Virus record (IMG/VR): IMGVR_UViG_3300017991_000008
Location: 1 to 64,000 of that record
Length of the DNA stretch: 64,000 nucleotides
From: a virus
Direction: 5' to 3' (one strand)
The translations under genes were made by a program, and so were the position numbers. Positions 1 through 64,000 of the stretch are shown piece by piece. The notes beneath the pieces were generated by a model. That model was not told the origin of the DNA. It saw only the letters and a program-made list of their open reading frames with translations, and made no database searches. The first letter of the stretch is position 1; each line of letters starts with the position of its first letter.

Positions 1-1
1 C

Positions 2-121
2 GTCCACTACTTTGACCGCATGGGACGATGGACTGCCAGCGCGACGGGTATGAGCAAGGTGGAGGCTAAGAAAAAAGCTGCCAAGGCACGACGTAGGGCG
101 CGGAAGGAGGCACGACAATGA
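2..121 (+). CDS. C-terminal end of an unidentified protein (partial)
   Basis: An open frame enters from the left edge and ends at TGA 119-121. The visible 39 residues finish in a strongly basic, Ala/Lys/Arg-rich tail (about residues 23-39), which could bind nucleic acid. The stop overlaps the next start in an ATGA junction, so the two genes are probably translationally coupled. The missing N-terminus prevents any functional call. Confidence 0.6.
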   Translation, partial: VHYFDRMGRWTASATGMSKVEAKKKAAKARRRARKEARQ

Positions 122-369
122 AACGGTTATCATTCAAAGACGGCGACGATGCTTGTGAGTTTTGCGGAAATGTCGAGTACGACATATCGGCTACGTTGAT
201 CACATGCACCCGCTGTCGGGCTACGTATGGCCGATGCAATGGGATTTGGCGCGTAGATCCGTCCACTATTCCTGTCACCGAAAAAGATTCAACCCGGTTA
301 ACAGACGAGCCGGTTAATAGCGGATCATGCAATGACGGTGACTTGGCTCCGAAACGCGAGCGGAGTTGA
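118..369 (+). CDS. small zinc-ribbon-like protein
   Basis: 83 residues, starting inside the stop of the upstream gene (ATGA). Two Cys-x2-Cys pairs, CEFC near residue 13 and CTRC near residue 30, are spaced as in a zinc ribbon. The C-terminal half is polar and looks disordered. I do not recognise the family. It belongs to a run of small cysteine-pair proteins in the first 5 kb. Confidence 0.6.
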   Translation: MKRLSFKDGDDACEFCGNVEYDISATLITCTRCRATYGRCNGIWRVDPSTIPVTEKDSTRLTDEPVNSGSCNDGDLAPKRERS

Positions 370-372
370 ACG

Positions 373-1160
373 GTGAATAGTGAGAAGGGTTTTAATGTGC
401 CAAAAGATGAAAAACAGTTTAGGGAATGGCTCCTTCGTGCACTAGAAGATTTATTGGATGAGCCTGGGATGACGGCCTGGAACTCTGCGCACGCCATGAG
501 AAGGACCATTAAAGACAATGATTTTCGAGCACGGTTCCTGTCGGAGAAGAGATTGAAAAAGAAACAATTCAGTCTCACAGCACCCACGAAAGTGTCCGCG
601 GGTGCTCATTTCTCAGAGTGTAGAAAATACCGATATTCGCTCTGGAGAATCTGGGATCCAGAAAAGCCGTGTGTGGCCTTTATTGGACTGAACCTTCGAC
701 GGCAGATGAGAACACCGACGATCCAACGATCCGGAGGTGTGTTGGTTACGCCAAGAAGTGGGGATACGGTGGTGTTTATATGATCAATCTTTTTGCCTTG
801 AGAGCCACTGACCCCAAGTAAATGATGTCAAATACGGGTCCGGTGGGTTTTAGAAACGATTCCATCATTCTTAAAGTCTGCCAGCTTTGTCAATGTGTGA
901 TCTGCGCTTGGGGGTCTCATGGTGAATACATGGACCGTGGTTATGAGGTGACACGGTCGTTGGTAAAAGACAATATCAAGCTTTCCCACTTGGGGCTGAC
1001 CAAGAACGGACATCCCAAACATCCTCTCTATCTCAAGGGAGACTTGGAACCGATGAGGATGATCTTAATTCGAAACGTCTGTGTAGGGTGTGGCCACGAA
1101 TCTAGGCATTGTACTTGTGGGCTATCACAGCCAGAGTTAAAAGAAAGGATATTCGAATGA
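373..1160 (+). pseudogene. DUF1643 family protein, disrupted by a frameshift and a stop
   Basis: Three open segments together make one DUF1643 protein. The first begins at GTG 373 and carries [13 protein letters not shown] then FIGLN. It then needs one extra base at about 691-695 (AACCTTCG where AACCCTTCG would restore frame) to read [16 protein letters not shown] and the [13 protein letters not shown] block. That block meets an in-frame TAA at 819-821, and the same frame resumes at ATG 822 with GPVGFRND, ICAWG and LGLTKNGHPKHPLYL, the usual end of the family. A Cys-rich tail (VCVGCG, HCTCG) follows. As written, the products are a 136-residue and a 112-residue fragment. Two lesions argue for real decay rather than one base-calling error, but a C-run contraction plus a substitution could also be assembly error. 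The function of DUF1643 is not established. Confidence 0.75.
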
Positions 1161-1783
1161 GAGCTACACTATCCCCCCTGAAGGGGAAATATTATGGAAC
1201 CCACATCTATCTCGAGGATGATGCAGGAATGGAAGTTCGGTTGGAAATATGGGACACATCCGAGAGGGTTCCGAGTGAACGTGAATTGGAATGTACGGTT
1301 GAACAGTGGAAGAGGAACGCTTGGCTACCAGACGTGGTAAATCAGGAAACTGGCGAGAAGGGAGTACACGCCAAGGAATCGTTCGAGATCTGTGACGACC
1401 ACTTCGAAACCGACCGATCCTATCGACAGGCATGTGCAATAGTGGCTGTGCTCAATGGTGAAAACCCTAGTCGTATTGCCACGGTGGAACACGCCGTCAA
1501 GGTGCTCCAGAGGGCTTTCGAGGCAGACCCAGATGCCATCTCAAAGCTGGTCCGCAATAGGGTGAAGTGTAACTGTGCCCTCTCCAAGGACCCGAGTATT
1601 CAAGTGGCACCAACTGGTAGTGACGGGATCCTTGGTGGATGGCACGTGGGTCTACTTGGGATCATTAACGGAATTTTTGGTGTAGACGAGGAATCATGGG
1701 GGGCGATAGCCGCCAAGTATTGTGACGAGACGAACACCCTCCTCGGTTTTGAAGATAATGGTCGGAAGGTCGTGCCCAAATGA
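1157..1783 (+). CDS. hypothetical phage protein, 208 aa
   Basis: Start taken at ATG 1157, which overlaps the preceding stop as ATGA; an earlier in-frame ATG at 1109 would overlap the upstream gene by 52 bases. The N-terminal 100 residues are mixed alpha/beta and charged. A middle segment (about residues 120-165) is helical and ends in a CNC cysteine pair. A Gly-rich hydrophobic stretch (GGWHVGLLGIINGIFG) follows near residue 180. No family recognised. Confidence 0.7.
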   Translation: MRATLSPLKGKYYGTHIYLEDDAGMEVRLEIWDTSERVPSERELECTVEQWKRNAWLPDVVNQETGEKGVHAKESFEICDDHFETDRSYRQACAIVAVLNGENPSRIATVEHAVKVLQRAFEADPDAISKLVRNRVKCNCALSKDPSIQVAPTGSDGILGGWHVGLLGIINGIFGVDEESWGAIAAKYCDETNTLLGFEDNGRKVVPK

Positions 1784-2049
1784 ATCAGGGTGAAGCCGTA
1801 TCGAGGGAGGACTGGAACCCATGGTATCTCTGCTACTGTAGAGACCACGGGAACACGCCTGAGCAGATGCTGGAACAGGATAGGGAAACCTACCCAGGGG
1901 GGAAAATGGCCGGCTTTATTATTTGGAGCCTCAGAAAGCGGTCTGAGTTTTTTGGACAGCACCCAGAGCTGGCAGGCGAAAAGAGACACAATGCTGAAAC
2001 CGTGAACGCATACACGGAATGGCTACAGGAGCAGGGCAATGTCAAGTGA
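1780..2049 (+). CDS. hypothetical protein, 89 aa, WNPWY motif
   Basis: ATGA overlap with the upstream gene. The protein opens with a short acidic segment, then WNPWYLCYCRDHG and a PGGKMAGFIIW motif. The aromatic/Gly pattern resembles small conserved phage proteins of unknown function. Function unknown; coding support comes from the overlapping start and stop. Confidence 0.65.
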   Translation: MNQGEAVSREDWNPWYLCYCRDHGNTPEQMLEQDRETYPGGKMAGFIIWSLRKRSEFFGQHPELAGEKRHNAETVNAYTEWLQEQGNVK

Positions 2050-2365
2050 TTACATTCCGCTTTGGATGGCTGTAAACGAAGGAAGGATTACCAAAAAGTT
2101 CATTCAATTCCACCGGGACAACCCGTGGATCTACAAAGAGCTTCGCAAGATGGCCATGGAGCTTCATGCCGCAGGTCACGAGAGGTATGGCATGAAGGGA
2201 TTGTTTGAGGTGCTCCGGTGGAAGCAGGCCAGAAAGACGGCTGGTTCCGAATTTAAGTTGAACAACAACTACACAGCGTTATATGCTCGATTATTGATGC
2301 ACAGGGAGCCTTCTTTGAAGGAATTTTTCGCAACCAGGGAACACAGTGCACAGGTTATTGAATAA
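2039..2365 (+). CDS. conserved phage hypothetical protein (fklNNNYtalYaR type)
   Basis: 108 residues behind a GGAG site about 7 bases before ATG 2039. Recognisable features are FHRDNPWIYKELRKMA, a LFEVLRW segment, FKLNNNYTALYARLL and a C-terminal FFATRE. This pattern recurs in many phage and prophage genomes, often near Holliday-junction resolvase genes, but has no assigned function. Neighbours here are zinc-ribbon proteins and the RuvC-like gene at 2810, so a role in DNA metabolism is only an inference. Confidence 0.7.
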   Translation: MSSDYIPLWMAVNEGRITKKFIQFHRDNPWIYKELRKMAMELHAAGHERYGMKGLFEVLRWKQARKTAGSEFKLNNNYTALYARLLMHREPSLKEFFATREHSAQVIE

Positions 2366-2634
2366 TGGCAAAACTTAGGACGTTGACTGTTGCTGTTCCC
2401 GTAGAATGTCATAATGGACATAGTGCTACGTGGTTCGTAAAAATCAAAGGCTTGGAAGTGGTTGAAGAAGGTGTACCGAAGGAACAGTGGTGTTCTTGTC
2501 CTAAATGGGGATTAGGCGAGGGATATCGTGCAACAGGGGATCCCTATATTATACACGAAGGAGAAACTCTTGAGCAAAGAAAGTCACAGGAAGAAGAGAA
2601 AGAGAAAGGAACGCCGACGGGCAAGGGTGACTAA
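2365..2634 (+). CDS. hypothetical protein, 89 aa, Cys/His pairs
   Basis: Starts in a TAATG junction with the preceding gene. The N-terminal half holds a CHNGH motif and later CSCPKWG, which could form a small metal-binding fold. The last 20 residues are Glu/Lys-rich and probably disordered. The start of the next gene lies inside this C-terminal coding stretch. Confidence 0.6.
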   Translation: MAKLRTLTVAVPVECHNGHSATWFVKIKGLEVVEEGVPKEQWCSCPKWGLGEGYRATGDPYIIHEGETLEQRKSQEEEKEKGTPTGKGD

Positions 2635-2809
2635 GCAATCCGGAGGTAGCACTTTCAAGTACGAACACAAGGGTCATGATCATAGGGACAGCTATGACTT
2701 GGCCGACGAGGAGTTAGAACAGGGATTACCAGAACCCACCTGTCCCAACTGTGGTCGATACAAGGAAGATCTTTACGCCTCTCTCTGTTCTTGGTGCCAG
2801 GGATACTAG
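2570..2809 (+). CDS. small basic zinc-ribbon protein
   Basis: I place the start at TTG 2570 because AAGGAG at 2558-2563 sits 6 bases upstream. GTG 2627 is an alternative, and a longer frame opens at 2528. From TTG 2570 the protein has 79 residues: a Lys/Arg-rich N-terminus (about residues 6-20), then an acidic linker and a C-terminal CPNCG / CSWC ribbon. The gene overlaps its upstream neighbour by 65 bases, which is long for this genome, so the start is uncertain. Function unknown. Confidence 0.5.
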   Translation: MSKESHRKKRKRKERRRARVTKQSGGSTFKYEHKGHDHRDSYDLADEELEQGLPEPTCPNCGRYKEDLYASLCSWCQGY

Positions 2810-3313
2810 ATGGAATTCGGTACTGTACTCGGGATCGACCCTGGGTTAAACGCAGGCTGGGCCGTGGGCTCCGTAGAGGCAAAGGTCCGTGTGTTGGAGT
2901 GGGGAGTAATAAAAACCCGAGACAAGCCAGTTACGGGGCTCGTAAAGGAGTTGTGCAGGTATCCTATCGGGTTGGCGGTAATAGAACAGCAATACCTGGA
3001 CGAGGGTGACAGAAGAAATCCTAGATCGGTAATAAGGACAGCTCAACTGGCTGGCAGATGGGAGGAGGCTTTGCTACTGGCTGGGATCCCTTTCACCTGG
3101 GTCCTAGCCTCCAAATGGCAAGGGAAGATGCTCAAGGGGTTAGTTAACACCTATAGTGGCAAGAGCGACGACAGAAAGAGAGCAGCCAAATTCCTGGTGA
3201 AGGCCAGGTGGGGCATGGATTTACCCAGTGACGCAGCCGACGCCGTTTTAATCATGGCGTACCAGGCTGAATTGCTCTGGTTTGAGAAATTTAGAAAAAA
3301 TAAGAAAAAGTAA
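2810..3313 (+). CDS. RuvC-like Holliday-junction resolvase
   Basis: 167 residues with the RuvC/RNase H-fold signature: GIDPG with D10, AVIEQ with E59, and DAADAV with D141 and D144. This four-acid arrangement and spacing match the catalytic site of RuvC (D7, E66, D138, D141 in E. coli). Phage members of this family resolve four-way junctions and branched replication intermediates before packaging. The C-terminus is Lys-rich. ATG 2810 follows the upstream stop directly, and the gene ends the first operon: a promoter-like sequence lies just downstream. All four catalytic acids are present, so it is probably active. Confidence 0.88.
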   Translation: MEFGTVLGIDPGLNAGWAVGSVEAKVRVLEWGVIKTRDKPVTGLVKELCRYPIGLAVIEQQYLDEGDRRNPRSVIRTAQLAGRWEEALLLAGIPFTWVLASKWQGKMLKGLVNTYSGKSDDRKRAAKFLVKARWGMDLPSDAADAVLIMAYQAELLWFEKFRKNKKK

Positions 3314-3322
3314 AAAGGTCAG

Positions 3323-3357
3323 TTGACATAGAAAGGATCGTGTCATACAAGTATAAG
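3323..3357 (+). promoter_or_regulatory. sigma70-type promoter, TTGACA-N17-TACAAG followed by TATAAG
   Basis: Perfect -35 TTGACA at 3323-3328, a 17-base spacer, TACAAG at 3346-3351, and a directly adjacent TATAAG. It lies in the 91-base gap after the RuvC-like gene and before GTG 3405. The same arrangement, including the extra TATAA directly after the -10, occurs at 62881-62915, which strengthens the call. It probably starts transcription of the 3405-6545 cluster. Confidence 0.65.
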
Positions 3358-3404
3358 ACGGAGGGGAACCGGAAGACAGTGACCTATAGCAAAGGAGACC
3401 GCCA

Positions 3405-3764
3405 GTGTTAACAGACAAGGAGTTTCAACGTCTGCTCAAGGAAACCCCACCTGTTTTGCTTTTGGGAGAATCCAAAAACAAAAAGGGACAGAAGAGTTCT
3501 AGAATACACCTGGTATTGACCAGTGCTGACAATCTGGTCATGTTACGATATCAGCGGAAGTTCTGGGATACTCTTTGCAAAAAGCAAGAAGACTACGTGA
3601 AGCGGGCTGGATTACATTTGCTTAATCCACACCCTGTGAAAATGACCGAAGATCTCAGTTCTCAATTGTGTCCAAGGTGTGTACATTTTGCACGCCGGTT
3701 ACTATCAGCCAGGAAGTCAATAAATGGAGGGACTATCCGATATTTGGAGGAACACCATGTTTAG
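3405..3764 (+). CDS. hypothetical protein, 119 aa
   Basis: GTG start with AAAGGAG 7 bases upstream, the first gene after the 3323 promoter. The chain is basic and mixed alpha/beta; a CPRC pair near residue 90 precedes a helical, Arg-rich end. No family recognised. Confidence 0.65.
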   Translation: MLTDKEFQRLLKETPPVLLLGESKNKKGQKSSRIHLVLTSADNLVMLRYQRKFWDTLCKKQEDYVKRAGLHLLNPHPVKMTEDLSSQLCPRCVHFARRLLSARKSINGGTIRYLEEHHV

Positions 3765-3945
3765 GTGCCGAAGGATGTATTGTTCAAACGGGGTTGAGTG
3801 TATGGAGGAGTGCAGGGACGAGCACGAGGTGGACCCCGAGTACCTGATAGAGCAGGCCGAGTTCATGTCCGACCTGGAAATGGACCGGGTGGCAGATGAG
3901 TATTTTGACCAGCGTGAGCAAATGCTAGACAGGAACAGACCATGA
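3757..3945 (+). CDS. small acidic Cys-containing protein, 62 aa
   Basis: Start chosen at ATG 3757 because GGAGG lies 6 bases upstream; the frame is also open from ATG 3724, which would overlap the previous gene by 41 bases. The first 20 residues hold four cysteines (FRCRR, YCSNG, ECMEEC) and the remainder is acidic and helical. Function unknown. Confidence 0.6.
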   Translation: MFRCRRMYCSNGVECMEECRDEHEVDPEYLIEQAEFMSDLEMDRVADEYFDQREQMLDRNRP

Positions 3946-4232
3946 TAGACAAGGACATTTTAAACGGGCTCACCACCGAGAGGTCCAAACGGGCATACAA
4001 ACGGCTATGCGCTGCCGCAGAAGGGTCCATGGAGAAGTTGGCAGCGTCGGTCAAAAAGAGACACGAACTTTCCTGGTCAGAGGAGTTTGCCATGCGGTGT
4101 CAGTTGGAAGCACACAAGTTAGAGCACCACCGTAATGCGGTGACAACGGCATTACAGGTGGAATTTTTGGAAGTGCAGATGCAGGCCATCGTTGCTACAA
4201 TTGCAGCAGAGATCCAAGAGAGAACCGCATGA
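3942..4232 (+). CDS. hypothetical helical protein, 96 aa
   Basis: ATGA overlap on both sides (3942 and 4229). The sequence is almost wholly alpha-helical, with a basic first third and a long amphipathic helix at about residues 45-92 that could be a coiled coil. No recognised family. Confidence 0.65.
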   Translation: MIDKDILNGLTTERSKRAYKRLCAAAEGSMEKLAASVKKRHELSWSEEFAMRCQLEAHKLEHHRNAVTTALQVEFLEVQMQAIVATIAAEIQERTA

Positions 4233-4579
4233 GCAAAAAGAAAAAGAAGATAAACGGGAAGGTCATACATTTGAAAGATATATCCCAGTGTCAACACAGG
4301 GATTTTGATCTTCATGCCGTGGTGAACGACATTACCGAAAAAGACGAAGGGCCGGTGGTGGGCCGGTGTTTATCGGTATCGATTACCTGTGCCGAATGTG
4401 GGGTTCCTTTTGCCTTTGAGGGGCTCCCTGCGGCGAAGTCTCACCTGGTACCGTCTATGACTACCAGTGGGCTCGAAGCCAGGTTGCCGATTTCGCCATC
4501 GGCGGGAGAACAGAGGGTAAAACCTGTGAAGGACATCCTAGATGACACGGTGAAGTTCACTGTACAGAAGGACGAATAA
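4229..4579 (+). CDS. conserved hypothetical protein with CAECG metal site
   Basis: ATGA overlap with the upstream gene; starts with a Lys run. It contains C-x-H near residue 21, then ITCAECGVPFAFEGLP and a LEARLPISP motif. I recognise this combination (a histidine/cysteine pair, C-x2-C-G-x-PF-x-F-x-GLP, then E-x-RLPI-P) as a widespread bacterial and phage small-protein family without a known function. A zinc-binding fold is likely. Confidence 0.65.
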   Translation: MSKKKKKINGKVIHLKDISQCQHRDFDLHAVVNDITEKDEGPVVGRCLSVSITCAECGVPFAFEGLPAAKSHLVPSMTTSGLEARLPISPSAGEQRVKPVKDILDDTVKFTVQKDE

Positions 4580-4884
4580 TGAGTGGCGAACCCCTTCCAT
4601 GTCCTTTTTGTGCGTGTTTGAATACATGGGTCACATGTCATCAGTTTGAACACTTTGTTGTCTGTAATGAGTGTCAGGCCCAAGGGCCAAAATGTAAGAC
4701 ATCTGAAGAGGCTGTTCGTCGATGGGATAATCGGGTCGGGGTAAAGGTACTGGCGCCCAGCAACACTTGTCGGGACTGTGGGATTAGCTTTAGTTCAATC
4801 TATCACGAAGGCTACAACCAGGTTGAAAAGAATGGTCGTTGTGCCAAGTGTAGTAGTCGGGCAGATGATTTATCTGATCTATAG
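4579..4884 (+). CDS. Lar-like restriction-alleviation zinc protein
   Basis: Starts in a TAATG junction. The first 50 residues follow the Lar family pattern: PCPFC, CNECQAQGP, then T-x-EEA-x2-RWDNR. A second cysteine set, CRDCG ... CAKC, fills the C-terminus, giving two ribbons in 101 residues. Lar of the Rac prophage relieves type I restriction; whether this protein does so is inference from family resemblance only. Confidence 0.65.
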   Translation: MSGEPLPCPFCACLNTWVTCHQFEHFVVCNECQAQGPKCKTSEEAVRRWDNRVGVKVLAPSNTCRDCGISFSSIYHEGYNQVEKNGRCAKCSSRADDLSDL

Positions 4885-4918
4885 GAATTTTAAGATACCG
4901 GAATTTGGAGGGAAGGAC

Positions 4919-5419
4919 ATGTTGGAAATAAAAGAACGGATCCAGGAAAAAATAAGAAGACTTGAAATAGAAGAGGCAAAGATCCTTGGCCAGCTACACT
5001 CGGTGCAAGAGAAGCTGGAACTTCTCCGCGAGTTGCTCAGTGATGCCGGGGCAAAAGATGCCACGGAATTTCAAAAGAAATCTGCACCGGCTACCAAATC
5101 CAGGAGATACAAGCGGTCGCCCAAGAATCGCAAGGTCACAAAGTCTTCAAACCGGAAGTCACGGATTGAGCCCATCATGAAAATATTGGGGGAGAATCAG
5201 GACAAGTGGCAAACGGCTATGAAGGTGACAGAAGATGGGATCAGGCGAGGTCTCTTTGAGAAAGAGACGTCTGGAAGTAGTAGGATTGAAGACATAATCA
5301 GAATGTCTCTAATAAGGTTAGCCCAGACCAAAAACCCACCGATTGAAACCAAATACAAAGACGGGAAGCGGTTATTTAGAATTAAGCAAGTGGGGGCAGA
5401 ACCGATACCACAGAAGTGA
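4919..5419 (+). CDS. coiled-coil plus winged-helix-like DNA-binding protein
   Basis: Start set at ATG 4919 behind GGAGGGAAGGAC; an upstream in-frame ATG (4778) would overlap the Lar-like gene by 107 bases. Residues 1-45 form a clear heptad coiled coil. Residues 55-90 are a Lys/Arg/Ser linker, and residues 92-160 look like a winged helix (RIEPIMKIL ... RIEDIIRMSLIRL ... KRLFRIK). The layout suggests a dimeric DNA-binding regulator, but no specific family is recognised. Confidence 0.65.
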   Translation: MLEIKERIQEKIRRLEIEEAKILGQLHSVQEKLELLRELLSDAGAKDATEFQKKSAPATKSRRYKRSPKNRKVTKSSNRKSRIEPIMKILGENQDKWQTAMKVTEDGIRRGLFEKETSGSSRIEDIIRMSLIRLAQTKNPPIETKYKDGKRLFRIKQVGAEPIPQK

Positions 5420-5443
5420 CAAGTAACTGGTAGGCCGGTCAGG

Positions 5444-5881
5444 GTGGCTCGGCGTGATTTGCGGCAACAGCCGGGATCCGCCCGTCCTGTTACGGTACCA
5501 GCCAAAAAAATGACAAAAATGTCTATTAAAAAAGGTCAAACCGAATACCCTGAGAAAATAAGACGTCCCCAAAATAGATCCGAGTGTGCCGATATTCCCA
5601 GGCCGTGTCCATTTGTTGGGTGTATTCACAATCTCTACCTGGACGTAAACGAAGAGACCGGTTCTATTAAGTACAATTTCCCAGATCTGGAACCGTGGGA
5701 TATGCAGGAGTCTTGTGCTCTGGATATAGCTGACGAGGTGGGGGATCTTACTCTCGAGAACACAGGAGGGATCATTAATCTAACCAGAGAACGAATTCGT
5801 CAATTAGAAGTGAGTGCCATGGGTAAACTGAAGCAGGACAAAACCCTGCAAGAGCTCTACGCGGAGGGTGTCGATAGGTAG
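5444..5881 (+). CDS. sigma-factor region-4-like DNA-binding regulator
   Basis: 145 residues. After a basic, probably disordered 45-residue N-terminus comes [17 protein letters not shown] and [10 protein letters not shown]. The C-terminal DNA-binding segment [19 protein letters not shown] (about residues 110-130) matches the recognition helix of sigma70 region 4 ([10 protein letters not shown]-x-A-x-x-KL). I recall such stand-alone proteins from phages and deltaproteobacterial genomes. It may redirect host RNA polymerase or act as an activator. The start is uncertain: GTG 5444 lacks a good ribosome site, and ATG 5510 in the same frame is possible. Confidence 0.7.
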
Positions 5882-5898
5882 ATGACTAAGGAAGAAAA

Positions 5899-6111
5899 AT
5901 GAAGATCGGAGAAGTATGGCGAAAACACGGGCCAATGGGATGGGTAAAGGTCGTGGAGTTTTGCTTTGACGACGATAAGTTTCCAGGTGTTTGGATTAGG
6001 TTTGGAGGTTCTCATGCATGGGACTACAGCAAGACTTTTTTTTGGCCCTGCACCAATTACCGGGCATTTTGTAATGACCAAAAAAGACACCTTCGATACA
6101 AGCAGGAATGA
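5899..6111 (+). CDS. hypothetical protein, 70 aa
   Basis: ATG 5899 behind AAGGAAGAAAA. Small, Trp/Phe/Gly-rich beta-type sequence with a basic C-terminus. A run of eight T at about 6037-6044 lies inside the gene. No family recognised. Confidence 0.55.
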   Translation: MKIGEVWRKHGPMGWVKVVEFCFDDDKFPGVWIRFGGSHAWDYSKTFFWPCTNYRAFCNDQKRHLRYKQE

Positions 6112-6117
6112 AATAGC

Positions 6118-6318
6118 ATGCAGTTTATTATAATAATTCTCAGCATGTATCTGTTTGCAGGTTTGGTGTTCTTTTTGTGGGCGGTGCGCCACTTCAACCC
6201 TAAAATCATTCAGGGATTCCCGGCGAGGCTTCCGTTCCCATGGAACTGTGTAGTGGCTCTATTCTTGTCCTTTTTGATCGTGGTGTTTACCTGGCCGCTT
6301 TTATGGTCAGACCTATGA
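6118..6318 (+). CDS. small integral membrane protein, two TM helices
   Basis: 66 residues with hydrophobic segments at about 2-23 and 42-62 separated by a basic loop. There is no signal-peptide cleavage site. It ends in an ATGA overlap with the next gene. A holin-like role is possible from its size and topology but nothing else supports it; the lysis genes lie 50 kb away. Confidence 0.55.
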   Translation: MQFIIIILSMYLFAGLVFFLWAVRHFNPKIIQGFPARLPFPWNCVVALFLSFLIVVFTWPLLWSDL

Positions 6319-6545
6319 AAACTGTTTACTATAAGCAATGCTCGCTCGAGACGGACGACGGGAGAACACACTATCAGTGCTGGCTGCCCACCCGATACGC
6401 CGTGAAGGGTAAGAAGGTTCGAATCACCCGGTATCCGCACACCCTGTGGAATATCACCACGGTTTTTCCAACAGCTATAAGCGAAGAAAGCCTTCGGAAC
6501 TACGGAGAGGCCCACCGGTACCACCGGCAGGTGACTGATATTTGA
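6315..6545 (+). CDS. hypothetical protein, 76 aa
   Basis: Start chosen at ATG 6315 (ATGA overlap with the membrane-protein gene); the frame is open further upstream. The chain looks like a small beta-barrel of SH3 type (WLPTRYAVKGKKVRI near residues 24-38). The pattern is common in short phage proteins of unknown role. Confidence 0.6.
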   Translation: MKTVYYKQCSLETDDGRTHYQCWLPTRYAVKGKKVRITRYPHTLWNITTVFPTAISEESLRNYGEAHRYHRQVTDI

Positions 6546-6751
6546 TCTGCTTGCTTGGCTGTGGTACATATTAACCAATGGCAACAGCCAGAAGTTTTGA
6601 TTGATTGACACAACCCTTTTGAAGCTAAGAACAAGCAAAGGAGCCCGGTCACACACTGTGGGGCCGGCGTGTGTTCCTCTCAACAGACATCCAGTCATCT
6701 TATGTGGTAGAATCCAGCATACTCAAACGCAAATGGTCGAAAGGATTGGAT
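6546..6751 (+). other. non-coding gap with inverted repeats
   Basis: About 206 bases without a convincing gene. It holds TGGCTGT (about 6555) facing ACAGCCA (about 6585), with an inner TGGT/ACCA pair. A CACAC/GTGTG pair lies near 6650-6670. TTGACA at 6604 has no good -10 at 16-18 bases. The likely content is an untranslated leader for the gene at 6752. Confidence 0.35.
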
Positions 6752-7399
6752 ATGAATGAAGGTCCATACCAGTTGTGGAAGAATACGATGCTGATTTGGA
6801 TTGTTTTCACCGTGGTGGGTACCGTTCTGACCGTGGTGGGAACTGTCTTTGGTGTCGGTGAACTAGTAGGCAAGATCATTTTGGCGACAACAGGCTTGGG
6901 CCTGGGTCTTGTGGGTCTTGGAGCCCTAGCAGCCGAAATGTGGGCAAGGTGGCGAGTGCTTAGGCAGGTCAGGGCTGTGGTACCAGTTTATTATGGCTAT
7001 TGGTACTGGAGACTTGACCAAAGGATTCCGAGCGAGAATTGGTATCACATTATGTTTGAGATAGCCAGGAAGGGAGATTTTGTTGTCGGTGTACACGATA
7101 TAGCAAACGAAGTAAGGAGCAAGCTAAACGCAGTCGAGAACCACTTTACCCTCAAGATTTTTGAGCCCTATATATTTATGACACTGAGACCGAAGGGGAT
7201 GACTGGGCTTGCTGGCTGGAAAAAGAGCCGGGGCATAGCCAGGGGACGATGGATGGAGGTGGAGTACCTACCAGAGAACATGCCCGTCACTCGGTCTCTT
7301 ATTGGGCATGAGTTCGCCCACGTATTTCTAATGAGGGTCTACCCTGGGTTGTCAGAGGGTGAGCAACACGCCTTTATGAAGAGGGCTGGTATTCCATAG
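6752..7399 (+). CDS. membrane-anchored putative zinc metallopeptidase (HEFAH)
   Basis: Start set at ATG 6752, with AAAGGA 7 bases upstream. Two hydrophobic helices at about residues 13-38 and 42-65 anchor the N-terminus. The remaining 150 residues should be soluble and end with IGHEFAHVFLM, an HExxH zinc site at 186-190. A possible third ligand lies in SEGEQHAF (E203 or H206). The chain stops 10 residues later, so the catalytic domain is compact. It is the last gene before a promoter-like sequence and a hairpin. Substrate unknown; it could cut a host envelope protein, or the motif could be structural. Confidence 0.55.
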   Translation: MNEGPYQLWKNTMLIWIVFTVVGTVLTVVGTVFGVGELVGKIILATTGLGLGLVGLGALAAEMWARWRVLRQVRAVVPVYYGYWYWRLDQRIPSENWYHIMFEIARKGDFVVGVHDIANEVRSKLNAVENHFTLKIFEPYIFMTLRPKGMTGLAGWKKSRGIARGRWMEVEYLPENMPVTRSLIGHEFAHVFLMRVYPGLSEGEQHAFMKRAGIP

Positions 7400-7401
7400 A
7401 G

Positions 7402-7430
7402 TTGACGAGGTTTGTTTTTTGGTTTACTGT
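7402..7430 (+). promoter_or_regulatory. possible promoter TTGACG-N17-TACTGT
   Basis: A near-consensus -35 at 7402-7407, an exact 17-base spacer and TACTGT at 7425-7430 (the three core positions T, A and final T match). It lies just after the metallopeptidase stop and would place the downstream hairpin and short reading frame in the 5' leader of the AdoMet decarboxylase gene. Confidence 0.4.
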
Positions 7431-7479
7431 GGAGAGGATCTTTTTTCTGTTCATGCGTTAGTTTTTCCCTTCTCCAAAC

Positions 7480-7517
7480 GGCCACGGTTTTGCTAACCGT
7501 GGTCGTTGCTTTTGGAT
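7480..7517 (+). terminator. hairpin, possible rho-independent terminator or attenuator
   Basis: GGCCACGGTT (7480-7489) pairs with AACCGTGGTC (7495-7504) through 10 base pairs, one of them G-U, around a 5-base loop. The following TCGTTGCTTTT is only moderately T-rich. It could end the upstream transcript or attenuate one starting at the 7402 promoter. Confidence 0.5.
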
Positions 7518-7567
7518 CTTGCGACACCTCCCCCAGAATGTTAATCTAATCGGTAGAGGGTGAGCAA

Positions 7568-7660
7568 ATGGTCAAACAAATCATTCAAAAAGAAGGGGTG
7601 TCTGTCTGTCATTGGTTCCCAATAATGGACGCGGTGCTCTGTTCTCTGGTAATAATTTAG
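7568..7660 (+). CDS. short upstream reading frame in the speD leader (30 aa)
   Basis: ATG 7568 has the best ribosome site in this leader (GAGGG at 7556-7560, 7 bases upstream). The frame ends at TAG 7658-7660, two bases before ATG 7663 of the AdoMet decarboxylase, which itself lacks a clear ribosome site. The 30-residue product is hydrophobic toward its end (AVLCSLVII). The arrangement fits translational coupling, and possibly a regulatory leader peptide. The peptide has no recognised relatives and could be incidental. Confidence 0.4.
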   Translation: MVKQIIQKEGVSVCHWFPIMDAVLCSLVII

Positions 7661-7662
7661 AC

Positions 7663-7992
7663 ATGTTGACCACGAAACATCTTATGATGCAGGTTTTTGC
7701 GGAAGACGATATGATTGGCAATGAGCGCCTAATGTACAACACACTTCTGGATGCTGTACATGCGGCAGGTGGACACGTGGTGGGGTGTACGAAGCATGAA
7801 TTTGATCCCATAGGACTGTCTTCGGTGGTTCTGTTGGCTGATTCTCATGCCAGTCTACATACCTGGCCCGAAGAGAATCTTGGGCTGGTAGATTATTTCA
7901 GTTGCGCTGTGAATCCCAACTTCGACGAATTTGTAAAGACATGGGAAGATAGGGGGTTTTTGATCAATGGGAGGCAGGAGATCGAGAGGTGA
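7663..7992 (+). CDS. speD: S-adenosylmethionine decarboxylase-like pyruvoyl enzyme (SpeD family)
   Basis: 109 residues from ATG 7663, which gives MLTTKH, equivalent to the usual LGxH start of the short bacterial class. The TTG at 7612 adds 17 residues without family character. The self-cleaving centre is ADSHASLHTWPE: S61 would become the pyruvoyl group. H66, E70, C81 (FSC) and S53 keep the spacing of the Thermotoga enzyme (S63, H68, E72, C83, S55). The family normally has Glu before the cleaved Ser; here it is Asp (D60). Known role: decarboxylating AdoMet to supply aminopropyl groups for spermidine; some family members instead decarboxylate arginine or ornithine. No spermidine synthase or ornithine decarboxylase lies in the window. 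The GTGA overlap with 7989 places it at the head of the packaging operon. Confidence 0.85.
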   Translation: MLTTKHLMMQVFAEDDMIGNERLMYNTLLDAVHAAGGHVVGCTKHEFDPIGLSSVVLLADSHASLHTWPEENLGLVDYFSCAVNPNFDEFVKTWEDRGFLINGRQEIER

Positions 7993-8255
7993 GCGATCAG
8001 AAGACACTCTTTCCTCAGATGCCGAGCATAGAGACTCCCCGTTTCACCAGGAAGGCACATCAGGTTCTGGTATTCACGAGGGGGCCGACGGGGTGCTTGG
8101 TGTGTAAAGGCTCTATAAACGGGGTAGACGGTCCACCATCGGAGGAACTGATACTTAAGACCGTGTCAGATAAAGGCTGGAAGGTGGAGCGAATTGAGGC
8201 CAAGGGGGCGGACTCCACATATCCTTTCTTTGTCCATGTGGTGTGTCATGGCTGA
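7989..8255 (+). CDS. hypothetical protein between speD and terL, 88 aa
   Basis: GTG start overlapping the speD stop. CLVCKG near residue 36 and VHVVCHG at the end give Cys/His positions that could bind a metal. It sits where a small terminase subunit is often found, but I see no helix-turn-helix, so I do not call it terS. It overlaps terL by 8 bases. Confidence 0.6.
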   Translation: MSDQKTLFPQMPSIETPRFTRKAHQVLVFTRGPTGCLVCKGSINGVDGPPSEELILKTVSDKGWKVERIEAKGADSTYPFFVHVVCHG

Positions 8256-9837
8256 GTACGCGATTGACTACACAAAAGTCGGCAGATTACATCCCGACTT
8301 TCATCCACCCGTAAGACACCTTCACCTGCTCACCGATTTTGTTCCATCCTTAAATAAAAAGAAACTTACAGGACCGGCAGAGATAATCGATCTCAGGCTA
8401 GAGCGTCTTCGACGGTTACACCTGTCCCAGTGCTTGGAAGATTTCGGAGCCTTTCTAGAATATTGCTTTGTTGACACGGAAACCAGGGAGCCTTTTGAGG
8501 TTCAGTGGTTTCACGAGGAATGGATCCAGGCATTTAAAGATCATCAGAACACCATGATTATCGCACCGAGGTCTCATGGTAAGACGGCGATCATCGTTGC
8601 TTATATGGTCTGGCGATTAGGGAAGGATCCCAACCTACGGATCAAGATAGCCGCTGAGACCGACAAAACAGCTCGCAAACGGTTGTCAGAGGTCAAGGAC
8701 CATATTGAGAGAAACAAACGGGTCCACGAGGTATTTCCTCATTTAAAACCGGGTCGTAAATGGGATCAGGGCATGATCGAGGTTCGCAGGTCCATTATCG
8801 ACAAGGAACCGAGCATAGAGGCAGTGGGTGTTTTGACCGGCTGTACTGGTTCTCGAGCGGACTTATTGATAGCGGACGACGTTGTGGGGCGTCGTAATTC
8901 ATTGACGATACCGGCAAACAGGGAGAAGGTAACCCAAGCATGGGAAGATGACTGGTTGAATATGGTGGATGATACCTCGCAGATCATCTACATTTGCACC
9001 CTGTGGCACCGGGACGATAACAGTCACAAGATGATGAAAACCGGTGCGTATCACACGTTATTTTACGCAATACCGGACGACTTTGGCTCCATGTGGCCGG
9101 GTAGATGGTCCGAAAGGGCACTTAGGTTAAAACGCAAGAAACTGAGTTCAGCGGCGTGGGCCAGGGGCTACAAGAACCAGCCACAAGATGAGAAGACAAA
9201 ACCAATTCAGGAAGCCTGGATCGAGTTTGCCAACTTGAGAGAACTGGGACTGGATCCAAAGGCATTGACCTGGGTGGTATCCTACGACTTGGCAACCAAG
9301 CTAAAAGAATCGAACGACTATTATGCATCGGTTGTTTTTGCTGTGGATAAGTTCAACCGCAAGGTGTACGTGGTTGACGCTTGGCATGCGCGTCTGAGAC
9401 CTGCCCAGCAAGAAAAGATGGTTTACAAGGAATACATCAGATATGAACCATGGCGCATCTTCATGGAGATAGTAGGTCAGGCAAATCTGGACATGAGATG
9501 TGAGGAGCGGTGGCCAGAGCTCGGAAGGATAATCGAGCCGGTGAACCCAACGGGGCAGGGTTCAAAATACGAAAGACTTATGAACGTCACGCCAATGGTG
9601 GAGAACGGCCAGGTGATATTCTCACACAAGCTGGACCCGGAGTGGGAAGGGTTTGACCATTCCCGGGGCTCTTTGTATAACGAGCTTGTCGATTTCCCCT
9701 TGGCAGACCACGACGATATGACAGATGCATTTTCCCAGGGGCTATCTAAGATAATCTTCTATCTTCTTGACCGTTGGTCTGATAGTGATGACAATGAGAT
9801 GAACATCGAAGTTCTCGACACAGGAGGAATTATATGA
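8248..9837 (+). CDS. terL: terminase large subunit
   Basis: Start placed at ATG 8248, inside the end of the preceding gene; 18 codons upstream are open but overlap that gene heavily. 529 residues. The N-terminal ATPase shows Walker A APRSHGKT (106-113) and Walker B LLIADD (206-211). A coupling-motif-like segment (IYICTLWHRDD) follows near residue 247. The C-terminal RNase H-fold nuclease begins at VVSYDLA with D347, and ADHDDMTDA near the end carries further acids. It translocates and cuts DNA at the portal. The gene is followed by an ATGA overlap and the portal gene. No convincing small subunit was found. Confidence 0.92.
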   Translation: MAEYAIDYTKVGRLHPDFHPPVRHLHLLTDFVPSLNKKKLTGPAEIIDLRLERLRRLHLSQCLEDFGAFLEYCFVDTETREPFEVQWFHEEWIQAFKDHQNTMIIAPRSHGKTAIIVAYMVWRLGKDPNLRIKIAAETDKTARKRLSEVKDHIERNKRVHEVFPHLKPGRKWDQGMIEVRRSIIDKEPSIEAVGVLTGCTGSRADLLIADDVVGRRNSLTIPANREKVTQAWEDDWLNMVDDTSQIIYICTLWHRDDNSHKMMKTGAYHTLFYAIPDDFGSMWPGRWSERALRLKRKKLSSAAWARGYKNQPQDEKTKPIQEAWIEFANLRELGLDPKALTWVVSYDLATKLKESNDYYASVVFAVDKFNRKVYVVDAWHARLRPAQQEKMVYKEYIRYEPWRIFMEIVGQANLDMRCEERWPELGRIIEPVNPTGQGSKYERLMNVTPMVENGQVIFSHKLDPEWEGFDHSRGSLYNELVDFPLADHDDMTDAFSQGLSKIIFYLLDRWSDSDDNEMNIEVLDTGGII

Positions 9838-10121
9838 CGATCCGTGGACACAAATTAACAAGTGACGCACCGGGAGAAGGTGCTTTTAGGGACATTGCCA
9901 CCTGGACAAATGTCGGGGTAACCGTAGACGTGACAGGGGCAGACACTCCCGTGGGAAAAGTAGAGGGGTCCAGGGGGATGGGGGCCATCACGGACATATG
10001 GGAAGAAATAATGGCTTATGGTGATGCTCCACAGGCAATCGACAACTCATTTAGGAGAATCCGCCTGAACACAACTTCAATAGTGAGCGGAACAGTTGTC
10101 GCAGAGGTCAGCGGTAATTAA
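9834..10121 (+). CDS. hypothetical protein between terL and portal, 95 aa
   Basis: ATGA overlap with terL. The sequence is beta-rich with Gly/Thr turns (GVTVDVTGAD, VSGTVVAEVSG) and looks like a small virion or decoration protein. No recognised family. Confidence 0.6.
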   Translation: MTIRGHKLTSDAPGEGAFRDIATWTNVGVTVDVTGADTPVGKVEGSRGMGAITDIWEEIMAYGDAPQAIDNSFRRIRLNTTSIVSGTVVAEVSGN

Positions 10122-10132
10122 CGGAGGGTTCA

Positions 10133-12013
10133 ATGGGCAGCCGAAAAAGAAGGCGGACAAAAAAATCGGAGCGTGATTTTGATGGACATGATCCGTTAAC
10201 AGTCAAACAGGCTATGATTAAAGCTCTTGTGATAGGGGGAGCTGTTGAGACAGAGATAGAAGCCTCCAACATTATCGAAGAGCGGTCCGGAGAATGGGGT
10301 GAGCTCGGGGCCGTGGATCCTGTTCTTGATTTGGATTCGCTGCTTTTTCTTCACGAAATATCCGATACACTTCGCCAGTGTGTGGACGCCTACGTTTGCA
10401 ACATTGAGGGAAACGGACACATCATCAAGCCCAAAATAGATCTGACCAAAGAACGTGAGGTCGAACAAAAGATAACCGAGATCCTTGAGGCTGAGAAATT
10501 TGCTGATGAACTAGAGGTGGCCTACGATGAAGGTAGACCCCTTGATGAACTCGACGTGGAACCACCGACCGAGCAGGAGATAAAAGACAGGGCCAAAAAG
10601 CTTGCTGCCCAGATACGACGAGAAACCCACATTGCCAAAACTTGGTTTGCCAATTGTTCACCGAAACACACCTGGGAATGGTTGCGGGAAAAGAAACGTG
10701 TAGACGAAGAGGTAATCGGTCATGCTTGCTGGGAGGTGCTCCGGGACAGCAAGAACAGGGTGCGACGTCTAGAACACATGCCGGGCAACACTATCCTGCC
10801 GATGAGCGACGATGGTACACGGGTCAAGGTTGAGCGGATGGAGTGGATATCGGAGGTGTCAACCACCACCGTGACCGAATCGATCATGTTCCGAAAGTAT
10901 GTACAAAAGGAATCTGGAAAGACCAGGTACTTTAAAGAGTTCGGTGATCCCAGGGCTATGGACCGGGATTCGGGGGAGGTTTTTGAGGCCAAGTTTAAAA
11001 AAGTCGGTGATGGTGAATACGAAGAAGTAATGTCCGCCGAAGACGTGATGAAGGCGAAAAATCCAAAAGCTGAACCTGCCACGGAGGTTTTTTATTTTGC
11101 CGTTGAGAGTCCACACACACCTGCGGGAATGATACGTTGGCCGGGTTGGATCGTTAGTATTTTTGGCAACCGAGCAGCCGCAGAGAGCAATCTGAGCTAC
11201 TTCGAGAACCACGCCATTCCCGAATCAGCGTTGCTAGTAGGTGGGGGACAGTTGAACGACAAATCCGTTCAACGGATAAAAGGACAACTTACCAAGAAAC
11301 ACAAGGGAGCAAAAAACCACAATCGTCTTCTGATTCTACAGGCAACTGCGGCCGGTACCGGACGCCCTGGGGACAAACCAGAAGTGCCAGAAATGAAGTG
11401 GATTAATCTTTCCGAGCATCAGAAAGGCGACTCAACGTTCTCAAAGTACACCAAGGACAACCAAGACGGTCTCACGTCGTCGTTTCGACAGTCACCTATA
11501 CTCACGGGAAGGGTGCCATCGGATTTGAACAGGGCGACAGCCTGGGCGGTATTGTTCCAAGCGGATCGCCAGGTGTATGGCCCACTTCGAAGAGCATTTG
11601 ACAGGTGGGTGAATAGTACATTGCTACCAGCCATTGGTTGCTACGCTGTACATTTTGAAAGCCTGTCTCCCGTGGGTACCGATATCGAAACCATGAGCAA
11701 GGCTCTGGCTGTCGGTATCAAGGCCGGTGCGTTCTCACCAAACGAGGTCAGGTTGTTGTTCTCCACCTGGCTAAACGAACCGTTCGATCCCATAGAAGAG
11801 GAATGGGCCAAGATACCATTTGCTATGACACTGAACCAGATAAGCGGGGACGGGACCTCCACCGTAAGCCCAGAAGACCAATCTCAAGCACGCCAGGAAT
11901 ATGAGAGGGTGCTTACTCGTGTTGAGGATTTACAACAAAAGATTGAACAGTCCGTAGGTGCTGTTGACGGCATGGTACCTGGTATTGATGAGCCACTAAG
12001 ATCTGCCGGGTAG
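10133..12013 (+). CDS. portal protein (PBSX type)
   Basis: 626 residues behind GGAGG. After a basic N-terminus, DPVLDLDSLLFLHEISDTLRQCVDAY is the typical start of the portal core. A long charged insertion at about residues 100-170 contains an acidic segment. The region IFGNRAAAESNLSYFENHAIPESALLV (in two parts) and FRQSPILTGRVPSDLNRATA matches the PBSX portal clip/wing region. The C-terminus has a coiled-coil segment (LTRVEDLQQKIEQSV). It forms the dodecameric ring through which TerL pumps DNA. Insertions make it longer than most PBSX portals. Confidence 0.88.
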   Translation: MGSRKRRRTKKSERDFDGHDPLTVKQAMIKALVIGGAVETEIEASNIIEERSGEWGELGAVDPVLDLDSLLFLHEISDTLRQCVDAYVCNIEGNGHIIKPKIDLTKEREVEQKITEILEAEKFADELEVAYDEGRPLDELDVEPPTEQEIKDRAKKLAAQIRRETHIAKTWFANCSPKHTWEWLREKKRVDEEVIGHACWEVLRDSKNRVRRLEHMPGNTILPMSDDGTRVKVERMEWISEVSTTTVTESIMFRKYVQKESGKTRYFKEFGDPRAMDRDSGEVFEAKFKKVGDGEYEEVMSAEDVMKAKNPKAEPATEVFYFAVESPHTPAGMIRWPGWIVSIFGNRAAAESNLSYFENHAIPESALLVGGGQLNDKSVQRIKGQLTKKHKGAKNHNRLLILQATAAGTGRPGDKPEVPEMKWINLSEHQKGDSTFSKYTKDNQDGLTSSFRQSPILTGRVPSDLNRATAWAVLFQADRQVYGPLRRAFDRWVNSTLLPAIGCYAVHFESLSPVGTDIETMSKALAVGIKAGAFSPNEVRLLFSTWLNEPFDPIEEEWAKIPFAMTLNQISGDGTSTVSPEDQSQARQEYERVLTRVEDLQQKIEQSVGAVDGMVPGIDEPLRSAG

Positions 12014-12017
12014 AGCC

Positions 12018-12371
12018 ATGAGGTATAAAGGCAATTTTGTAATATCCGAGAAAACCAAGCTGCAAGGTAGCCGAATAGCACCTGGGGAAATAATCGTCTG
12101 CAGAACAAATAAGGGCGAGCCGTCTGGTCAATTAATATTCAGATGCCCATATTGTAATGCTACGCAGTTCCGTGCTGGTAAAGTGGAAGGTGAGAAGGGA
12201 ACTCCAACCGTAACGACACCGTTGACATGTAGTTGCAAGCAATGGTGTGGTGTTACGTTCAGGATCCGGTCGGGGAAGATACAGGAGGAGGAGGAGGAGG
12301 AAAGAACGGAATCGCCAGAACTTTCTGAACAGCTCTCCAATGCAGGCGTTTTTTATCCTTCAAAGAGTTAA
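12018..12371 (+). CDS. small zinc-binding protein with acidic tail
   Basis: 117 residues. CPYCNATQF and CSCKQWCG form a likely zinc ribbon at about residues 43-80. A run of seven acidic residues (EEEEEEE-type, encoded by repeated gaggag) follows near residue 92. It lies between portal and head morphogenesis genes, but no structural family is recognised. Confidence 0.55.
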   Translation: MRYKGNFVISEKTKLQGSRIAPGEIIVCRTNKGEPSGQLIFRCPYCNATQFRAGKVEGEKGTPTVTTPLTCSCKQWCGVTFRIRSGKIQEEEEEERTESPELSEQLSNAGVFYPSKS

Positions 12372-12374
12372 ATA

Positions 12375-14669
12375 GTGTGTGACCTTTGTCAAATAGGATT
12401 CTCACACGAGACCGGGGGATTTGTTGTTCCAAAATTTCATTTGGATTTGGGCAAGAACTTCAAGACAGCAAAGACTACCACGAACTCAAAAGACCTACCC
12501 AAGCAGGCCCAAAGACTGGGCGTACTAAATGGCAAGTTGACCGTATTACCCAGGGGAACCACCATGGCCAAAGCCAGGTTGAAGGCCAAGGGAGGTGGCA
12601 CTGTTGTTCAATCGGTAGCAAAGAATGAAAACGGGTTGGTTATTTGGGAGAAGCTCGAGAAGATAGATAGCAATGCCGACGGTGCTCCAGTAGATCATGA
12701 CGGGATCGTACTGTGCAAGGTAGCCCGACCAGGGGAACAGATAACCAGCATCTCCAACCAGTTGGCAAACGAACTGGCTTACCAGGATCGCAAGTGGGTG
12801 GCACCTTACTTGAAGAAGTTCTTGGAGCAGTTAGAGGGGATTAACTGGGACACAGAAAAGGACATCAGGAAAGCTTTTGCTAAGGCTGAGAGGGTACTGC
12901 GTAACGCCAATGTTGAACCGTTGGTCAAACCGTGGGTACAACGTGTGGAGATATATGGCCAACGCTCCGCCAGAGACGGACGACAATGGCTCAGACAGGC
13001 GTTTCTTCCTCGAATATCTGGTAGCCTAACCGGAGCAGACAAGAAGGCTGTTGGGGCGGTATCTACGCAGCAGGGGTGGTTTCTCAGGGATATGACAGGA
13101 AGGAGAGCGGATAACCTCACCGCAAGGGGGCGAGAGATAGTGCAGGCTGGACTTCGGGATGGACTCGGGAAGCAGGCCATTGCTGATCAACTAAAATTAG
13201 CCATGCCCGATCTGTGGAACAAGTACGGCAACCAATACGCCCAGGTCTGTGCATCGGTAGCGGTAAACAGAGCACGATCCGTTGCCATGGTTAATTCTTA
13301 CCAGGAAGCCGGGATCCAAGAACTAGAGATTACAGCGGTGCTGGACCAAAGAACAACAGAGCAGTGCCGTTTCATGGACGGTCAGATAATCAGTGTAGAG
13401 GGGTGTGCGGAAGTGATAAACGCCACCGCCGAAATGGAATCCCCAGAGGACATCTACACCACTAACCCGTTCATTCATGTACAGAGAAACGAACAGGGCA
13501 TCAAGGAGCTTGTGACAGCACGTGGGGACAAACTGGCGGAGATAGTACGATCCGGCTATGGTAGATTGGACGACCGTGGGGTTCACCGACAGTTCATATC
13601 CGGTCGCAACCTGCCATCGGCTGCCTCAATCGGGATGCCCCCTTATCACCACCTCTGTAGAACCACCACGGTTCCCGTCTTTCGAAGCTTTCAGGTGCCT
13701 CGAAATTACATGGCAAGATCTATTCAGGGTCCGTCACCGATACCTCAGACGGTGTATACTTTGGCCAGGTTGACCGGTTTGAAAGCAAACAGACCCGTTG
13801 ACCGTCCATTTACACTAATTAAAGAACCCAAACCGACAAAACCGGTGGAGGTTGGATACAAAGACCCGGCTACTGGGGATCCCTATGTAAGAGACGGTCT
13901 ACTCGCGGAGGAGGATCTGGTCGATCAGGTAAAAGAGAGAACGACCAGGGCTATTCAGCAATTACAAAACGAGGTTACAGAAGCAATAAGGAGCAACGCC
14001 GGGAGAACTCTATCCCAAAAACAAAAAGGCACCGTGTTGAAAAACGCCATAAGAAAAGGGGCCGGTGGCACCGTGTTAGAAAAGGCTGAAATCAGATTGT
14101 CTGACCGGGAGCAGGGGGACATGTTCTATGGTGAGCAACGGAAGATCATTAAACTTCTCAAGTCGGTGTTAGGGGACCGTCTCATAAAAACCATAGCCAG
14201 AAGGAAGTTCCCCAGGGTGATCGAAGATACATCCAACAAGGTGAGACCGAAGGGTTCTTGGGATGGAAAGGTTCTTACTTTGCCGAGGTCTGGTACCCAG
14301 AGGGCCGACTCGATAATTGTCGAAACTGTAACGAAGTACTTGGACACATTTGGAAAGAACGGTAGGGCTGGCGTGCTTGCCAGGAATGGATCATGTATTG
14401 GGGGAAATCTGATTACTCAAACCGGTGACGTTTTCATACCTATTCGCAATTCTGATTGGAGATGTGGTCGGGTGTATGGGAACACCGATAGCGTCAAAGC
14501 CGTTGGTCCCTGGGATGTTATTGGTGGATCACCAGAGGCAAACGATTGGTCGTCCATAGGCAATTCCGCATTAACAGATGGACAGGAGGACCGGCTCGCG
14601 CTACTATGGGACATGAATCCTGACCATGTTGGATTCATCGCTTCTTACATTGAAGGGCAGTTCGTGTGA
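12375..14669 (+). CDS. head morphogenesis protein (MuF / SPP1 gp7-like) with C-terminal extension
   Basis: 764 residues from GTG 12375; the first residues hold a CDLC pair. The middle part (about 200-440) is MuF/SPP1 gp7-like: AGLRDGLGKQAIADQL, VNRARSVAMVNSY, LDQRTTEQCRFMDGQ and the closing PPYHHLCRTTTVPV, with conserved Cys/His positions. These minor head proteins contact the portal and travel with the DNA. About 300 residues follow the domain: a Pro/Lys-rich linker, a helical stretch at about 515-590, then a Gly-rich mixed domain. MuF proteins often carry effector-like C-termini; I cannot identify this one. Confidence 0.8.
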   Translation: MCDLCQIGFSHETGGFVVPKFHLDLGKNFKTAKTTTNSKDLPKQAQRLGVLNGKLTVLPRGTTMAKARLKAKGGGTVVQSVAKNENGLVIWEKLEKIDSNADGAPVDHDGIVLCKVARPGEQITSISNQLANELAYQDRKWVAPYLKKFLEQLEGINWDTEKDIRKAFAKAERVLRNANVEPLVKPWVQRVEIYGQRSARDGRQWLRQAFLPRISGSLTGADKKAVGAVSTQQGWFLRDMTGRRADNLTARGREIVQAGLRDGLGKQAIADQLKLAMPDLWNKYGNQYAQVCASVAVNRARSVAMVNSYQEAGIQELEITAVLDQRTTEQCRFMDGQIISVEGCAEVINATAEMESPEDIYTTNPFIHVQRNEQGIKELVTARGDKLAEIVRSGYGRLDDRGVHRQFISGRNLPSAASIGMPPYHHLCRTTTVPVFRSFQVPRNYMARSIQGPSPIPQTVYTLARLTGLKANRPVDRPFTLIKEPKPTKPVEVGYKDPATGDPYVRDGLLAEEDLVDQVKERTTRAIQQLQNEVTEAIRSNAGRTLSQKQKGTVLKNAIRKGAGGTVLEKAEIRLSDREQGDMFYGEQRKIIKLLKSVLGDRLIKTIARRKFPRVIEDTSNKVRPKGSWDGKVLTLPRSGTQRADSIIVETVTKYLDTFGKNGRAGVLARNGSCIGGNLITQTGDVFIPIRNSDWRCGRVYGNTDSVKAVGPWDVIGGSPEANDWSSIGNSALTDGQEDRLALLWDMNPDHVGFIASYIEGQFV

Positions 14670-14956
14670 AAATACCGTTGAAACAAGATGGCGAACTGGT
14701 TGCCGAGGTCAAATTCTCAGGCGTTGGACCCATAACTGCCCAGGGTAATGTTCAAAAAGTGGGGGATAATGCTGATACTGCAAAAAGAATCAGAGATCTG
14801 GTGACTGTATCCAGGGGAATGTCTCTAGCAGATACAACCTCACCCCAGGGTCCGGTCAAGTATTGGACTGGATTTTGGGGTTGGCTTGGTGGATTATCAG
14901 TAGTTCTGCCATCAATAGGGGTTTGGGTAGACTGGGAAGGGGTTGACTATCCGTAA
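14666..14956 (+). CDS. hypothetical protein, 96 aa
   Basis: GTGA overlap with the MuF-like gene. The first 50 residues are beta-type (VAEVKFSGVGPITAQG). The C-terminal third is hydrophobic and Trp-rich (YWTGFWGWLGGLSVVLPSIGVW), possibly one membrane-interacting segment. Virion role inferred from position only. Confidence 0.6.
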   Translation: MKIPLKQDGELVAEVKFSGVGPITAQGNVQKVGDNADTAKRIRDLVTVSRGMSLADTTSPQGPVKYWTGFWGWLGGLSVVLPSIGVWVDWEGVDYP

Positions 14957-14973
14957 AAGAAAGGGCAAATGGC

Positions 14974-15306
14974 ATGGAGATTATAATTCGAGGAAAGACC
15001 CCCGAGGAACTACTCAGGGGACTTTTGCTTGACAATGACCAGATAAAACGTGCTACGGTAGCGATATACGAAGCGATCGACAAAAGTTTTGATGAGGATG
15101 AAAAAAGACAGGGTAAACCAATTGAGAGAACGAACATGGCAATCCGCCATCGTTTCAATATTGCGCTCAAGGTCGCCCTTCGTTTGTTGGGAGACTATAA
15201 CATGTCAGTAGCCAGCCTTCGAGTTCGACTGCCCCGAGCTTTAAGGGCTGAAATGGCCGGTATCGTATATGCCCCCGCGGACAGATTTATTCTGAGGGGA
15301 CAATAA
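14974..15306 (+). CDS. hypothetical helical protein, 110 aa
   Basis: ATG 14974 behind AAAGGGCAAATGGC. The chain is helical and charged with a basic C-terminus; no motif recognised. It lies between the head morphogenesis gene and the Asp-Thr repeat gene, and the next gene has its own AAGGAG site. Confidence 0.6.
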   Translation: MEIIIRGKTPEELLRGLLLDNDQIKRATVAIYEAIDKSFDEDEKRQGKPIERTNMAIRHRFNIALKVALRLLGDYNMSVASLRVRLPRALRAEMAGIVYAPADRFILRGQ

Positions 15307-15320
15307 AAGGAGATAAAAGG

Positions 15321-22891: not shown

Positions 22892-23776
22892 ATGCCCACA
22901 AAAGTAGAAGGTATAAATTCAGATAACTATGGAAATCAGAAGATCTCCATGTCTCCTCCAGCCGGTAGCAGAGTAGATGTTTTGTCAGTGGATTGGTGTG
23001 ACAAGACAACTTGGTGGCCCGAGTCAAGTAGGATAGAGAACGAAACACTTTCTGACAGTGGAGATGGGCTGACCTTTAACAGTGTGAACCCCTTTTGGAT
23101 ATGCACCACGAGGGGAAGGATAACGGGGGAAGATCATCTCAATGGGGATTATGTGCCAGTCGTGAAAGCCAATGGCGTTGAACAACAAGAGGACGAACCT
23201 TTTGGGGGAGACACTCACGATTTCTCAGTTAACTATGAAGACGGTTCGGTTACGTTCCATGAGGAGCCAGCGACACCGATTGTAGCGACCTATTCCAAGG
23301 CCAATGGCTCAAACACAGTTATTAAGCCCAAAGAAAACAAGATAATCAGACTAACAAAAGTGGAGGTTCAATTTTCTCAAGACATTGTCTTGACCGACGC
23401 CATTACGTTCCAGGCGTGGGGCTATGTTGATGTGTTCGCGCCGGAACTCTTAACCACAGCAGACCCCCCTGGGCCATACCCACCCGGAACTCTAATTCCC
23501 ATAAATAACGCGACGATTTATAAGACTATGCTCGATTACATCAACGAAGCTGCTGGTAGCTATCCAGTGATCCCAGCAATGGGAGGATCGAACAGGGGCA
23601 CATCTCAGCCTATTCATATTTATCGCTGGCCATATGCTGACCGTGCATCAACGGATCTGATAGCGTCTTACGGCATGGAAATTCGTTGTGGTTTACAAAA
23701 CAACATACCATTTGAGGGGGAACACGCGGTTGCTACCTTTTACGGTATTTCATTGGATGAGCAAAGTTCTGGGTAG
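22892..23776 (+). CDS. virion protein, 294 aa, unknown
   Basis: Starts 3 bases after the preceding stop. The N-terminal 150 residues describe a beta domain with DFSVNYEDGSVTFHE, common in phage structural proteins. The C-terminal half is mixed, with a GGSNRGTSQPIHIYRWPY segment and FEGEHAVATFYGISL at the end. Position between decoration and connector genes suggests a virion surface role. No family name. Confidence 0.6.
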   Translation: MPTKVEGINSDNYGNQKISMSPPAGSRVDVLSVDWCDKTTWWPESSRIENETLSDSGDGLTFNSVNPFWICTTRGRITGEDHLNGDYVPVVKANGVEQQEDEPFGGDTHDFSVNYEDGSVTFHEEPATPIVATYSKANGSNTVIKPKENKIIRLTKVEVQFSQDIVLTDAITFQAWGYVDVFAPELLTTADPPGPYPPGTLIPINNATIYKTMLDYINEAAGSYPVIPAMGGSNRGTSQPIHIYRWPYADRASTDLIASYGMEIRCGLQNNIPFEGEHAVATFYGISLDEQSSG

Positions 23777-23779
23777 ACG

Positions 23780-24355
23780 ATGGGCAGATATGTTCAAATA
23801 GGCTCCGAGGTAATAGACCAGTTCCCCGTCTTCGATGAGGACGGGTATTCTAAGGTCTCAGGGGTGGTCGATTTTGATCCTACGATATGGAAGGACGGCG
23901 TGGAGCAGGCTGTTACGCCTACCATCACAGAGATTGACAGCTCGGGTGAATATAAAATATCGTTCACGCCGGACGCTGTGGGTGTTTGGGTTGCGGAAGT
24001 GCTCATCCCATTAAATAAGCAGATATGGGGAAACCAGTACAATGTGCACCTCGGTTCAGAGGAAGACGGAGAAATGCGGTTCTCAATGGCAGATGATGGG
24101 AACCATATCACCATGCTCTGCTGGCTCGAGGTGGATGGACAACGTGTTACCACGCTGACCGAAGTAGCCGCCCAGATCAAGGACAAGGATGGGCTTGTGA
24201 AAGACCTGGGGACAAACGATTCCCCGGACGCGGACGGTGTGTTCTCGTTCGTATCCGATTCGGATTTGACAACACACCATGCATATTTTATTTCCGTTCA
24301 GGGGACGGATGGCAGTCGAACGTGGTACGCTAATAAAGGGTTCGCTACGGGATAG
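23780..24355 (+). CDS. virion protein, 191 aa, two beta domains
   Basis: Begins 3 bases after the previous stop. Two Ig- or carboxypeptidase-regulatory-like beta units are suggested: residues 1-85 (ITEIDSSGEYKISFTPDAVGVWVAEV in two strands) and residues 95-190 (VTTLTEVAAQIKDKDG ... TTHHAYFISVQGTDGSRTW). This pattern occurs in phage neck and tail accessory proteins. Role inferred. Confidence 0.55.
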   Translation: MGRYVQIGSEVIDQFPVFDEDGYSKVSGVVDFDPTIWKDGVEQAVTPTITEIDSSGEYKISFTPDAVGVWVAEVLIPLNKQIWGNQYNVHLGSEEDGEMRFSMADDGNHITMLCWLEVDGQRVTTLTEVAAQIKDKDGLVKDLGTNDSPDADGVFSFVSDSDLTTHHAYFISVQGTDGSRTWYANKGFATG

Positions 24356-24363
24356 GAAAATGA

Positions 24364-24633
24364 ATGCCTGGCTCGGTCATACTCTCAGACGATTTTTGGC
24401 TACTGGGTCCGAGCTTTGCACATTACATCGAAACCGATTTAAAGCCAGAGGGTATAGGGGTTGAAAATATGAGACCGGATTCCGTGGATGCAGAGAACAT
24501 GAGACCCCAGTCTGTGTCCGTTTCGTTTGATGATGCGGATTACAGACCGAGATCAGCAACGGCCAAGGAGTTGAAGCCAATAGGGCGAACTCGAAACCTG
24601 AGACCCAAGAGCAAGAAAGTTGAGGAGACTTAA
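24364..24633 (+). CDS. small protein with five RP-x-S-type repeats
   Basis: 89 residues. After a 25-residue N-terminus come short imperfect repeats: LKPEG, MRPDSV, MRPQSV, YRPRSA, LKPIG, LRPKS, spaced 8-13 residues apart. The regular Pro/Arg positions suggest an extended or beta-solenoid-like chain. It lies just before the connector gene; no family recognised. Confidence 0.55.
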   Translation: MPGSVILSDDFWLLGPSFAHYIETDLKPEGIGVENMRPDSVDAENMRPQSVSVSFDDADYRPRSATAKELKPIGRTRNLRPKSKKVEET

Positions 24634-24634
24634 G

Positions 24635-25636
24635 ATGTCAGTGATAACATATAGTTGGTATGTGGACGACCTTGCGGACGTAATGACCCTTTTTGACGTT
24701 CAGAAGGTGTACAGGGCGGACAACCCAACGGGGCCATGGACGGAGATTACAACGCCGGCCACACGGGTTCCGCTTGTAGCTGGGGTCACTGACTATCTGT
24801 TCACAGATCTAGCCGGGTCCTCTTCCTACTATTACACCTGCGCTTATTTCAACTCGGGTACGTCCGAGGAATCGGACAAGGCGGATCCGGTACGTGGTGA
24901 CATGGCTGGGTATGTTTCAGTGCAGGATGTCCGGGACGAGGGATTTGAGGACGAGGATGAATTTCCAAACGATAGGATTGAAGCTGCGATAACCAAGGCT
25001 TCAAACCTGATCGACCGTGTAACCAGGCGGTTTTTTGAACCACGTGAACTCACCATTAAACTGGACGGAGAAGGGGACGATTACCAAGAATTCGGACACC
25101 CTCTAATAGCATTGCTCGAGCTGGAGATAGACGGGACCACAATCGAGAACTCCGACATTGTGGTTTACAATCGTCACCTCACTCAAAACCTGTTAGAGCC
25201 AGATGACCGAAGATGGCCGAAGATTGAATACAAAAGGGATCTGACCAATAATCGATCATGGTTTGGGATATTTACCGAAGGCCAACAGAACATCAAGGTT
25301 CATGGTTATTTTGGCTACACAGAACTAGGACCAGGGGATCCGGTGGGTGAGACATCTGAGGGTAGCCAGGTGCCACTGACCTATGGGGACACTCCCGAAC
25401 TCATTAAGCAGGCTTGTCTAATGTTGGTAATGCAATACATTTACCCATTGGCAGACGGTGATGGGGAAGAATATCGCAGGCGTTTGGATGTGGTAAGAAT
25501 GAAAAACAGGGATCAGGAGATTGAGTACAACAAAGACACGTCAGAGGCGTTATTTGGTGGCAATCTAACAGGAGATGCTTCTGTGGACCGGTTGTTGGCC
25601 ACGTTTGTTGCTCCGAGCCCGATGGTGAGTGTCTAA
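24635..25636 (+). CDS. head-tail connector with N-terminal FN3-like domain
   Basis: Start set at ATG 24635, which follows GAGGAG by 7 bases; an earlier ATG (24620) lies inside the previous gene. 333 residues. Residues 1-90 form a fibronectin-III-like unit (VQKVYRADNPTGPWTEIT ... YYYTCAYFNSGT). From about residue 95 the chain resembles gp6-type connector proteins (DEFPNDRIEAAITKASNLIDRVTRRFFEPR, LIKQACLMLVMQYIYPL; each quoted in part). The connector ring sits below the portal; the added domain would be exposed. Confidence 0.65.
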   Translation: MSVITYSWYVDDLADVMTLFDVQKVYRADNPTGPWTEITTPATRVPLVAGVTDYLFTDLAGSSSYYYTCAYFNSGTSEESDKADPVRGDMAGYVSVQDVRDEGFEDEDEFPNDRIEAAITKASNLIDRVTRRFFEPRELTIKLDGEGDDYQEFGHPLIALLELEIDGTTIENSDIVVYNRHLTQNLLEPDDRRWPKIEYKRDLTNNRSWFGIFTEGQQNIKVHGYFGYTELGPGDPVGETSEGSQVPLTYGDTPELIKQACLMLVMQYIYPLADGDGEEYRRRLDVVRMKNRDQEIEYNKDTSEALFGGNLTGDASVDRLLATFVAPSPMVSV

Positions 25637-26433
25637 TGGCTAGACTGATACAGAAGATGAAGATTCAGCTACGACGGTTTTCGGCAGTGAGGACCAATAA
25701 AGCTTCTATAGTTAGTGCCATTGGACCATTCAATTTAAACAGCCAGGACTGGACCCTGGTAGTGTCCATTGATGGTGGCGGCGGTCAGACAATTAACATT
25801 CTGCAGACGGCGTTTGTTGATCCCTCTGCGGCGACCGTGGATGAGATGGTGTCGGTAATCGATTCAGGGTTGACCGGTGGAGACGTGTACAAAGACGGAG
25901 ACGGCGCCCTGGTACTCGGCACGGACACAGAGGGGGATGGTGGGTCCATTGAAGTTTCTGGCGACGCTGTGGCTGGCCTGCTTGGTTTTACAGTCACATC
26001 TGCAATCGATAGCGGGGTCGATGAAATATTCGGTACCATAAAGCCGGTGGACGACGATACTCAAGAGGGAATAACTCGAATTCGTGAACTCGATCCGGTT
26101 ACATTGGTTTGCCAGGTGGATCGCAATAACTGGGGTGGCAGAAGGATGGTTCCAGGGGGGCCACACGAAGAAAAGAAGACTGTGTTTGTGGTTGAAAGGG
26201 CCAGGTTGCAAAAAAAGGGGCTTATCGACAGCCGGGGAATACCGATGATCAACGTCGGTGACCGTATCGGAAAGTTAATGACCATGTCGGGCAAGTTGGT
26301 AGAGTCCTTTGAGGATCCGAATGGATTGTGGGTTCATGGCGTGGAGAGAGCAGGGCACGGTCTCAAAGCTCACGGAGACAGGATGAACCGGCTGTATTAT
26401 CTGGAGTGTAGCGAGGACAGGGTGACGTCATAG
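25636..26433 (+). CDS. head closure/neck protein with inserted beta module
   Basis: 265 residues, TAATG junction with the connector. Residues 1-30 and 130-265 look like a neck or head-closure protein (LIDSRGIPMINVGDRIGKL). Residues 31-122 are a copy of the shared module (WTLVVSIDGGGGQTI, ATVDEMVSVIDSGL, LVLGTD, IEVSGD ... LLGF) inserted into it. Identity is by gene order: connector, then this, then a tail-completion protein. Confidence 0.6.
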   Translation: MARLIQKMKIQLRRFSAVRTNKASIVSAIGPFNLNSQDWTLVVSIDGGGGQTINILQTAFVDPSAATVDEMVSVIDSGLTGGDVYKDGDGALVLGTDTEGDGGSIEVSGDAVAGLLGFTVTSAIDSGVDEIFGTIKPVDDDTQEGITRIRELDPVTLVCQVDRNNWGGRRMVPGGPHEEKKTVFVVERARLQKKGLIDSRGIPMINVGDRIGKLMTMSGKLVESFEDPNGLWVHGVERAGHGLKAHGDRMNRLYYLECSEDRVTS

Positions 26434-26441
26434 TACTTCGA

Positions 26442-27071
26442 ATGGAAATAAAGGGTATGGCTGCCTCTCAAAGGCAAGCAGCCCAATTTCAGGGGCTGAT
26501 AGTAAGGTCCATTGAACGTGCCACTATGCAGGAGGCTCACGAACTGAGAAAGGAAATTGTTCTTGGTTTGAGAAGTCAGAGCCCTGGGGGACGGGCGATA
26601 AAACCACTCAAGGAAACGACCATTTTGTTGCGTGGGCTTCCGAAATCAGGGGGTGGAGGAAGAGGAGCAACCCGTAGAAAATCACCAAGGCGTGGACCAA
26701 CCAAGGCACTGATTCATCATGGTGATTTGATCGGTGGCATAAATGTCAAAAGGGTAGGTTTCGCCCACTATACCGTCGGAATCCACAGGGGAGAACGTGG
26801 AAAAAATGGTCAGGATCTCGTGAATATAGCCGAGATCCACGAAAATGGAACCAGGCAGTACACCGTGACAGTGACACCGAGAATGCACAAGTTTTCCCTT
26901 TTTCTGTATCAGATGGGGGTTTTAAAGGCTCCCTGGCCGGTGGGAAAGAAGTTTAGAAAGAAAATACCAGCCCGTCCGTTCTTGGGACCGTCCCATGAAT
27001 CATGGGAGATGAACGCTTCCGAGAGGTTTTCAACCCGGTTGGATATCTTTCTCATGGGGAAATCGGCATGA
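26442..27071 (+). CDS. tail-completion / virion morphogenesis protein (P2 gpS / HK97 gp10-like)
   Basis: 209 residues. Helical N-terminus, a basic Gly/Arg-rich loop at about residues 65-90, LIHHGDLIGGINVKRVGFAHYTVG and a C-terminal IPARPFLGPSHESW. The last motif (x-PARPFLG) is the hallmark of this family. It joins the tail tube to the neck. ATGA overlap with the following gene. Confidence 0.7.
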   Translation: MEIKGMAASQRQAAQFQGLIVRSIERATMQEAHELRKEIVLGLRSQSPGGRAIKPLKETTILLRGLPKSGGGGRGATRRKSPRRGPTKALIHHGDLIGGINVKRVGFAHYTVGIHRGERGKNGQDLVNIAEIHENGTRQYTVTVTPRMHKFSLFLYQMGVLKAPWPVGKKFRKKIPARPFLGPSHESWEMNASERFSTRLDIFLMGKSA

Positions 27072-28024
27072 CTATTCCTACAATAACAAGCATCACGCCA
27101 GCTAGTGGGCTAACACGGGGACAGAACCTCATAACTATAAACGGAACGGGGTTTCGTTTACCTGGGCCGAGGGTAGTCATTGACGGGATCGTGCAGCCTA
27201 GAAATTCCATATCTGTTCAGTTTGATGGGGTAGAATCTGACTATGCCCATGCCGTGACGGATATTAAAGCCATCGCCAGGGTTCCCCAGTACCGGGGGGA
27301 CTATAAACTGGTTCCAAAAACTCAGATCGTGCGTTTGGCAAATCTGGACGATGATCAGGTGGAGATTCCTACCGAAAACGTAGAATATGACGGTTACACT
27401 GTAGAACGACCGAAACTAACAGTGTCACCGATTGATTTGAGAGTTATGGAACAATTTCTTCGGGCACTTCGTAGACATGTTCACCCTAACGTATGGTTTA
27501 CAACAGACCGCTTGTACTGGGATTTGACGGAAGGGATCCCCGATGTGATAAAGCAGCAGGCGACGTTGCCGCTGATTCACATTAACGGTATAAACGAGGA
27601 GTTTAATTCAAACCAGCAAGGAATGGGGGGTGAGGACGTAGAAACCTCCCCTGGTACCTGGGAGACCTTTAGAAACGGAACTGCTGTAGATATTGTCATG
27701 TCCTCAATCGAGATATATTCAAATGCCAGCCATAACAACGAAATCTTGAACCTGGGACGGGCATTTGTTGACTTTATAGCACAATGTCCGTTTGTGCGTG
27801 TAACGCCCGAGACCTGGGACATTGGCGCTGATGACTACGAATACCCATTAAACCTGCCAGATGATGCGTTTCCATCGTATGACATGGGACCGGCATTGGA
27901 TGGTTTTAAGCACTGTAGAACCGGTGCTATAATTGAAGGATTGGAACTGAGGGATCCCAACGAGCAGCCGTATGGATGGACCCGCGACTGGACTTCGTTG
28001 GAATTAGATTTTCAACCGACCTAG
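27068..28024 (+). CDS. tail terminator-like protein with N-terminal IPT/TIG domain
   Basis: Start placed at ATG 27068 (ATGA overlap). 318 residues. Residues 1-70 read TITSITPASGLTRGQNLITINGTGF in two pieces, a clear IPT/TIG Ig-like domain. The following part (about 130-318) may be the tail terminator: LRVMEQFLRALRRHVHPNVW, VDIVMSSIEIYSNA, LELRDPNEQPYGWTRDW. It directly precedes the tail sheath, as expected for a terminator. The Ig-like domain would be displayed at the neck. Confidence 0.65.
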   Translation: MTIPTITSITPASGLTRGQNLITINGTGFRLPGPRVVIDGIVQPRNSISVQFDGVESDYAHAVTDIKAIARVPQYRGDYKLVPKTQIVRLANLDDDQVEIPTENVEYDGYTVERPKLTVSPIDLRVMEQFLRALRRHVHPNVWFTTDRLYWDLTEGIPDVIKQQATLPLIHINGINEEFNSNQQGMGGEDVETSPGTWETFRNGTAVDIVMSSIEIYSNASHNNEILNLGRAFVDFIAQCPFVRVTPETWDIGADDYEYPLNLPDDAFPSYDMGPALDGFKHCRTGAIIEGLELRDPNEQPYGWTRDWTSLELDFQPT

Positions 28025-28029
28025 TTCTG

Positions 28030-28048
28030 TGCTAGTCTAGGTTTAGAT
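28030..28048 (+). promoter_or_regulatory. TGCTAGTCTAG motif upstream of the sheath gene
   Basis: TGCTAGTCTAG at 28030-28040 followed by GTTTAGAT lies in the 53-base gap before the sheath. The same 11 bases followed by TGTAGAT occur in the recT-replication gap at 54156. The core CTAG-T-CTAG is a dyad. It may be a phage promoter or operator. Confidence 0.4.
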
Positions 28049-28077
28049 CGTTAGTAAACGAAAAACGGAGGAACGAC

Positions 28078-30267
28078 ATGCCGACCGGAGCTGCTCGAGT
28101 AAGAGTAAGATTTAAAAAAGGAAATAAGGTTGTATCGGGGACACCGACATTCAGGGCGGGGATCCTGTGTGTGACCCTTCGGGGGCCATTCGATAGAAGG
28201 ACTATCTCATCGGAGAGAATGTTCGAGAAGCTGTATGGCGGTCCCTTCGATAATGAACACTGTAAAGTTCCACAAAACATAAAGCAGTTCTTTGACTGTG
28301 GTGGAACTGCAATCGATGTGAGGCGCATAGTCCACTTTACCGATCCGGGTAATGTCAACTCTGCGACATCTGCCAAGGGCGAGCAGACTATTACCAACGA
28401 GGGCGCGTCAGAATCACCTGCCACAGTGACCACCACGGCACAAGCCCCGTTCTCATTGGAGGACGGAGATGATCTGGAAATGATCATTGGTGGAGGTGCT
28501 CCGCAAAACTATGCAATTGAGGGTACACGAGCATCCCAGGTGAGCGTGGCTGGATTCCCAGTGGCAGATCAGGTCGGCAACACCTTAACCGTAAAGGTCA
28601 ATAAGGGTAGCGAGCAGATCATCACATTCGCCAGCCCCGCAACCACAGCCGCAGAATTTCAGGCACAGATAAACGAGCAACTGGAAGGCGGTAGAGCTGT
28701 CATAGCCACCGGCGAAGTTCGAATCGAGACAGACAGGCAGGGCACCGAAGCATACTTCCAGGTGACAGGTGGTTCGGCAAACGGTGTGTTGAATTACCCA
28801 ACGACGGAAGCTCAGGGGACAGGGGATTTTGAAAACTTGGATGCTATTACGGCAACCGAGTTCAAAACCTGGGTGGAGGATAACTTCACCGGAGTCACAT
28901 ACACAGACAACCCGACACACACTGGCACGTTCTCAACAACTGCCACCGGGGCCGCTGCAACCATTCAGATGGCTGCAAGTGCGATAGTTACAGCACTTGG
29001 CCTTGACACACTGGAGCACACCGGAGCGGACGCAACCCCGGAAGATACCCTCAAGTTCCAGGGTAAGACCGACGGGGACTACACGGACGATGTGTCGTTT
29101 CAGATCCTGGACGCAACCAATGGCGAGGCTGCCAGGTTCGACATTATCACGTATTTCAAAGGTGTGGTTCAGCAGCGCTATCGCAATTACACCATGGATT
29201 CCGACGATGCCTTGTATGTCGCAACCAATTTTAACGACGACACCAAGGGAGATGACCTCCTAGATGTCGTGGATCTCGACCTGGTAGGTGGGGGAATGTC
29301 CGTGTTGAACGCTCGGCCAAAGAATGGCACGTACAGTGCTCTCACAGGTGGTGACAATGGTCTCACCGATCTTGAGGATGCCGACTTTGTCGGAACGTCC
29401 GCAGGAAAGACCGGGCTCTATACTTTCGATACTGAGGAAGACGTCAAGCTGATCGGTATCCCAGGCCGCTCGTCTACAACGATCCACGCTTCCATGCACT
29501 CATACGAGACTTCTCGGGATCATATGGTTTACATGGTACACCCAACGCCAGAGGCGGCGGATGTGGCCACGGCCCAAGCGATGAAGACCTTTTCGGAAAC
29601 AAACCTTTTCGGACAGTCGGAGTTCGGTTGCTGTGGATGGCCCAGAATCCAGATACCCAACCTCTGGACTGACATTTTTGGGGATGACGAAGGGATCTAC
29701 GTTTGTCCATCCATGTCAAAGATGGGCAAGTTCCAGTACAACGACGAGAACCACCCGGACGGGGTGTTTGTATCGTCAGCGGGTGTAGATAACGGAAACA
29801 TCCCGAACGTCATCGGTATCGAAATCGATGAGGTAAAGGATGTCACCCTCCGTGGTCTCGTGGCCGACGTGGGTATCGAACCGATCTGGAAAGAGACCAC
29901 ACGGCACCCATACTGCTTCGATGGTGGTGACAACCTAAAAATGGACGGTGACTGGCCACGCCAGTGGCACGCTCGAGGAGTTATCTACATTGTGGAGAGC
30001 CTACGCCGAGACGCCATCTCCATGAAGCACAAGAAAAACAACGACAAGAACCGCGGTGAGTGGGAGAGAAGGGGCTCCAAGTGGCTAGGCGGATTACCAG
30101 AGGATGCCTTTGATCCGGACAAGGAGACCTTCTGGCAGGTCAACAACGAAGAACTTAATCCACCGGAGGTTCGAGCTCAGCAAGAAATGGTCGGACTTCT
30201 CGGTCTTGGGTTTTCCGATGACGCTAAATATGTCACAATAGAAGTGACAAGGACCCTGGCTGGGTAA
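28078..30267 (+). CDS. tail sheath protein with inserted beta modules
   Basis: 729 residues behind GGAGG. The N-terminus is sheath-like (FRAGILCVTLRGPFDRRTI, FFDCGGTAIDVRRIV). So is the C-terminal part (PRQWHARGVIYIVESLRRDAIS and VNNEELNPPEVRAQQEMVGL, quoted separately). A long insertion covers about residues 95-320. It contains a shared module at 160-242 (FPVADQVGNTLTVKVN, ATTAAEFQAQINEQL, VRIETD, FQVTGG) and a degenerate second copy at 255-317. Sheath subunits surround the tube and contract; the insertion should face outward. It is followed by the tube gene. Confidence 0.85.
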   Translation: MPTGAARVRVRFKKGNKVVSGTPTFRAGILCVTLRGPFDRRTISSERMFEKLYGGPFDNEHCKVPQNIKQFFDCGGTAIDVRRIVHFTDPGNVNSATSAKGEQTITNEGASESPATVTTTAQAPFSLEDGDDLEMIIGGGAPQNYAIEGTRASQVSVAGFPVADQVGNTLTVKVNKGSEQIITFASPATTAAEFQAQINEQLEGGRAVIATGEVRIETDRQGTEAYFQVTGGSANGVLNYPTTEAQGTGDFENLDAITATEFKTWVEDNFTGVTYTDNPTHTGTFSTTATGAAATIQMAASAIVTALGLDTLEHTGADATPEDTLKFQGKTDGDYTDDVSFQILDATNGEAARFDIITYFKGVVQQRYRNYTMDSDDALYVATNFNDDTKGDDLLDVVDLDLVGGGMSVLNARPKNGTYSALTGGDNGLTDLEDADFVGTSAGKTGLYTFDTEEDVKLIGIPGRSSTTIHASMHSYETSRDHMVYMVHPTPEAADVATAQAMKTFSETNLFGQSEFGCCGWPRIQIPNLWTDIFGDDEGIYVCPSMSKMGKFQYNDENHPDGVFVSSAGVDNGNIPNVIGIEIDEVKDVTLRGLVADVGIEPIWKETTRHPYCFDGGDNLKMDGDWPRQWHARGVIYIVESLRRDAISMKHKKNNDKNRGEWERRGSKWLGGLPEDAFDPDKETFWQVNNEELNPPEVRAQQEMVGLLGLGFSDDAKYVTIEVTRTLAG

Positions 30268-30279
30268 AAGGAGTTTAGA

Positions 30280-30735
30280 ATGCCTCCAAAGAATTTTCAT
30301 ATGACCAAAAACTGGATCCTTGAGATCGACGGAATCGAAAGGGTCCGGTTCACCAGTTGCGACATTCCCGAGGAGATCATGGACGATGTGGTCGTTCCTG
30401 AATCCGCAACCCTGTATAACCAGAGAGTCCCAGGGGATCCACCGCAGGTAGACGTCCGGGTTGAAGGTCCGTCCTTCGTTGACGACATAGTGAAGGAACT
30501 GTGGGATCGCACCATCGATTTTGTTAACGGTGGACAGACCCTGATCGACGAGATGTACTTCACCGGAACCCTGTTTCAGCTTGATCGAGACAAAAAGACC
30601 AAGCTCAAAAAGTGGGATTTCGATGAAATGTACTGCGGCGGCAGGATCCACGGCAAGTTCGATGCAACCGGAAACGAGGTAAGAATGGAAGGGTTCATTC
30701 TAAGACCTCGATCCATCGACCCGCAGAAGATGTAA
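30280..30735 (+). CDS. tail tube protein
   Basis: 151 residues behind GGAG. Small beta-rich protein directly after the sheath: NWILEIDGIERVRFTSCDIP at the start and VRMEGFILRPRSID at the end, the usual layout of gp19-like tubes. It stacks as rings to form the inner tail tube. Position and length fit; sequence identity to named families cannot be tested here. Confidence 0.82.
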   Translation: MPPKNFHMTKNWILEIDGIERVRFTSCDIPEEIMDDVVVPESATLYNQRVPGDPPQVDVRVEGPSFVDDIVKELWDRTIDFVNGGQTLIDEMYFTGTLFQLDRDKKTKLKKWDFDEMYCGGRIHGKFDATGNEVRMEGFILRPRSIDPQKM

Positions 30736-30776
30736 TTGAACCGGGTCGCAGATACTAAGAAAGGGCAAATGGCAAA

Positions 30777-31604
30777 ATGACAGAGAGAACACAGGTCTTT
30801 ACTTTCCCAAGCAGAATGCAGGTCGAGATGAGAGGTCGCACGATCTCGGCCATGAAACGAACCATCGAAAAGCTCAGGGGTGGCTTGGTAGATGCTCACA
30901 CCGAGGCATTGGAGGACGCCACTGTTAAGCTGATAGATGCGGGGGATTATCCCCACAACACGATCAGCAACGCCCAGGGGGGCGTGCAGTGGATGAACGC
31001 AATTGCCGAGGATCGCATCTATGGATTACTGGCCACCAGAATGGTCACCTACAAGGACGGTCACGAGTACAACATGGAGTTGGCCTGCTTACGTTGCAAC
31101 GAACGGTTAGGCTGGTCAGAAGACATCAGAACGGCTCCGGAGGGTTCCCTTGTTATCTACCATATGACCGAGGAGAATGCCAAGATCTTTAAATCTGGGG
31201 AGCCATTCGAATTGAACTTCATGGGTAAGCAGATCAAGTGGAAAATGCTTGTAGGAAAGGATGAGTCTGTAATCGAGAAGCTAGGTCGCCAGGATCCCGA
31301 CGTGGACACCGACGATCTGTCTTTAGCGATGAGACTCAAAGAGATAGAGGACGTGAACGTCAGCGACAAGGTATCATGGGTCGCTTCCCTGGGTGAAGAG
31401 AGACTGGATCTCCAAGCCCTGATGGAGGAGCAGGCTTGTGGACTTGATACCATGATGGACGTTTTTTGTACGCAATGTCAGGGGAGGTTCGAGCACCCTC
31501 TCCCTTTCGATGCGGACTTCTGGGTCCCCCTCGGCAAGATACGGAAGAGACGTCGAGCGAGATCAGCGAGAGCGCATGGTCTTACCGACAAGTTGAACCG
31601 ATAA
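30777..31604 (+). CDS. tail assembly chaperone / T4-baseplate-like protein (G-type)
   Basis: 275 residues between tube and tape measure, the chaperone position. Features: MNAIAEDRIYGLLATRMVTY, two cysteine pairs (CLRCNERLGW; CTQCQGRF) and LPFDADFWVP. The last pair of features is common in this family. After WVP the frame gives a very basic 24-residue end (RKRRRARSARAHG). The -1 frame stays open past the stop, so a frameshifted longer form is likely (see 31526). Chaperones bind the tape measure during tail assembly and are not kept in the virion. Confidence 0.72.
   Translation: MTERTQVFTFPSRMQVEMRGRTISAMKRTIEKLRGGLVDAHTEALEDATVKLIDAGDYPHNTISNAQGGVQWMNAIAEDRIYGLLATRMVTYKDGHEYNMELACLRCNERLGWSEDIRTAPEGSLVIYHMTEENAKIFKSGEPFELNFMGKQIKWKMLVGKDESVIEKLGRQDPDVDTDDLSLAMRLKEIEDVNVSDKVSWVASLGEERLDLQALMEEQACGLDTMMDVFCTQCQGRFEHPLPFDADFWVPLGKIRKRRRARSARAHGLTDKLNR
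31526..31530 (+). other. possible -1 frameshift site (five C)
   Basis: In G GTC CCC CTC a Pro-tRNA on CCC can slip back one base onto CCC. It would then continue CCT CGG CAA in the frame that stays open to 31828. The site follows the conserved LPFDADFWVP segment. It is not a perfect X-XXY-YYZ heptamer. Confidence 0.4.
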
Positions 31605-31828
31605 GCGTCCTGGAGGGTATTGATCTCGGCCTGTGTTTAAACTGGGAACCACTGCTCGGTGAGTGGTCGAGGAAGGGATTAATGGACCTTGAAATTCTAC
31701 TGGTTGCCAACTTCCCCTTTGCTATCAGCCTTGGTTTACCCATAGCCACCGTGGAGGCTATGACCCCTGATATGGCAATTGAGTGGGCGGAAACCCTTAA
31801 TCGTTTACAAGAGAGGATGAAAAAGTAG
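31531..31828 (+). CDS. T-type extension of the tail chaperone, read by -1 frameshift
   Basis: This frame overlaps the end of the G-type gene and stays open up to TAG 31826-31828, three bases before the tape measure. Its acidic start (RQDTEETSSEISESAW) contrasts with the arginine-rich peptide of the other frame. The product ends in two amphipathic helices (IATVEAMTPDMAIEWAETL). A G plus G-T pair before the tape measure is the standard arrangement in long-tailed phages. An alternative is independent translation from ATG 31681, which has AGGAAGG upstream and would give 48 residues. Confidence 0.5.
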
Positions 31829-31830
31829 AG

Positions 31831-34437
31831 ATGGCCGGCCGTGTTATGAAAACCATATTTGACGTCATTGGACGTGATAGTGGTGCGAGCGCCACGGCCA
31901 ACCGTGTGTCCACAGCCCTGAACACTATGTCCAACTCGGCCCTGAAGTCAAAAGCCGCCCTGGGGGGAGCCAGTGCGAGCCTGTCACGCACCCAGAAGGT
32001 ATTGCAATCATCCATGCAGTCCATGATGATCGGTGGTGGTTTTTTAAAAATCGGCAGTGGTCTTCTTGATTTTATGGGTGGGGCTACCGACAAGGCTGGT
32101 GAGCTCGAATATGAACTAGCCACTCTACGAGGTATTTCGGGGGCCACGGCCAAGGATTTGGACCGATTAGCGGCGGCAGCTCAGAAGGCCGGTATCGAAA
32201 CCCAGTTTACCCCCACCGAGGCGGTTCAAGGTCTACAGAACCTAGCACAACAAGGCTTTCTCGTAGAACAGCAACTGGGTGCTCTAATGCCATCCTTGCT
32301 GCTTTCTGGAGCGTCGGGGGGAAAGGTGCCCCTTGCGGATGCCGCAAAGCTCACTGCCCAGGTGATAAAGGGGTTCGGACGAGAAGCAGAAGACGCTGGG
32401 ATCATGGTCGATCAGATGGTCAAAACTACCACGAAAAGCGGTATGGCCATTGAAGATCTTGCTGGTGCTATGCAGTATGCTTCGTCTGCTGCACAGAACA
32501 TGGATGTGGATTTCACCTCCACGTTGGCAACACTTGGTCTAATTAAGAACGTTATCCCCAGTGCCGAGGTGGCAGGTTCGGCGTTTCAGATACTCACGGC
32601 CAGATTATCAAAACCAACGAACCAGAGAAAACTTAGGCAAAATCTTGGAATAGATGTTATCGACCAGGCGACGGGAGAGTTTAGGGGATTTGGTGCGCTG
32701 TTACTCGATATTAGTAGCAAATTCGGATCGATGAAAGGCGGGGAACGAGCTGGCATGATTCAGGACATATTTGGTCCACGTGGAATGAAGGCGATAATGC
32801 CATTAATGACACAGCTCGAGAAAGGAATAACAACCGAAACAGGCAAGGTTCTCAAGGGTCAGGAGGCATGGCAGTACTGGATGAACACCCTAGATCCCGA
32901 CAAGGTGGCCGGATTTGCCGAAGAGATGAACAATATGAAATTGGACACTCTCAATGGGCAATTACAGCTACTTTCAGGTTCACTACAGACATTCCAAATA
33001 GAACTTGGAAAGGGGACAGCCGCCCTATCCAAGTCCGCGGTGAAGTATGGACTAAAAGCCTTTAATGCGTTTTTGGAAATCTTCACCAAGTTACCGAAAC
33101 CGGTGAAAAATGCTGTTAGCGGGTTCTTGGTATTATCCGGGACACTTATTAAGGTAATAGGTGGCTTCTTCATTTTGAAAGGTTTGATGTCCTTACTGGA
33201 TATCTCCTTCGGTGGAGTTCTTCTGACCATAGGAAAAATCCTTTTGCTGGCTGTACCTCTCACACTTCTTTTCTCTGCCCTGGGTGTGGGGATCTATGGT
33301 GTCTATCGAACGATCTCCAAAAACTTTGGAAAAGCCGGAGACGAGACAGCTTCCTTCTTTGAGAAGCTAAAACTGGGATACAGGGCGGTCACTGATCTGA
33401 TATCGGACGGTGCGTTATCAAAAGCCGTTATCGAGGATATGAAGCAGGCAAAGTTCCAGGGGGTGGCCGACTTTATTGGAACGTTTGGTGTATGGCTGGG
33501 CAAGGCAAAAGAGTTCTTTAAGGGGGTGGTAGACGGATTCGATGCCGGTTTGAGACGTCTCACTGGTCCGTGGAATGAGTTTAAAGAAGCTGTGCAGGAT
33601 GCCTTTGGATCTTGGTTCGATAACGCCCAAAGGGGGTCAAAGAGCCTGTCCGAATGGGAGGGCAAAGGAAAGAGCTTTGGCGCCACGTTATCCGGTTTTT
33701 CAAAGACAATTATCAAGATGATGACCAAGTCTGTGGAGATGGGACAGCGGTTCTCTGAGTGGGCCAGTGATTTCACAATGGCCGATATGATAGATGAAGC
33801 CAGGGAGCTTGCCGACACTATCCAGGACGTACTGAACGGACTACGGTGGCTGCTGGACAAGTTCGGTTATGTGGGTCACATGGTGGATATAGTAGGCAAC
33901 TTTGGGGAGAACGTAACCTTTGCCGATTTGATGAGAAAGGGAGAGGGTGGGCCTCTCACAAGCCAAAAACTAATAGAGGGTTCCAGGACGTTTGCAGAGG
34001 GACTTAGAAGGGGATCTACGAGCATAGAAGGGGTTGGAGAAGTTCCCAGTTCCGCCTTCGGATTTGAAAGCGATGTACAGCGGTTTGTTGGCCGTCGGGC
34101 CCGACGTTTGGAAACACTACAAAAGGCAGGACAGTTCGAGGGCAAAGATGAGGCACTTGCTGCCCTTCAGAGAGTTTTGTTTGTCAGTGCTGTTGAGGCC
34201 GGCAAGAAGAGAGCTGCCGACGACAAGGAATCAGCACGACGGTTAGAAAAACAGTGGGACGGCATACTCAAGAGAATGGAGCTCTCCTTGGTAAACGCCA
34301 TGAAAGAAGGCGGGGGTTTGAAGGGACTCAAACTGGTTATAGGTGAACACGAGTTTGGACGATTAGTTGACCAAGCCGGAGAAACCAAAAAAGAAGATAG
34401 TTATGACTGGGAGGATATGGGGCCACCTGCTCCCTAG
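31831..34437 (+). CDS. tail tape measure protein
   Basis: 868 residues. The N-terminal 330 residues match the TP901-type tape measure domain: ELATLRGISG, ETQFTPTEAVQGLQNLAQQG, AEVAGSAFQILTARLSKP, GGERAGMIQDIFGPRG. Hydrophobic segments at about residues 425-490 (for example VLSGTLIKVIGGFFILKGL, ILLLAVPLTLLFSALGVGI) could insert in the host membrane during DNA entry. The remainder is helical. At about 1.5 angstrom per residue the length predicts a tail near 130 nm. Starts three bases after the chaperone frame. Confidence 0.88.
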   Translation: MAGRVMKTIFDVIGRDSGASATANRVSTALNTMSNSALKSKAALGGASASLSRTQKVLQSSMQSMMIGGGFLKIGSGLLDFMGGATDKAGELEYELATLRGISGATAKDLDRLAAAAQKAGIETQFTPTEAVQGLQNLAQQGFLVEQQLGALMPSLLLSGASGGKVPLADAAKLTAQVIKGFGREAEDAGIMVDQMVKTTTKSGMAIEDLAGAMQYASSAAQNMDVDFTSTLATLGLIKNVIPSAEVAGSAFQILTARLSKPTNQRKLRQNLGIDVIDQATGEFRGFGALLLDISSKFGSMKGGERAGMIQDIFGPRGMKAIMPLMTQLEKGITTETGKVLKGQEAWQYWMNTLDPDKVAGFAEEMNNMKLDTLNGQLQLLSGSLQTFQIELGKGTAALSKSAVKYGLKAFNAFLEIFTKLPKPVKNAVSGFLVLSGTLIKVIGGFFILKGLMSLLDISFGGVLLTIGKILLLAVPLTLLFSALGVGIYGVYRTISKNFGKAGDETASFFEKLKLGYRAVTDLISDGALSKAVIEDMKQAKFQGVADFIGTFGVWLGKAKEFFKGVVDGFDAGLRRLTGPWNEFKEAVQDAFGSWFDNAQRGSKSLSEWEGKGKSFGATLSGFSKTIIKMMTKSVEMGQRFSEWASDFTMADMIDEARELADTIQDVLNGLRWLLDKFGYVGHMVDIVGNFGENVTFADLMRKGEGGPLTSQKLIEGSRTFAEGLRRGSTSIEGVGEVPSSAFGFESDVQRFVGRRARRLETLQKAGQFEGKDEALAALQRVLFVSAVEAGKKRAADDKESARRLEKQWDGILKRMELSLVNAMKEGGGLKGLKLVIGEHEFGRLVDQAGETKKEDSYDWEDMGPPAP

Positions 34438-34450
34438 AGTGTGAGAGACA

Positions 34451-34993
34451 ATGACTTTACCAACTGAAAGCAGAACCAAAATCTGGAACGTCAACGAAGA
34501 CGATCCCACTCAATCGAAGGGTATCGTTTTACATTACGAACCAGAGAGTTTCTCAGGTGGGGTTCGGGCTGCTTACGGAGGGGAGAGAGCATTGGCAGAA
34601 CCCAGAAGTCCCATGATCTATGGTGGCACAGATTCGGAAACTTTCTCTTTCACAATAAGGTATGAACGAATACCTCTACAGTCAAAGAGGAAAATAACAG
34701 CGGATGAAGCGTCGGATATTATCGACAAGGCTCGAGCGTTCATACGCTCTCTGGCTGCCCCTGGAATAAGGCCAGCCGGGATACTGGGGGGACAGACCCC
34801 TCTTGTGTTTTTAGAAGTACCAGGTGTATTCACAGTCTACTGCCGGTTGGAATCTATCGATTGGGATGTCACTCGTAGAAATCCAACATCAGGCAGGATT
34901 GATTCACTCACAATGCGGACCACGTGGAAAGAGGATCCGCAGTACTGGTATTCAGCAGAGGAGCTGGAAGAGCTCGGCTATCAGAGGGCTTAG
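34451..34993 (+). CDS. baseplate/tube initiator protein (gp53- or LysM-type neighbour)
   Basis: 180 residues. The pattern IVLHYEPESFSGGVRAAYG, SFTIRYERIPL and VYCRLESIDWDVTRRNP matches the protein that usually follows the tape measure in P2-like and contractile-injection tails, linking tube and hub. There is no LysM motif in this protein itself. Assignment by order and general pattern. Confidence 0.6.
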   Translation: MTLPTESRTKIWNVNEDDPTQSKGIVLHYEPESFSGGVRAAYGGERALAEPRSPMIYGGTDSETFSFTIRYERIPLQSKRKITADEASDIIDKARAFIRSLAAPGIRPAGILGGQTPLVFLEVPGVFTVYCRLESIDWDVTRRNPTSGRIDSLTMRTTWKEDPQYWYSAEELEELGYQRA

Positions 34994-34995
34994 AC

Positions 34996-35337
34996 ATGGC
35001 GGAGATCACGAGATACAGTGTCTATAGAAACAGCTTGGAACGAACCGACGAAGATGGGAATCTGTACACTACTGACGCCGAACCGTTCCTGTATGTGGAT
35101 TTGCCTGACAACAGTGAACACATCGTCTCAGATGGCGAGCAATGGTGGGACATAGCCCACATATACTGGCATCCAATACCGCAAGCCAAGAGCTACTGGC
35201 GTTTCATTGCTGAGTTTCAGCCCGAACCTGTCACCGATCCGTTTATACCACCCAAAAAGGGAACGACTGTCTACGTTCCATCAAAAGACACCTTTGAAAA
35301 GAAAATACTTGGTTCAAGGACCGGGGTCACGTTTTAA
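34996..35337 (+). CDS. tail protein X / LysM-like baseplate protein
   Basis: Start at ATG 34996, two bases after the preceding stop; the frame is open further upstream. 113 residues. GEQWWDIAHIYWH, SYWRFIAEFQPEPVTDPFIP and GTTVYVPSKDTF follow the gpX/LysM pattern (D-x-W-D-I-A ... YW-x-IA-x-F ... P-x-x-x-GT-x-x-x-P). This protein sits at the tube tip below the hub. It ends in a TAATG overlap with the hub gene. Confidence 0.7.
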   Translation: MAEITRYSVYRNSLERTDEDGNLYTTDAEPFLYVDLPDNSEHIVSDGEQWWDIAHIYWHPIPQAKSYWRFIAEFQPEPVTDPFIPPKKGTTVYVPSKDTFEKKILGSRTGVTF

Positions 35338-36668
35338 TGTGGAGGGGAGGACCAAGGATCTGGATCGGCTCTATCCAGAGTGACGAGGGTGACGGTCCTT
35401 TGGAGGTTTTTCGAGACCGATTGATTAATTTCAAATTCCACGACAAGGATAAGGGGGTAGACAAGGCGGAATTTGTCCTTAAGAACGAAGATCGCTATTG
35501 TTTGGACTTGCCCCATCTAAGAAACGGAGAAAAGTTTCTACTTGCGTGGGGTTGGGCCGATGAAATGTGTATTCCTAGACGGATGATAGTTCAAAAAGGT
35601 GGACAGACGGGGACCAATTTTACGGTCAAGGCAAAGGATGAATCTGTCCTAATGGACAGAAAAAGACAGTTCCAATCATGGAGCGGAGCCAAGGACTCGG
35701 ATGTGGTTCGGGAAATCTTCGCATTTAATGGCTACGAAGGTCTCTTGGCGGACATAGTGGAGACTGAGACAGTACGGGAAACCATAACACAGAACCGTTC
35801 AGACGCCAGGATGATCCAGAAGTTGGCAAATCGAAATGGCTATGTGTGGTGGATCGATGCAGCAGGAGCTCATTTTACACCCAGACCCATGGCATCGGAA
35901 CCTACCAAGTGGTTCACATATAGGGGATACTATGACGGTGATGGGTATCTGATTTCTGAGCCACAGATAGATGCCAACCTTTCGAAGGATCTGGCCAAGG
36001 TACGGGTTTCAGCAATCGACCCGTATACACACGAAGAGGTCTTTGCCGAGGCCGGTGCTGCGGATGAGGAAGAAACACTGGGGGAACATATCGCACGGCA
36101 CATTGCAAGTCTTGGAGAAGAACAAGAGGTAGGGGATCCAGATAACCCAGTCGGAAACCGGCAAGCTCGAATATCACGACAGGAATCCGTGAATCTGGGG
36201 ATAGCCACACAGCAGGAAGTAACCGAAGCAGCGGAAGCCATGTATCGAGAGGTTGCTGGTGGTCGATACAAAATGAATGTGTCTATCCGGGGGGAACCCC
36301 TCCTGGGTGCCAAGATGCTGATTGGTCTAAGAGAGTATGCCGAGGCATTTGACGGCCTGTACTACGTCAAGGAAGCCATTACCTTTATAGGGAACGGAAC
36401 TTACAAGCAAGACCTAGTGACCAGACGGGATGCGCTTGGAAAAATACACTCTAAAAACATACTGAAAATAAAAAAGAAAAAGAACGAACCCGAGGACAAC
36501 AAAGAGCCACCACCGAAGGAGTCTTTGGAGCGTGTGGCCGTTTGGGGAATTGGGGATAATAACGAACCTGTAAAAATGTGGGCCTATGTGGACAAGCAGG
36601 GTGAGTCCCATTACTGGGATCAAATGACACCGACAGAGGCTTCACAGAATCAATTGCCAGGAATTTAG
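35337..36668 (+). CDS. baseplate hub protein (gpD / late-control-D type)
   Basis: 443 residues. VDKAEFVLKNEDRYCLDLP, FLLAWGWADE, GTNFTVKAKDESVLMDRKR, ARMIQKLANRNGYVWWI and MLIGLREYAEAFDGLYYVKEA (in parts) follow gpD, the hub that mimics T4 gp27. The final 70 residues are a Lys/Glu-rich linker and a short Trp-containing end. It holds the spike encoded next. Confidence 0.82.
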   Translation: MWRGGPRIWIGSIQSDEGDGPLEVFRDRLINFKFHDKDKGVDKAEFVLKNEDRYCLDLPHLRNGEKFLLAWGWADEMCIPRRMIVQKGGQTGTNFTVKAKDESVLMDRKRQFQSWSGAKDSDVVREIFAFNGYEGLLADIVETETVRETITQNRSDARMIQKLANRNGYVWWIDAAGAHFTPRPMASEPTKWFTYRGYYDGDGYLISEPQIDANLSKDLAKVRVSAIDPYTHEEVFAEAGAADEEETLGEHIARHIASLGEEQEVGDPDNPVGNRQARISRQESVNLGIATQQEVTEAAEAMYREVAGGRYKMNVSIRGEPLLGAKMLIGLREYAEAFDGLYYVKEAITFIGNGTYKQDLVTRRDALGKIHSKNILKIKKKKNEPEDNKEPPPKESLERVAVWGIGDNNEPVKMWAYVDKQGESHYWDQMTPTEASQNQLPGI

Positions 36669-37235
36669 ATGAACGGACCATTCAAAGGCTTTATTGTAAA
36701 AAGAGAAAAGGATCCAGCAGACGACCCAGAGTGCGCCGACATGGACGTCATAGGGCGTGTCAAGGTTCGTATACCGGGCAAACTGGAAGAGAGTGCCTGG
36801 GCTTGGCCTATGAACGCAGGTGGGGCGGAATTGTTTGGTCGTAACCATGTACCACCACGAGGGGCCATGGTAGACGTGTTTTTTGTAGATGGAGACCCGG
36901 ACAAATTACAATGGTCACCCGGATCACATACCAGGGATCAAGTCTTTCCGGAGTTTGAACACCCAGATGTGACGGTGGAAGGAGATAAAAACTTTCGATT
37001 TGTACACGACCGCAGAGAGGGTCAACGATCAGCGGTCTTTAAAGTGGTCAAGCCAAATACCAGCGGTGTGGACCAAGATGTAATAGAACTTCGGTTTGAT
37101 ATTGAGGGCCACGGTGTGCGTCTGTATGCTATGACAGGGTTACAGCTCGAAACACTGGGTGACATGGATCTTAAGGCTAACGGCGAAGTACGAATTCAGG
37201 GACGTGTGGTGTCAAAGAAGAACGGGATGATTTAA
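36669..37235 (+). CDS. baseplate spike protein (gpV / gp5 OB-fold)
   Basis: 188 residues, starting directly after the hub stop. VIGRVKVRIPGKLEESAWAWPM and PRGAMVDVFFVDGDPDKLQW (both quoted in part) are the OB-fold of gp5/gpV spikes. The C-terminus alternates short strands (VRLYAMTGLQLETLGDMDLK, GEVRIQGRVV), as expected for a triple-stranded beta-helix needle. It ends in a TAATG overlap. It punctures the outer envelope. Confidence 0.8.
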   Translation: MNGPFKGFIVKREKDPADDPECADMDVIGRVKVRIPGKLEESAWAWPMNAGGAELFGRNHVPPRGAMVDVFFVDGDPDKLQWSPGSHTRDQVFPEFEHPDVTVEGDKNFRFVHDRREGQRSAVFKVVKPNTSGVDQDVIELRFDIEGHGVRLYAMTGLQLETLGDMDLKANGEVRIQGRVVSKKNGMI

Positions 37236-38017
37236 TGGCTTTCTCCTGGAATATAAAAGACAACCTGATTTGCGCCGAGCTCCCGGACTGGAATATTTCT
37301 GATGACATTTGTTTTCCAGGTGGAGCATGTCTTTCCAACATAATACAGAAGATCCAAACGATACCGGCGCCATCAGAAACAATACTGGGTTATCTGGGAC
37401 AACTCGGGCCAGCAATGTCGTTTTTAAATCCGTTTTTTAGCCAGCTCGAGACTGTGTTGGCAATCTTTCGATGTATTGAGGCTATTACCGATTTTGCTAC
37501 GAGCCTTGATCCGTCTGGTGTTTTGGAATGTGTGCCGGAGTTGGTAGAGAAGATCAACAAGTTGCTTGACCTGATCGCCCAACTGGCGATTCCCCGAATG
37601 GTCATTGCCCTTATAAAAGTTATTGCCGATTTACTCCGCTTTTTGGCAAACGACCTTGAATACATACAGGACAAAATACAGGACATTTTAGATGCCATCG
37701 ATACCGCATCCGACATGAACGATGTGAAGTTGGGTGAACTACTGGCCTGTGCTCAGACCAACATGGAAAACCAGTTGATGACCACAGCGGATGCCTTGAG
37801 GTCGATCGGTCGAATAATTCTTCTCTTGAATATATTACTTGGCTTAATAGGTGGTCCTGAGATACCCTGTTTTGGAGAGCTGCTTGCAGATCCGAATCTC
37901 TTGGACGAAGCTATTGACTTGCTCCGGGAGTTGGCAAACCTACTGGATGAGCTAGTTGCCTTAATACCGGATCCACAACTGGCCATCACTTTAGCCCTGG
38001 GAGAACAACGATGTTAG
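37235..38017 (+). CDS. hydrophobic helical baseplate-region protein, 260 aa
   Basis: After 35 residues with cysteines (ICAELP, DDICFPGGACLSN) nearly the whole chain is helical and Leu/Ile-rich. Examples are KINKLLDLIAQLAIPRMVIALI and LRSIGRIILLLNILLGLIG, in parts. Cys and Gly-Pro positions separate the helices. It lies between spike and gp25. It might be a membrane-interacting component released during infection; that is inference. Confidence 0.6.
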   Translation: MAFSWNIKDNLICAELPDWNISDDICFPGGACLSNIIQKIQTIPAPSETILGYLGQLGPAMSFLNPFFSQLETVLAIFRCIEAITDFATSLDPSGVLECVPELVEKINKLLDLIAQLAIPRMVIALIKVIADLLRFLANDLEYIQDKIQDILDAIDTASDMNDVKLGELLACAQTNMENQLMTTADALRSIGRIILLLNILLGLIGGPEIPCFGELLADPNLLDEAIDLLRELANLLDELVALIPDPQLAITLALGEQRC

Positions 38018-38373
38018 GAACCGGAATCATTTTCCCAATTCAGCTGGATGGAAAAGGGGATCTTGGCAAGGGTACCGGTCGAGATCTCATGGTGACAAAC
38101 CTAACTCTTCTTTTTGGAATCGAGAAAGGGGAGTGTCAGTGGGACGGCGATCTGGGAATGGAACTAAAAAAGCTGAAACACATGAAGATGGTAAAGCTCG
38201 CAGGCAAGGCGATTATAATTCGACAAGCTACTGACCAGATAAGAAAATATGCGGTTGGTTACGTGGTAACAAATGCCAAGCCAGAAATAAGTGGAAACGA
38301 GTCAAAAGTCTCGATAGAAGTCGGTGAGCGTGCTAATATGGCTAAAAGGCTAACAGCGGAGGTCAAAATCTAA
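38011..38373 (+). CDS. baseplate wedge protein, gp25 / gpW type
   Basis: 120 residues. GTGIIFPIQLDGKGDLGKGTG, GIEKGECQWDGDLGMELKKL (in parts) give the gp25-like order: G-x-G-I-x-FP, then an xGE-x-x-W/P-x-x-G-x-x-L segment. It overlaps its neighbours by 7 and 1 bases. It links sheath and baseplate wedge. The usual acidic catalytic-like residue of gp25 (E in the GE pair) is present. Confidence 0.75.
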   Translation: MLGTGIIFPIQLDGKGDLGKGTGRDLMVTNLTLLFGIEKGECQWDGDLGMELKKLKHMKMVKLAGKAIIIRQATDQIRKYAVGYVVTNAKPEISGNESKVSIEVGERANMAKRLTAEVKI

Positions 38374-39878
38374 TGTTTGACATCACAAATCAGGATTTCA
38401 CGCCCAGGGACTTTCAAGCAATAGATGCGAGGCTCCGCGATTTACAGGAATCAGTTTTAGAGGATCTTACTGACCCAACCGCTATTGCCGTGGTGAATTA
38501 CTTGCGTTCGGTGTGTAGTTTTACGGGGAGTCTAAAAGACTATTATCTGGCCCAATTAAAGAGAGAATTTTTTGTCCCTACCATGAGAGAGAGAAAGAGT
38601 GCCATTCTCCACGGAAAGAGACAGGGTTATAGTGTGGCCGGGGCCACAGCAGCCACAGCCGATCTGGTTGTAACGGTACAGAACGGACCACTGGCGGGAA
38701 CGATCCTTATCGGGCAAGGTGACAAAGTAAAGACTGCGGATGTGCCCACTTCCGTGCAAGGAGAGATCCAGGAAGACGTCTTGATCGGAGCCGGAGAACT
38801 AACAGCGAATCTGAGTTGGAGACATTCGATAACCAGACAGGCCACCTTTACTTCTACCGGCAAGAAAAACCAGACCTTCATGTTACCAGACACACCCTAT
38901 CTGGACGGGTCGGCTACGGGGGAGAGTGCGGCAGGGGAGTGGACCCCAGTAGACAACTTCCTGCAATCCAGAGCAGAGGACCGGGTCTTTAGGGTGTTTG
39001 TGGACCAGAATAATCAAGCGTTTCTGAGAACTGGTGACGACAAGAACGGTGCTATACCACGGGGACAAATAACTTTCACCTATGAAACGGGAGGTGGTAA
39101 GGCTGGTGAGGTAGATAAAAACTCATTGACCAAGTTCGTTTCTCAATATTATGACAGTTTGGGAACCAGGGCGATCCTGACTGTGACCAACCCTGCAAAA
39201 GCAGAAGGTGGTGAAGATAGGGAAACTGTAAATGCTGCCAGGATAAACATTCCCAACAACAGGCGATTAAGCAACGGAACTATTGCAGATGAGGACTTCG
39301 AGATAAGGGCAGTGAGTGTTGATGGTGTTGGACGAGCCCTGTTTTTGAGTGCTGATAGAGACAGTTCAATACCAGTAAACGAAGGAAGAATCTTTATTGT
39401 TCCACCGGGTGGTGGAACACCTAGCCAAGCCACTCTCGATGCGGTGGAGCAGTTGGTCACGGTCACCTATCCCACTATGCCGACCTTCGTTGTGCAGGCT
39501 GTACCTGCGGATTATTTAACGATCGACATTTACGCAGTGGTTTACCTCACCAAGGATGCTGACGCCGATACTGTAAGAACCACGGTTAACTCCAACTTGG
39601 TAACGTGGTTTCAACCACTCAATGACGATTTAACACCGAACATGAATGTGGATTTTGGATGGAACTACCGGGATGTGAATGACAACCCGGCAGGACAGAT
39701 CGCCTTTTCGGATATTTACAATGAGGTGCGGGACGTATCTGGGATCCGCAAAATAGGTGCAGGGGTGGATCAATTCACCCTGAACGAAAAACACAACGAC
39801 GTCTCAATCGGCAACTACCAGTTCCCGGTGCTTGGAGAAGTCGTTTTAATTAACGGAGACACAGGCTTAGAACTGTAA
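38373..39878 (+). CDS. baseplate J-like protein (gp47 type)
   Basis: 501 residues, TAATG-like overlaps at both ends. The N-terminus holds AVVNYLRSVCSFTGSLKDYY and ERKSAILHGKRQGYSV. The middle contains FRVFVDQNNQAFLRTGDDKNG and the J signature GQITFTYETGGGKAGEVDKNSL. ILTVTNPAKAEGGEDRETVNAARI follows, again quoted in parts. The C-terminus has repeated beta units (TIDIYAVVYLTKDADADTV). It is the wedge protein that closes the baseplate. The family assignment is firm. Confidence 0.85.
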   Translation: MFDITNQDFTPRDFQAIDARLRDLQESVLEDLTDPTAIAVVNYLRSVCSFTGSLKDYYLAQLKREFFVPTMRERKSAILHGKRQGYSVAGATAATADLVVTVQNGPLAGTILIGQGDKVKTADVPTSVQGEIQEDVLIGAGELTANLSWRHSITRQATFTSTGKKNQTFMLPDTPYLDGSATGESAAGEWTPVDNFLQSRAEDRVFRVFVDQNNQAFLRTGDDKNGAIPRGQITFTYETGGGKAGEVDKNSLTKFVSQYYDSLGTRAILTVTNPAKAEGGEDRETVNAARINIPNNRRLSNGTIADEDFEIRAVSVDGVGRALFLSADRDSSIPVNEGRIFIVPPGGGTPSQATLDAVEQLVTVTYPTMPTFVVQAVPADYLTIDIYAVVYLTKDADADTVRTTVNSNLVTWFQPLNDDLTPNMNVDFGWNYRDVNDNPAGQIAFSDIYNEVRDVSGIRKIGAGVDQFTLNEKHNDVSIGNYQFPVLGEVVLINGDTGLEL

Positions 39879-42412
39879 TGCTGACACCTGTAATACAGAA
39901 CCAGGACTTTTCTGAGGCTGGGGAAAACCCAGGGGACGCAGAGGACTGGTCGTTAACATATAAGGCATCCGGTCCTGGATGGGCCAACTTTGGAGAGAAT
40001 GGATCCTTGCAACCGCAGGAGAATTTTGACTGGTTTGACTGGTTTGCTCAGCTTGTGGGCGCCACAAATAGTCCATATGTTTTAAGCAATAAAGAGATAG
40101 CCGTCACCTCTATAGATGACGGTAACAATGTGTTCGAGGTTGACAATGCCGATCTGCGGTATCTAATACCTCCCGACTCCATAATCCTAGTTGAAACGGT
40201 TACCGGAAATGACACCGTGGGCGGATTTTGGAAAGTAAAAAAAGTCAACAACAAGGGAACGATGGCTATGATCTGGGTGGAAGGGGATGTTATTCTTACA
40301 CCTCCCACAACTGTGAAGCTGATAATTCCACCGACATTCTATTGTGACGTTGATGGATATGGTTGGCCGGCCAGATTAGTCGATATGACTTCCTATCCGG
40401 TGGCACCTATAGGAGCCGGGGCTAAAGCCTACTTCACTGTGAACCGTGGGTCTGTACAAGAGGTCACGTTTGCCGGTGGCGAGACTACGGCGCAGGACGT
40501 TGCCGATGTATACAACGCCCAGTTGTCCGGCGTGACGGCAACTGTTGAAAGCAATGAGTTGGTACTAGAAACAGAATCCAAGGGGTGGAACTCTCATCTG
40601 TACGTTGATGCGGGAACATCCGGGTTGACATATCCAGATTTAGAAGAACAAGGACGCGGTCAGTACGTGCAGCTCTGGGAAGAGTTTTTTGAAAACATGG
40701 CAGCGGCGACAGCCGAGGAGATCGGCATCGTTATGTTTTCCTATTGGCAGCACGCACGGGTTTCACCCAGAGCATCTTCGGACGGTGGGTGGATCAAAGT
40801 TATATCCGAGCATCAGGGGACCCAGGCTAAGCTTAAGATCGCTGGTCCACGAGGAGTTCTCCAGTCAAAGGCTAGTTGGCCGATAGCCCCCAGGGCTGGA
40901 TTAAATGCGATCCTGTTTTTCGAGCTTAACGGCACAGATTCCGTTTCGATAACACTAACGACAGGGATAACGACGGCAGAAGAGGCAGTTATCGATATAA
41001 AGGCAAAGCTGACCGAATACGATCCAACAGCGGACGCAGTGGTAGAGGGGGAACAGATTTATGTCGGTGCCTATGGATCGATAGAGTGTACGGGTGGCGG
41101 CGCCAATTTGGATATTGGATTTGAAGAAGACATTGTTTCGTATGGCGATCCGGTAGCTTTGAACATTGGCTTTTCTGATGGGGAGGTGTTCGGGGAAGAT
41201 GGCGAGCTCTGCAACGATTTTGACGATCTGGTTTATATCGTGGCTTTGTTTGGCGGTGAGGGTGTTGCAGAGCAGTTTGACTGGGGACAGCATTTTGAAT
41301 CGCTAGAAGAGGCTGGCAGCCTACCTGGTGAAATCGAGAATTGGCTACTGGAAGCCAGTACAGCCAACATAGCACAGGTGAACCAAGCAAATAACGAGAT
41401 TTCGATTCCGACATCCAAGATAAAGGCTTATCGATTCCGTTCCAAATTAGAGATTTCGGATTCTACAGGCAATGACGGCGAATATACGGTGGACTCTGTG
41501 GTCAGCATGGGACTTCTGTCTAACATAATATTGGCGGAACAACTACCAGATTCAACGGCGGACGGTGTGGCTTCACCTAAGACCTGGCTACAGGATAATG
41601 ACACCTTTGAAGATGGCTGGGGTGGGAACTTTGAGGATGGTTGGAAAAATCCACGGCTGTCCATGGGCAAGGTTTTTGGTGAACCGATATCCTTTCCTTT
41701 ACAGATAGATGCAAACAGAAATATTCTTTGGCTGGCCGTAGAAGAAACAACCATGGTTTCTCTCCAAATCGAAGGCAAGGAGTATCAGGGGATCGGGGAA
41801 TTGGTGACTGAACTCAATGATAAGCTGGACGGGGTTGGACTTTTTGGGGCTTTTTCATTTTCCTATTTGGACGGACCAGATGATTCGTATCGTTTGACGT
41901 TTGGCTACAATCCCAACGGGGGCGATTTTAATTCACACGAATCGTTCTTTGCTGTGGAATCTACACGTCAACGTGGAAAAGACATTCGCCCATACATTGG
42001 ACTAGCAAACCTGTCACCCGAATCCAAAGAACGTTTCGTTATTTATCCTCGTTCAATGTTTGATACGATAAACGGAGCAGGTCCCAAGTCCGGAGAACTA
42101 ACAGACGAGGATGCTTTTTTGGTGGATCCCTATAGTTGGGTGGCATGGCAGATAGACGAGGATCCCAAGACAGAGATTAAATACGCATTGGAAAACGGTG
42201 ACAGAATAAGTTCTTTTAACGAATCAGAACCTAGTTTGGAAACCTCGTATGTCGAGAATTTTATTATCGATGGGTGGGGTGGGGCAAATATCTATGTTTC
42301 CCTGGATCCAGATCTTCCAGAGGGACCACCGACGTTCAGTGATTTTGGACTTTTTAATGAAGATCCCGGTCCGTCTACAAACTATGAGAGTTTCGAGACC
42401 GGGTGGTCATAA
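39878..42412 (+). CDS. large baseplate/tail protein with three beta-module copies
   Basis: 844 residues. Short acidic/aromatic stretches recur (NFDWFDWFAQ, FDWGQHFESLEE, TFEDGWGGNFEDGW, NYESFETGWS), suggesting old internal duplication. Module copies occur at about residues 172-256 (SYPVAP ... AYFTVN, TTAQDVADVYNAQL, LVLETE) and 335-415 (SWPIAP ... ILFFELN, TTAEEAVIDIKAKL, IECTGGGAN). A weak third lies at 606-708 (SFPLQI ... ILWLAVE). It is wedged between J and smaller tail genes, where gpI is often found, but the I-like domain is instead in 46090. Baseplate periphery is the likely place. Confidence 0.65.
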   Translation: MLTPVIQNQDFSEAGENPGDAEDWSLTYKASGPGWANFGENGSLQPQENFDWFDWFAQLVGATNSPYVLSNKEIAVTSIDDGNNVFEVDNADLRYLIPPDSIILVETVTGNDTVGGFWKVKKVNNKGTMAMIWVEGDVILTPPTTVKLIIPPTFYCDVDGYGWPARLVDMTSYPVAPIGAGAKAYFTVNRGSVQEVTFAGGETTAQDVADVYNAQLSGVTATVESNELVLETESKGWNSHLYVDAGTSGLTYPDLEEQGRGQYVQLWEEFFENMAAATAEEIGIVMFSYWQHARVSPRASSDGGWIKVISEHQGTQAKLKIAGPRGVLQSKASWPIAPRAGLNAILFFELNGTDSVSITLTTGITTAEEAVIDIKAKLTEYDPTADAVVEGEQIYVGAYGSIECTGGGANLDIGFEEDIVSYGDPVALNIGFSDGEVFGEDGELCNDFDDLVYIVALFGGEGVAEQFDWGQHFESLEEAGSLPGEIENWLLEASTANIAQVNQANNEISIPTSKIKAYRFRSKLEISDSTGNDGEYTVDSVVSMGLLSNIILAEQLPDSTADGVASPKTWLQDNDTFEDGWGGNFEDGWKNPRLSMGKVFGEPISFPLQIDANRNILWLAVEETTMVSLQIEGKEYQGIGELVTELNDKLDGVGLFGAFSFSYLDGPDDSYRLTFGYNPNGGDFNSHESFFAVESTRQRGKDIRPYIGLANLSPESKERFVIYPRSMFDTINGAGPKSGELTDEDAFLVDPYSWVAWQIDEDPKTEIKYALENGDRISSFNESEPSLETSYVENFIIDGWGGANIYVSLDPDLPEGPPTFSDFGLFNEDPGPSTNYESFETGWS

Positions 42413-42423
42413 CGGAGGCCGTG

Positions 42424-43152
42424 ATGAGCTCACAAGACTGGCAAGAACTAAGCAACTCTTTGGGATCGGGTATTGTAAAAAGGGGCGCAACCGAAGCGAT
42501 TACACCGCCATCCGGGGGTGGAACCCACATGTACGGGATGAACTCGTTGCAGGCAGCCTCGGGAGTGGTGGGTCTTTACTACAATAAAGACAACTTCGCC
42601 CCAGCGGTAAAGGGAGCAAGTGTCCGTGGGGTGGTTCAAAGGGTAGGCGGAGCCAGGGCAACGGGATTTGCTCCATTTCTTTTTCTGTGCCTTAGTGGTG
42701 CTGACACAAACGACAAAGGCTATCTGCTCGGGCTCGAGGATGTGGATCCGTATCGGATAGTTCTAACCAAGGGAGATTTGCTCACGGGAATACAGGAGAC
42801 CGCTGACCAAACATACCTAAGACGTTCTGATGATCAGTATCGAATTCAAGACGGGGCTGTTCACCAACTACGGCTGGATGCCGTTCTACAACCGAATGGT
42901 GACGTGGTGTTGAAGGTTATGGAGAACGACATTTCTACCAACGATGTGGATAACCCAGTGTGGACACCTGTTGACGGCATGTCCTTGTTCGTAGATGACG
43001 TCCTTGGTCTAAACGGCTATCAGGCGATGGGACTAACAGGGTCAGACGCGGAACCATATTCGGGAGGGTACATGGGTTTCGCCACCACATTCTACAACCA
43101 GGTGGCCGTGGCTACGGCGTTTGATTACTTGCAATTTAGAAGGCAGGTTTAA
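42424..43152 (+). CDS. tail-region protein, 242 aa, lectin-like texture
   Basis: Start set at ATG 42424 because GGAGG lies 6 bases upstream; GTG 42403 in the same frame would overlap the previous gene. Beta-rich chain (HQLRLDAVLQPNGDVVLKVME in two strands, SGGYMGFATTFYNQVAVATAF), resembling concanavalin-type sandwich proteins. Possibly a carbohydrate-binding accessory protein; no family recognised. Confidence 0.6.
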   Translation: MSSQDWQELSNSLGSGIVKRGATEAITPPSGGGTHMYGMNSLQAASGVVGLYYNKDNFAPAVKGASVRGVVQRVGGARATGFAPFLFLCLSGADTNDKGYLLGLEDVDPYRIVLTKGDLLTGIQETADQTYLRRSDDQYRIQDGAVHQLRLDAVLQPNGDVVLKVMENDISTNDVDNPVWTPVDGMSLFVDDVLGLNGYQAMGLTGSDAEPYSGGYMGFATTFYNQVAVATAFDYLQFRRQV

Positions 43153-43601
43153 TGACCCAGGTTTCACCACCGTCCGTTGAGGGCAGAGGATCGGAAAGAC
43201 CCTTGCCTCCACCTTTATTGGACCCGGATTCGGTTGAAGAGGTGCCAGCTTTCATTCAATCACCTGGCACACTATCGGGAAGGGTAGAAAACGCCGATGG
43301 CACCTTTTCTTTTGTTTTGGGCGATCTTGCTAGCTTGCGGTATGAAGAATTTTTAACCGACGACTATATCGAAGTATGGCAAAACGTGAATTTGACCAAG
43401 ATGGACAAGGTGATAACCAGCGCAAATATTCCATCGACTCCGGCTGCAGATGACTGGGCTCTGCAAATTCTGATCGATTCCACGGTTTTTGCAGAGAAGA
43501 TATTTCCGCAAAGGGTCGAACCGACAAAGATTTATCTGACAGCGCCAGTATCGAGACAATTTGGTGTGTCTCGGGTTGCTGTGCGCTTAGTTAGGAGATA
43601 G
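43152..43601 (+). CDS. small tail-region beta protein, 149 aa
   Basis: TAATG overlap with the preceding gene. Pro-rich N-terminus (PPSVEGRGSERPLPPPLLDP), then a beta domain with WALQILIDSTVFAEKIFP and SRVAVRLVRR. No recognised family; probably a baseplate or fibre accessory. Confidence 0.6.
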   Translation: MTQVSPPSVEGRGSERPLPPPLLDPDSVEEVPAFIQSPGTLSGRVENADGTFSFVLGDLASLRYEEFLTDDYIEVWQNVNLTKMDKVITSANIPSTPAADDWALQILIDSTVFAEKIFPQRVEPTKIYLTAPVSRQFGVSRVAVRLVRR

Positions 43602-43603
43602 AG

Positions 43604-44659
43604 ATGCCAGAGATTGTGATCGATGTAGCAGGCGAATCTGCGGGTGTTCCTGGGGTATCTAGGATCTTTCCGTTCTTTAAGATAGACCCCACCGGACCAC
43701 TGGTGACACTATCACTGGACGACAATACTGACATCACTGAATACGACTGGGAACTTATTCCCCCATATGGGTCAAGTGCCGTATTGGACGATCCCACTAG
43801 TGCGACACCCACGTTTACTCCAACCGGTGGTGTTCCTGGATCTTATCTGGTTTATTGCAGGATCAATGAAGAGTTAGATCTCGACGGCAATGGCGTTGCG
43901 TGGCGTACAAAAATTAGGGGAATTCGAATACCGGGCCTCGGGGAAACGATTGAGTTCGGATCTAGGGGTTGGGACACAGCAATGCGGAAAGTGATCCAGA
44001 TAGTAGAAGAGATGGAAGATGGCGTTCGACAAAGGGCGTGTCTGGATTATGTGGACGCAACGGCAGCTCCACCCACCGAAGTGAGTGGGGACAGATACAT
44101 TCTAGACGACTCTGGGGCTCCTCACGCGGATTGGGATGGTGCCTCGCAGTTGGATATCGTCGAATTCGATGGGGACGTGTGGGTACCACATACACCGGAA
44201 GAGGGGTGGATCGCCCTGGTCGATTCGGCAGGAAAGGACATGTTGTTCGTCGATGATGGTTCGCCAGCCTGGGAATATCGCCCATTGGCCGAGAAGTTTT
44301 TCGATGATGAATACTCCAGCGGATCTGTGGCCGGCAGTGGGGGATCCTGGAAACAGCAGGTTCAAACATTGATCGATGCCGATACAGGTCTTTTCCAATT
44401 TGTTGGAGTAGAAATGACATCCGGCACGTCATCGAGTACAGACATTGAGGTCTGGAACGGTGACCCTGATGGTGCTGGAGAGCGGATTTATTATAAATTG
44501 GCCAAAGATCTAACCGCAGGTGACCATATAGATGCCAGTGTCTGGTGGAATTATAAGCCATTGCAGGTGTCCGGCGAGTTCTATTTGCGCCTGGTAAACC
44601 ATGGGGCTGCTGCCGCAGAATACGATTTCAGGGTTCGGTTTAAAAACGACTCTGAATAA
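43604..44659 (+). CDS. tail protein with PKD-like and DUF2793-like domains
   Basis: 351 residues. Residues 25-90 resemble a PKD/Ig-like fold (DITEYDWELIPPYGSSAVL, PTFTPTGGVPGSYLVYCRI). Residues 145-225 have the DUF2793-like series ATAAPPTEVSGDRYILDDSG, QLDIVEFDGDVWVPHTPEEG, GKDMLFVDDGSPAWEYRP (each in part), which occurs in phage fibres. The end is a beta sandwich. A fibre or receptor-binding accessory is likely. Confidence 0.65.
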   Translation: MPEIVIDVAGESAGVPGVSRIFPFFKIDPTGPLVTLSLDDNTDITEYDWELIPPYGSSAVLDDPTSATPTFTPTGGVPGSYLVYCRINEELDLDGNGVAWRTKIRGIRIPGLGETIEFGSRGWDTAMRKVIQIVEEMEDGVRQRACLDYVDATAAPPTEVSGDRYILDDSGAPHADWDGASQLDIVEFDGDVWVPHTPEEGWIALVDSAGKDMLFVDDGSPAWEYRPLAEKFFDDEYSSGSVAGSGGSWKQQVQTLIDADTGLFQFVGVEMTSGTSSSTDIEVWNGDPDGAGERIYYKLAKDLTAGDHIDASVWWNYKPLQVSGEFYLRLVNHGAAAAEYDFRVRFKNDSE

Positions 44660-44670
44660 GGAGGGAACCA

Positions 44671-44877
44671 ATGTCTTTCGATTTTAACGTAGGAGATACG
44701 GTAAACGCCGTTGACGGAAGTCGGACATTACAGGGAGAAGTGACCCGCATCAACACCAAGATGGTCGAGGATGCCGAGGTGGGGATCGCGGTTGAGATTA
44801 AAAGGTCGGGTGGTTCGTGTATTGAAATACCGGCTGATTCAGAGGGTACTTTTGATCATATAAGCAAGGTGGTGTGA
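44671..44877 (+). CDS. small SH3/KOW-like protein, 68 aa
   Basis: ATG 44671 behind AAGGAGG. VGDTVNAVDGSRTLQGEVTRI is the typical opening of a small beta-barrel (KOW/SH3 type). The rest continues as short strands. Role in the tail unknown. Confidence 0.6.
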   Translation: MSFDFNVGDTVNAVDGSRTLQGEVTRINTKMVEDAEVGIAVEIKRSGGSCIEIPADSEGTFDHISKVV

Positions 44878-44878
44878 T

Positions 44879-45901
44879 ATGTCTCTTCCAGCAAAAGTAA
44901 AAACTTGGAACTTCTCGGTCAATCATGACGTCAGCGAAGCGACTTTGGCCGATACCTGTAAACACGGCATCTTTCAAATGAAGGAAGCGTTGATCTCCTT
45001 TGCACAGTGGGCTGGCGTCGCCTCTTCTAATTCAAGTTCGGTGAAAAACATTGGGGACGGAGGAGACGTGGATTTGTGGGATGCATGGGCCACGGATATC
45101 GTCAACGGTGCCGGGGCTCATTCCTGGGTAGTTCTCGAGAATAGTGTTACAGGCGCACAACTCTGTTTCGACATGCTGAGTGCCAGCGTGAATTACATCG
45201 ACATTGTGTATTCAGCCACGGGTGCTTTTAATGCCGATGGAACCACGTCAGCAAGGCCCACTGATTCGGAATCGATTTACATTCATGACACCAAGCTTTG
45301 GGCCCCCTCGGCCATGGATGGCATGGTTGTGAATGCAATGTGCTCCAATGATGGTAAAATAACGAGATGCTATTTCCATGAAACTGACGGGGCTTCAAGG
45401 GGAGGTTTATTTTTTGGATTAGAAGAGATGGCAGGCGTGCCAAGTCAGTGGAACAGTTCCATTCCCCAAGCTGTTCTGAGGGAAGATGTGAATGTAAGCG
45501 TTGCCACAAGTCCCACAGGTCAAACTCCAAAGGTTACCTCTTTCGATAACACAACAGAGCAGAACTACATGTACCTCGAGGACGATACTCCATATGAGGG
45601 TTGGAACCTGGCGTATCTAACGACCGAGTGCTATCATCAGTGGTCTGGAGATCAAGGTAATCCGCTTTATGAAGTGAACTCCGATATGGATTGGAACGAC
45701 GGGTTCCCAATTACTGCCATGGGATTGTTCAGGGTCACATCACCCAGACAAGGCGGCATGGGTGCGTTCCAAGATATTTATTTAGCACCCGAAGCACATC
45801 AGTCTTTAACCAGTTACCCAGATGACGCGAGTTATCAGTGGGTGAAATGGGGTTGTTTCTTTGTTCCGTGGAATGGAACGGCACCTGTGGAGGCACCGTA
45901 A
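44879..45901 (+). CDS. tail-region protein, 340 aa, unknown
   Basis: Beta-rich protein with aromatic and Ser/Asn-rich loops. Segments: KHGIFQMKEALISFAQWAG, HSWVVLENSVTGAQLCFDML, LYEVNSDMDWNDGFP, YLAPEAHQSLTSYPDDASYQ (in parts). The pattern recalls tail proteins of other large phages with no named domain. TAATG overlap with the small downstream gene. Confidence 0.6.
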   Translation: MSLPAKVKTWNFSVNHDVSEATLADTCKHGIFQMKEALISFAQWAGVASSNSSSVKNIGDGGDVDLWDAWATDIVNGAGAHSWVVLENSVTGAQLCFDMLSASVNYIDIVYSATGAFNADGTTSARPTDSESIYIHDTKLWAPSAMDGMVVNAMCSNDGKITRCYFHETDGASRGGLFFGLEEMAGVPSQWNSSIPQAVLREDVNVSVATSPTGQTPKVTSFDNTTEQNYMYLEDDTPYEGWNLAYLTTECYHQWSGDQGNPLYEVNSDMDWNDGFPITAMGLFRVTSPRQGGMGAFQDIYLAPEAHQSLTSYPDDASYQWVKWGCFFVPWNGTAPVEAP

Positions 45902-46077
45902 TGGCCGATAGCACAGCAGGCAAAGCCAGTAATTTAACAATGGGCCAGAGCAAGGGTGCAACGAAAGATCCTTTGCCCTCCAGAACATCTGGTTTAAACA
46001 AGGGGCTTGCAGGACCCAGGGGAGAAGGTGGAGAGATAATCAGGGATTTTCCGTTGCTAAGTAGAGACGCACCATAG
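45901..46077 (+). CDS. very small tail-region protein, 58 aa
   Basis: ATG 45901 lies in a TAATG junction; the frame is also open from 45838. The product is Ser/Gly/Lys-rich and low in hydrophobic residues, so probably disordered. Coding status rests on the stop-start overlap and codon pattern. Confidence 0.5.
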   Translation: MADSTAGKASNLTMGQSKGATKDPLPSRTSGLNKGLAGPRGEGGEIIRDFPLLSRDAP

Positions 46078-46089
46078 TAGGAATGATGA

Positions 46090-48219
46090 ATGACTAGCGT
46101 TCTAGTACCATATGCCCAGCTTGACTCCATTTTGGAGGAGTTCACCGATGCCACTTTGTGGCTAGTGGTGATGAATCCGGGTATCGATGAAGAGAACGTC
46201 GAGAAGGACGAAAGCTTGGTCCTTCGTGCTGTTCTTCCCAAAGAGGATCCGGCCACTGCCGATCTGTCAACACTCTCGATTCTGATACAGATAAACCGCG
46301 GTTCTGGTTGGGAAACCATCTACGAAGATGGAACTTTTGCCGCTCCATGGGATGTGTCTAGCACCGTGACCGACAGCGGGGGGGGGTCTTTGTATACCTA
46401 CCGTGAGGTTGCTTGCATACCCGGTGAAGATGTTTTTCCAGACAGCTCCACTGTCCAAGTTCGAATAGCAGCGACCAGGGAGCTTCCGACAGAGGGCTGG
46501 GCAGAGTTTTCATGGGGGACCGGTGGGTGGGGAACTGGTAACCTGGGAGGCGTAGCAGAAGCATCCGAATCGTTCTCTTTTACCATTTTGGACGAGACGG
46601 CACCGCAGGCGCTCTTAGTAGAAGCCATAGGGCGCCAAACTATCCGGGTGACCTATTCTGAGTCCATGGCTCCATTAACGGAAGACGGTGAAGCCAGTGT
46701 GGTTTCAACGGTACCTGCTGCTTCATGGCCAGCCTCGAGTTCGTTACCCTGGGAATTTCAGGTGGTGGTCAACGGAGTTCAGCAGACAGTGTCCATTGAC
46801 GACACCATGGTTTCCGGTACCGACGTGCTCCCCGAAGAGGTGTCATTTTCCCTATCTGCCTTGCTAGAAGGAGTAACAGCCGAGGATGACGGGAGCCTGG
46901 TGACTTTGTCTACGTCCCTGAGCGGGGACAATGCCACCCTGCAGGTGGTCGGAGGAAATGGTGCTACCATACTCGGCTTCCCCGATTTGGAGGCTGTGGG
47001 GGCGTACAAAGGGGTTCTGGACGCAGCCAACTATAGTGTCACCCGTCATAACGTCTACCCCAATCCGGCTGTAAATTTAGAAATAGAATCGGCAGCATTC
47101 GAAGAAGATTCGACCTCGGTAGTTGAATTGACTACCCAATGGCCTATGACTCATAATGCGCCGTATAAACTTCGCATAGATGGAGATATTACCGACACAT
47201 CCGGGAACGTGATAGATTCAACCACCCTGGTTCATGATTTTATTGGATTCAAACCGGACTGGCCGGATAGGCGCGACACCGAGATAACACTTCCGCAGGT
47301 TATATGGGATCACGACGAAGATCAGGTCATGAGAGCAATCGTCAACATCTGGCAGGAATACTTGGACCAGACAGTAGACGACTATGATGAACTCTGGAAT
47401 TACTTTTCTGCTGATGACATACCGGCAGAGCTCTTGGAGTTGGCCCTGGCGGATATGGGCAACCCGTTTGACTGGGCGGAGTTGGATCTTGATGAATCTG
47501 AAAAAAGGAAACTGCTGGATCTGTTGCCGGAAATTTACGCTTCCAAGGGGCTCGGACCCGGTATAGAATCGGTCGTCTACTTGCTACTGACCGTACCTGT
47601 ACAGGTGGAACCACATATTGAAAACGGTTGGAGACTTGGATTGGACACACTGGGAGACAGTGATCCGGCCATGGTACGCTGTGCCAACCCGGGACCGTAC
47701 GACTTGACGGGTGGGGGTTCGTTGACCGTCGAAGTAAATGAGGGGGATGAGCAGACCATAGTCTTAGACGAGGACGATTTTGACGATCCTTCCGTGGCTA
47801 CCACGTTGGAGGTCGTAGCAATCATCGACGCGCAATTGGATGGTGGCGGGGCGGAACCGTCGGATGATGGTTCGGGCCCTAAAATGATCATCTATTCTGA
47901 ATACTACGGACCAGGGGGAGCAATACAGGTAACAGGGGGCACCGCAAACACCGAGTTCGGATTCGATACCAGTTTACATTCGAGTTCAGGAGGTTGTCGG
48001 CTGGCCCCAGGGGATCCCAAATCCCTCCGAACATTTGATCTAGTTTATGGCGATGTGATACCGTCAGAAGAGCAGATCATATTGATTCGGAGGATCGCCA
48101 AATATATGAAAGCGGCAAGTGAATTTGTCGGGACAATCAGACCCACGAAGGTCTACGAGGCAAGTGACCGCTGGAAACTGGGAGGCTCTACTCTCGGCGT
48201 AGACACTGTGATCGGCTAG
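46090..48219 (+). CDS. tail protein I-like (P2 gpI) fused to Ig-like domains and beta modules
   Basis: 709 residues. The first 170 residues are Ig-like strands (STLSILIQINRGSGWETIYE, VQVRIAATRELPTEGW). A Big/fibronectin-like unit follows (VEAIGRQTIRVTYSESM). Module copies lie at about 219-300 (LPWEFQVVVNGVQQTVSI ... LGFPDLEAVG) and 536-627 (GGSLTVEVNEGDEQTIVLD, VVAIIDAQLDGG, IQVTGGTAN). Residues 405-520 carry the I-like core: QEYLDQTVDDYDELWNYF, SEKRKLLDLLPEIYASKGLG, GIESVVYLLLTVPVQVEP. gpI anchors the fibre to the baseplate; the fibre gene follows. Confidence 0.7.
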   Translation: MTSVLVPYAQLDSILEEFTDATLWLVVMNPGIDEENVEKDESLVLRAVLPKEDPATADLSTLSILIQINRGSGWETIYEDGTFAAPWDVSSTVTDSGGGSLYTYREVACIPGEDVFPDSSTVQVRIAATRELPTEGWAEFSWGTGGWGTGNLGGVAEASESFSFTILDETAPQALLVEAIGRQTIRVTYSESMAPLTEDGEASVVSTVPAASWPASSSLPWEFQVVVNGVQQTVSIDDTMVSGTDVLPEEVSFSLSALLEGVTAEDDGSLVTLSTSLSGDNATLQVVGGNGATILGFPDLEAVGAYKGVLDAANYSVTRHNVYPNPAVNLEIESAAFEEDSTSVVELTTQWPMTHNAPYKLRIDGDITDTSGNVIDSTTLVHDFIGFKPDWPDRRDTEITLPQVIWDHDEDQVMRAIVNIWQEYLDQTVDDYDELWNYFSADDIPAELLELALADMGNPFDWAELDLDESEKRKLLDLLPEIYASKGLGPGIESVVYLLLTVPVQVEPHIENGWRLGLDTLGDSDPAMVRCANPGPYDLTGGGSLTVEVNEGDEQTIVLDEDDFDDPSVATTLEVVAIIDAQLDGGGAEPSDDGSGPKMIIYSEYYGPGGAIQVTGGTANTEFGFDTSLHSSSGGCRLAPGDPKSLRTFDLVYGDVIPSEEQIILIRRIAKYMKAASEFVGTIRPTKVYEASDRWKLGGSTLGVDTVIG

Positions 48220-48232
48220 GAGGCTATACAAA

Positions 48233-50782
48233 ATGCATATGCCAGATTTTTATTTCGAGCAGTTAGTCACAGAGGCTTTTTTGGACCTGGTCTTTGGCTG
48301 GGTTGAAGAAGCTGATCTGGCGATTCGACAAGACATTCTCAATCCGTTAAACGGATCGGGGGATCCCAGGGGAGCCATCCACAGGGGTGGAGAAGTAACC
48401 CCCACAGCGGCACCGTCCATGGCTGTTAAGGCTGCTGCGATCTATGCCACAGATCCAGATGGCAGGCGGGTGTATTGGGGATCGGAACAAAATGTGGATT
48501 GTTCGGTAGACTACCTCGGGGTGACTACGGATGTTTCCACAGGTGGGAACGAAAAATATCTAGGCATATTTGCCGAGTTTGATCGAGAACTCACCGAGCA
48601 AAAGATAGATGGCAATGGTGTACCGGTATGGACACAACAGCTAGAGTCCTTTGACATTAAGGTGTACCAGGGAACCGAAGCCACCATTGGCTCCGCATTG
48701 CCACCCACGACACCCACCGGCATGATTCGGTTGGCCAATGTCCGTCTGGTGTACAATCAGACACAGATATTGACAGCGGACATTGAATACGACACGGCTA
48801 GCTACCTCCGTGAAGACTGGGTACGCATGACCGGGGCCGAGCTTGGTGATTTTGTACACGGTATTCCATCGGAAGCTATTGAGGAATTGTTCGTCTGGTT
48901 GGATGACGTGGCTGCCGGTAACGCCACATTCACATCAACGTCCAATTGGCATGACGGATCTTCAATTGCGTCTACAGTGGTGGCTGGCGCCATAAATGAA
49001 ATAGTATCCGATCTTGCAGCAACAGCAGGTGCGGACAGGGTAGGGGCTGCTGCTCATACTACGTCCGGGGGATATGCCGATCTAGCCGCTGGATCTGTAC
49101 AAGACCAGCATAACTCTTTAGCCGATGATATTGACGGTCATATTGCTGGAGGGGCTCCAAATCACCCGGCAACTGCTATTACGACCGCGGCAGATACGAC
49201 GGTGTTGATGTATTTCGACGACGTCTCATTTCAAGCTGTGGGAACAACCCTAACCAACGAGGACGACGGCCAGTGTGTTGTTGCGGAGTATCTAAGCGAC
49301 AACCATATCCGGGTCAGGGATGTTACTGGCACATGGACACCGGGGGCTGGTGTAGATGTGGGTGGTTCCTATGTAGCCGCCGAATTCTACTATAATGGTC
49401 AAGAAGGGGATCCGGAAAACCTGGCAACCAGTGAGGTTCAAACTGAACTCGAAAAGGCTTTTGTTGCGATAAACGCCCGTGCCAAGGTGGATCAACGTGA
49501 GAGAATAACAGAGAGGTGGAACTTTGATGCTCCACTAACTGTGAACGGTCCAATGCACGTAACAAGTCTGCTTGGAGGTACATACCCTAACCTGCCGCTT
49601 GAGGACTTGATTGTAAAGAAGGGTTCCGATTCTGTGATCCAGTCGTTAGCCTACGAGTTCCAGGAGACAGTCGGGGCCACAAATGTCAACGACATGTGCA
49701 AAGGTATCGTCTACAACCTGGGCGGCCAGAAGAACCAGCGTCCCTGTATCTATGTTTCGGGTTACGATGATAACTCAATTCAGCAGTTGTGGATTGAGGA
49801 CGACGACGAAGACATAAATGAGCAAACCGTTCCTATAGTTGTGGACGCGGTGGGAACACCGTTACCATCCGGTGACAACGTCGCTGCTCTTGCTTGTAAT
49901 GGTGAAAAGTTGTTCATTCTTGTAGACGACGATGGCGCTGGAACCGATGCTTATCTGGTCTGTCTCAATATGAAACGCCGCGGTGAGTGGGAATGGACCT
50001 ACGATCTGACCGGGTTTGACTGTGGCTCGGCACCATACAAAAGGTCTAATATGCAGGCAGACGCAAACTACGTCTGGATGTGTTTTGGTGGTGAGGCCGC
50101 GGATGGTACACCTCTGGCCAGGTTGAATGTAGATGGGACAAACATCCAGAGCGGTTCGGGAGACTGGAGCACTGCCGGTTATACGCCTTGCGGTGGATTC
50201 AGCGTCACGGAAAGCCGTATATGGTTCACGGTTGATCAATTATTAGGGAATAACTGCTATCTGGTCGCAGCAACGTTGACCTGTGGAGCTCCCGGCGTTG
50301 GAACCACACTCTTAAACGGGGCCGGGTTGAAATGTCGTAGTATAGCAACACCTGGTCGATTTGTGGTGTGTCCATTGGATACAGGAACAGCAACACCTGA
50401 TGCCAATGTGTATGTCCGGGACACCGTCGGTGACATAGATGGGTTACAACTAACACTTCAAAATCTTCGAGAAGGGGAAGTACCAGTTAGGGTGACATTT
50501 GATGGTCACTATCTGTGGTTTAAGTGTGTGGGGTATTACACCGGCAACGCCGATTCTGGTCCCTCTAAGCAGTGTTTAATTCCTGTACATTTGAGCCAAA
50601 TTCAAGGAGCATCACAGGATATATTTGAACCCAGATTCTTCGTGGAGGCTCCAACCACTACCGGCAATTCGACTAATACAGGTTTGGTTCTTGCCTGGGG
50701 GCCTGGTATTTGGATGACGCCCAGTATCGGAGACCAGCAAGTTGTGTCGGTTCAGATGGGAACTGGGTTGATCATAAATTAG
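48233..50782 (+). CDS. tail fibre / receptor-binding protein
   Basis: 849 residues, AGGAGG 9 bases before ATG 48233. The N-terminal 170 residues appear to be the baseplate-attachment part (FEQLVTEAFLDLVFGWVEEAD, in part). A helical/alanine-rich stalk follows (ASTVVAGAINEIVSDLAATAG). The C-terminal half (about 430-849) has recurrent YVWMCFGG-, LWFKCVG- and LFILVDDDG-type strands, as in beta-propeller or blade repeats. Position after gpI fits a host-binding fibre. No chaperone gene is evident beside it. Confidence 0.7.
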   Translation: MHMPDFYFEQLVTEAFLDLVFGWVEEADLAIRQDILNPLNGSGDPRGAIHRGGEVTPTAAPSMAVKAAAIYATDPDGRRVYWGSEQNVDCSVDYLGVTTDVSTGGNEKYLGIFAEFDRELTEQKIDGNGVPVWTQQLESFDIKVYQGTEATIGSALPPTTPTGMIRLANVRLVYNQTQILTADIEYDTASYLREDWVRMTGAELGDFVHGIPSEAIEELFVWLDDVAAGNATFTSTSNWHDGSSIASTVVAGAINEIVSDLAATAGADRVGAAAHTTSGGYADLAAGSVQDQHNSLADDIDGHIAGGAPNHPATAITTAADTTVLMYFDDVSFQAVGTTLTNEDDGQCVVAEYLSDNHIRVRDVTGTWTPGAGVDVGGSYVAAEFYYNGQEGDPENLATSEVQTELEKAFVAINARAKVDQRERITERWNFDAPLTVNGPMHVTSLLGGTYPNLPLEDLIVKKGSDSVIQSLAYEFQETVGATNVNDMCKGIVYNLGGQKNQRPCIYVSGYDDNSIQQLWIEDDDEDINEQTVPIVVDAVGTPLPSGDNVAALACNGEKLFILVDDDGAGTDAYLVCLNMKRRGEWEWTYDLTGFDCGSAPYKRSNMQADANYVWMCFGGEAADGTPLARLNVDGTNIQSGSGDWSTAGYTPCGGFSVTESRIWFTVDQLLGNNCYLVAATLTCGAPGVGTTLLNGAGLKCRSIATPGRFVVCPLDTGTATPDANVYVRDTVGDIDGLQLTLQNLREGEVPVRVTFDGHYLWFKCVGYYTGNADSGPSKQCLIPVHLSQIQGASQDIFEPRFFVEAPTTTGNSTNTGLVLAWGPGIWMTPSIGDQQVVSVQMGTGLIIN

Positions 50783-50812
50783 TTAGAATATGGGGGCAGG
50801 AAGGGTTTGGCA

Positions 50813-51352
50813 ATGGCCGATGACAGGGGCTTTTATAGCATGACGAGAGACAGCAGCGAAGAAAAGGTAACCCTTGCCACTCTGGGAACGAAGATGGACA
50901 CCATGGCCGCAACCCTTGTTTCTGTAGACAAAAATGTCCGGGATCTAAGTATTGCGCAAGCAAAGACAGAGCAATCGGTGAAATCATCTTGGCATGATAT
51001 TAACACCTTGAAGAAAACAATATCTGAGATCCCCGAAACCTTTAATAAGGGTATAAAAGAGCATGCGGAGGAATGTATAGCCAGGGAACGTGCTCGCAAT
51101 AAGGCAATAACCTCTGATTCGGACACAAAAATTGTACGACCAGATGATTCTCAAATAGTACCTTTGCTAGCCAGAGAACCTCTATCACAAAGTAATTTCA
51201 ATATTTCAAAGGGGCTTTTGAAGTGGATGATAATTGGATTTATTATTCTTGGGGCTGGATTCGTTGGAGCCGGCATAGTAATAGGAGCCACCGTTCAAAA
51301 TGCACCACAAAATGCCGGTGAGATTTTAAAACCCATAATTCAAAGAAAATAA
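50813..51352 (+). CDS. coiled-coil protein with C-terminal TM helix (possible holin)
   Basis: ATG 50813 with AGGAAGG 8 bases upstream (TTG 50807 is in frame). 179 residues: coiled coil at about 20-75, a charged middle, and one hydrophobic helix WMIIGFIILGAGFVGAGIVIGA at about 138-160 (in part), then a short tail. N-in coiled coil plus single TM recalls the XhlA-like or pinholin-type class, though this chain is about twice as long. The amidase lies 8 kb away. A tail-fibre or envelope function cannot be excluded. Confidence 0.55.
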   Translation: MADDRGFYSMTRDSSEEKVTLATLGTKMDTMAATLVSVDKNVRDLSIAQAKTEQSVKSSWHDINTLKKTISEIPETFNKGIKEHAEECIARERARNKAITSDSDTKIVRPDDSQIVPLLAREPLSQSNFNISKGLLKWMIIGFIILGAGFVGAGIVIGATVQNAPQNAGEILKPIIQRK

Positions 51353-51371
51353 AAAAAGTGTGTTTTGCGTA

Positions 51372-51399
51372 TTGATTCTTCGCAAAAAATGTGTAAAAT
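51372..51399 (+). promoter_or_regulatory. promoter candidate TTGATT-N16-TAAAAT
   Basis: TTGATT at 51372-51377, 16 bases, TAAAAT at 51394-51399, in an AT-rich 123-base gap. The imperfect dyad GGTTGAC/GTCAGCC at 51421-51438 lies about 15-20 bases after the expected start point. It would serve the XRE regulator gene and the replication genes after it. Confidence 0.5.
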
Positions 51400-51420
51400 A
51401 TAAATAAGCTGGTTGTTTTG

Positions 51421-51438
51421 GGTTGACGGTTGTCAGCC
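51421..51438 (+). promoter_or_regulatory. imperfect dyad, possible operator or leader hairpin
   Basis: GGTTGAC-ggtt-GTCAGCC: 7 base pairs with one G-U around a 4-base loop. Lies between the promoter candidate and the ribosome site GGGGAGG of the regulator gene, so autoregulation is conceivable. Confidence 0.35.
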
Positions 51439-51475
51439 ACGTGCCGTGTGAGTATCAGTCCGGGGAGGTAACTGT

Positions 51476-51973
51476 ATGGAGATTAGGACAATAGATGTAG
51501 CAAAAAAAGTGGACCAGATAAGGGTGGACAAGGCAATGGCTGTGAGCGAGTTTTCTCGATCTCTTGGTGTTCACGAAAACACCATGAGATACTTTCTGAG
51601 CAAGAACAACCCCAGGTTGTCCAACGTCTGCGACATAGCAGAAAAACTAGGTGTTTCTGTTGCCTACCTAATATCGGAAGATTCAAAGGATCGTGCGTTG
51701 TATCTGGTTTATGACGAGAACGGTAAGCAGGTGAAACCAAATGTCACAGCCAGAGTACGCATGATTCTCAAGGAAAGGGATCAGTTTATCTCGGACGTAA
51801 CTAACAGGATAGGCGTGGCAACAAGCTGGTGGTCACCGACGTTGAAACAGAACAACCCAACCATGAAAACGTTGGCAAGAATAGCGTATGCTCTACAGGT
51901 GGATCCGGTTGACCTGATTATACCGGTCACACATGAAGAGTTCGGAAAAATAATGATACCAAAGGCGGGGTAG
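51476..51973 (+). CDS. transcription regulator with two XRE helix-turn-helix domains
   Basis: 165 residues, GGGGAGG 7 bases before ATG 51476. Domain one (about 10-68) has VSEFSRSLGVHENTMRYFLS and SNVCDIAEKLGVSVAYLI. Domain two (about 90-150) has ISDVTNRIGVATSWWSPTLK and MKTLARIAYALQVDPVDLI. Two full Cro/CI-like units in one chain suggest binding to paired or asymmetric sites as a monomer. There is no cleavage (S24) domain. It lies at the head of the exo-recT-replication cluster and probably controls it. Confidence 0.75.
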   Translation: MEIRTIDVAKKVDQIRVDKAMAVSEFSRSLGVHENTMRYFLSKNNPRLSNVCDIAEKLGVSVAYLISEDSKDRALYLVYDENGKQVKPNVTARVRMILKERDQFISDVTNRIGVATSWWSPTLKQNNPTMKTLARIAYALQVDPVDLIIPVTHEEFGKIMIPKAG

Positions 51974-51997
51974 CAGAAGGGGAGAGAGCAGAAGACA

Positions 51998-52135
51998 TTG
52001 TCAAACAAAAAAAGAAAGACATTAACCCCTGAACAGGAAGAGAAGGTGAATAAAGCCTTTGAGGTTTTTTACGACACCACCTTAACCAAAAAAGAAAAAC
52101 GGAAAAGGTTGAGGGCTCTACGAATCAGAGGGTAA
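51998..52135 (+). CDS. small basic protein, 45 aa
   Basis: A short frame from TTG 51998 to TAA 52133-52135, too small to be obvious. The product MSNKKRKTLTPEQEEKVNKA... is charged throughout, with a Lys/Arg-rich C-terminus. GGGGAGAG lies 11-18 bases upstream, rather far. It fits the gap between the XRE gene and the exonuclease with no other candidate. Function unknown. Confidence 0.45.
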   Translation: MSNKKRKTLTPEQEEKVNKAFEVFYDTTLTKKEKRKRLRALRIRG

Positions 52136-52147
52136 CCGGAGAAACAC

Positions 52148-53146
52148 ATGTCCACAGAATTATTTCGACAGGAACGTGCGGGACAGATCCGTGCTTCAGA
52201 GTGTTGCGTGTTAATGGGGTGCGAGGGGTACGATGGCAAGATCGCCTTTGACCTATTTTTGGAGTTGAAAAAGGGGGTAGGGTTTGAACCTGTTTCCAGT
52301 TATGATTCCGACAGTGACGAGCACGTTGAGTACGAATCCGATGACATACGCCGTGGCAATCTATACGAGCCCTTTGCTCTGCGTTTTGCATCCGAGGATC
52401 TAGAGATAGGAATCGATTTTGCCAAAGACAAGGACGACGGCATTAGACGGTTCTCTCGCCGGCATCCCAAGCATAAATTCATGGGAGCAATGCCGGACGG
52501 GGTATTTGAAGACGGATGGATAGCCGAGGCAAAGTGTCCCAGACCCCATGTTCTAAGGAAGCAATTAGAGGAAGGTCCCTACGAAAAGTTCATCTGGCAG
52601 ATGACCATGCAACTGGCGTGTTATCCCGAAGCACCTGGGGCTAGGTTTATTCTGTATGATTGTGTGGAATGTCGTTCGTACGTGTACCAGTTTCCCAGGG
52701 AGGCCATGAAGATAGAGGCTCTTGAGAAGCGTTGTGTGGATTTTTGGACACGCCATATAGAAGGGGACGAGCCCTTTTCTCAGGACGATTGGGACAAGCC
52801 GGTACCAGTGCCACCGGTTAACCCTTTAAAGCAAGCAGATTACACTGTCGTGGCAGGGAGGGCATGGTCTGAAACCGTTCGGAGGTTTGTGAAGTCTAAA
52901 AATACGATCAAGGCTGCGGAGATAGATCTCGACGCGGCAAAGACAATGATAGCAGACAGTGCACAGGCTGTCGGGCTCGAGAAGATCAAGGTGGACGGGC
53001 ATAGGTTCCTGGTTCGATACGCAACTAGAAGGTCTCTGGACAAAAGGTCTGTGAAGGCTGATTATCCAGATTTGGATTTTGACAAATATATGCGGGACGG
53101 GAAACCGTTCCTGGAAGTGAGACACTACCCACCGGGTAGAAGCTAA
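52148..53146 (+). CDS. YqaJ-like phage exonuclease (Red-alpha-type)
   Basis: 332 residues. RQERAGQIRASECCVLMG at the start and then MGAMPDGVFEDGWIAEAKCP, with the catalytic D (MPDG) and E-x-K (AEAK) of the lambda-exonuclease/YqaJ fold. YEKFIWQMTMQLACYPEA follows and supplies the helper Gln region. It chews 5' ends of double-stranded DNA to leave 3' tails. The recT gene follows 10 bases later, making a two-gene recombination unit. The last third (DUF-like, helical) is an extension. Confidence 0.85.
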   Translation: MSTELFRQERAGQIRASECCVLMGCEGYDGKIAFDLFLELKKGVGFEPVSSYDSDSDEHVEYESDDIRRGNLYEPFALRFASEDLEIGIDFAKDKDDGIRRFSRRHPKHKFMGAMPDGVFEDGWIAEAKCPRPHVLRKQLEEGPYEKFIWQMTMQLACYPEAPGARFILYDCVECRSYVYQFPREAMKIEALEKRCVDFWTRHIEGDEPFSQDDWDKPVPVPPVNPLKQADYTVVAGRAWSETVRRFVKSKNTIKAAEIDLDAAKTMIADSAQAVGLEKIKVDGHRFLVRYATRRSLDKRSVKADYPDLDFDKYMRDGKPFLEVRHYPPGRS

Positions 53147-53156
53147 AGGAGAAGAC

Positions 53157-54137
53157 ATGAACGATTCACACAGTGGAGGGATCCAGGTATTCAGCACAAC
53201 CAAGTCTATTTTAAAGAAGTACGAGAACAGTATGAAGTCAGTACTTCCGGCCAGTATCGATATTGACAGGATCAAGGGTATTGTGTTTGAGGCTGTGAGA
53301 AACAAGCCCAAAGACATGGCCAAGATCTTTACAACGTCCACCGGTCAGGCTTCTTTCATTACGGCAGTGATCAGGTCGGCCAAGGTGGGGCTGGCACCAG
53401 ACGGCCAGGTGGCGGCCATTGTCCCTCGCAGGGTAAAGAACGTCTGGATGGCCAACTTCGAACCCATGTGGAGAGGGCTAGCTGTGCTTGCGTACAACTC
53501 GGGACAGGTGAAAGCAATCCGGGGGGACTACGTGTACACCGAGGACGAGTTTGAGTACGAGGACGGGCTTTATGTTAAGCTCAGGCACAAGAAAGCACCC
53601 AAGCCGGATCGGGGCAAGCTAATGGCGGCCTGGGCAGTTGTGGAAACTATCCATGGGGGACTCATACCGAAGGTGGTTTACCAGTTCGACGTGGACAGGG
53701 CCAGACAGGGGGTTACCCACTCAACCAACCCGAGAGCGGCAGAGAACCAATGGGACGCCGAGATGTGGCGCAAGACGGCATACAAGCAAGCACTAGCCAC
53801 GGCTCCAATGTCAGACGAGCTCAGAACCGCAATAGTGTCCGATGACCAGGGGGTAGCAGCGGAACTATCTGGTGACGAGGGCATGATTATCGATATCGAC
53901 CCAGTGATAGGAGACGACGAGGATTTTGACGGAGCAGGGGAGATGTCAGACGCTGAATTGACCATGGCCATGTCTGCGGAAGCTGCCCAGAAACCCAAAG
54001 AAGAACCGGCGCCACATATACAGGAACCGATAACAAAACCCGAACCTGAGAATGAGCCTGAACCTGCTGGGTTACCTGGGATTCCCAAAAATACCAGTAA
54101 TCAAAACACGGAGATATCGAAAAGCAGGGATTTTTAG
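53157..54137 (+). CDS. recT: RecT-family single-strand annealing protein
   Basis: 326 residues, AAAGGAG before ATG 53157. The core includes FTTSTGQASFITAVIRSAKVGLAPDGQVAAIVP (quoted in part), the RecT hallmark; then PMWRGLAVLAYNSGQVKAIRG, FEYEDGLYVKL and MWRKTAYKQALATAP. After about residue 235 the chain is acidic and Pro-rich, probably disordered; such tails in annealing proteins often contact SSB. It anneals the 3' tails made by the exonuclease upstream. Confidence 0.88.
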   Translation: MNDSHSGGIQVFSTTKSILKKYENSMKSVLPASIDIDRIKGIVFEAVRNKPKDMAKIFTTSTGQASFITAVIRSAKVGLAPDGQVAAIVPRRVKNVWMANFEPMWRGLAVLAYNSGQVKAIRGDYVYTEDEFEYEDGLYVKLRHKKAPKPDRGKLMAAWAVVETIHGGLIPKVVYQFDVDRARQGVTHSTNPRAAENQWDAEMWRKTAYKQALATAPMSDELRTAIVSDDQGVAAELSGDEGMIIDIDPVIGDDEDFDGAGEMSDAELTMAMSAEAAQKPKEEPAPHIQEPITKPEPENEPEPAGLPGIPKNTSNQNTEISKSRDF

Positions 54138-54143
54138 GCTTGA

Positions 54144-54198
54144 TGAAGTACAGGTGCTAGTCTAGTGTAGATTACACCGGGGGCACCTGTCCTTCATG
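54144..54198 (+). promoter_or_regulatory. large hairpin between recT and the replication genes
   Basis: ATGAAGTACAGGTGC (54144-54158) pairs with GCACCTGTCCTTCAT (54184-54198): 14 of 15 positions match. Inside, GTGTA (54166-54170) and TACAC (54174-54178) form a second stem with a 3-base loop. The left internal loop contains the TGCTAGTCTAG motif also seen at 28030. No T run follows. Confidence 0.6.
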
Positions 54199-54306
54199 GG
54201 CTGCTACAGACCGGGTCTTCTCCCCCGCGTGAAAAGTTTGTAGCGGTCTATCAAGGGCAGGTGTTAAGTGAGACGATGAAGACTACTCAACTAAAAGGAA
54301 ACGCAG
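54199..54306 (+). other. rest of the recT-replication gap, alternative pairings
   Basis: GCTACA (54204-54209) can pair with TGTAGC (54240-54245), and AGACCG (54209-54214) with CGGTCT (54245-54250), but not both. AGACCGGGTCT is itself a dyad. A third CAGGTG occurs at 54259. The stretch may hold a replication origin, an RNA switch or a promoter leader; nothing in it is coding. Confidence 0.4.
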
Positions 54307-55395
54307 ATGAGACCACCATTCACGTGCGTTTATCGCGAGATCTGGGATGAAGAACGGTTCTGGGATTTGTCCGACAGTGGCAAACTGGTTTATTTCTATA
54401 CACTCACCACCACCCTGGGCAACGGTCTCGGGTGTTTCAAAGCCGGAATCGGAGCGATGGTGGAAGAGTCTCGAATGTTGGAGGAAACGTTCAAGGAAGG
54501 TTTTCAGCAATGTTTAAAGGCTGGCTTCTTTGAATACGACGAATATTACAGGGTATTGTTCCTGCCAAACTATCTGAAACGCAACGCACCAATGAACCCC
54601 AATGGGCTAATGGCGATAGGTAAAGACTTCGTCAAAATACCCGATTCCATGCTAAAAGTTAAGTGTTATCAATCTGTTAAGAATTGGGTAGACAGCAAGG
54701 GGGACAAGTTTATGGAGGCGTTTGTGATAACGTTTGGCCAAGAACCTGGCAATGTTCCCGGGAATGTTACGGGGAACGTTCCCGTCAACGATCTGGAAAC
54801 GTATTCCCAGTCCCAGTCCAATTCCAAGTCCGATAGATATATATCAAATAATAATGACATAACTGTAAAACAAGAACAAATTGTAACGGTTCCAGAGAGT
54901 AACTATGATAGATCCAGTTTGAAACCGATCAGTCGAAAGCTCGGGGACATACTGTACACATATTTTGCCCACCTGGGACAGTTTCAATGTGACGATTGGG
55001 CGGTTCGTCTCAACTCGGAGTTTGGGAAACATCTGGACCTGCCGGCTCTGTTTACAGAGATGGGAAAGACCTATGAGGGAAACCAGAAGAAGGTGGTACC
55101 GGGGAAGGAATGGGGACACTTCCGTCTGTGGTGTAGAAATGCAATGATGGGTGGGAAAGAGTTCCAGTTGGAATCCAAGAACGGAGAGAAGGTCAACCAG
55201 GGTGTTGACATCTTCAAGTCCAAGAGTGGCAGACAGCGTTTCGTTGGTTTGTTTAAAGAAGCCGGTAAGACCATTGAAGAGTGCGTTGAGACGGCATCCG
55301 AGGACGGATCCGTTCCTGGTAGTATGATTTTACAATGGCAAAAAGATCTGGAAGAATATGAACAAGAGTTGAAGGAGGCTGGTGGTGGCGAGTAA
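54307..55395 (+). CDS. replication initiation / replisome-organiser-like protein
   Basis: 362 residues behind AAAAGGAAACGCAG. The N-terminal 110 residues follow the winged-helix start of phage replisome organisers: DEERFWDLSDSGKLVYFYTL, GLGCFKAGIGAMVEESRM, FLPNYLKRNAP. A Gly/Asn/Val repeat (GNVPGNVTGNVPVND) and Ser/Asn linker separate it from a helical C-terminal half. Order just before dnaB suggests it loads the helicase, like lambda O/P or DnaD-DnaI pairs. The gene overlaps dnaB. Confidence 0.65.
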   Translation: MRPPFTCVYREIWDEERFWDLSDSGKLVYFYTLTTTLGNGLGCFKAGIGAMVEESRMLEETFKEGFQQCLKAGFFEYDEYYRVLFLPNYLKRNAPMNPNGLMAIGKDFVKIPDSMLKVKCYQSVKNWVDSKGDKFMEAFVITFGQEPGNVPGNVTGNVPVNDLETYSQSQSNSKSDRYISNNNDITVKQEQIVTVPESNYDRSSLKPISRKLGDILYTYFAHLGQFQCDDWAVRLNSEFGKHLDLPALFTEMGKTYEGNQKKVVPGKEWGHFRLWCRNAMMGGKEFQLESKNGEKVNQGVDIFKSKSGRQRFVGLFKEAGKTIEECVETASEDGSVPGSMILQWQKDLEEYEQELKEAGGGE

Positions 55396-56734
55396 AAATC
55401 ATAGGCCCAGGGTGGAGGGCAGGGTTCCACCTTACAGCCAGGAGGCTGAGACAGCAGTAATAGGGTCCATTCTCTTAAATAACGATTGCCTGAACCAAGT
55501 ATTATCTTCTCTTTCAACAGAGGACTTTTATGCTGAAGCCAACCGAAGGATCTATGAGGCAATTAAGGAACTACACGGTACCGGATCCCCTATCGACCAT
55601 GTGACACTCGGTCAGTATCTAAGTGACAAGGGCGATCTTGAGAAAATAGGTGGGGCAGTGTCCCTGGCTCGAATCACAGATGCCGTGGCTACCATGGCTA
55701 ATGTTGAGTACTACGCAAGGATCGTTCGAGAGAAGGCTAGCCTGCGAGCTCTTATTTACACGGCCCAGGAGATAGCCGCTAAGGGGCTAGGTGGAAGTTT
55801 TGAATCCACAGAAGATTTTATAGCGGAAAGTAGGTCATCGATTATTGAGGTGGCAGCTCAATCTGTTATGGAAGACGGTGGTCCCACTCACATTGCCCAG
55901 GGAATAAAGAATATCTTTTGCCGCGCGGAAAAGGGAGAAACAGCGGTTGAATATTTAAATTTTGGGTTTGGTGGACTACGGGTCCGCAAGAAGATCCCGA
56001 CGATCATTGGTGGACGTCCGTCCAATTTGAAATCCATGATTGCCTTAAATGCGTCCATTAATATGGGGAGACAGAAACACCGGGGTTTGGTTTTTAATTT
56101 AGAAGACGAGGAAGACACACTTTGGGCCAGAGCGTTGGCGTCTGCTTCCATGGTGGATTTGGGCAAAATCGAAGACAACAAGATGGCTGCAGAGGATTGG
56201 CCCAGGTTGATCGAAGGGGCAAACCAACTGTCCACGCTTCCTATTTGGTGTTATGACAAGACACGGGTGTCGTCGGAATGGATTTATCACAAGGCTGCTG
56301 TGCACAAGGAACGCCACGGTCTCGACTGGATCATAGTCGATTATTTACAGCTAATGAGAGACAAGGGGGCTGACCGGTACGACCGATTCTCGAATTCGGT
56401 GGAGGGTCTCACGGAGGTGGCTAGGGTTCTAGGCGTTGCCATGATTATTATTAGCCAGATAAAACGACCCAAAAACCTGTCTCCAGGGGTTGTTCCCAAT
56501 CCACCCACAGAAGAGGAACTCAAAGAAACTGGAGCTCTCGAGCAGGCGGGGAAGACAATCTACTTGTCCCACTATCCGTCACACTACGATAAAGAGGGAA
56601 CGAACCCGAATTGTGACCCGACCAGGGTGAGAATAGAAACAGCAAAACAGAGCAACGGCCCCTGCGGTGTCAGGTGGTGTTCCTGTGACCCGAGGAGAAT
56701 GTGGGTAGGGGACAAGGCTGTTGCCGATTATTAA
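55385..56734 (+). CDS. dnaB: DnaB-type replicative helicase with altered Walker A
   Basis: AAGGAGG lies 6 bases before GTG 55385; GTG 55382 would also be in frame but is too close. About 449 residues. The N-terminal domain has QEAETAVIGSILLNNDCLNQV and FYAEANRRIYEAI. The RecA-like domain has the P-loop GGRPSNLKSM. The invariant Gly before Lys is Leu (codon TTG at 56027-56029) and the usual Thr is Ser. Walker B is LDWIIVDYLQLM, and RVLGVAMIIISQIKRP follows. Replicative helicase that unwinds the fork. Everything else fits DnaB, so a functional variant is more likely than decay. Confidence 0.85.
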   Translation: MASKNHRPRVEGRVPPYSQEAETAVIGSILLNNDCLNQVLSSLSTEDFYAEANRRIYEAIKELHGTGSPIDHVTLGQYLSDKGDLEKIGGAVSLARITDAVATMANVEYYARIVREKASLRALIYTAQEIAAKGLGGSFESTEDFIAESRSSIIEVAAQSVMEDGGPTHIAQGIKNIFCRAEKGETAVEYLNFGFGGLRVRKKIPTIIGGRPSNLKSMIALNASINMGRQKHRGLVFNLEDEEDTLWARALASASMVDLGKIEDNKMAAEDWPRLIEGANQLSTLPIWCYDKTRVSSEWIYHKAAVHKERHGLDWIIVDYLQLMRDKGADRYDRFSNSVEGLTEVARVLGVAMIIISQIKRPKNLSPGVVPNPPTEEELKETGALEQAGKTIYLSHYPSHYDKEGTNPNCDPTRVRIETAKQSNGPCGVRWCSCDPRRMWVGDKAVADY

Positions 56735-56747
56735 AGGAAGGTGACCA

Positions 56748-57323
56748 ATGCAAAAGAGACCGATTCGATATTTCCTGGTCTACGTGTGTTCGTTGGCTTG
56801 GGACTTGGTGGTTTGGTTAATCATGCTTCTCATGTGGTTATTCTGGGGGACGAAACTACGTTGGGAAGAGGGAGTGTGGTTTGAGTTCAAGCACAACTCC
56901 TGGCCGACCCGTACCTGGTACCGAAAGAAAAAGAACGGCAAACCTGTGGAGATCCCGGTCGAGCAGCAACCCATTTTGGGCAGGTGGGAAACGTGGGGAG
57001 GGACATCATTTTGTCATGGTGGTTTTTTGGGCCCGGGCCGGTCTGGTGGCAAGGGTATCGATACTGACACAGAGGAGCATGAACATATCCACACAGAGCA
57101 AGCAGAGACGGCCATGATGTACGCTTTGATTATAAACCTAGCCTTTATAGCGGAAAATCTGCTTCGGGGCTATGAGCCGGTGTGGTGGTTCCACTTGGTC
57201 ATGTGGGGTATTGGTTGGATCCTGTTTTATGGTTGCAGTGCACTCGTGGCATGGCTCAGGGGGGAGGATCCTTACCGGGGCAACATAAATGAGGAGTCTG
57301 CTTACTCTCAGACGGAGGACTAG
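56748..57323 (+). CDS. membrane protein with HEHIH motif
   Basis: 191 residues. Hydrophobic segments at about 8-33, 125-140 and 147-170. Between them a soluble loop (about 35-123) carries TSFCHGGFLGPGRSGGKG and EEHEHIHTEQ, an HExxH pattern at 111-115 like that of small M48/M56-type or phage metallopeptidases (HE-x-x-H-x-x-Q). The loop side (cytoplasm or periplasm) is unknown. Second HExxH membrane protein of the window. Confidence 0.55.
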   Translation: MQKRPIRYFLVYVCSLAWDLVVWLIMLLMWLFWGTKLRWEEGVWFEFKHNSWPTRTWYRKKKNGKPVEIPVEQQPILGRWETWGGTSFCHGGFLGPGRSGGKGIDTDTEEHEHIHTEQAETAMMYALIINLAFIAENLLRGYEPVWWFHLVMWGIGWILFYGCSALVAWLRGEDPYRGNINEESAYSQTED

Positions 57324-57325
57324 CC

Positions 57326-58048
57326 ATGGGGGGACAATTTAGATTCGATATGGATGGACGGGACAAGGACACGGTTGAGTTCGCCTTGGCTCACGCCAGG
57401 GTGATCCATGGAAAAAAACCGGAATTCCGAACACGCTCATGGAAGGGACCTGCGTTGCTAGAGCTCGCCAGGTACTACATGGCCAACACTGACGAGAGTG
57501 TGACAGCCTGTATTGTCGAACAGGACAAGGCAGTGTTGGAAGCAAGAGAGGAGGCTGCGGGCTCGAGCAAAAAATTTACACCAAAACATGAATCTAGAAT
57601 CCGTCAACGGATCCGGGATCAGTGGTTAGAGGAGCAGAAGCAGGGCCACGGCAAAGCGGTGGTGATGGATAATGAGCGCCTTTACGAGTCCATATTGGTT
57701 GCAGGGTCTCGGTACCTGGTAGAATGTCACCGTAACAAACAGGAACGGGAGAACTTTTCCGTGTTTGAATCGGATGCTTTTGAACGAGCCAAGCAAAGGT
57801 GGAATAACAAAGGTGGTTTTTTGCTTCGGATTCGTGGTGATTCGAGATCCCTAACAAAGGGAGACAGTAGACCCGTTTTTTACCTGTGGATGGAATCAGA
57901 AATCGAACTGGCTATAGAAAACGAATACATATCCTTGATGAACGATATCCATTCACCACAGATAGAGATCTCGGAAATAGTACCACCTGGGGAAGTTGAC
58001 TGGGATCCACCAGAAATAGCAACGTCACGATTGAAGTTGAAGGAGTAG
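57326..58048 (+). CDS. hypothetical protein, 240 aa
   Basis: Starts 2 bases after the membrane-protein stop. The chain is helical and highly charged, with a basic centre (HESRIRQRIRDQWLEEQKQG) and a beta-type segment near residue 165. The acidic C-terminus ends in Leu/Lys. No family recognised. It lies between membrane and zinc proteins in a late-expressed or accessory segment. Confidence 0.6.
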   Translation: MGGQFRFDMDGRDKDTVEFALAHARVIHGKKPEFRTRSWKGPALLELARYYMANTDESVTACIVEQDKAVLEAREEAAGSSKKFTPKHESRIRQRIRDQWLEEQKQGHGKAVVMDNERLYESILVAGSRYLVECHRNKQERENFSVFESDAFERAKQRWNNKGGFLLRIRGDSRSLTKGDSRPVFYLWMESEIELAIENEYISLMNDIHSPQIEISEIVPPGEVDWDPPEIATSRLKLKE

Positions 58049-58050
58049 TT

Positions 58051-58695
58051 ATGCAAAAAGATATTTGTAAGTTCTGTAACCACGTTTTTTGCCCTAGTTG
58101 TGAGAACCAGGGAGACATTATCGTCTGCTGTAGATGCGGAACAAGAAATGTACGCGAGATCACAGAGGGCTACGAAAAAGGAAATACAAAAGAGTTACCA
58201 CAAACACCGCGCCCACTATCTAAGCCTCCTGGTATGTTTCCGCCCAACGAAGAAGATTCAAGGGGGGGATACTGGCAATGTTCCCAGTGTAAGCAGGTAA
58301 AGTTCTCAGAAGATGAACCACCTCCAAAATGTGAAAAGTGTAGTGCGGAAGAATGGGTCGGAGGCTTGCCAATGGCTACAGTATGCCCGGTGTGTGGACA
58401 ACAGGGACAGAAAAAAACCATGTCCGCCCTGGCTGCAGAGGTTGAGAAGCGTATGTGGGAGAATGTAAAAAAGAGGGCAGAGCAGTTAATCAGAGAAGAA
58501 TTATCGGCTATCGATGAAATAATTGAAGCCTTCAAAACCGAGATACAGAAAGTTCGTCGCCCCCCTGATCCACCCGTTGATCGCGGTCTCGTAACCCAGT
58601 ATGCTGAACTTCTAAAGGTGCGTACAGACATGAGAACCCAGGCGGTTTCCAATTTACTAAGGGCTAAAAGACCGGAGATCATTAAAAAAACCTAA
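58051..58695 (+). CDS. multi-zinc-ribbon protein with helical tail
   Basis: 214 residues with three cysteine clusters: CKFCNHVFCPSC...CCRCG at 6-30, CSQCKQ...CEKC near 77-98, and CPVCGQQG near 113. The Pro-rich stretch between 48 and 65 is a linker. Residues 125-214 form long helices that could be coiled coils. Looks like a zinc-ribbon adaptor for nucleic acid or protein; specific function unknown. Confidence 0.6.
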   Translation: MQKDICKFCNHVFCPSCENQGDIIVCCRCGTRNVREITEGYEKGNTKELPQTPRPLSKPPGMFPPNEEDSRGGYWQCSQCKQVKFSEDEPPPKCEKCSAEEWVGGLPMATVCPVCGQQGQKKTMSALAAEVEKRMWENVKKRAEQLIREELSAIDEIIEAFKTEIQKVRRPPDPPVDRGLVTQYAELLKVRTDMRTQAVSNLLRAKRPEIIKKT

Positions 58696-58753
58696 CATTT
58701 GTAAATATTGCACCGAATAGGTTACCATTATTTCCAAAGAAAGGAGATAGGAC

Positions 58754-59629
58754 ATGGAAGAGTTCGCAACACTGAAGTTGACCAGGCCGTACATGCACGG
58801 ACCAGGTGTAAAACGACTTCAAGAGTTTGGGGATCTGCTCGGGTTCGATTACGGACCTAATGACGGGATCTTTGGGGGAGATACCGAAAACGCAGTCATT
58901 GCTATACAGAATCACTTTGGATTAGAGCCGGACGGTATCTGCGGGAAAAAGACCTGGGACAAAATACTAGAGGCTCTGGACTACGACTACGAGGGTTTTG
59001 ACCAGGAAGACGATGACGCCTTGATTGTCGATATTAGGGGTCAGCATGAACGTCCCAAACTGTATGCACGTCCACGGGACTGGAGCGATATCGACGGCGT
59101 GGTTATCCATCAAACAGGCTGTGCGATGCCCAAGGACCCGGAGAAGTGGCAACGTCTCAACGCTCACATCGGAGTGACCAGGGAAGGACGTGTGGTACTC
59201 GTCAACGACTATACGGATATGATTTGGCACGCCCAGGGGTTGAGCCAGCACCGCATAGGCATCGAGATAGCGGGGAACTTCCCAGGTATCGAAGGGGACA
59301 TGAGAACCCTTTGGAAAGGTGGTGGTGGACCACACAGTTTGACAGCCGGTCAGATGGAGGGGCTCGAGACTGTATTTTACATGCTCAAAAGTGAGTTCAA
59401 GCTCAACCGGGCGACGTGGAAGTTTGTAAACGTCCACAGACAAAGTGCTCCTTCTCGTGTGGCTGATCCAGGAAGTGAAATCTACAAAAAGATCGTAATG
59501 CCGTGGATGGACGAACTTGGCGCCACAGACGGTGGACCAGCCTTTTACACAGGTAAAAAGAAGAAAGGAAACCCGGTTCCAAAGGAATGGAACCCTAGTT
59601 ACACATTTGGATACTTTCACAGGGCTTAG
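58754..59629 (+). CDS. N-acetylmuramoyl-L-alanine amidase endolysin with peptidoglycan-binding domain
   Basis: 291 residues behind AAAGGAGATAGGAC. Residues 16-75 are a PG-binding-1 domain (GPGVKRLQEFGDLLGF, GPNDGIFGGDTENAVIAIQ, GICGKKTWDKIL). Residues 108-252 are an amidase-2/PGRP fold: VVIHQTG with H119, IGIEIAGN, VHRQS with H228 and RVADPG with D238, the expected zinc ligands. The family usually has Lys or Thr before DPG; here it is Ala. It cleaves the amide between MurNAc and the stem peptide at lysis. The C-terminus is a Lys-rich linker and an aromatic end. Confidence 0.87.
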   Translation: MEEFATLKLTRPYMHGPGVKRLQEFGDLLGFDYGPNDGIFGGDTENAVIAIQNHFGLEPDGICGKKTWDKILEALDYDYEGFDQEDDDALIVDIRGQHERPKLYARPRDWSDIDGVVIHQTGCAMPKDPEKWQRLNAHIGVTREGRVVLVNDYTDMIWHAQGLSQHRIGIEIAGNFPGIEGDMRTLWKGGGGPHSLTAGQMEGLETVFYMLKSEFKLNRATWKFVNVHRQSAPSRVADPGSEIYKKIVMPWMDELGATDGGPAFYTGKKKKGNPVPKEWNPSYTFGYFHRA

Positions 59630-59643
59630 AAAGAGAGTTCGTT

Positions 59644-60480
59644 TTGAGAAATCTGATCACAGTGCTTCTGATGTTGCTCGTCGGGTGCTCGACGGTACCT
59701 GAGAAAGAGAAGGTCGAAGTAGAACAAACAGAACAGCAAGAGACACGAAACCAACCAGTTAAACAAACCCAGGACCCCGAAGCTGTCAACTCGGTATTTA
59801 AACAATTTCCCAACGCCGAACAGGGAGACGTTATATTGAGGATGGCTAGGGGCATACCAAAATGGAAGGAGACTTTTCATCACGGATGGTGGGAGTGTGG
59901 AGTTCAATACAAACACGATGAGGAGCAAAAAGAAGCCGCATTGATATGGGCGTATCGAATAGTGGAACTGGCAAACGAATATTCGGACGATGAATTCACC
60001 ATGAATCCATGGGGCATTGCCGGTACCGTGGCCAATGAATCCGGGTTTGATAAGTGCGCCCTTGGTGAATGGCTCCGGGAGTGGGCCTACGAAGAGAAGG
60101 CCATGAAGAAGAAACGTGGTGGTGCGATTTCCCACAGCATAAAAGAGCTCAGACCCTGGTTATTCAAGCCAAAGGTGCTTGCCAGTTACCAGAGAACCGG
60201 GTTCGATTGTGGTCCGATGCAGGAACTTTGGAAGTGCAACGAAGAGGGGTTCTGTCGATCTATTTATTGGGATCGGGATACACCGTCGATTTCCTTTGAC
60301 AAAATGTTCACCATGGATATTCATTTCGATTGGAACGTGCGTGAACTGCGTCGTCGTGCTAGAGTGAATAATACGGACAGACCATGGGGTACATGGAGAA
60401 CCGGGAAATACGCAAAATGGTACGACAAAAAAGTTACTCGTTGGGCTCGTTACATGGGTGCTAAAAAGGGGGAAATATGA
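59644..60480 (+). CDS. lipoprotein with lytic transglycosylase-like domain
   Basis: 278 residues from TTG 59644 with AAAGAGAG upstream. Residues 1-15 are a lipoprotein signal with lipobox LVGC (C15), so the mature protein would be anchored to a membrane. A Glu/Gln-rich linker runs to about 45. NPWGIAGTVANESGFDKCALG with the candidate catalytic E132 and GFDCGPMQ at 187-193 recalls the ES and GLMQ motifs of SLT/goose-lysozyme enzymes. It follows the amidase, so it may act at lysis or at the host envelope. ATGA overlap with the next gene. Confidence 0.65.
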   Translation: MRNLITVLLMLLVGCSTVPEKEKVEVEQTEQQETRNQPVKQTQDPEAVNSVFKQFPNAEQGDVILRMARGIPKWKETFHHGWWECGVQYKHDEEQKEAALIWAYRIVELANEYSDDEFTMNPWGIAGTVANESGFDKCALGEWLREWAYEEKAMKKKRGGAISHSIKELRPWLFKPKVLASYQRTGFDCGPMQELWKCNEEGFCRSIYWDRDTPSISFDKMFTMDIHFDWNVRELRRRARVNNTDRPWGTWRTGKYAKWYDKKVTRWARYMGAKKGEI

Positions 60481-60827
60481 GCGGAGAGCACATCCTTCTA
60501 GACGTTATAAACCAACGTTTAGACGAGGCAGGAGAAGGGAAACTTAAGCTCACAAATACTCAGTTTAAGTATCTGAGAAAACTCAAGGGTCTTTCTGAAC
60601 GCGGTGTGATCCTATCGATGGCGGATCGAGAGTTTCTGGACAGTATTCAACCAGATAGAAAAATAAGAAGGTGTGCCATGGTCACACCCAGGGGGAAATG
60701 CTCGGTGGGCTATGGAGATGAAGAACATGACCGGTGCCCTCACTGGGGGGACTGGTACCAATCAAAAGTCAAATGTGATGGTTATGACCCGGAAGAGGTT
60801 CGGGTGAACCGTTTTATGGGAGGCTAA
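60477..60827 (+). CDS. hypothetical protein, 116 aa
   Basis: ATGA overlap with the lipoprotein gene. A helical first 55 residues is followed by CAMVTPRGKC and a CPHWGDWYQSKVKCDGY segment, where cysteines and a histidine might bind a metal. No family recognised. Confidence 0.6.
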   Translation: MSGEHILLDVINQRLDEAGEGKLKLTNTQFKYLRKLKGLSERGVILSMADREFLDSIQPDRKIRRCAMVTPRGKCSVGYGDEEHDRCPHWGDWYQSKVKCDGYDPEEVRVNRFMGG

Positions 60828-60828
60828 A

Positions 60829-61212
60829 ATGGCAGAAGTATGTGCGATTTTTAAGGTGTTGCCGTGGTTGGACAAATCAAAACCAAGGCCACAACCGGAG
60901 AGGCTCGAAGATATTCTTCTTCCCGAAAGGAATGTCTCTGTTGTGAAAACAAAAAGGGCAGGCAAAGACATTCAGAAGGAGATAGCAGAAAAAGACGCCG
61001 CCTATCTGGGGCGTGTTAAACAGCACGTTCTACAGGAGATCGAAAAGATGGGTCTGGAGGTTAGGTCTACCCCTTCATTGGTTGCGGACAGGAAAGTACT
61101 TGCGGCCACGCTTGTGGCCTACGTACACGCCAAAGGTCCAAAACCGTCGGACATTAAGAGAACCCCCATTGCGAGGGTAGGAGTAGCAACCAGGCGAAGA
61201 CCAAAAAGATGA
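60829..61212 (+). CDS. hypothetical basic protein, 127 aa
   Basis: ATG 60829 directly after the preceding stop region, with GGGAGG upstream. Lys/Arg-rich chain with two helices near residues 55-100 and a basic tail (RVGVATRRRPKR) that could bind nucleic acid. Overlaps the next gene by 4 bases. Function unknown. Confidence 0.6.
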   Translation: MAEVCAIFKVLPWLDKSKPRPQPERLEDILLPERNVSVVKTKRAGKDIQKEIAEKDAAYLGRVKQHVLQEIEKMGLEVRSTPSLVADRKVLAATLVAYVHAKGPKPSDIKRTPIARVGVATRRRPKR

Positions 61213-61604
61213 ACGAGCGACCTCTTGTAGATTTGCTAACTGACCCGTCGGCGCCGTGGGCTTTCTCTCCTGATTTGGAAGCCGGTGACGTTCTAATGGG
61301 CCGTGAAGAATACCCAGACATCGAAGTAGTTAATAACGAACTCTACGATATCCAAAAAATTCAAGTCCAGTTGCTGAGAGTGAAAGACCCTGGTACCGGT
61401 GACGATTGTATCATGCGTCGTTTAATAGGTGTGCTTCACGACGGAAAGCAAGTGGATATAGGTGAAAGGTTTGTTGTTCCTTCCATACTTGTAGAACACG
61501 AAATGGATGTATCCAAATGCAATGCGTGTTTTGAAAAGATACAAGAAGACGAACTGGTAATCTTCGAGGGAAAAGCCTATCACGACCGATGCATGGAGGA
61601 CTAG
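61209..61604 (+). CDS. hypothetical protein with LIM-like C-terminal zinc site
   Basis: 131 residues, ATGA overlap. A beta-rich body (ELYDIQKIQVQLLRVKDPGTG) is followed by KCNACFEKIQEDELVIFEGK and AYHDRC, a C-x2-C ... H-x2-C set like half a LIM domain. Probably a small protein-binding module; no phage family known to me. Confidence 0.6.
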   Translation: MNERPLVDLLTDPSAPWAFSPDLEAGDVLMGREEYPDIEVVNNELYDIQKIQVQLLRVKDPGTGDDCIMRRLIGVLHDGKQVDIGERFVVPSILVEHEMDVSKCNACFEKIQEDELVIFEGKAYHDRCMED

Positions 61605-61931
61605 GTGAGCACGTTCACAGATATAAGGGACGCGATCATGGCCATAGCGGATGTCCGGGACATCCCTGGTTCGGTTGGTCTTCGTACCCCTGGGGAAAAG
61701 GTTGAATACAGGGGACAGGAACTTGACACTGGCTCGGCGTGGGGGGATGCCAAATCTCTTCAGATATTAGTGGAAGGCATAGCAACGTGGATGGACGGTG
61801 CGGGAGTGGGTAATATCGGTGCGATCTACAGCAAACTGAACGAACTGATCGGGCAGTACAACCAGCTTCGAGAAGACTACATAGCTGGAGGCGGAACTAC
61901 CACGGCAACCGAGGTGACCCCGTTACCATGA
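61605..61931 (+). CDS. hypothetical protein, 108 aa
   Basis: GTG 61605 follows the upstream stop with no gap, with GGAGG 8 bases before it. Helical chain with Gly-rich loops and a Thr-rich end. No motif recognised; overlaps the next start by 4 bases. Confidence 0.55.
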   Translation: MSTFTDIRDAIMAIADVRDIPGSVGLRTPGEKVEYRGQELDTGSAWGDAKSLQILVEGIATWMDGAGVGNIGAIYSKLNELIGQYNQLREDYIAGGGTTTATEVTPLP

Positions 61932-62380
61932 TAGACGGTGTGACAGAGATCTCGACAGGGGACCTGGCAAATCTGATGCAGGCAGTAGGGATGGGAGAAT
62001 CTGAGAAACTAAACTTGCCACAAGAACACCTGGAGGTCTGGTGTAACAGCGTTCCAGTGGCTCGTCTTGCCTGGGAGGAAGAACGACAAGACCACCGGGT
62101 TGTTGCAATCGCTTGTACATCTGGATCTCATGGGGTAATGGATCCCAAATGGAAAGACATAGGGGAGAGGCTCCAGCGGCTAGCCCAACGATTACCGAAG
62201 AGAAAATGTCAGTTGTGCAATGGCACCAAATGGATCCCCGCTGACAGCAAGGCGGCAAAGCTTGTGGCTGTACTATCTGGCTCTCTCAAAATGTACAGAG
62301 GGGTTGTGTACACTCCAACAGAAAAGTTCGCAAAGTTTGCAGAAAAGATGGCGTCGTTATCACTGGTCGAGCTCCTTTAA
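61928..62380 (+). CDS. hypothetical protein with CxxC pair, 150 aa
   Basis: ATGA overlap with its neighbour. A helical N-terminal half is followed by KRKCQLCNGTKWIPADSKA, a C-x2-C pair near residue 97. The C-terminal 40 residues are amphipathic. Function unknown. Confidence 0.55.
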   Translation: MIDGVTEISTGDLANLMQAVGMGESEKLNLPQEHLEVWCNSVPVARLAWEEERQDHRVVAIACTSGSHGVMDPKWKDIGERLQRLAQRLPKRKCQLCNGTKWIPADSKAAKLVAVLSGSLKMYRGVVYTPTEKFAKFAEKMASLSLVELL

Positions 62381-62395
62381 CATTTGAGGATCAGT

Positions 62396-62884
62396 ATGGG
62401 CGGCAACGGTACGGATTCAAGGAAGACGGGTTTATTCCGATTAGTCGTTGCCCTATGCCTGCTAGAGAAAAGAGCTGTTACGATTGATGACATTCAAACA
62501 CTAACAAACGTTTCCCAAAAGACACTGAGATACACATTGCTGACCTTGGAAGATGAGGGACGAGTGATAAAGACGTCCGTGGATTTGCCGGAATCAGAAC
62601 GGAGCCGAACAGCGTGGCTACCGGTGGGAAGGGCAGTATTGGAGAACGGGAGGATAGTTCGGTCTGAATGTGAAATATGCGGCAAAAGACCCAGGGCGGT
62701 TCGTATCAGGGGACGGGAACTTTGTCGATCCTGTATGCGTGGATTTGAAGACGATGATGGCCACTGGATCGTTCTCGGGTCAAGTGAGAAAACGGAAGCA
62801 ACCTTCTCCAGGCTTATTCTGCAGAACGAACATCACATGGCGTGTCTTTTTGAGAAAACACAGGAAAATAAGAAAACCAGTTGA
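62396..62884 (+). CDS. winged-helix protein with C-terminal zinc finger
   Basis: Start placed at ATG 62396, with GAGGA about 7 bases upstream; TTG 62384 in frame is possible. 162 residues. The first 70 residues read like a winged helix (LFRLVVALCLLEKRAVTIDD, VSQKTLRYTLLTLEDEGRVI). CEICGKRPRAV...RELCRSCMRGF near 92-116 is a four-Cys finger. Looks like a DNA-binding regulator; its stop overlaps the -35 of the 62881 promoter. Confidence 0.6.
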   Translation: MGGNGTDSRKTGLFRLVVALCLLEKRAVTIDDIQTLTNVSQKTLRYTLLTLEDEGRVIKTSVDLPESERSRTAWLPVGRAVLENGRIVRSECEICGKRPRAVRIRGRELCRSCMRGFEDDDGHWIVLGSSEKTEATFSRLILQNEHHMACLFEKTQENKKTS

Positions 62885-62915
62885 CACGGAAGCGAAAGAG
62901 GCTTATAGGTATAAA
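62881..62915 (+). promoter_or_regulatory. sigma70-type promoter, TTGACA-N17-TATAGG followed by TATAAA
   Basis: TTGACA at 62881-62886, 17-base spacer, TATAGG at 62904-62909 and directly adjacent TATAAA. Same architecture as 3323-3357. It should drive the 63020 and 63410 genes through the leader hairpin at 62954. Confidence 0.7.
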
Positions 62916-62953
62916 AGGCACAGGGCAATCATTTCAATTTTTATCCCCAGCAC

Positions 62954-63002
62954 AGCGGGGGTCGTTACAAACATCAAACCCGTGCCTGTAACGATCCCCG
63001 CT
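62954..63002 (+). promoter_or_regulatory. 16-bp leader hairpin
   Basis: AGCGGGGGTCGTTACA (62954-62969) pairs with TGTAACGATCCCCGCT (62987-63002), 16 base pairs with one G-U, loop 17 bases. It lies in the transcript between the 62881 promoter and the GGAGG site for ATG 63020. No T run follows, so an attenuator, stabiliser or RNase III site is likelier than a plain terminator. Confidence 0.6.
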
Positions 63003-63019
63003 TCATTTACGGAGGGGCC

Positions 63020-63394
63020 ATGGGCCTAGAGAAATGCAAACCGTTTCGTTCAAAAGAGTTTATGAAGTTTCTACACCGACACCGAAAAAATGAGCTGTGC
63101 GCGAGGTGTATGGTGAGGCCGTGGACACAGTTACACCACTTCGGGTATGACGGAGGGAAGGCTTTAAAGCCGTCAGATTTGTTTGTGGTGAGACTGTGTA
63201 AAAAGTGTGCGGATGAAAACGAAATCAAAGCCAGAGCATTAGCACTGGCCGGCAAGTGGGAAGTACTAGCCTGCTTCTTGCAGGACGCCATGTTAAATGT
63301 GGATGCGTGGTTGAAATACAGAAGGGACCGTGGTCGCCTGACAGAGGAGGATCAGGAAACTATGGCTCACATAAACACAGGGGATTTTTTTTGA
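63020..63394 (+). CDS. HNH-like zinc-binding protein
   Basis: 124 residues, GGAGG 7 bases before ATG 63020. CARCMVRPWTQLHHFGYDGG, KPSDLFVVRLCKKC give C-x2-C ... HH ... C-x2-C, an HNH-type layout seen in phage recombination proteins of the DUF968/NinG kind. The middle His pair would be the catalytic and structural pair if it is a nuclease; an Asn/His in the last motif position is not obvious. It is paired with an SbcC-like ATPase. Single-strand-annealing or endonuclease helper is possible. Confidence 0.65.
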   Translation: MGLEKCKPFRSKEFMKFLHRHRKNELCARCMVRPWTQLHHFGYDGGKALKPSDLFVVRLCKKCADENEIKARALALAGKWEVLACFLQDAMLNVDAWLKYRRDRGRLTEEDQETMAHINTGDFF

Positions 63395-63409
63395 GACAAG
63401 GAGACGGAT

Positions 63410-64000
63410 ATGACAGAAAAACTGGTAGATAGTCCACAAACTATCATCGAATTTCAATCAAGAAATGTGAAACGGCTCAAGGTGGTCAGGATAACACCCG
63501 AAGGTGAAATGGTGGTCATCGGAGGTGATAACGAACAAGGAAAGTCATCGATATTGGATTCGATAGTCTATGCGTTCGAGGGCAAGAGATCATTTCCTAA
63601 ACAGATTGTGAGAAAGGGGGCAGCCGACGCCGAGATAATGATCAAGACCCAGAATTTGGAGATACGTCGCAAGATCAATGAGAATGGCAAGGCAGTTTTG
63701 GAGCTCAGAAAAGACGGTGTTAAGGTTAAGAACGCCCAGCAAACAGCCTTGGATACTCTCACACACGGTATTTCGTTTGACCCGGAAGAGTTTTCGCGCA
63801 TGGACAAAACCAAACAGGCGGAACACCTTCGCAAACTCATTAAGCTAGATATGAGCGACCTGGAGACCGATTATGAACGGGAATACAATGACAGATCGGA
63901 TGTTAATCGAGATCTGCAGAAACAGAAAGCGAAACTGGAATCGATGCCGTTTCACCCTGGGATACCAGACGAAGAGAAGTCGGCCGCGGACCTCATGGTT
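63410..64000 (+). CDS. SbcC/Rad50-like ATPase, N-terminal part (partial)
   Basis: From ATG 63410 (GAGACGG upstream) the frame stays open to the right edge: 197 residues are visible. Walker A GDNEQGKS at 39-46 follows VVIGG, typical of the SMC/SbcC/RecF class. ILDSIVYAFEGKRSFPKQIV continues the head domain, and the Lys/Glu-rich stretch after about residue 155 starts a coiled coil. SbcC with SbcD removes hairpins and processes ends; no SbcD partner is visible. With the preceding HNH-like gene it forms a separate cassette. The end is outside the window. Confidence 0.8.
   Translation, partial: MTEKLVDSPQTIIEFQSRNVKRLKVVRITPEGEMVVIGGDNEQGKSSILDSIVYAFEGKRSFPKQIVRKGAADAEIMIKTQNLEIRRKINENGKAVLELRKDGVKVKNAQQTALDTLTHGISFDPEEFSRMDKTKQAEHLRKLIKLDMSDLETDYEREYNDRSDVNRDLQKQKAKLESMPFHPGIPDEEKSAADLMV

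Follow-up and report, generated by a model that had tools for sequence, protein, structure and literature searches.

The window analysed here comprises the first 64,000 nucleotides of a virus record that is 95,380 bp in full. The 109-aa ORF listed as speD in Table 1 encodes the proenzyme of a class 1b S-adenosylmethionine (AdoMet) decarboxylase, SpeD. The protein matched the Pfam family AdoMet_dc (1.6e-17, 64.2 bits, for a curated cut-off of 25), PHROG 3125, 'S-adenosylmethionine decarboxylase' (5.1e-19), and the Thermotoga maritima enzyme (PDB 1TLU, 5.6e-13). A family HMM made without the phage protein gave it 75.9 bits, and 2000 shuffles reached at most 7.1 bits; the match to the SpeD family is far beyond chance. 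Only AdoMet_dc and SpeD families matched the protein, and no homology to T3 SAMase or SAM lyase was detected. An alternative TTG start at 7612 would give a protein of 126 aa, and comparison with the family favours the ATG at 7663.

Residues S53, D60, S61, H66, E70 and C81 are all found with conserved spacing. Among 63 relatives, 14 columns are conserved in 90% or more of the sequences; in 13 of these the phage SpeD carries the same residue, for an overall identity of about 30%; the only departing column is position 53, where Ser replaces Thr, as it does in T. maritima. The AlphaFold2 model, computed from a 64-sequence alignment, had a mean pLDDT of 96.3 and a pTM of 0.89 (from the single sequence alone, the model was poor, with a pLDDT of 62), and its five top PDB matches were AdoMet decarboxylases of T. 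maritima and Aquifex aeolicus, the first being the T. maritima proenzyme 1VR7 (TM 0.83). The original prediction, made from the sequence alone, had announced a short phage-encoded pyruvoyl AdoMet decarboxylase in this ORF, its residues S53, S61, H66, E70 and C81, and an Asp rather than the usual Glu before the self-cleaving serine; all of this was confirmed. The protein is nevertheless isolated, since its highest identity to any relative found is about 36% and no close relative was found in IMG/VR.

Table 1. Features of the speD locus (window coordinates) and of the DNA-modification gene set (record coordinates)
Feature	Position	Strand	Evidence
Terminator-like hairpin upstream of the operon	7477..7507	+	13 pairs, T-rich tail; region -36 kcal/mol, z -3.5
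30-codon ORF, possible translational coupler	7568..7660	+	Shine-Dalgarno GAGGGTGA; function putative
speD-like gene for the proenzyme of a class 1b S-adenosylmethionine decarboxylase, 109 aa	7663..7992	+	Pfam, PHROG, PDB, model
Asp60-Ser61 codons, predicted self-cleavage site (Ser61 would become the pyruvoyl group)	7840..7845	+	Sequence; alignment with T. maritima E62-S63
L65-H66-T67-W68-P69-E70 codons, catalytic His and W-P-E substrate-pocket residues	7855..7872	+	Sequence comparison
Cys81 codon, equivalent of T. maritima C83	7903..7905	+	Alignment; C83 is the catalytic Cys according to PMC10407285
ORF88, 88 aa, between speD and terL, no family match	7989..8255	+	ORF list, family searches
terL, terminase large subunit	8248..9837	+	PHROG 38 (1.4e-84); phage tblastn hits
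7-deazaguanine set: QueD (82052-82507), QueE, FolE, Gat-QueC fusion, DpdA-like protein (PHROG 887)	record 82052-86071		

The terminator-like hairpin, the 30-codon ORF, speD, ORF88 and terL stand in that order, and we therefore place speD at the opening of the packaging operon. Three overlapping ORFs start with speD, which shares 4 nt with ORF88; ORF88 in turn shares 8 nt with terL. The original prediction of a packaging operon starting with speD is thus borne out by the hairpin upstream and by the overlapping ORFs that lead into a confirmed terL. The ATG of speD has no obvious Shine-Dalgarno sequence of its own and lies 2 nt past the stop of the 30-codon ORF, so that speD is possibly under translational coupling or leader control from this ORF; the encoded peptide is MVKQIIQKEGVSVCHWFPIMDAVLCSLVII, for which no relative is known. 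An Rfam scan of the window gave no match.

The collections searched hold almost no relatives of this phage lineage. No close relative of its TerL was found in IMG/VR, and the capsid protein led to a single IMG/VR relative (60% identity). On this contig, terL keeps its place in the gene order, the genes ahead of it are different ones and speD is absent; therefore, speD is accessory at the site upstream of terL, and its tie with packaging is not conserved. A weak search, in which one divergent TerL was used as query, detected no terL homologue beside the other phage SpeD loci that were examined. Another speD in a virion-structure module is that of the Moorella phage MTATph1, where the genes on both sides are annotated as major head protein. 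It was also observed that the capsid-related contig encodes, at 3269-6691, a Mu F-like head protein with an apparent intein-like insert (CFSGSTMVATPWGEKRIDRINAGDYVF ... VVHN), which is missing from the homologous protein of the window (12375-14669).

The occurrence of Asp before the self-cleaving serine was followed with pattern scans. A degenerate pattern for the Asp variant was found in 72 viral contigs, all of them SpeD by HMM, and in 29 contigs from the genomes of 84,980 species, 12 of which were SpeD. A scan with the related family pattern gave at least 596 confirmed viral loci, and by these patterns the share of Asp among viral SpeD proteins is at most roughly one in eight. By these pattern matches, the Asp variant is thus rare among cellular genomes, whereas it recurs in viruses. 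A single Asp clade was rejected (AU test, p 4.8e-6), and parsimony required at least 5 Glu/Asp changes in a small tree and 13 in a large one; therefore, the exchange happens repeatedly. Because Asp recurs in 72 viral contigs, we did not treat Glu at this position as defining for SpeD. No published assay of a SpeD with Asp before the serine was found in the literature. Taken together, Asp for Glu is a recurrent swap, probably tolerated and harmless rather than a change of function. The original prediction had singled out Asp as noteworthy; with 72 viral contigs, at least 12 cellular loci and several origins, this part of the interpretation did not stand. The identity of the gene and its place at the start of the packaging operon were supported. 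A different departure was seen in SpeD homologues from Atribacteria, Thermodesulfatator and a Herbaspirillum MAG, in which E/D-SH..HTWPE is kept and the catalytic Cys is missing (e.g. ASLDIFLQAG); in one of these loci, the gene adjoins a spermidine-synthase-like ORF.

Residues F47, W68, P69 and E70 of the phage SpeD correspond to T. maritima F49, W70, P71 and E72, of which F49, W70 and E72 bind the adenosine moiety of AdoMet. SpeDC-type proteins have other residues in place of the Trp, Pro and Glu of this W-P-E pocket. In PMC10407285, SpeDC (the ODC group) has four diagnostic residues, Gln, Thr, Phe and Tyr, a proline is described as conserved in true AdoMet decarboxylases and not in SpeDA, and SpeDA is given several origins and no firm signature. 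We mapped the SpeDC diagnostic positions on speD-speDC-speE clusters of Atribacteria (motif QLIETSxISGHF...Y); none of the four residues is present in the phage SpeD at the positions deduced from Atribacteria SpeDC and viral homologues. Both P49 and P69 are kept, the cited text leaving unspecified which proline is meant. Thr precedes the serine in the Atribacteria SpeDC clusters, in viral homologues of the ornithine decarboxylase type and in a protein of pelagiphage HTVC115P, an apparent relative of the pelagiphage HTVC201P enzyme, for which arginine decarboxylase activity was shown (PMC9992855). A guessed SpeDC motif, QSHxTxHTFPE, had no viral match and was dropped in favour of the real motif from the Atribacteria clusters. 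In four viral contigs with an ESH-type SpeD pattern, a SpeDC-type protein was seen as well, with QLIETSNICAHF as its ETS motif; these contigs are candidates for phages that encode both AdoMet and ornithine decarboxylase types.

In two careful trees, built from 39 and 35 proteins, the phage SpeD was placed among phage and bacterial AdoMet decarboxylases, and the branches that part it from the ornithine/arginine decarboxylase (ODC/ADC) clade had supports of 100/98 and 96/91 in one tree, and 99/98 and 97/90 in the other. However, forcing it into the ODC/ADC clade was not rejected (AU p 0.26), and with a larger quick tree the topology that holds the two together was even better; large quick trees were uninformative on its placement. 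The phage SpeD is on a long branch, and its exact neighbour shifts with sampling: it was weakly associated with the Asp variants of Asgard archaea (81/80), where long branches meet, and moved beside a phage SpeD when these were removed. An archaeal host, which the Asgard-like motif had led us to consider, was rejected on account of the phage genes for a peptidoglycan amidase, a DnaB helicase and a sigma-70 region 4 protein. The family tree and structure model that had been proposed as a check of the original prediction thus give an AdoMet decarboxylase fold and a position on the AdoMet decarboxylase side, a position to be read with the unrejected ODC/ADC placement in mind. The argument on the substrate is carried by the residues, not by the tree. 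Likewise, because of the long branch and of an identity of at most about 36%, the functional assignment rests on residues and not on a close tested homologue.

From these results, we consider it quite probable that speD is an auxiliary metabolic gene of the phage and encodes a divergent, catalytically active class 1b AdoMet decarboxylase that feeds the host spermidine synthase, Asp being tolerated in place of Glu. The proenzyme would cut itself between Asp60 and Ser61, turning Ser61 into the pyruvoyl group, and the mature enzyme would decarboxylate AdoMet; host spermidine synthase would then couple the product to host putrescine, which may keep spermidine up as host expression falls. Given its first place in the packaging operon, SpeD is probably made alongside the virion-assembly genes, and spermidine could therefore serve late translation, DNA condensation or both. 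Neither a spermidine synthase (PF01564) nor an Orn/Arg decarboxylase of family PF02784 was found anywhere in the 95,380-bp record, which extends the reported absence of speE and speC from the window. Phage-encoded class 1b SpeD proteins are already published: those of S-PM2, phiYs40, phiN3 and P2559s restored spermidine in an Escherichia coli speD mutant (PMC9992855), and the present gene is a divergent member of this known family. Phage JG004 was unable to infect a Pseudomonas aeruginosa speD mutant, and neutralization of DNA charge was proposed (PMC3120641). Among the three hypotheses of the original prediction, a rise in spermidine by way of host enzymes has the best support, its use on packaged DNA being putative.

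The other two were the decarboxylation of arginine or ornithine and the depletion of AdoMet. Phage enzymes of the SpeDC/SpeDA sort exist (PMC9992855), and a neofunctionalized homologue that gives putrescine or agmatine would fit both the lack of SpeE in the record and the ODC/ADC placement permitted by the AU test and the larger quick tree. Such an activity is nevertheless unlikely here, as it is disfavoured by the missing SpeDC residues, by Asp where the ODC/ADC clade and the HTVC115P protein have Thr, by the presence of both prolines, one of which is not conserved in SpeDA, and by the careful trees, the AU value not being strictly against it. It is improbable that the long branch reflects a substrate shift independent of SpeDA and SpeDC, to arginine, ornithine or another amino acid, with W-P-E kept and the enzyme deployed with the packaging genes. 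A degraded, inactive relic would also account for the long branch, and for a C-terminus of 28 residues past Cys81 compared with about 47 in T. maritima. This explanation is improbable: at the positions conserved in 90% or more of the relatives, the phage SpeD has the same residue or a conservative replacement in spite of an overall identity of about 30%, confidence in the model stays high up to the C-terminal end (pLDDT 94 for the final block), and several other phage SpeD proteins are also about 108-113 aa long.

Draining AdoMet to blunt host methylation and restriction would follow the example of the phage T3 SAMase, an established strategy (PMC7877911, PMC8406200). However, the phage has AdoMet users of its own, a C5-cytosine methylase (record 89466-90899) and two radical-SAM proteins. 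In addition, speD lies in the packaging, presumably late, operon and not in an early region, and pyruvoyl AdoMet decarboxylases turn over slowly. A complete dG+ type 7-deazaguanine set is encoded beyond the window (Table 1); the same combination leads to dG+ in phage 9g, and the pathway should already protect the phage DNA (PMC6884629), which is probably archaeosine-modified since the set is complete. Because of these AdoMet-dependent enzymes and of this DNA-modification pathway, depletion of AdoMet appears very unlikely. A regulatory or structural role without catalysis would suit the position of speD ahead of terL, and catalytically dead AdoMet decarboxylase paralogues with regulatory roles, such as the prozyme, are known in trypanosomes (PMC5201418), but every catalytic residue is present in the phage SpeD, no host SpeD partner could be identified and nothing positively supports such a role, which we regard as extremely improbable.

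The S-PM2 SpeD (phage class 1b, PHROG 3125; PMC9992855) is of similar size (110 aa, compared with 109), and the S-PM2 type shares the catalytic residues, the W-P-E pocket and a stand-alone gene without spermidine synthase. Identity is about 30% to S-PM2 and 33-36% to S-RIM44 over 80-96 columns, and the present gene differs by its Asp, by a non-cyanophage lineage and by its location directly upstream of the ORF88-terL gene pair. The T. maritima enzyme (1TLU, 1VR7) has the same fold and the equivalents S55, S63, H68, E72 and C83, with the same Ser at its position 55, but it is bacterial, has a longer C-terminus and carries Glu62 before the serine. With the pyruvoyl ornithine and arginine decarboxylases SpeDC and SpeDA, the superfamily and the cleavage chemistry are common (PMC10407285); SpeDC differs by Thr before the serine, by the lack of W-P-E and by its diagnostic residues, none of these features being found in the phage SpeD. 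The Asp variants of Sigynarchaeota and other Asgard archaea share the local motif LADSHAxLHTWPEE; they are archaeal chromosome genes, and their grouping with the phage SpeD is not robust. In conclusion, a divergent, non-cyanophage member joins the published phage AdoMet decarboxylases. Glu and Asp before the pyruvoyl serine switch repeatedly, so that Asp alone is no sign of a changed function, whereas Thr marks the ornithine/arginine decarboxylase side of the tree. Expression of speD with the packaging operon, if shown, would provide a test of whether phages raise spermidine specifically for packaging.
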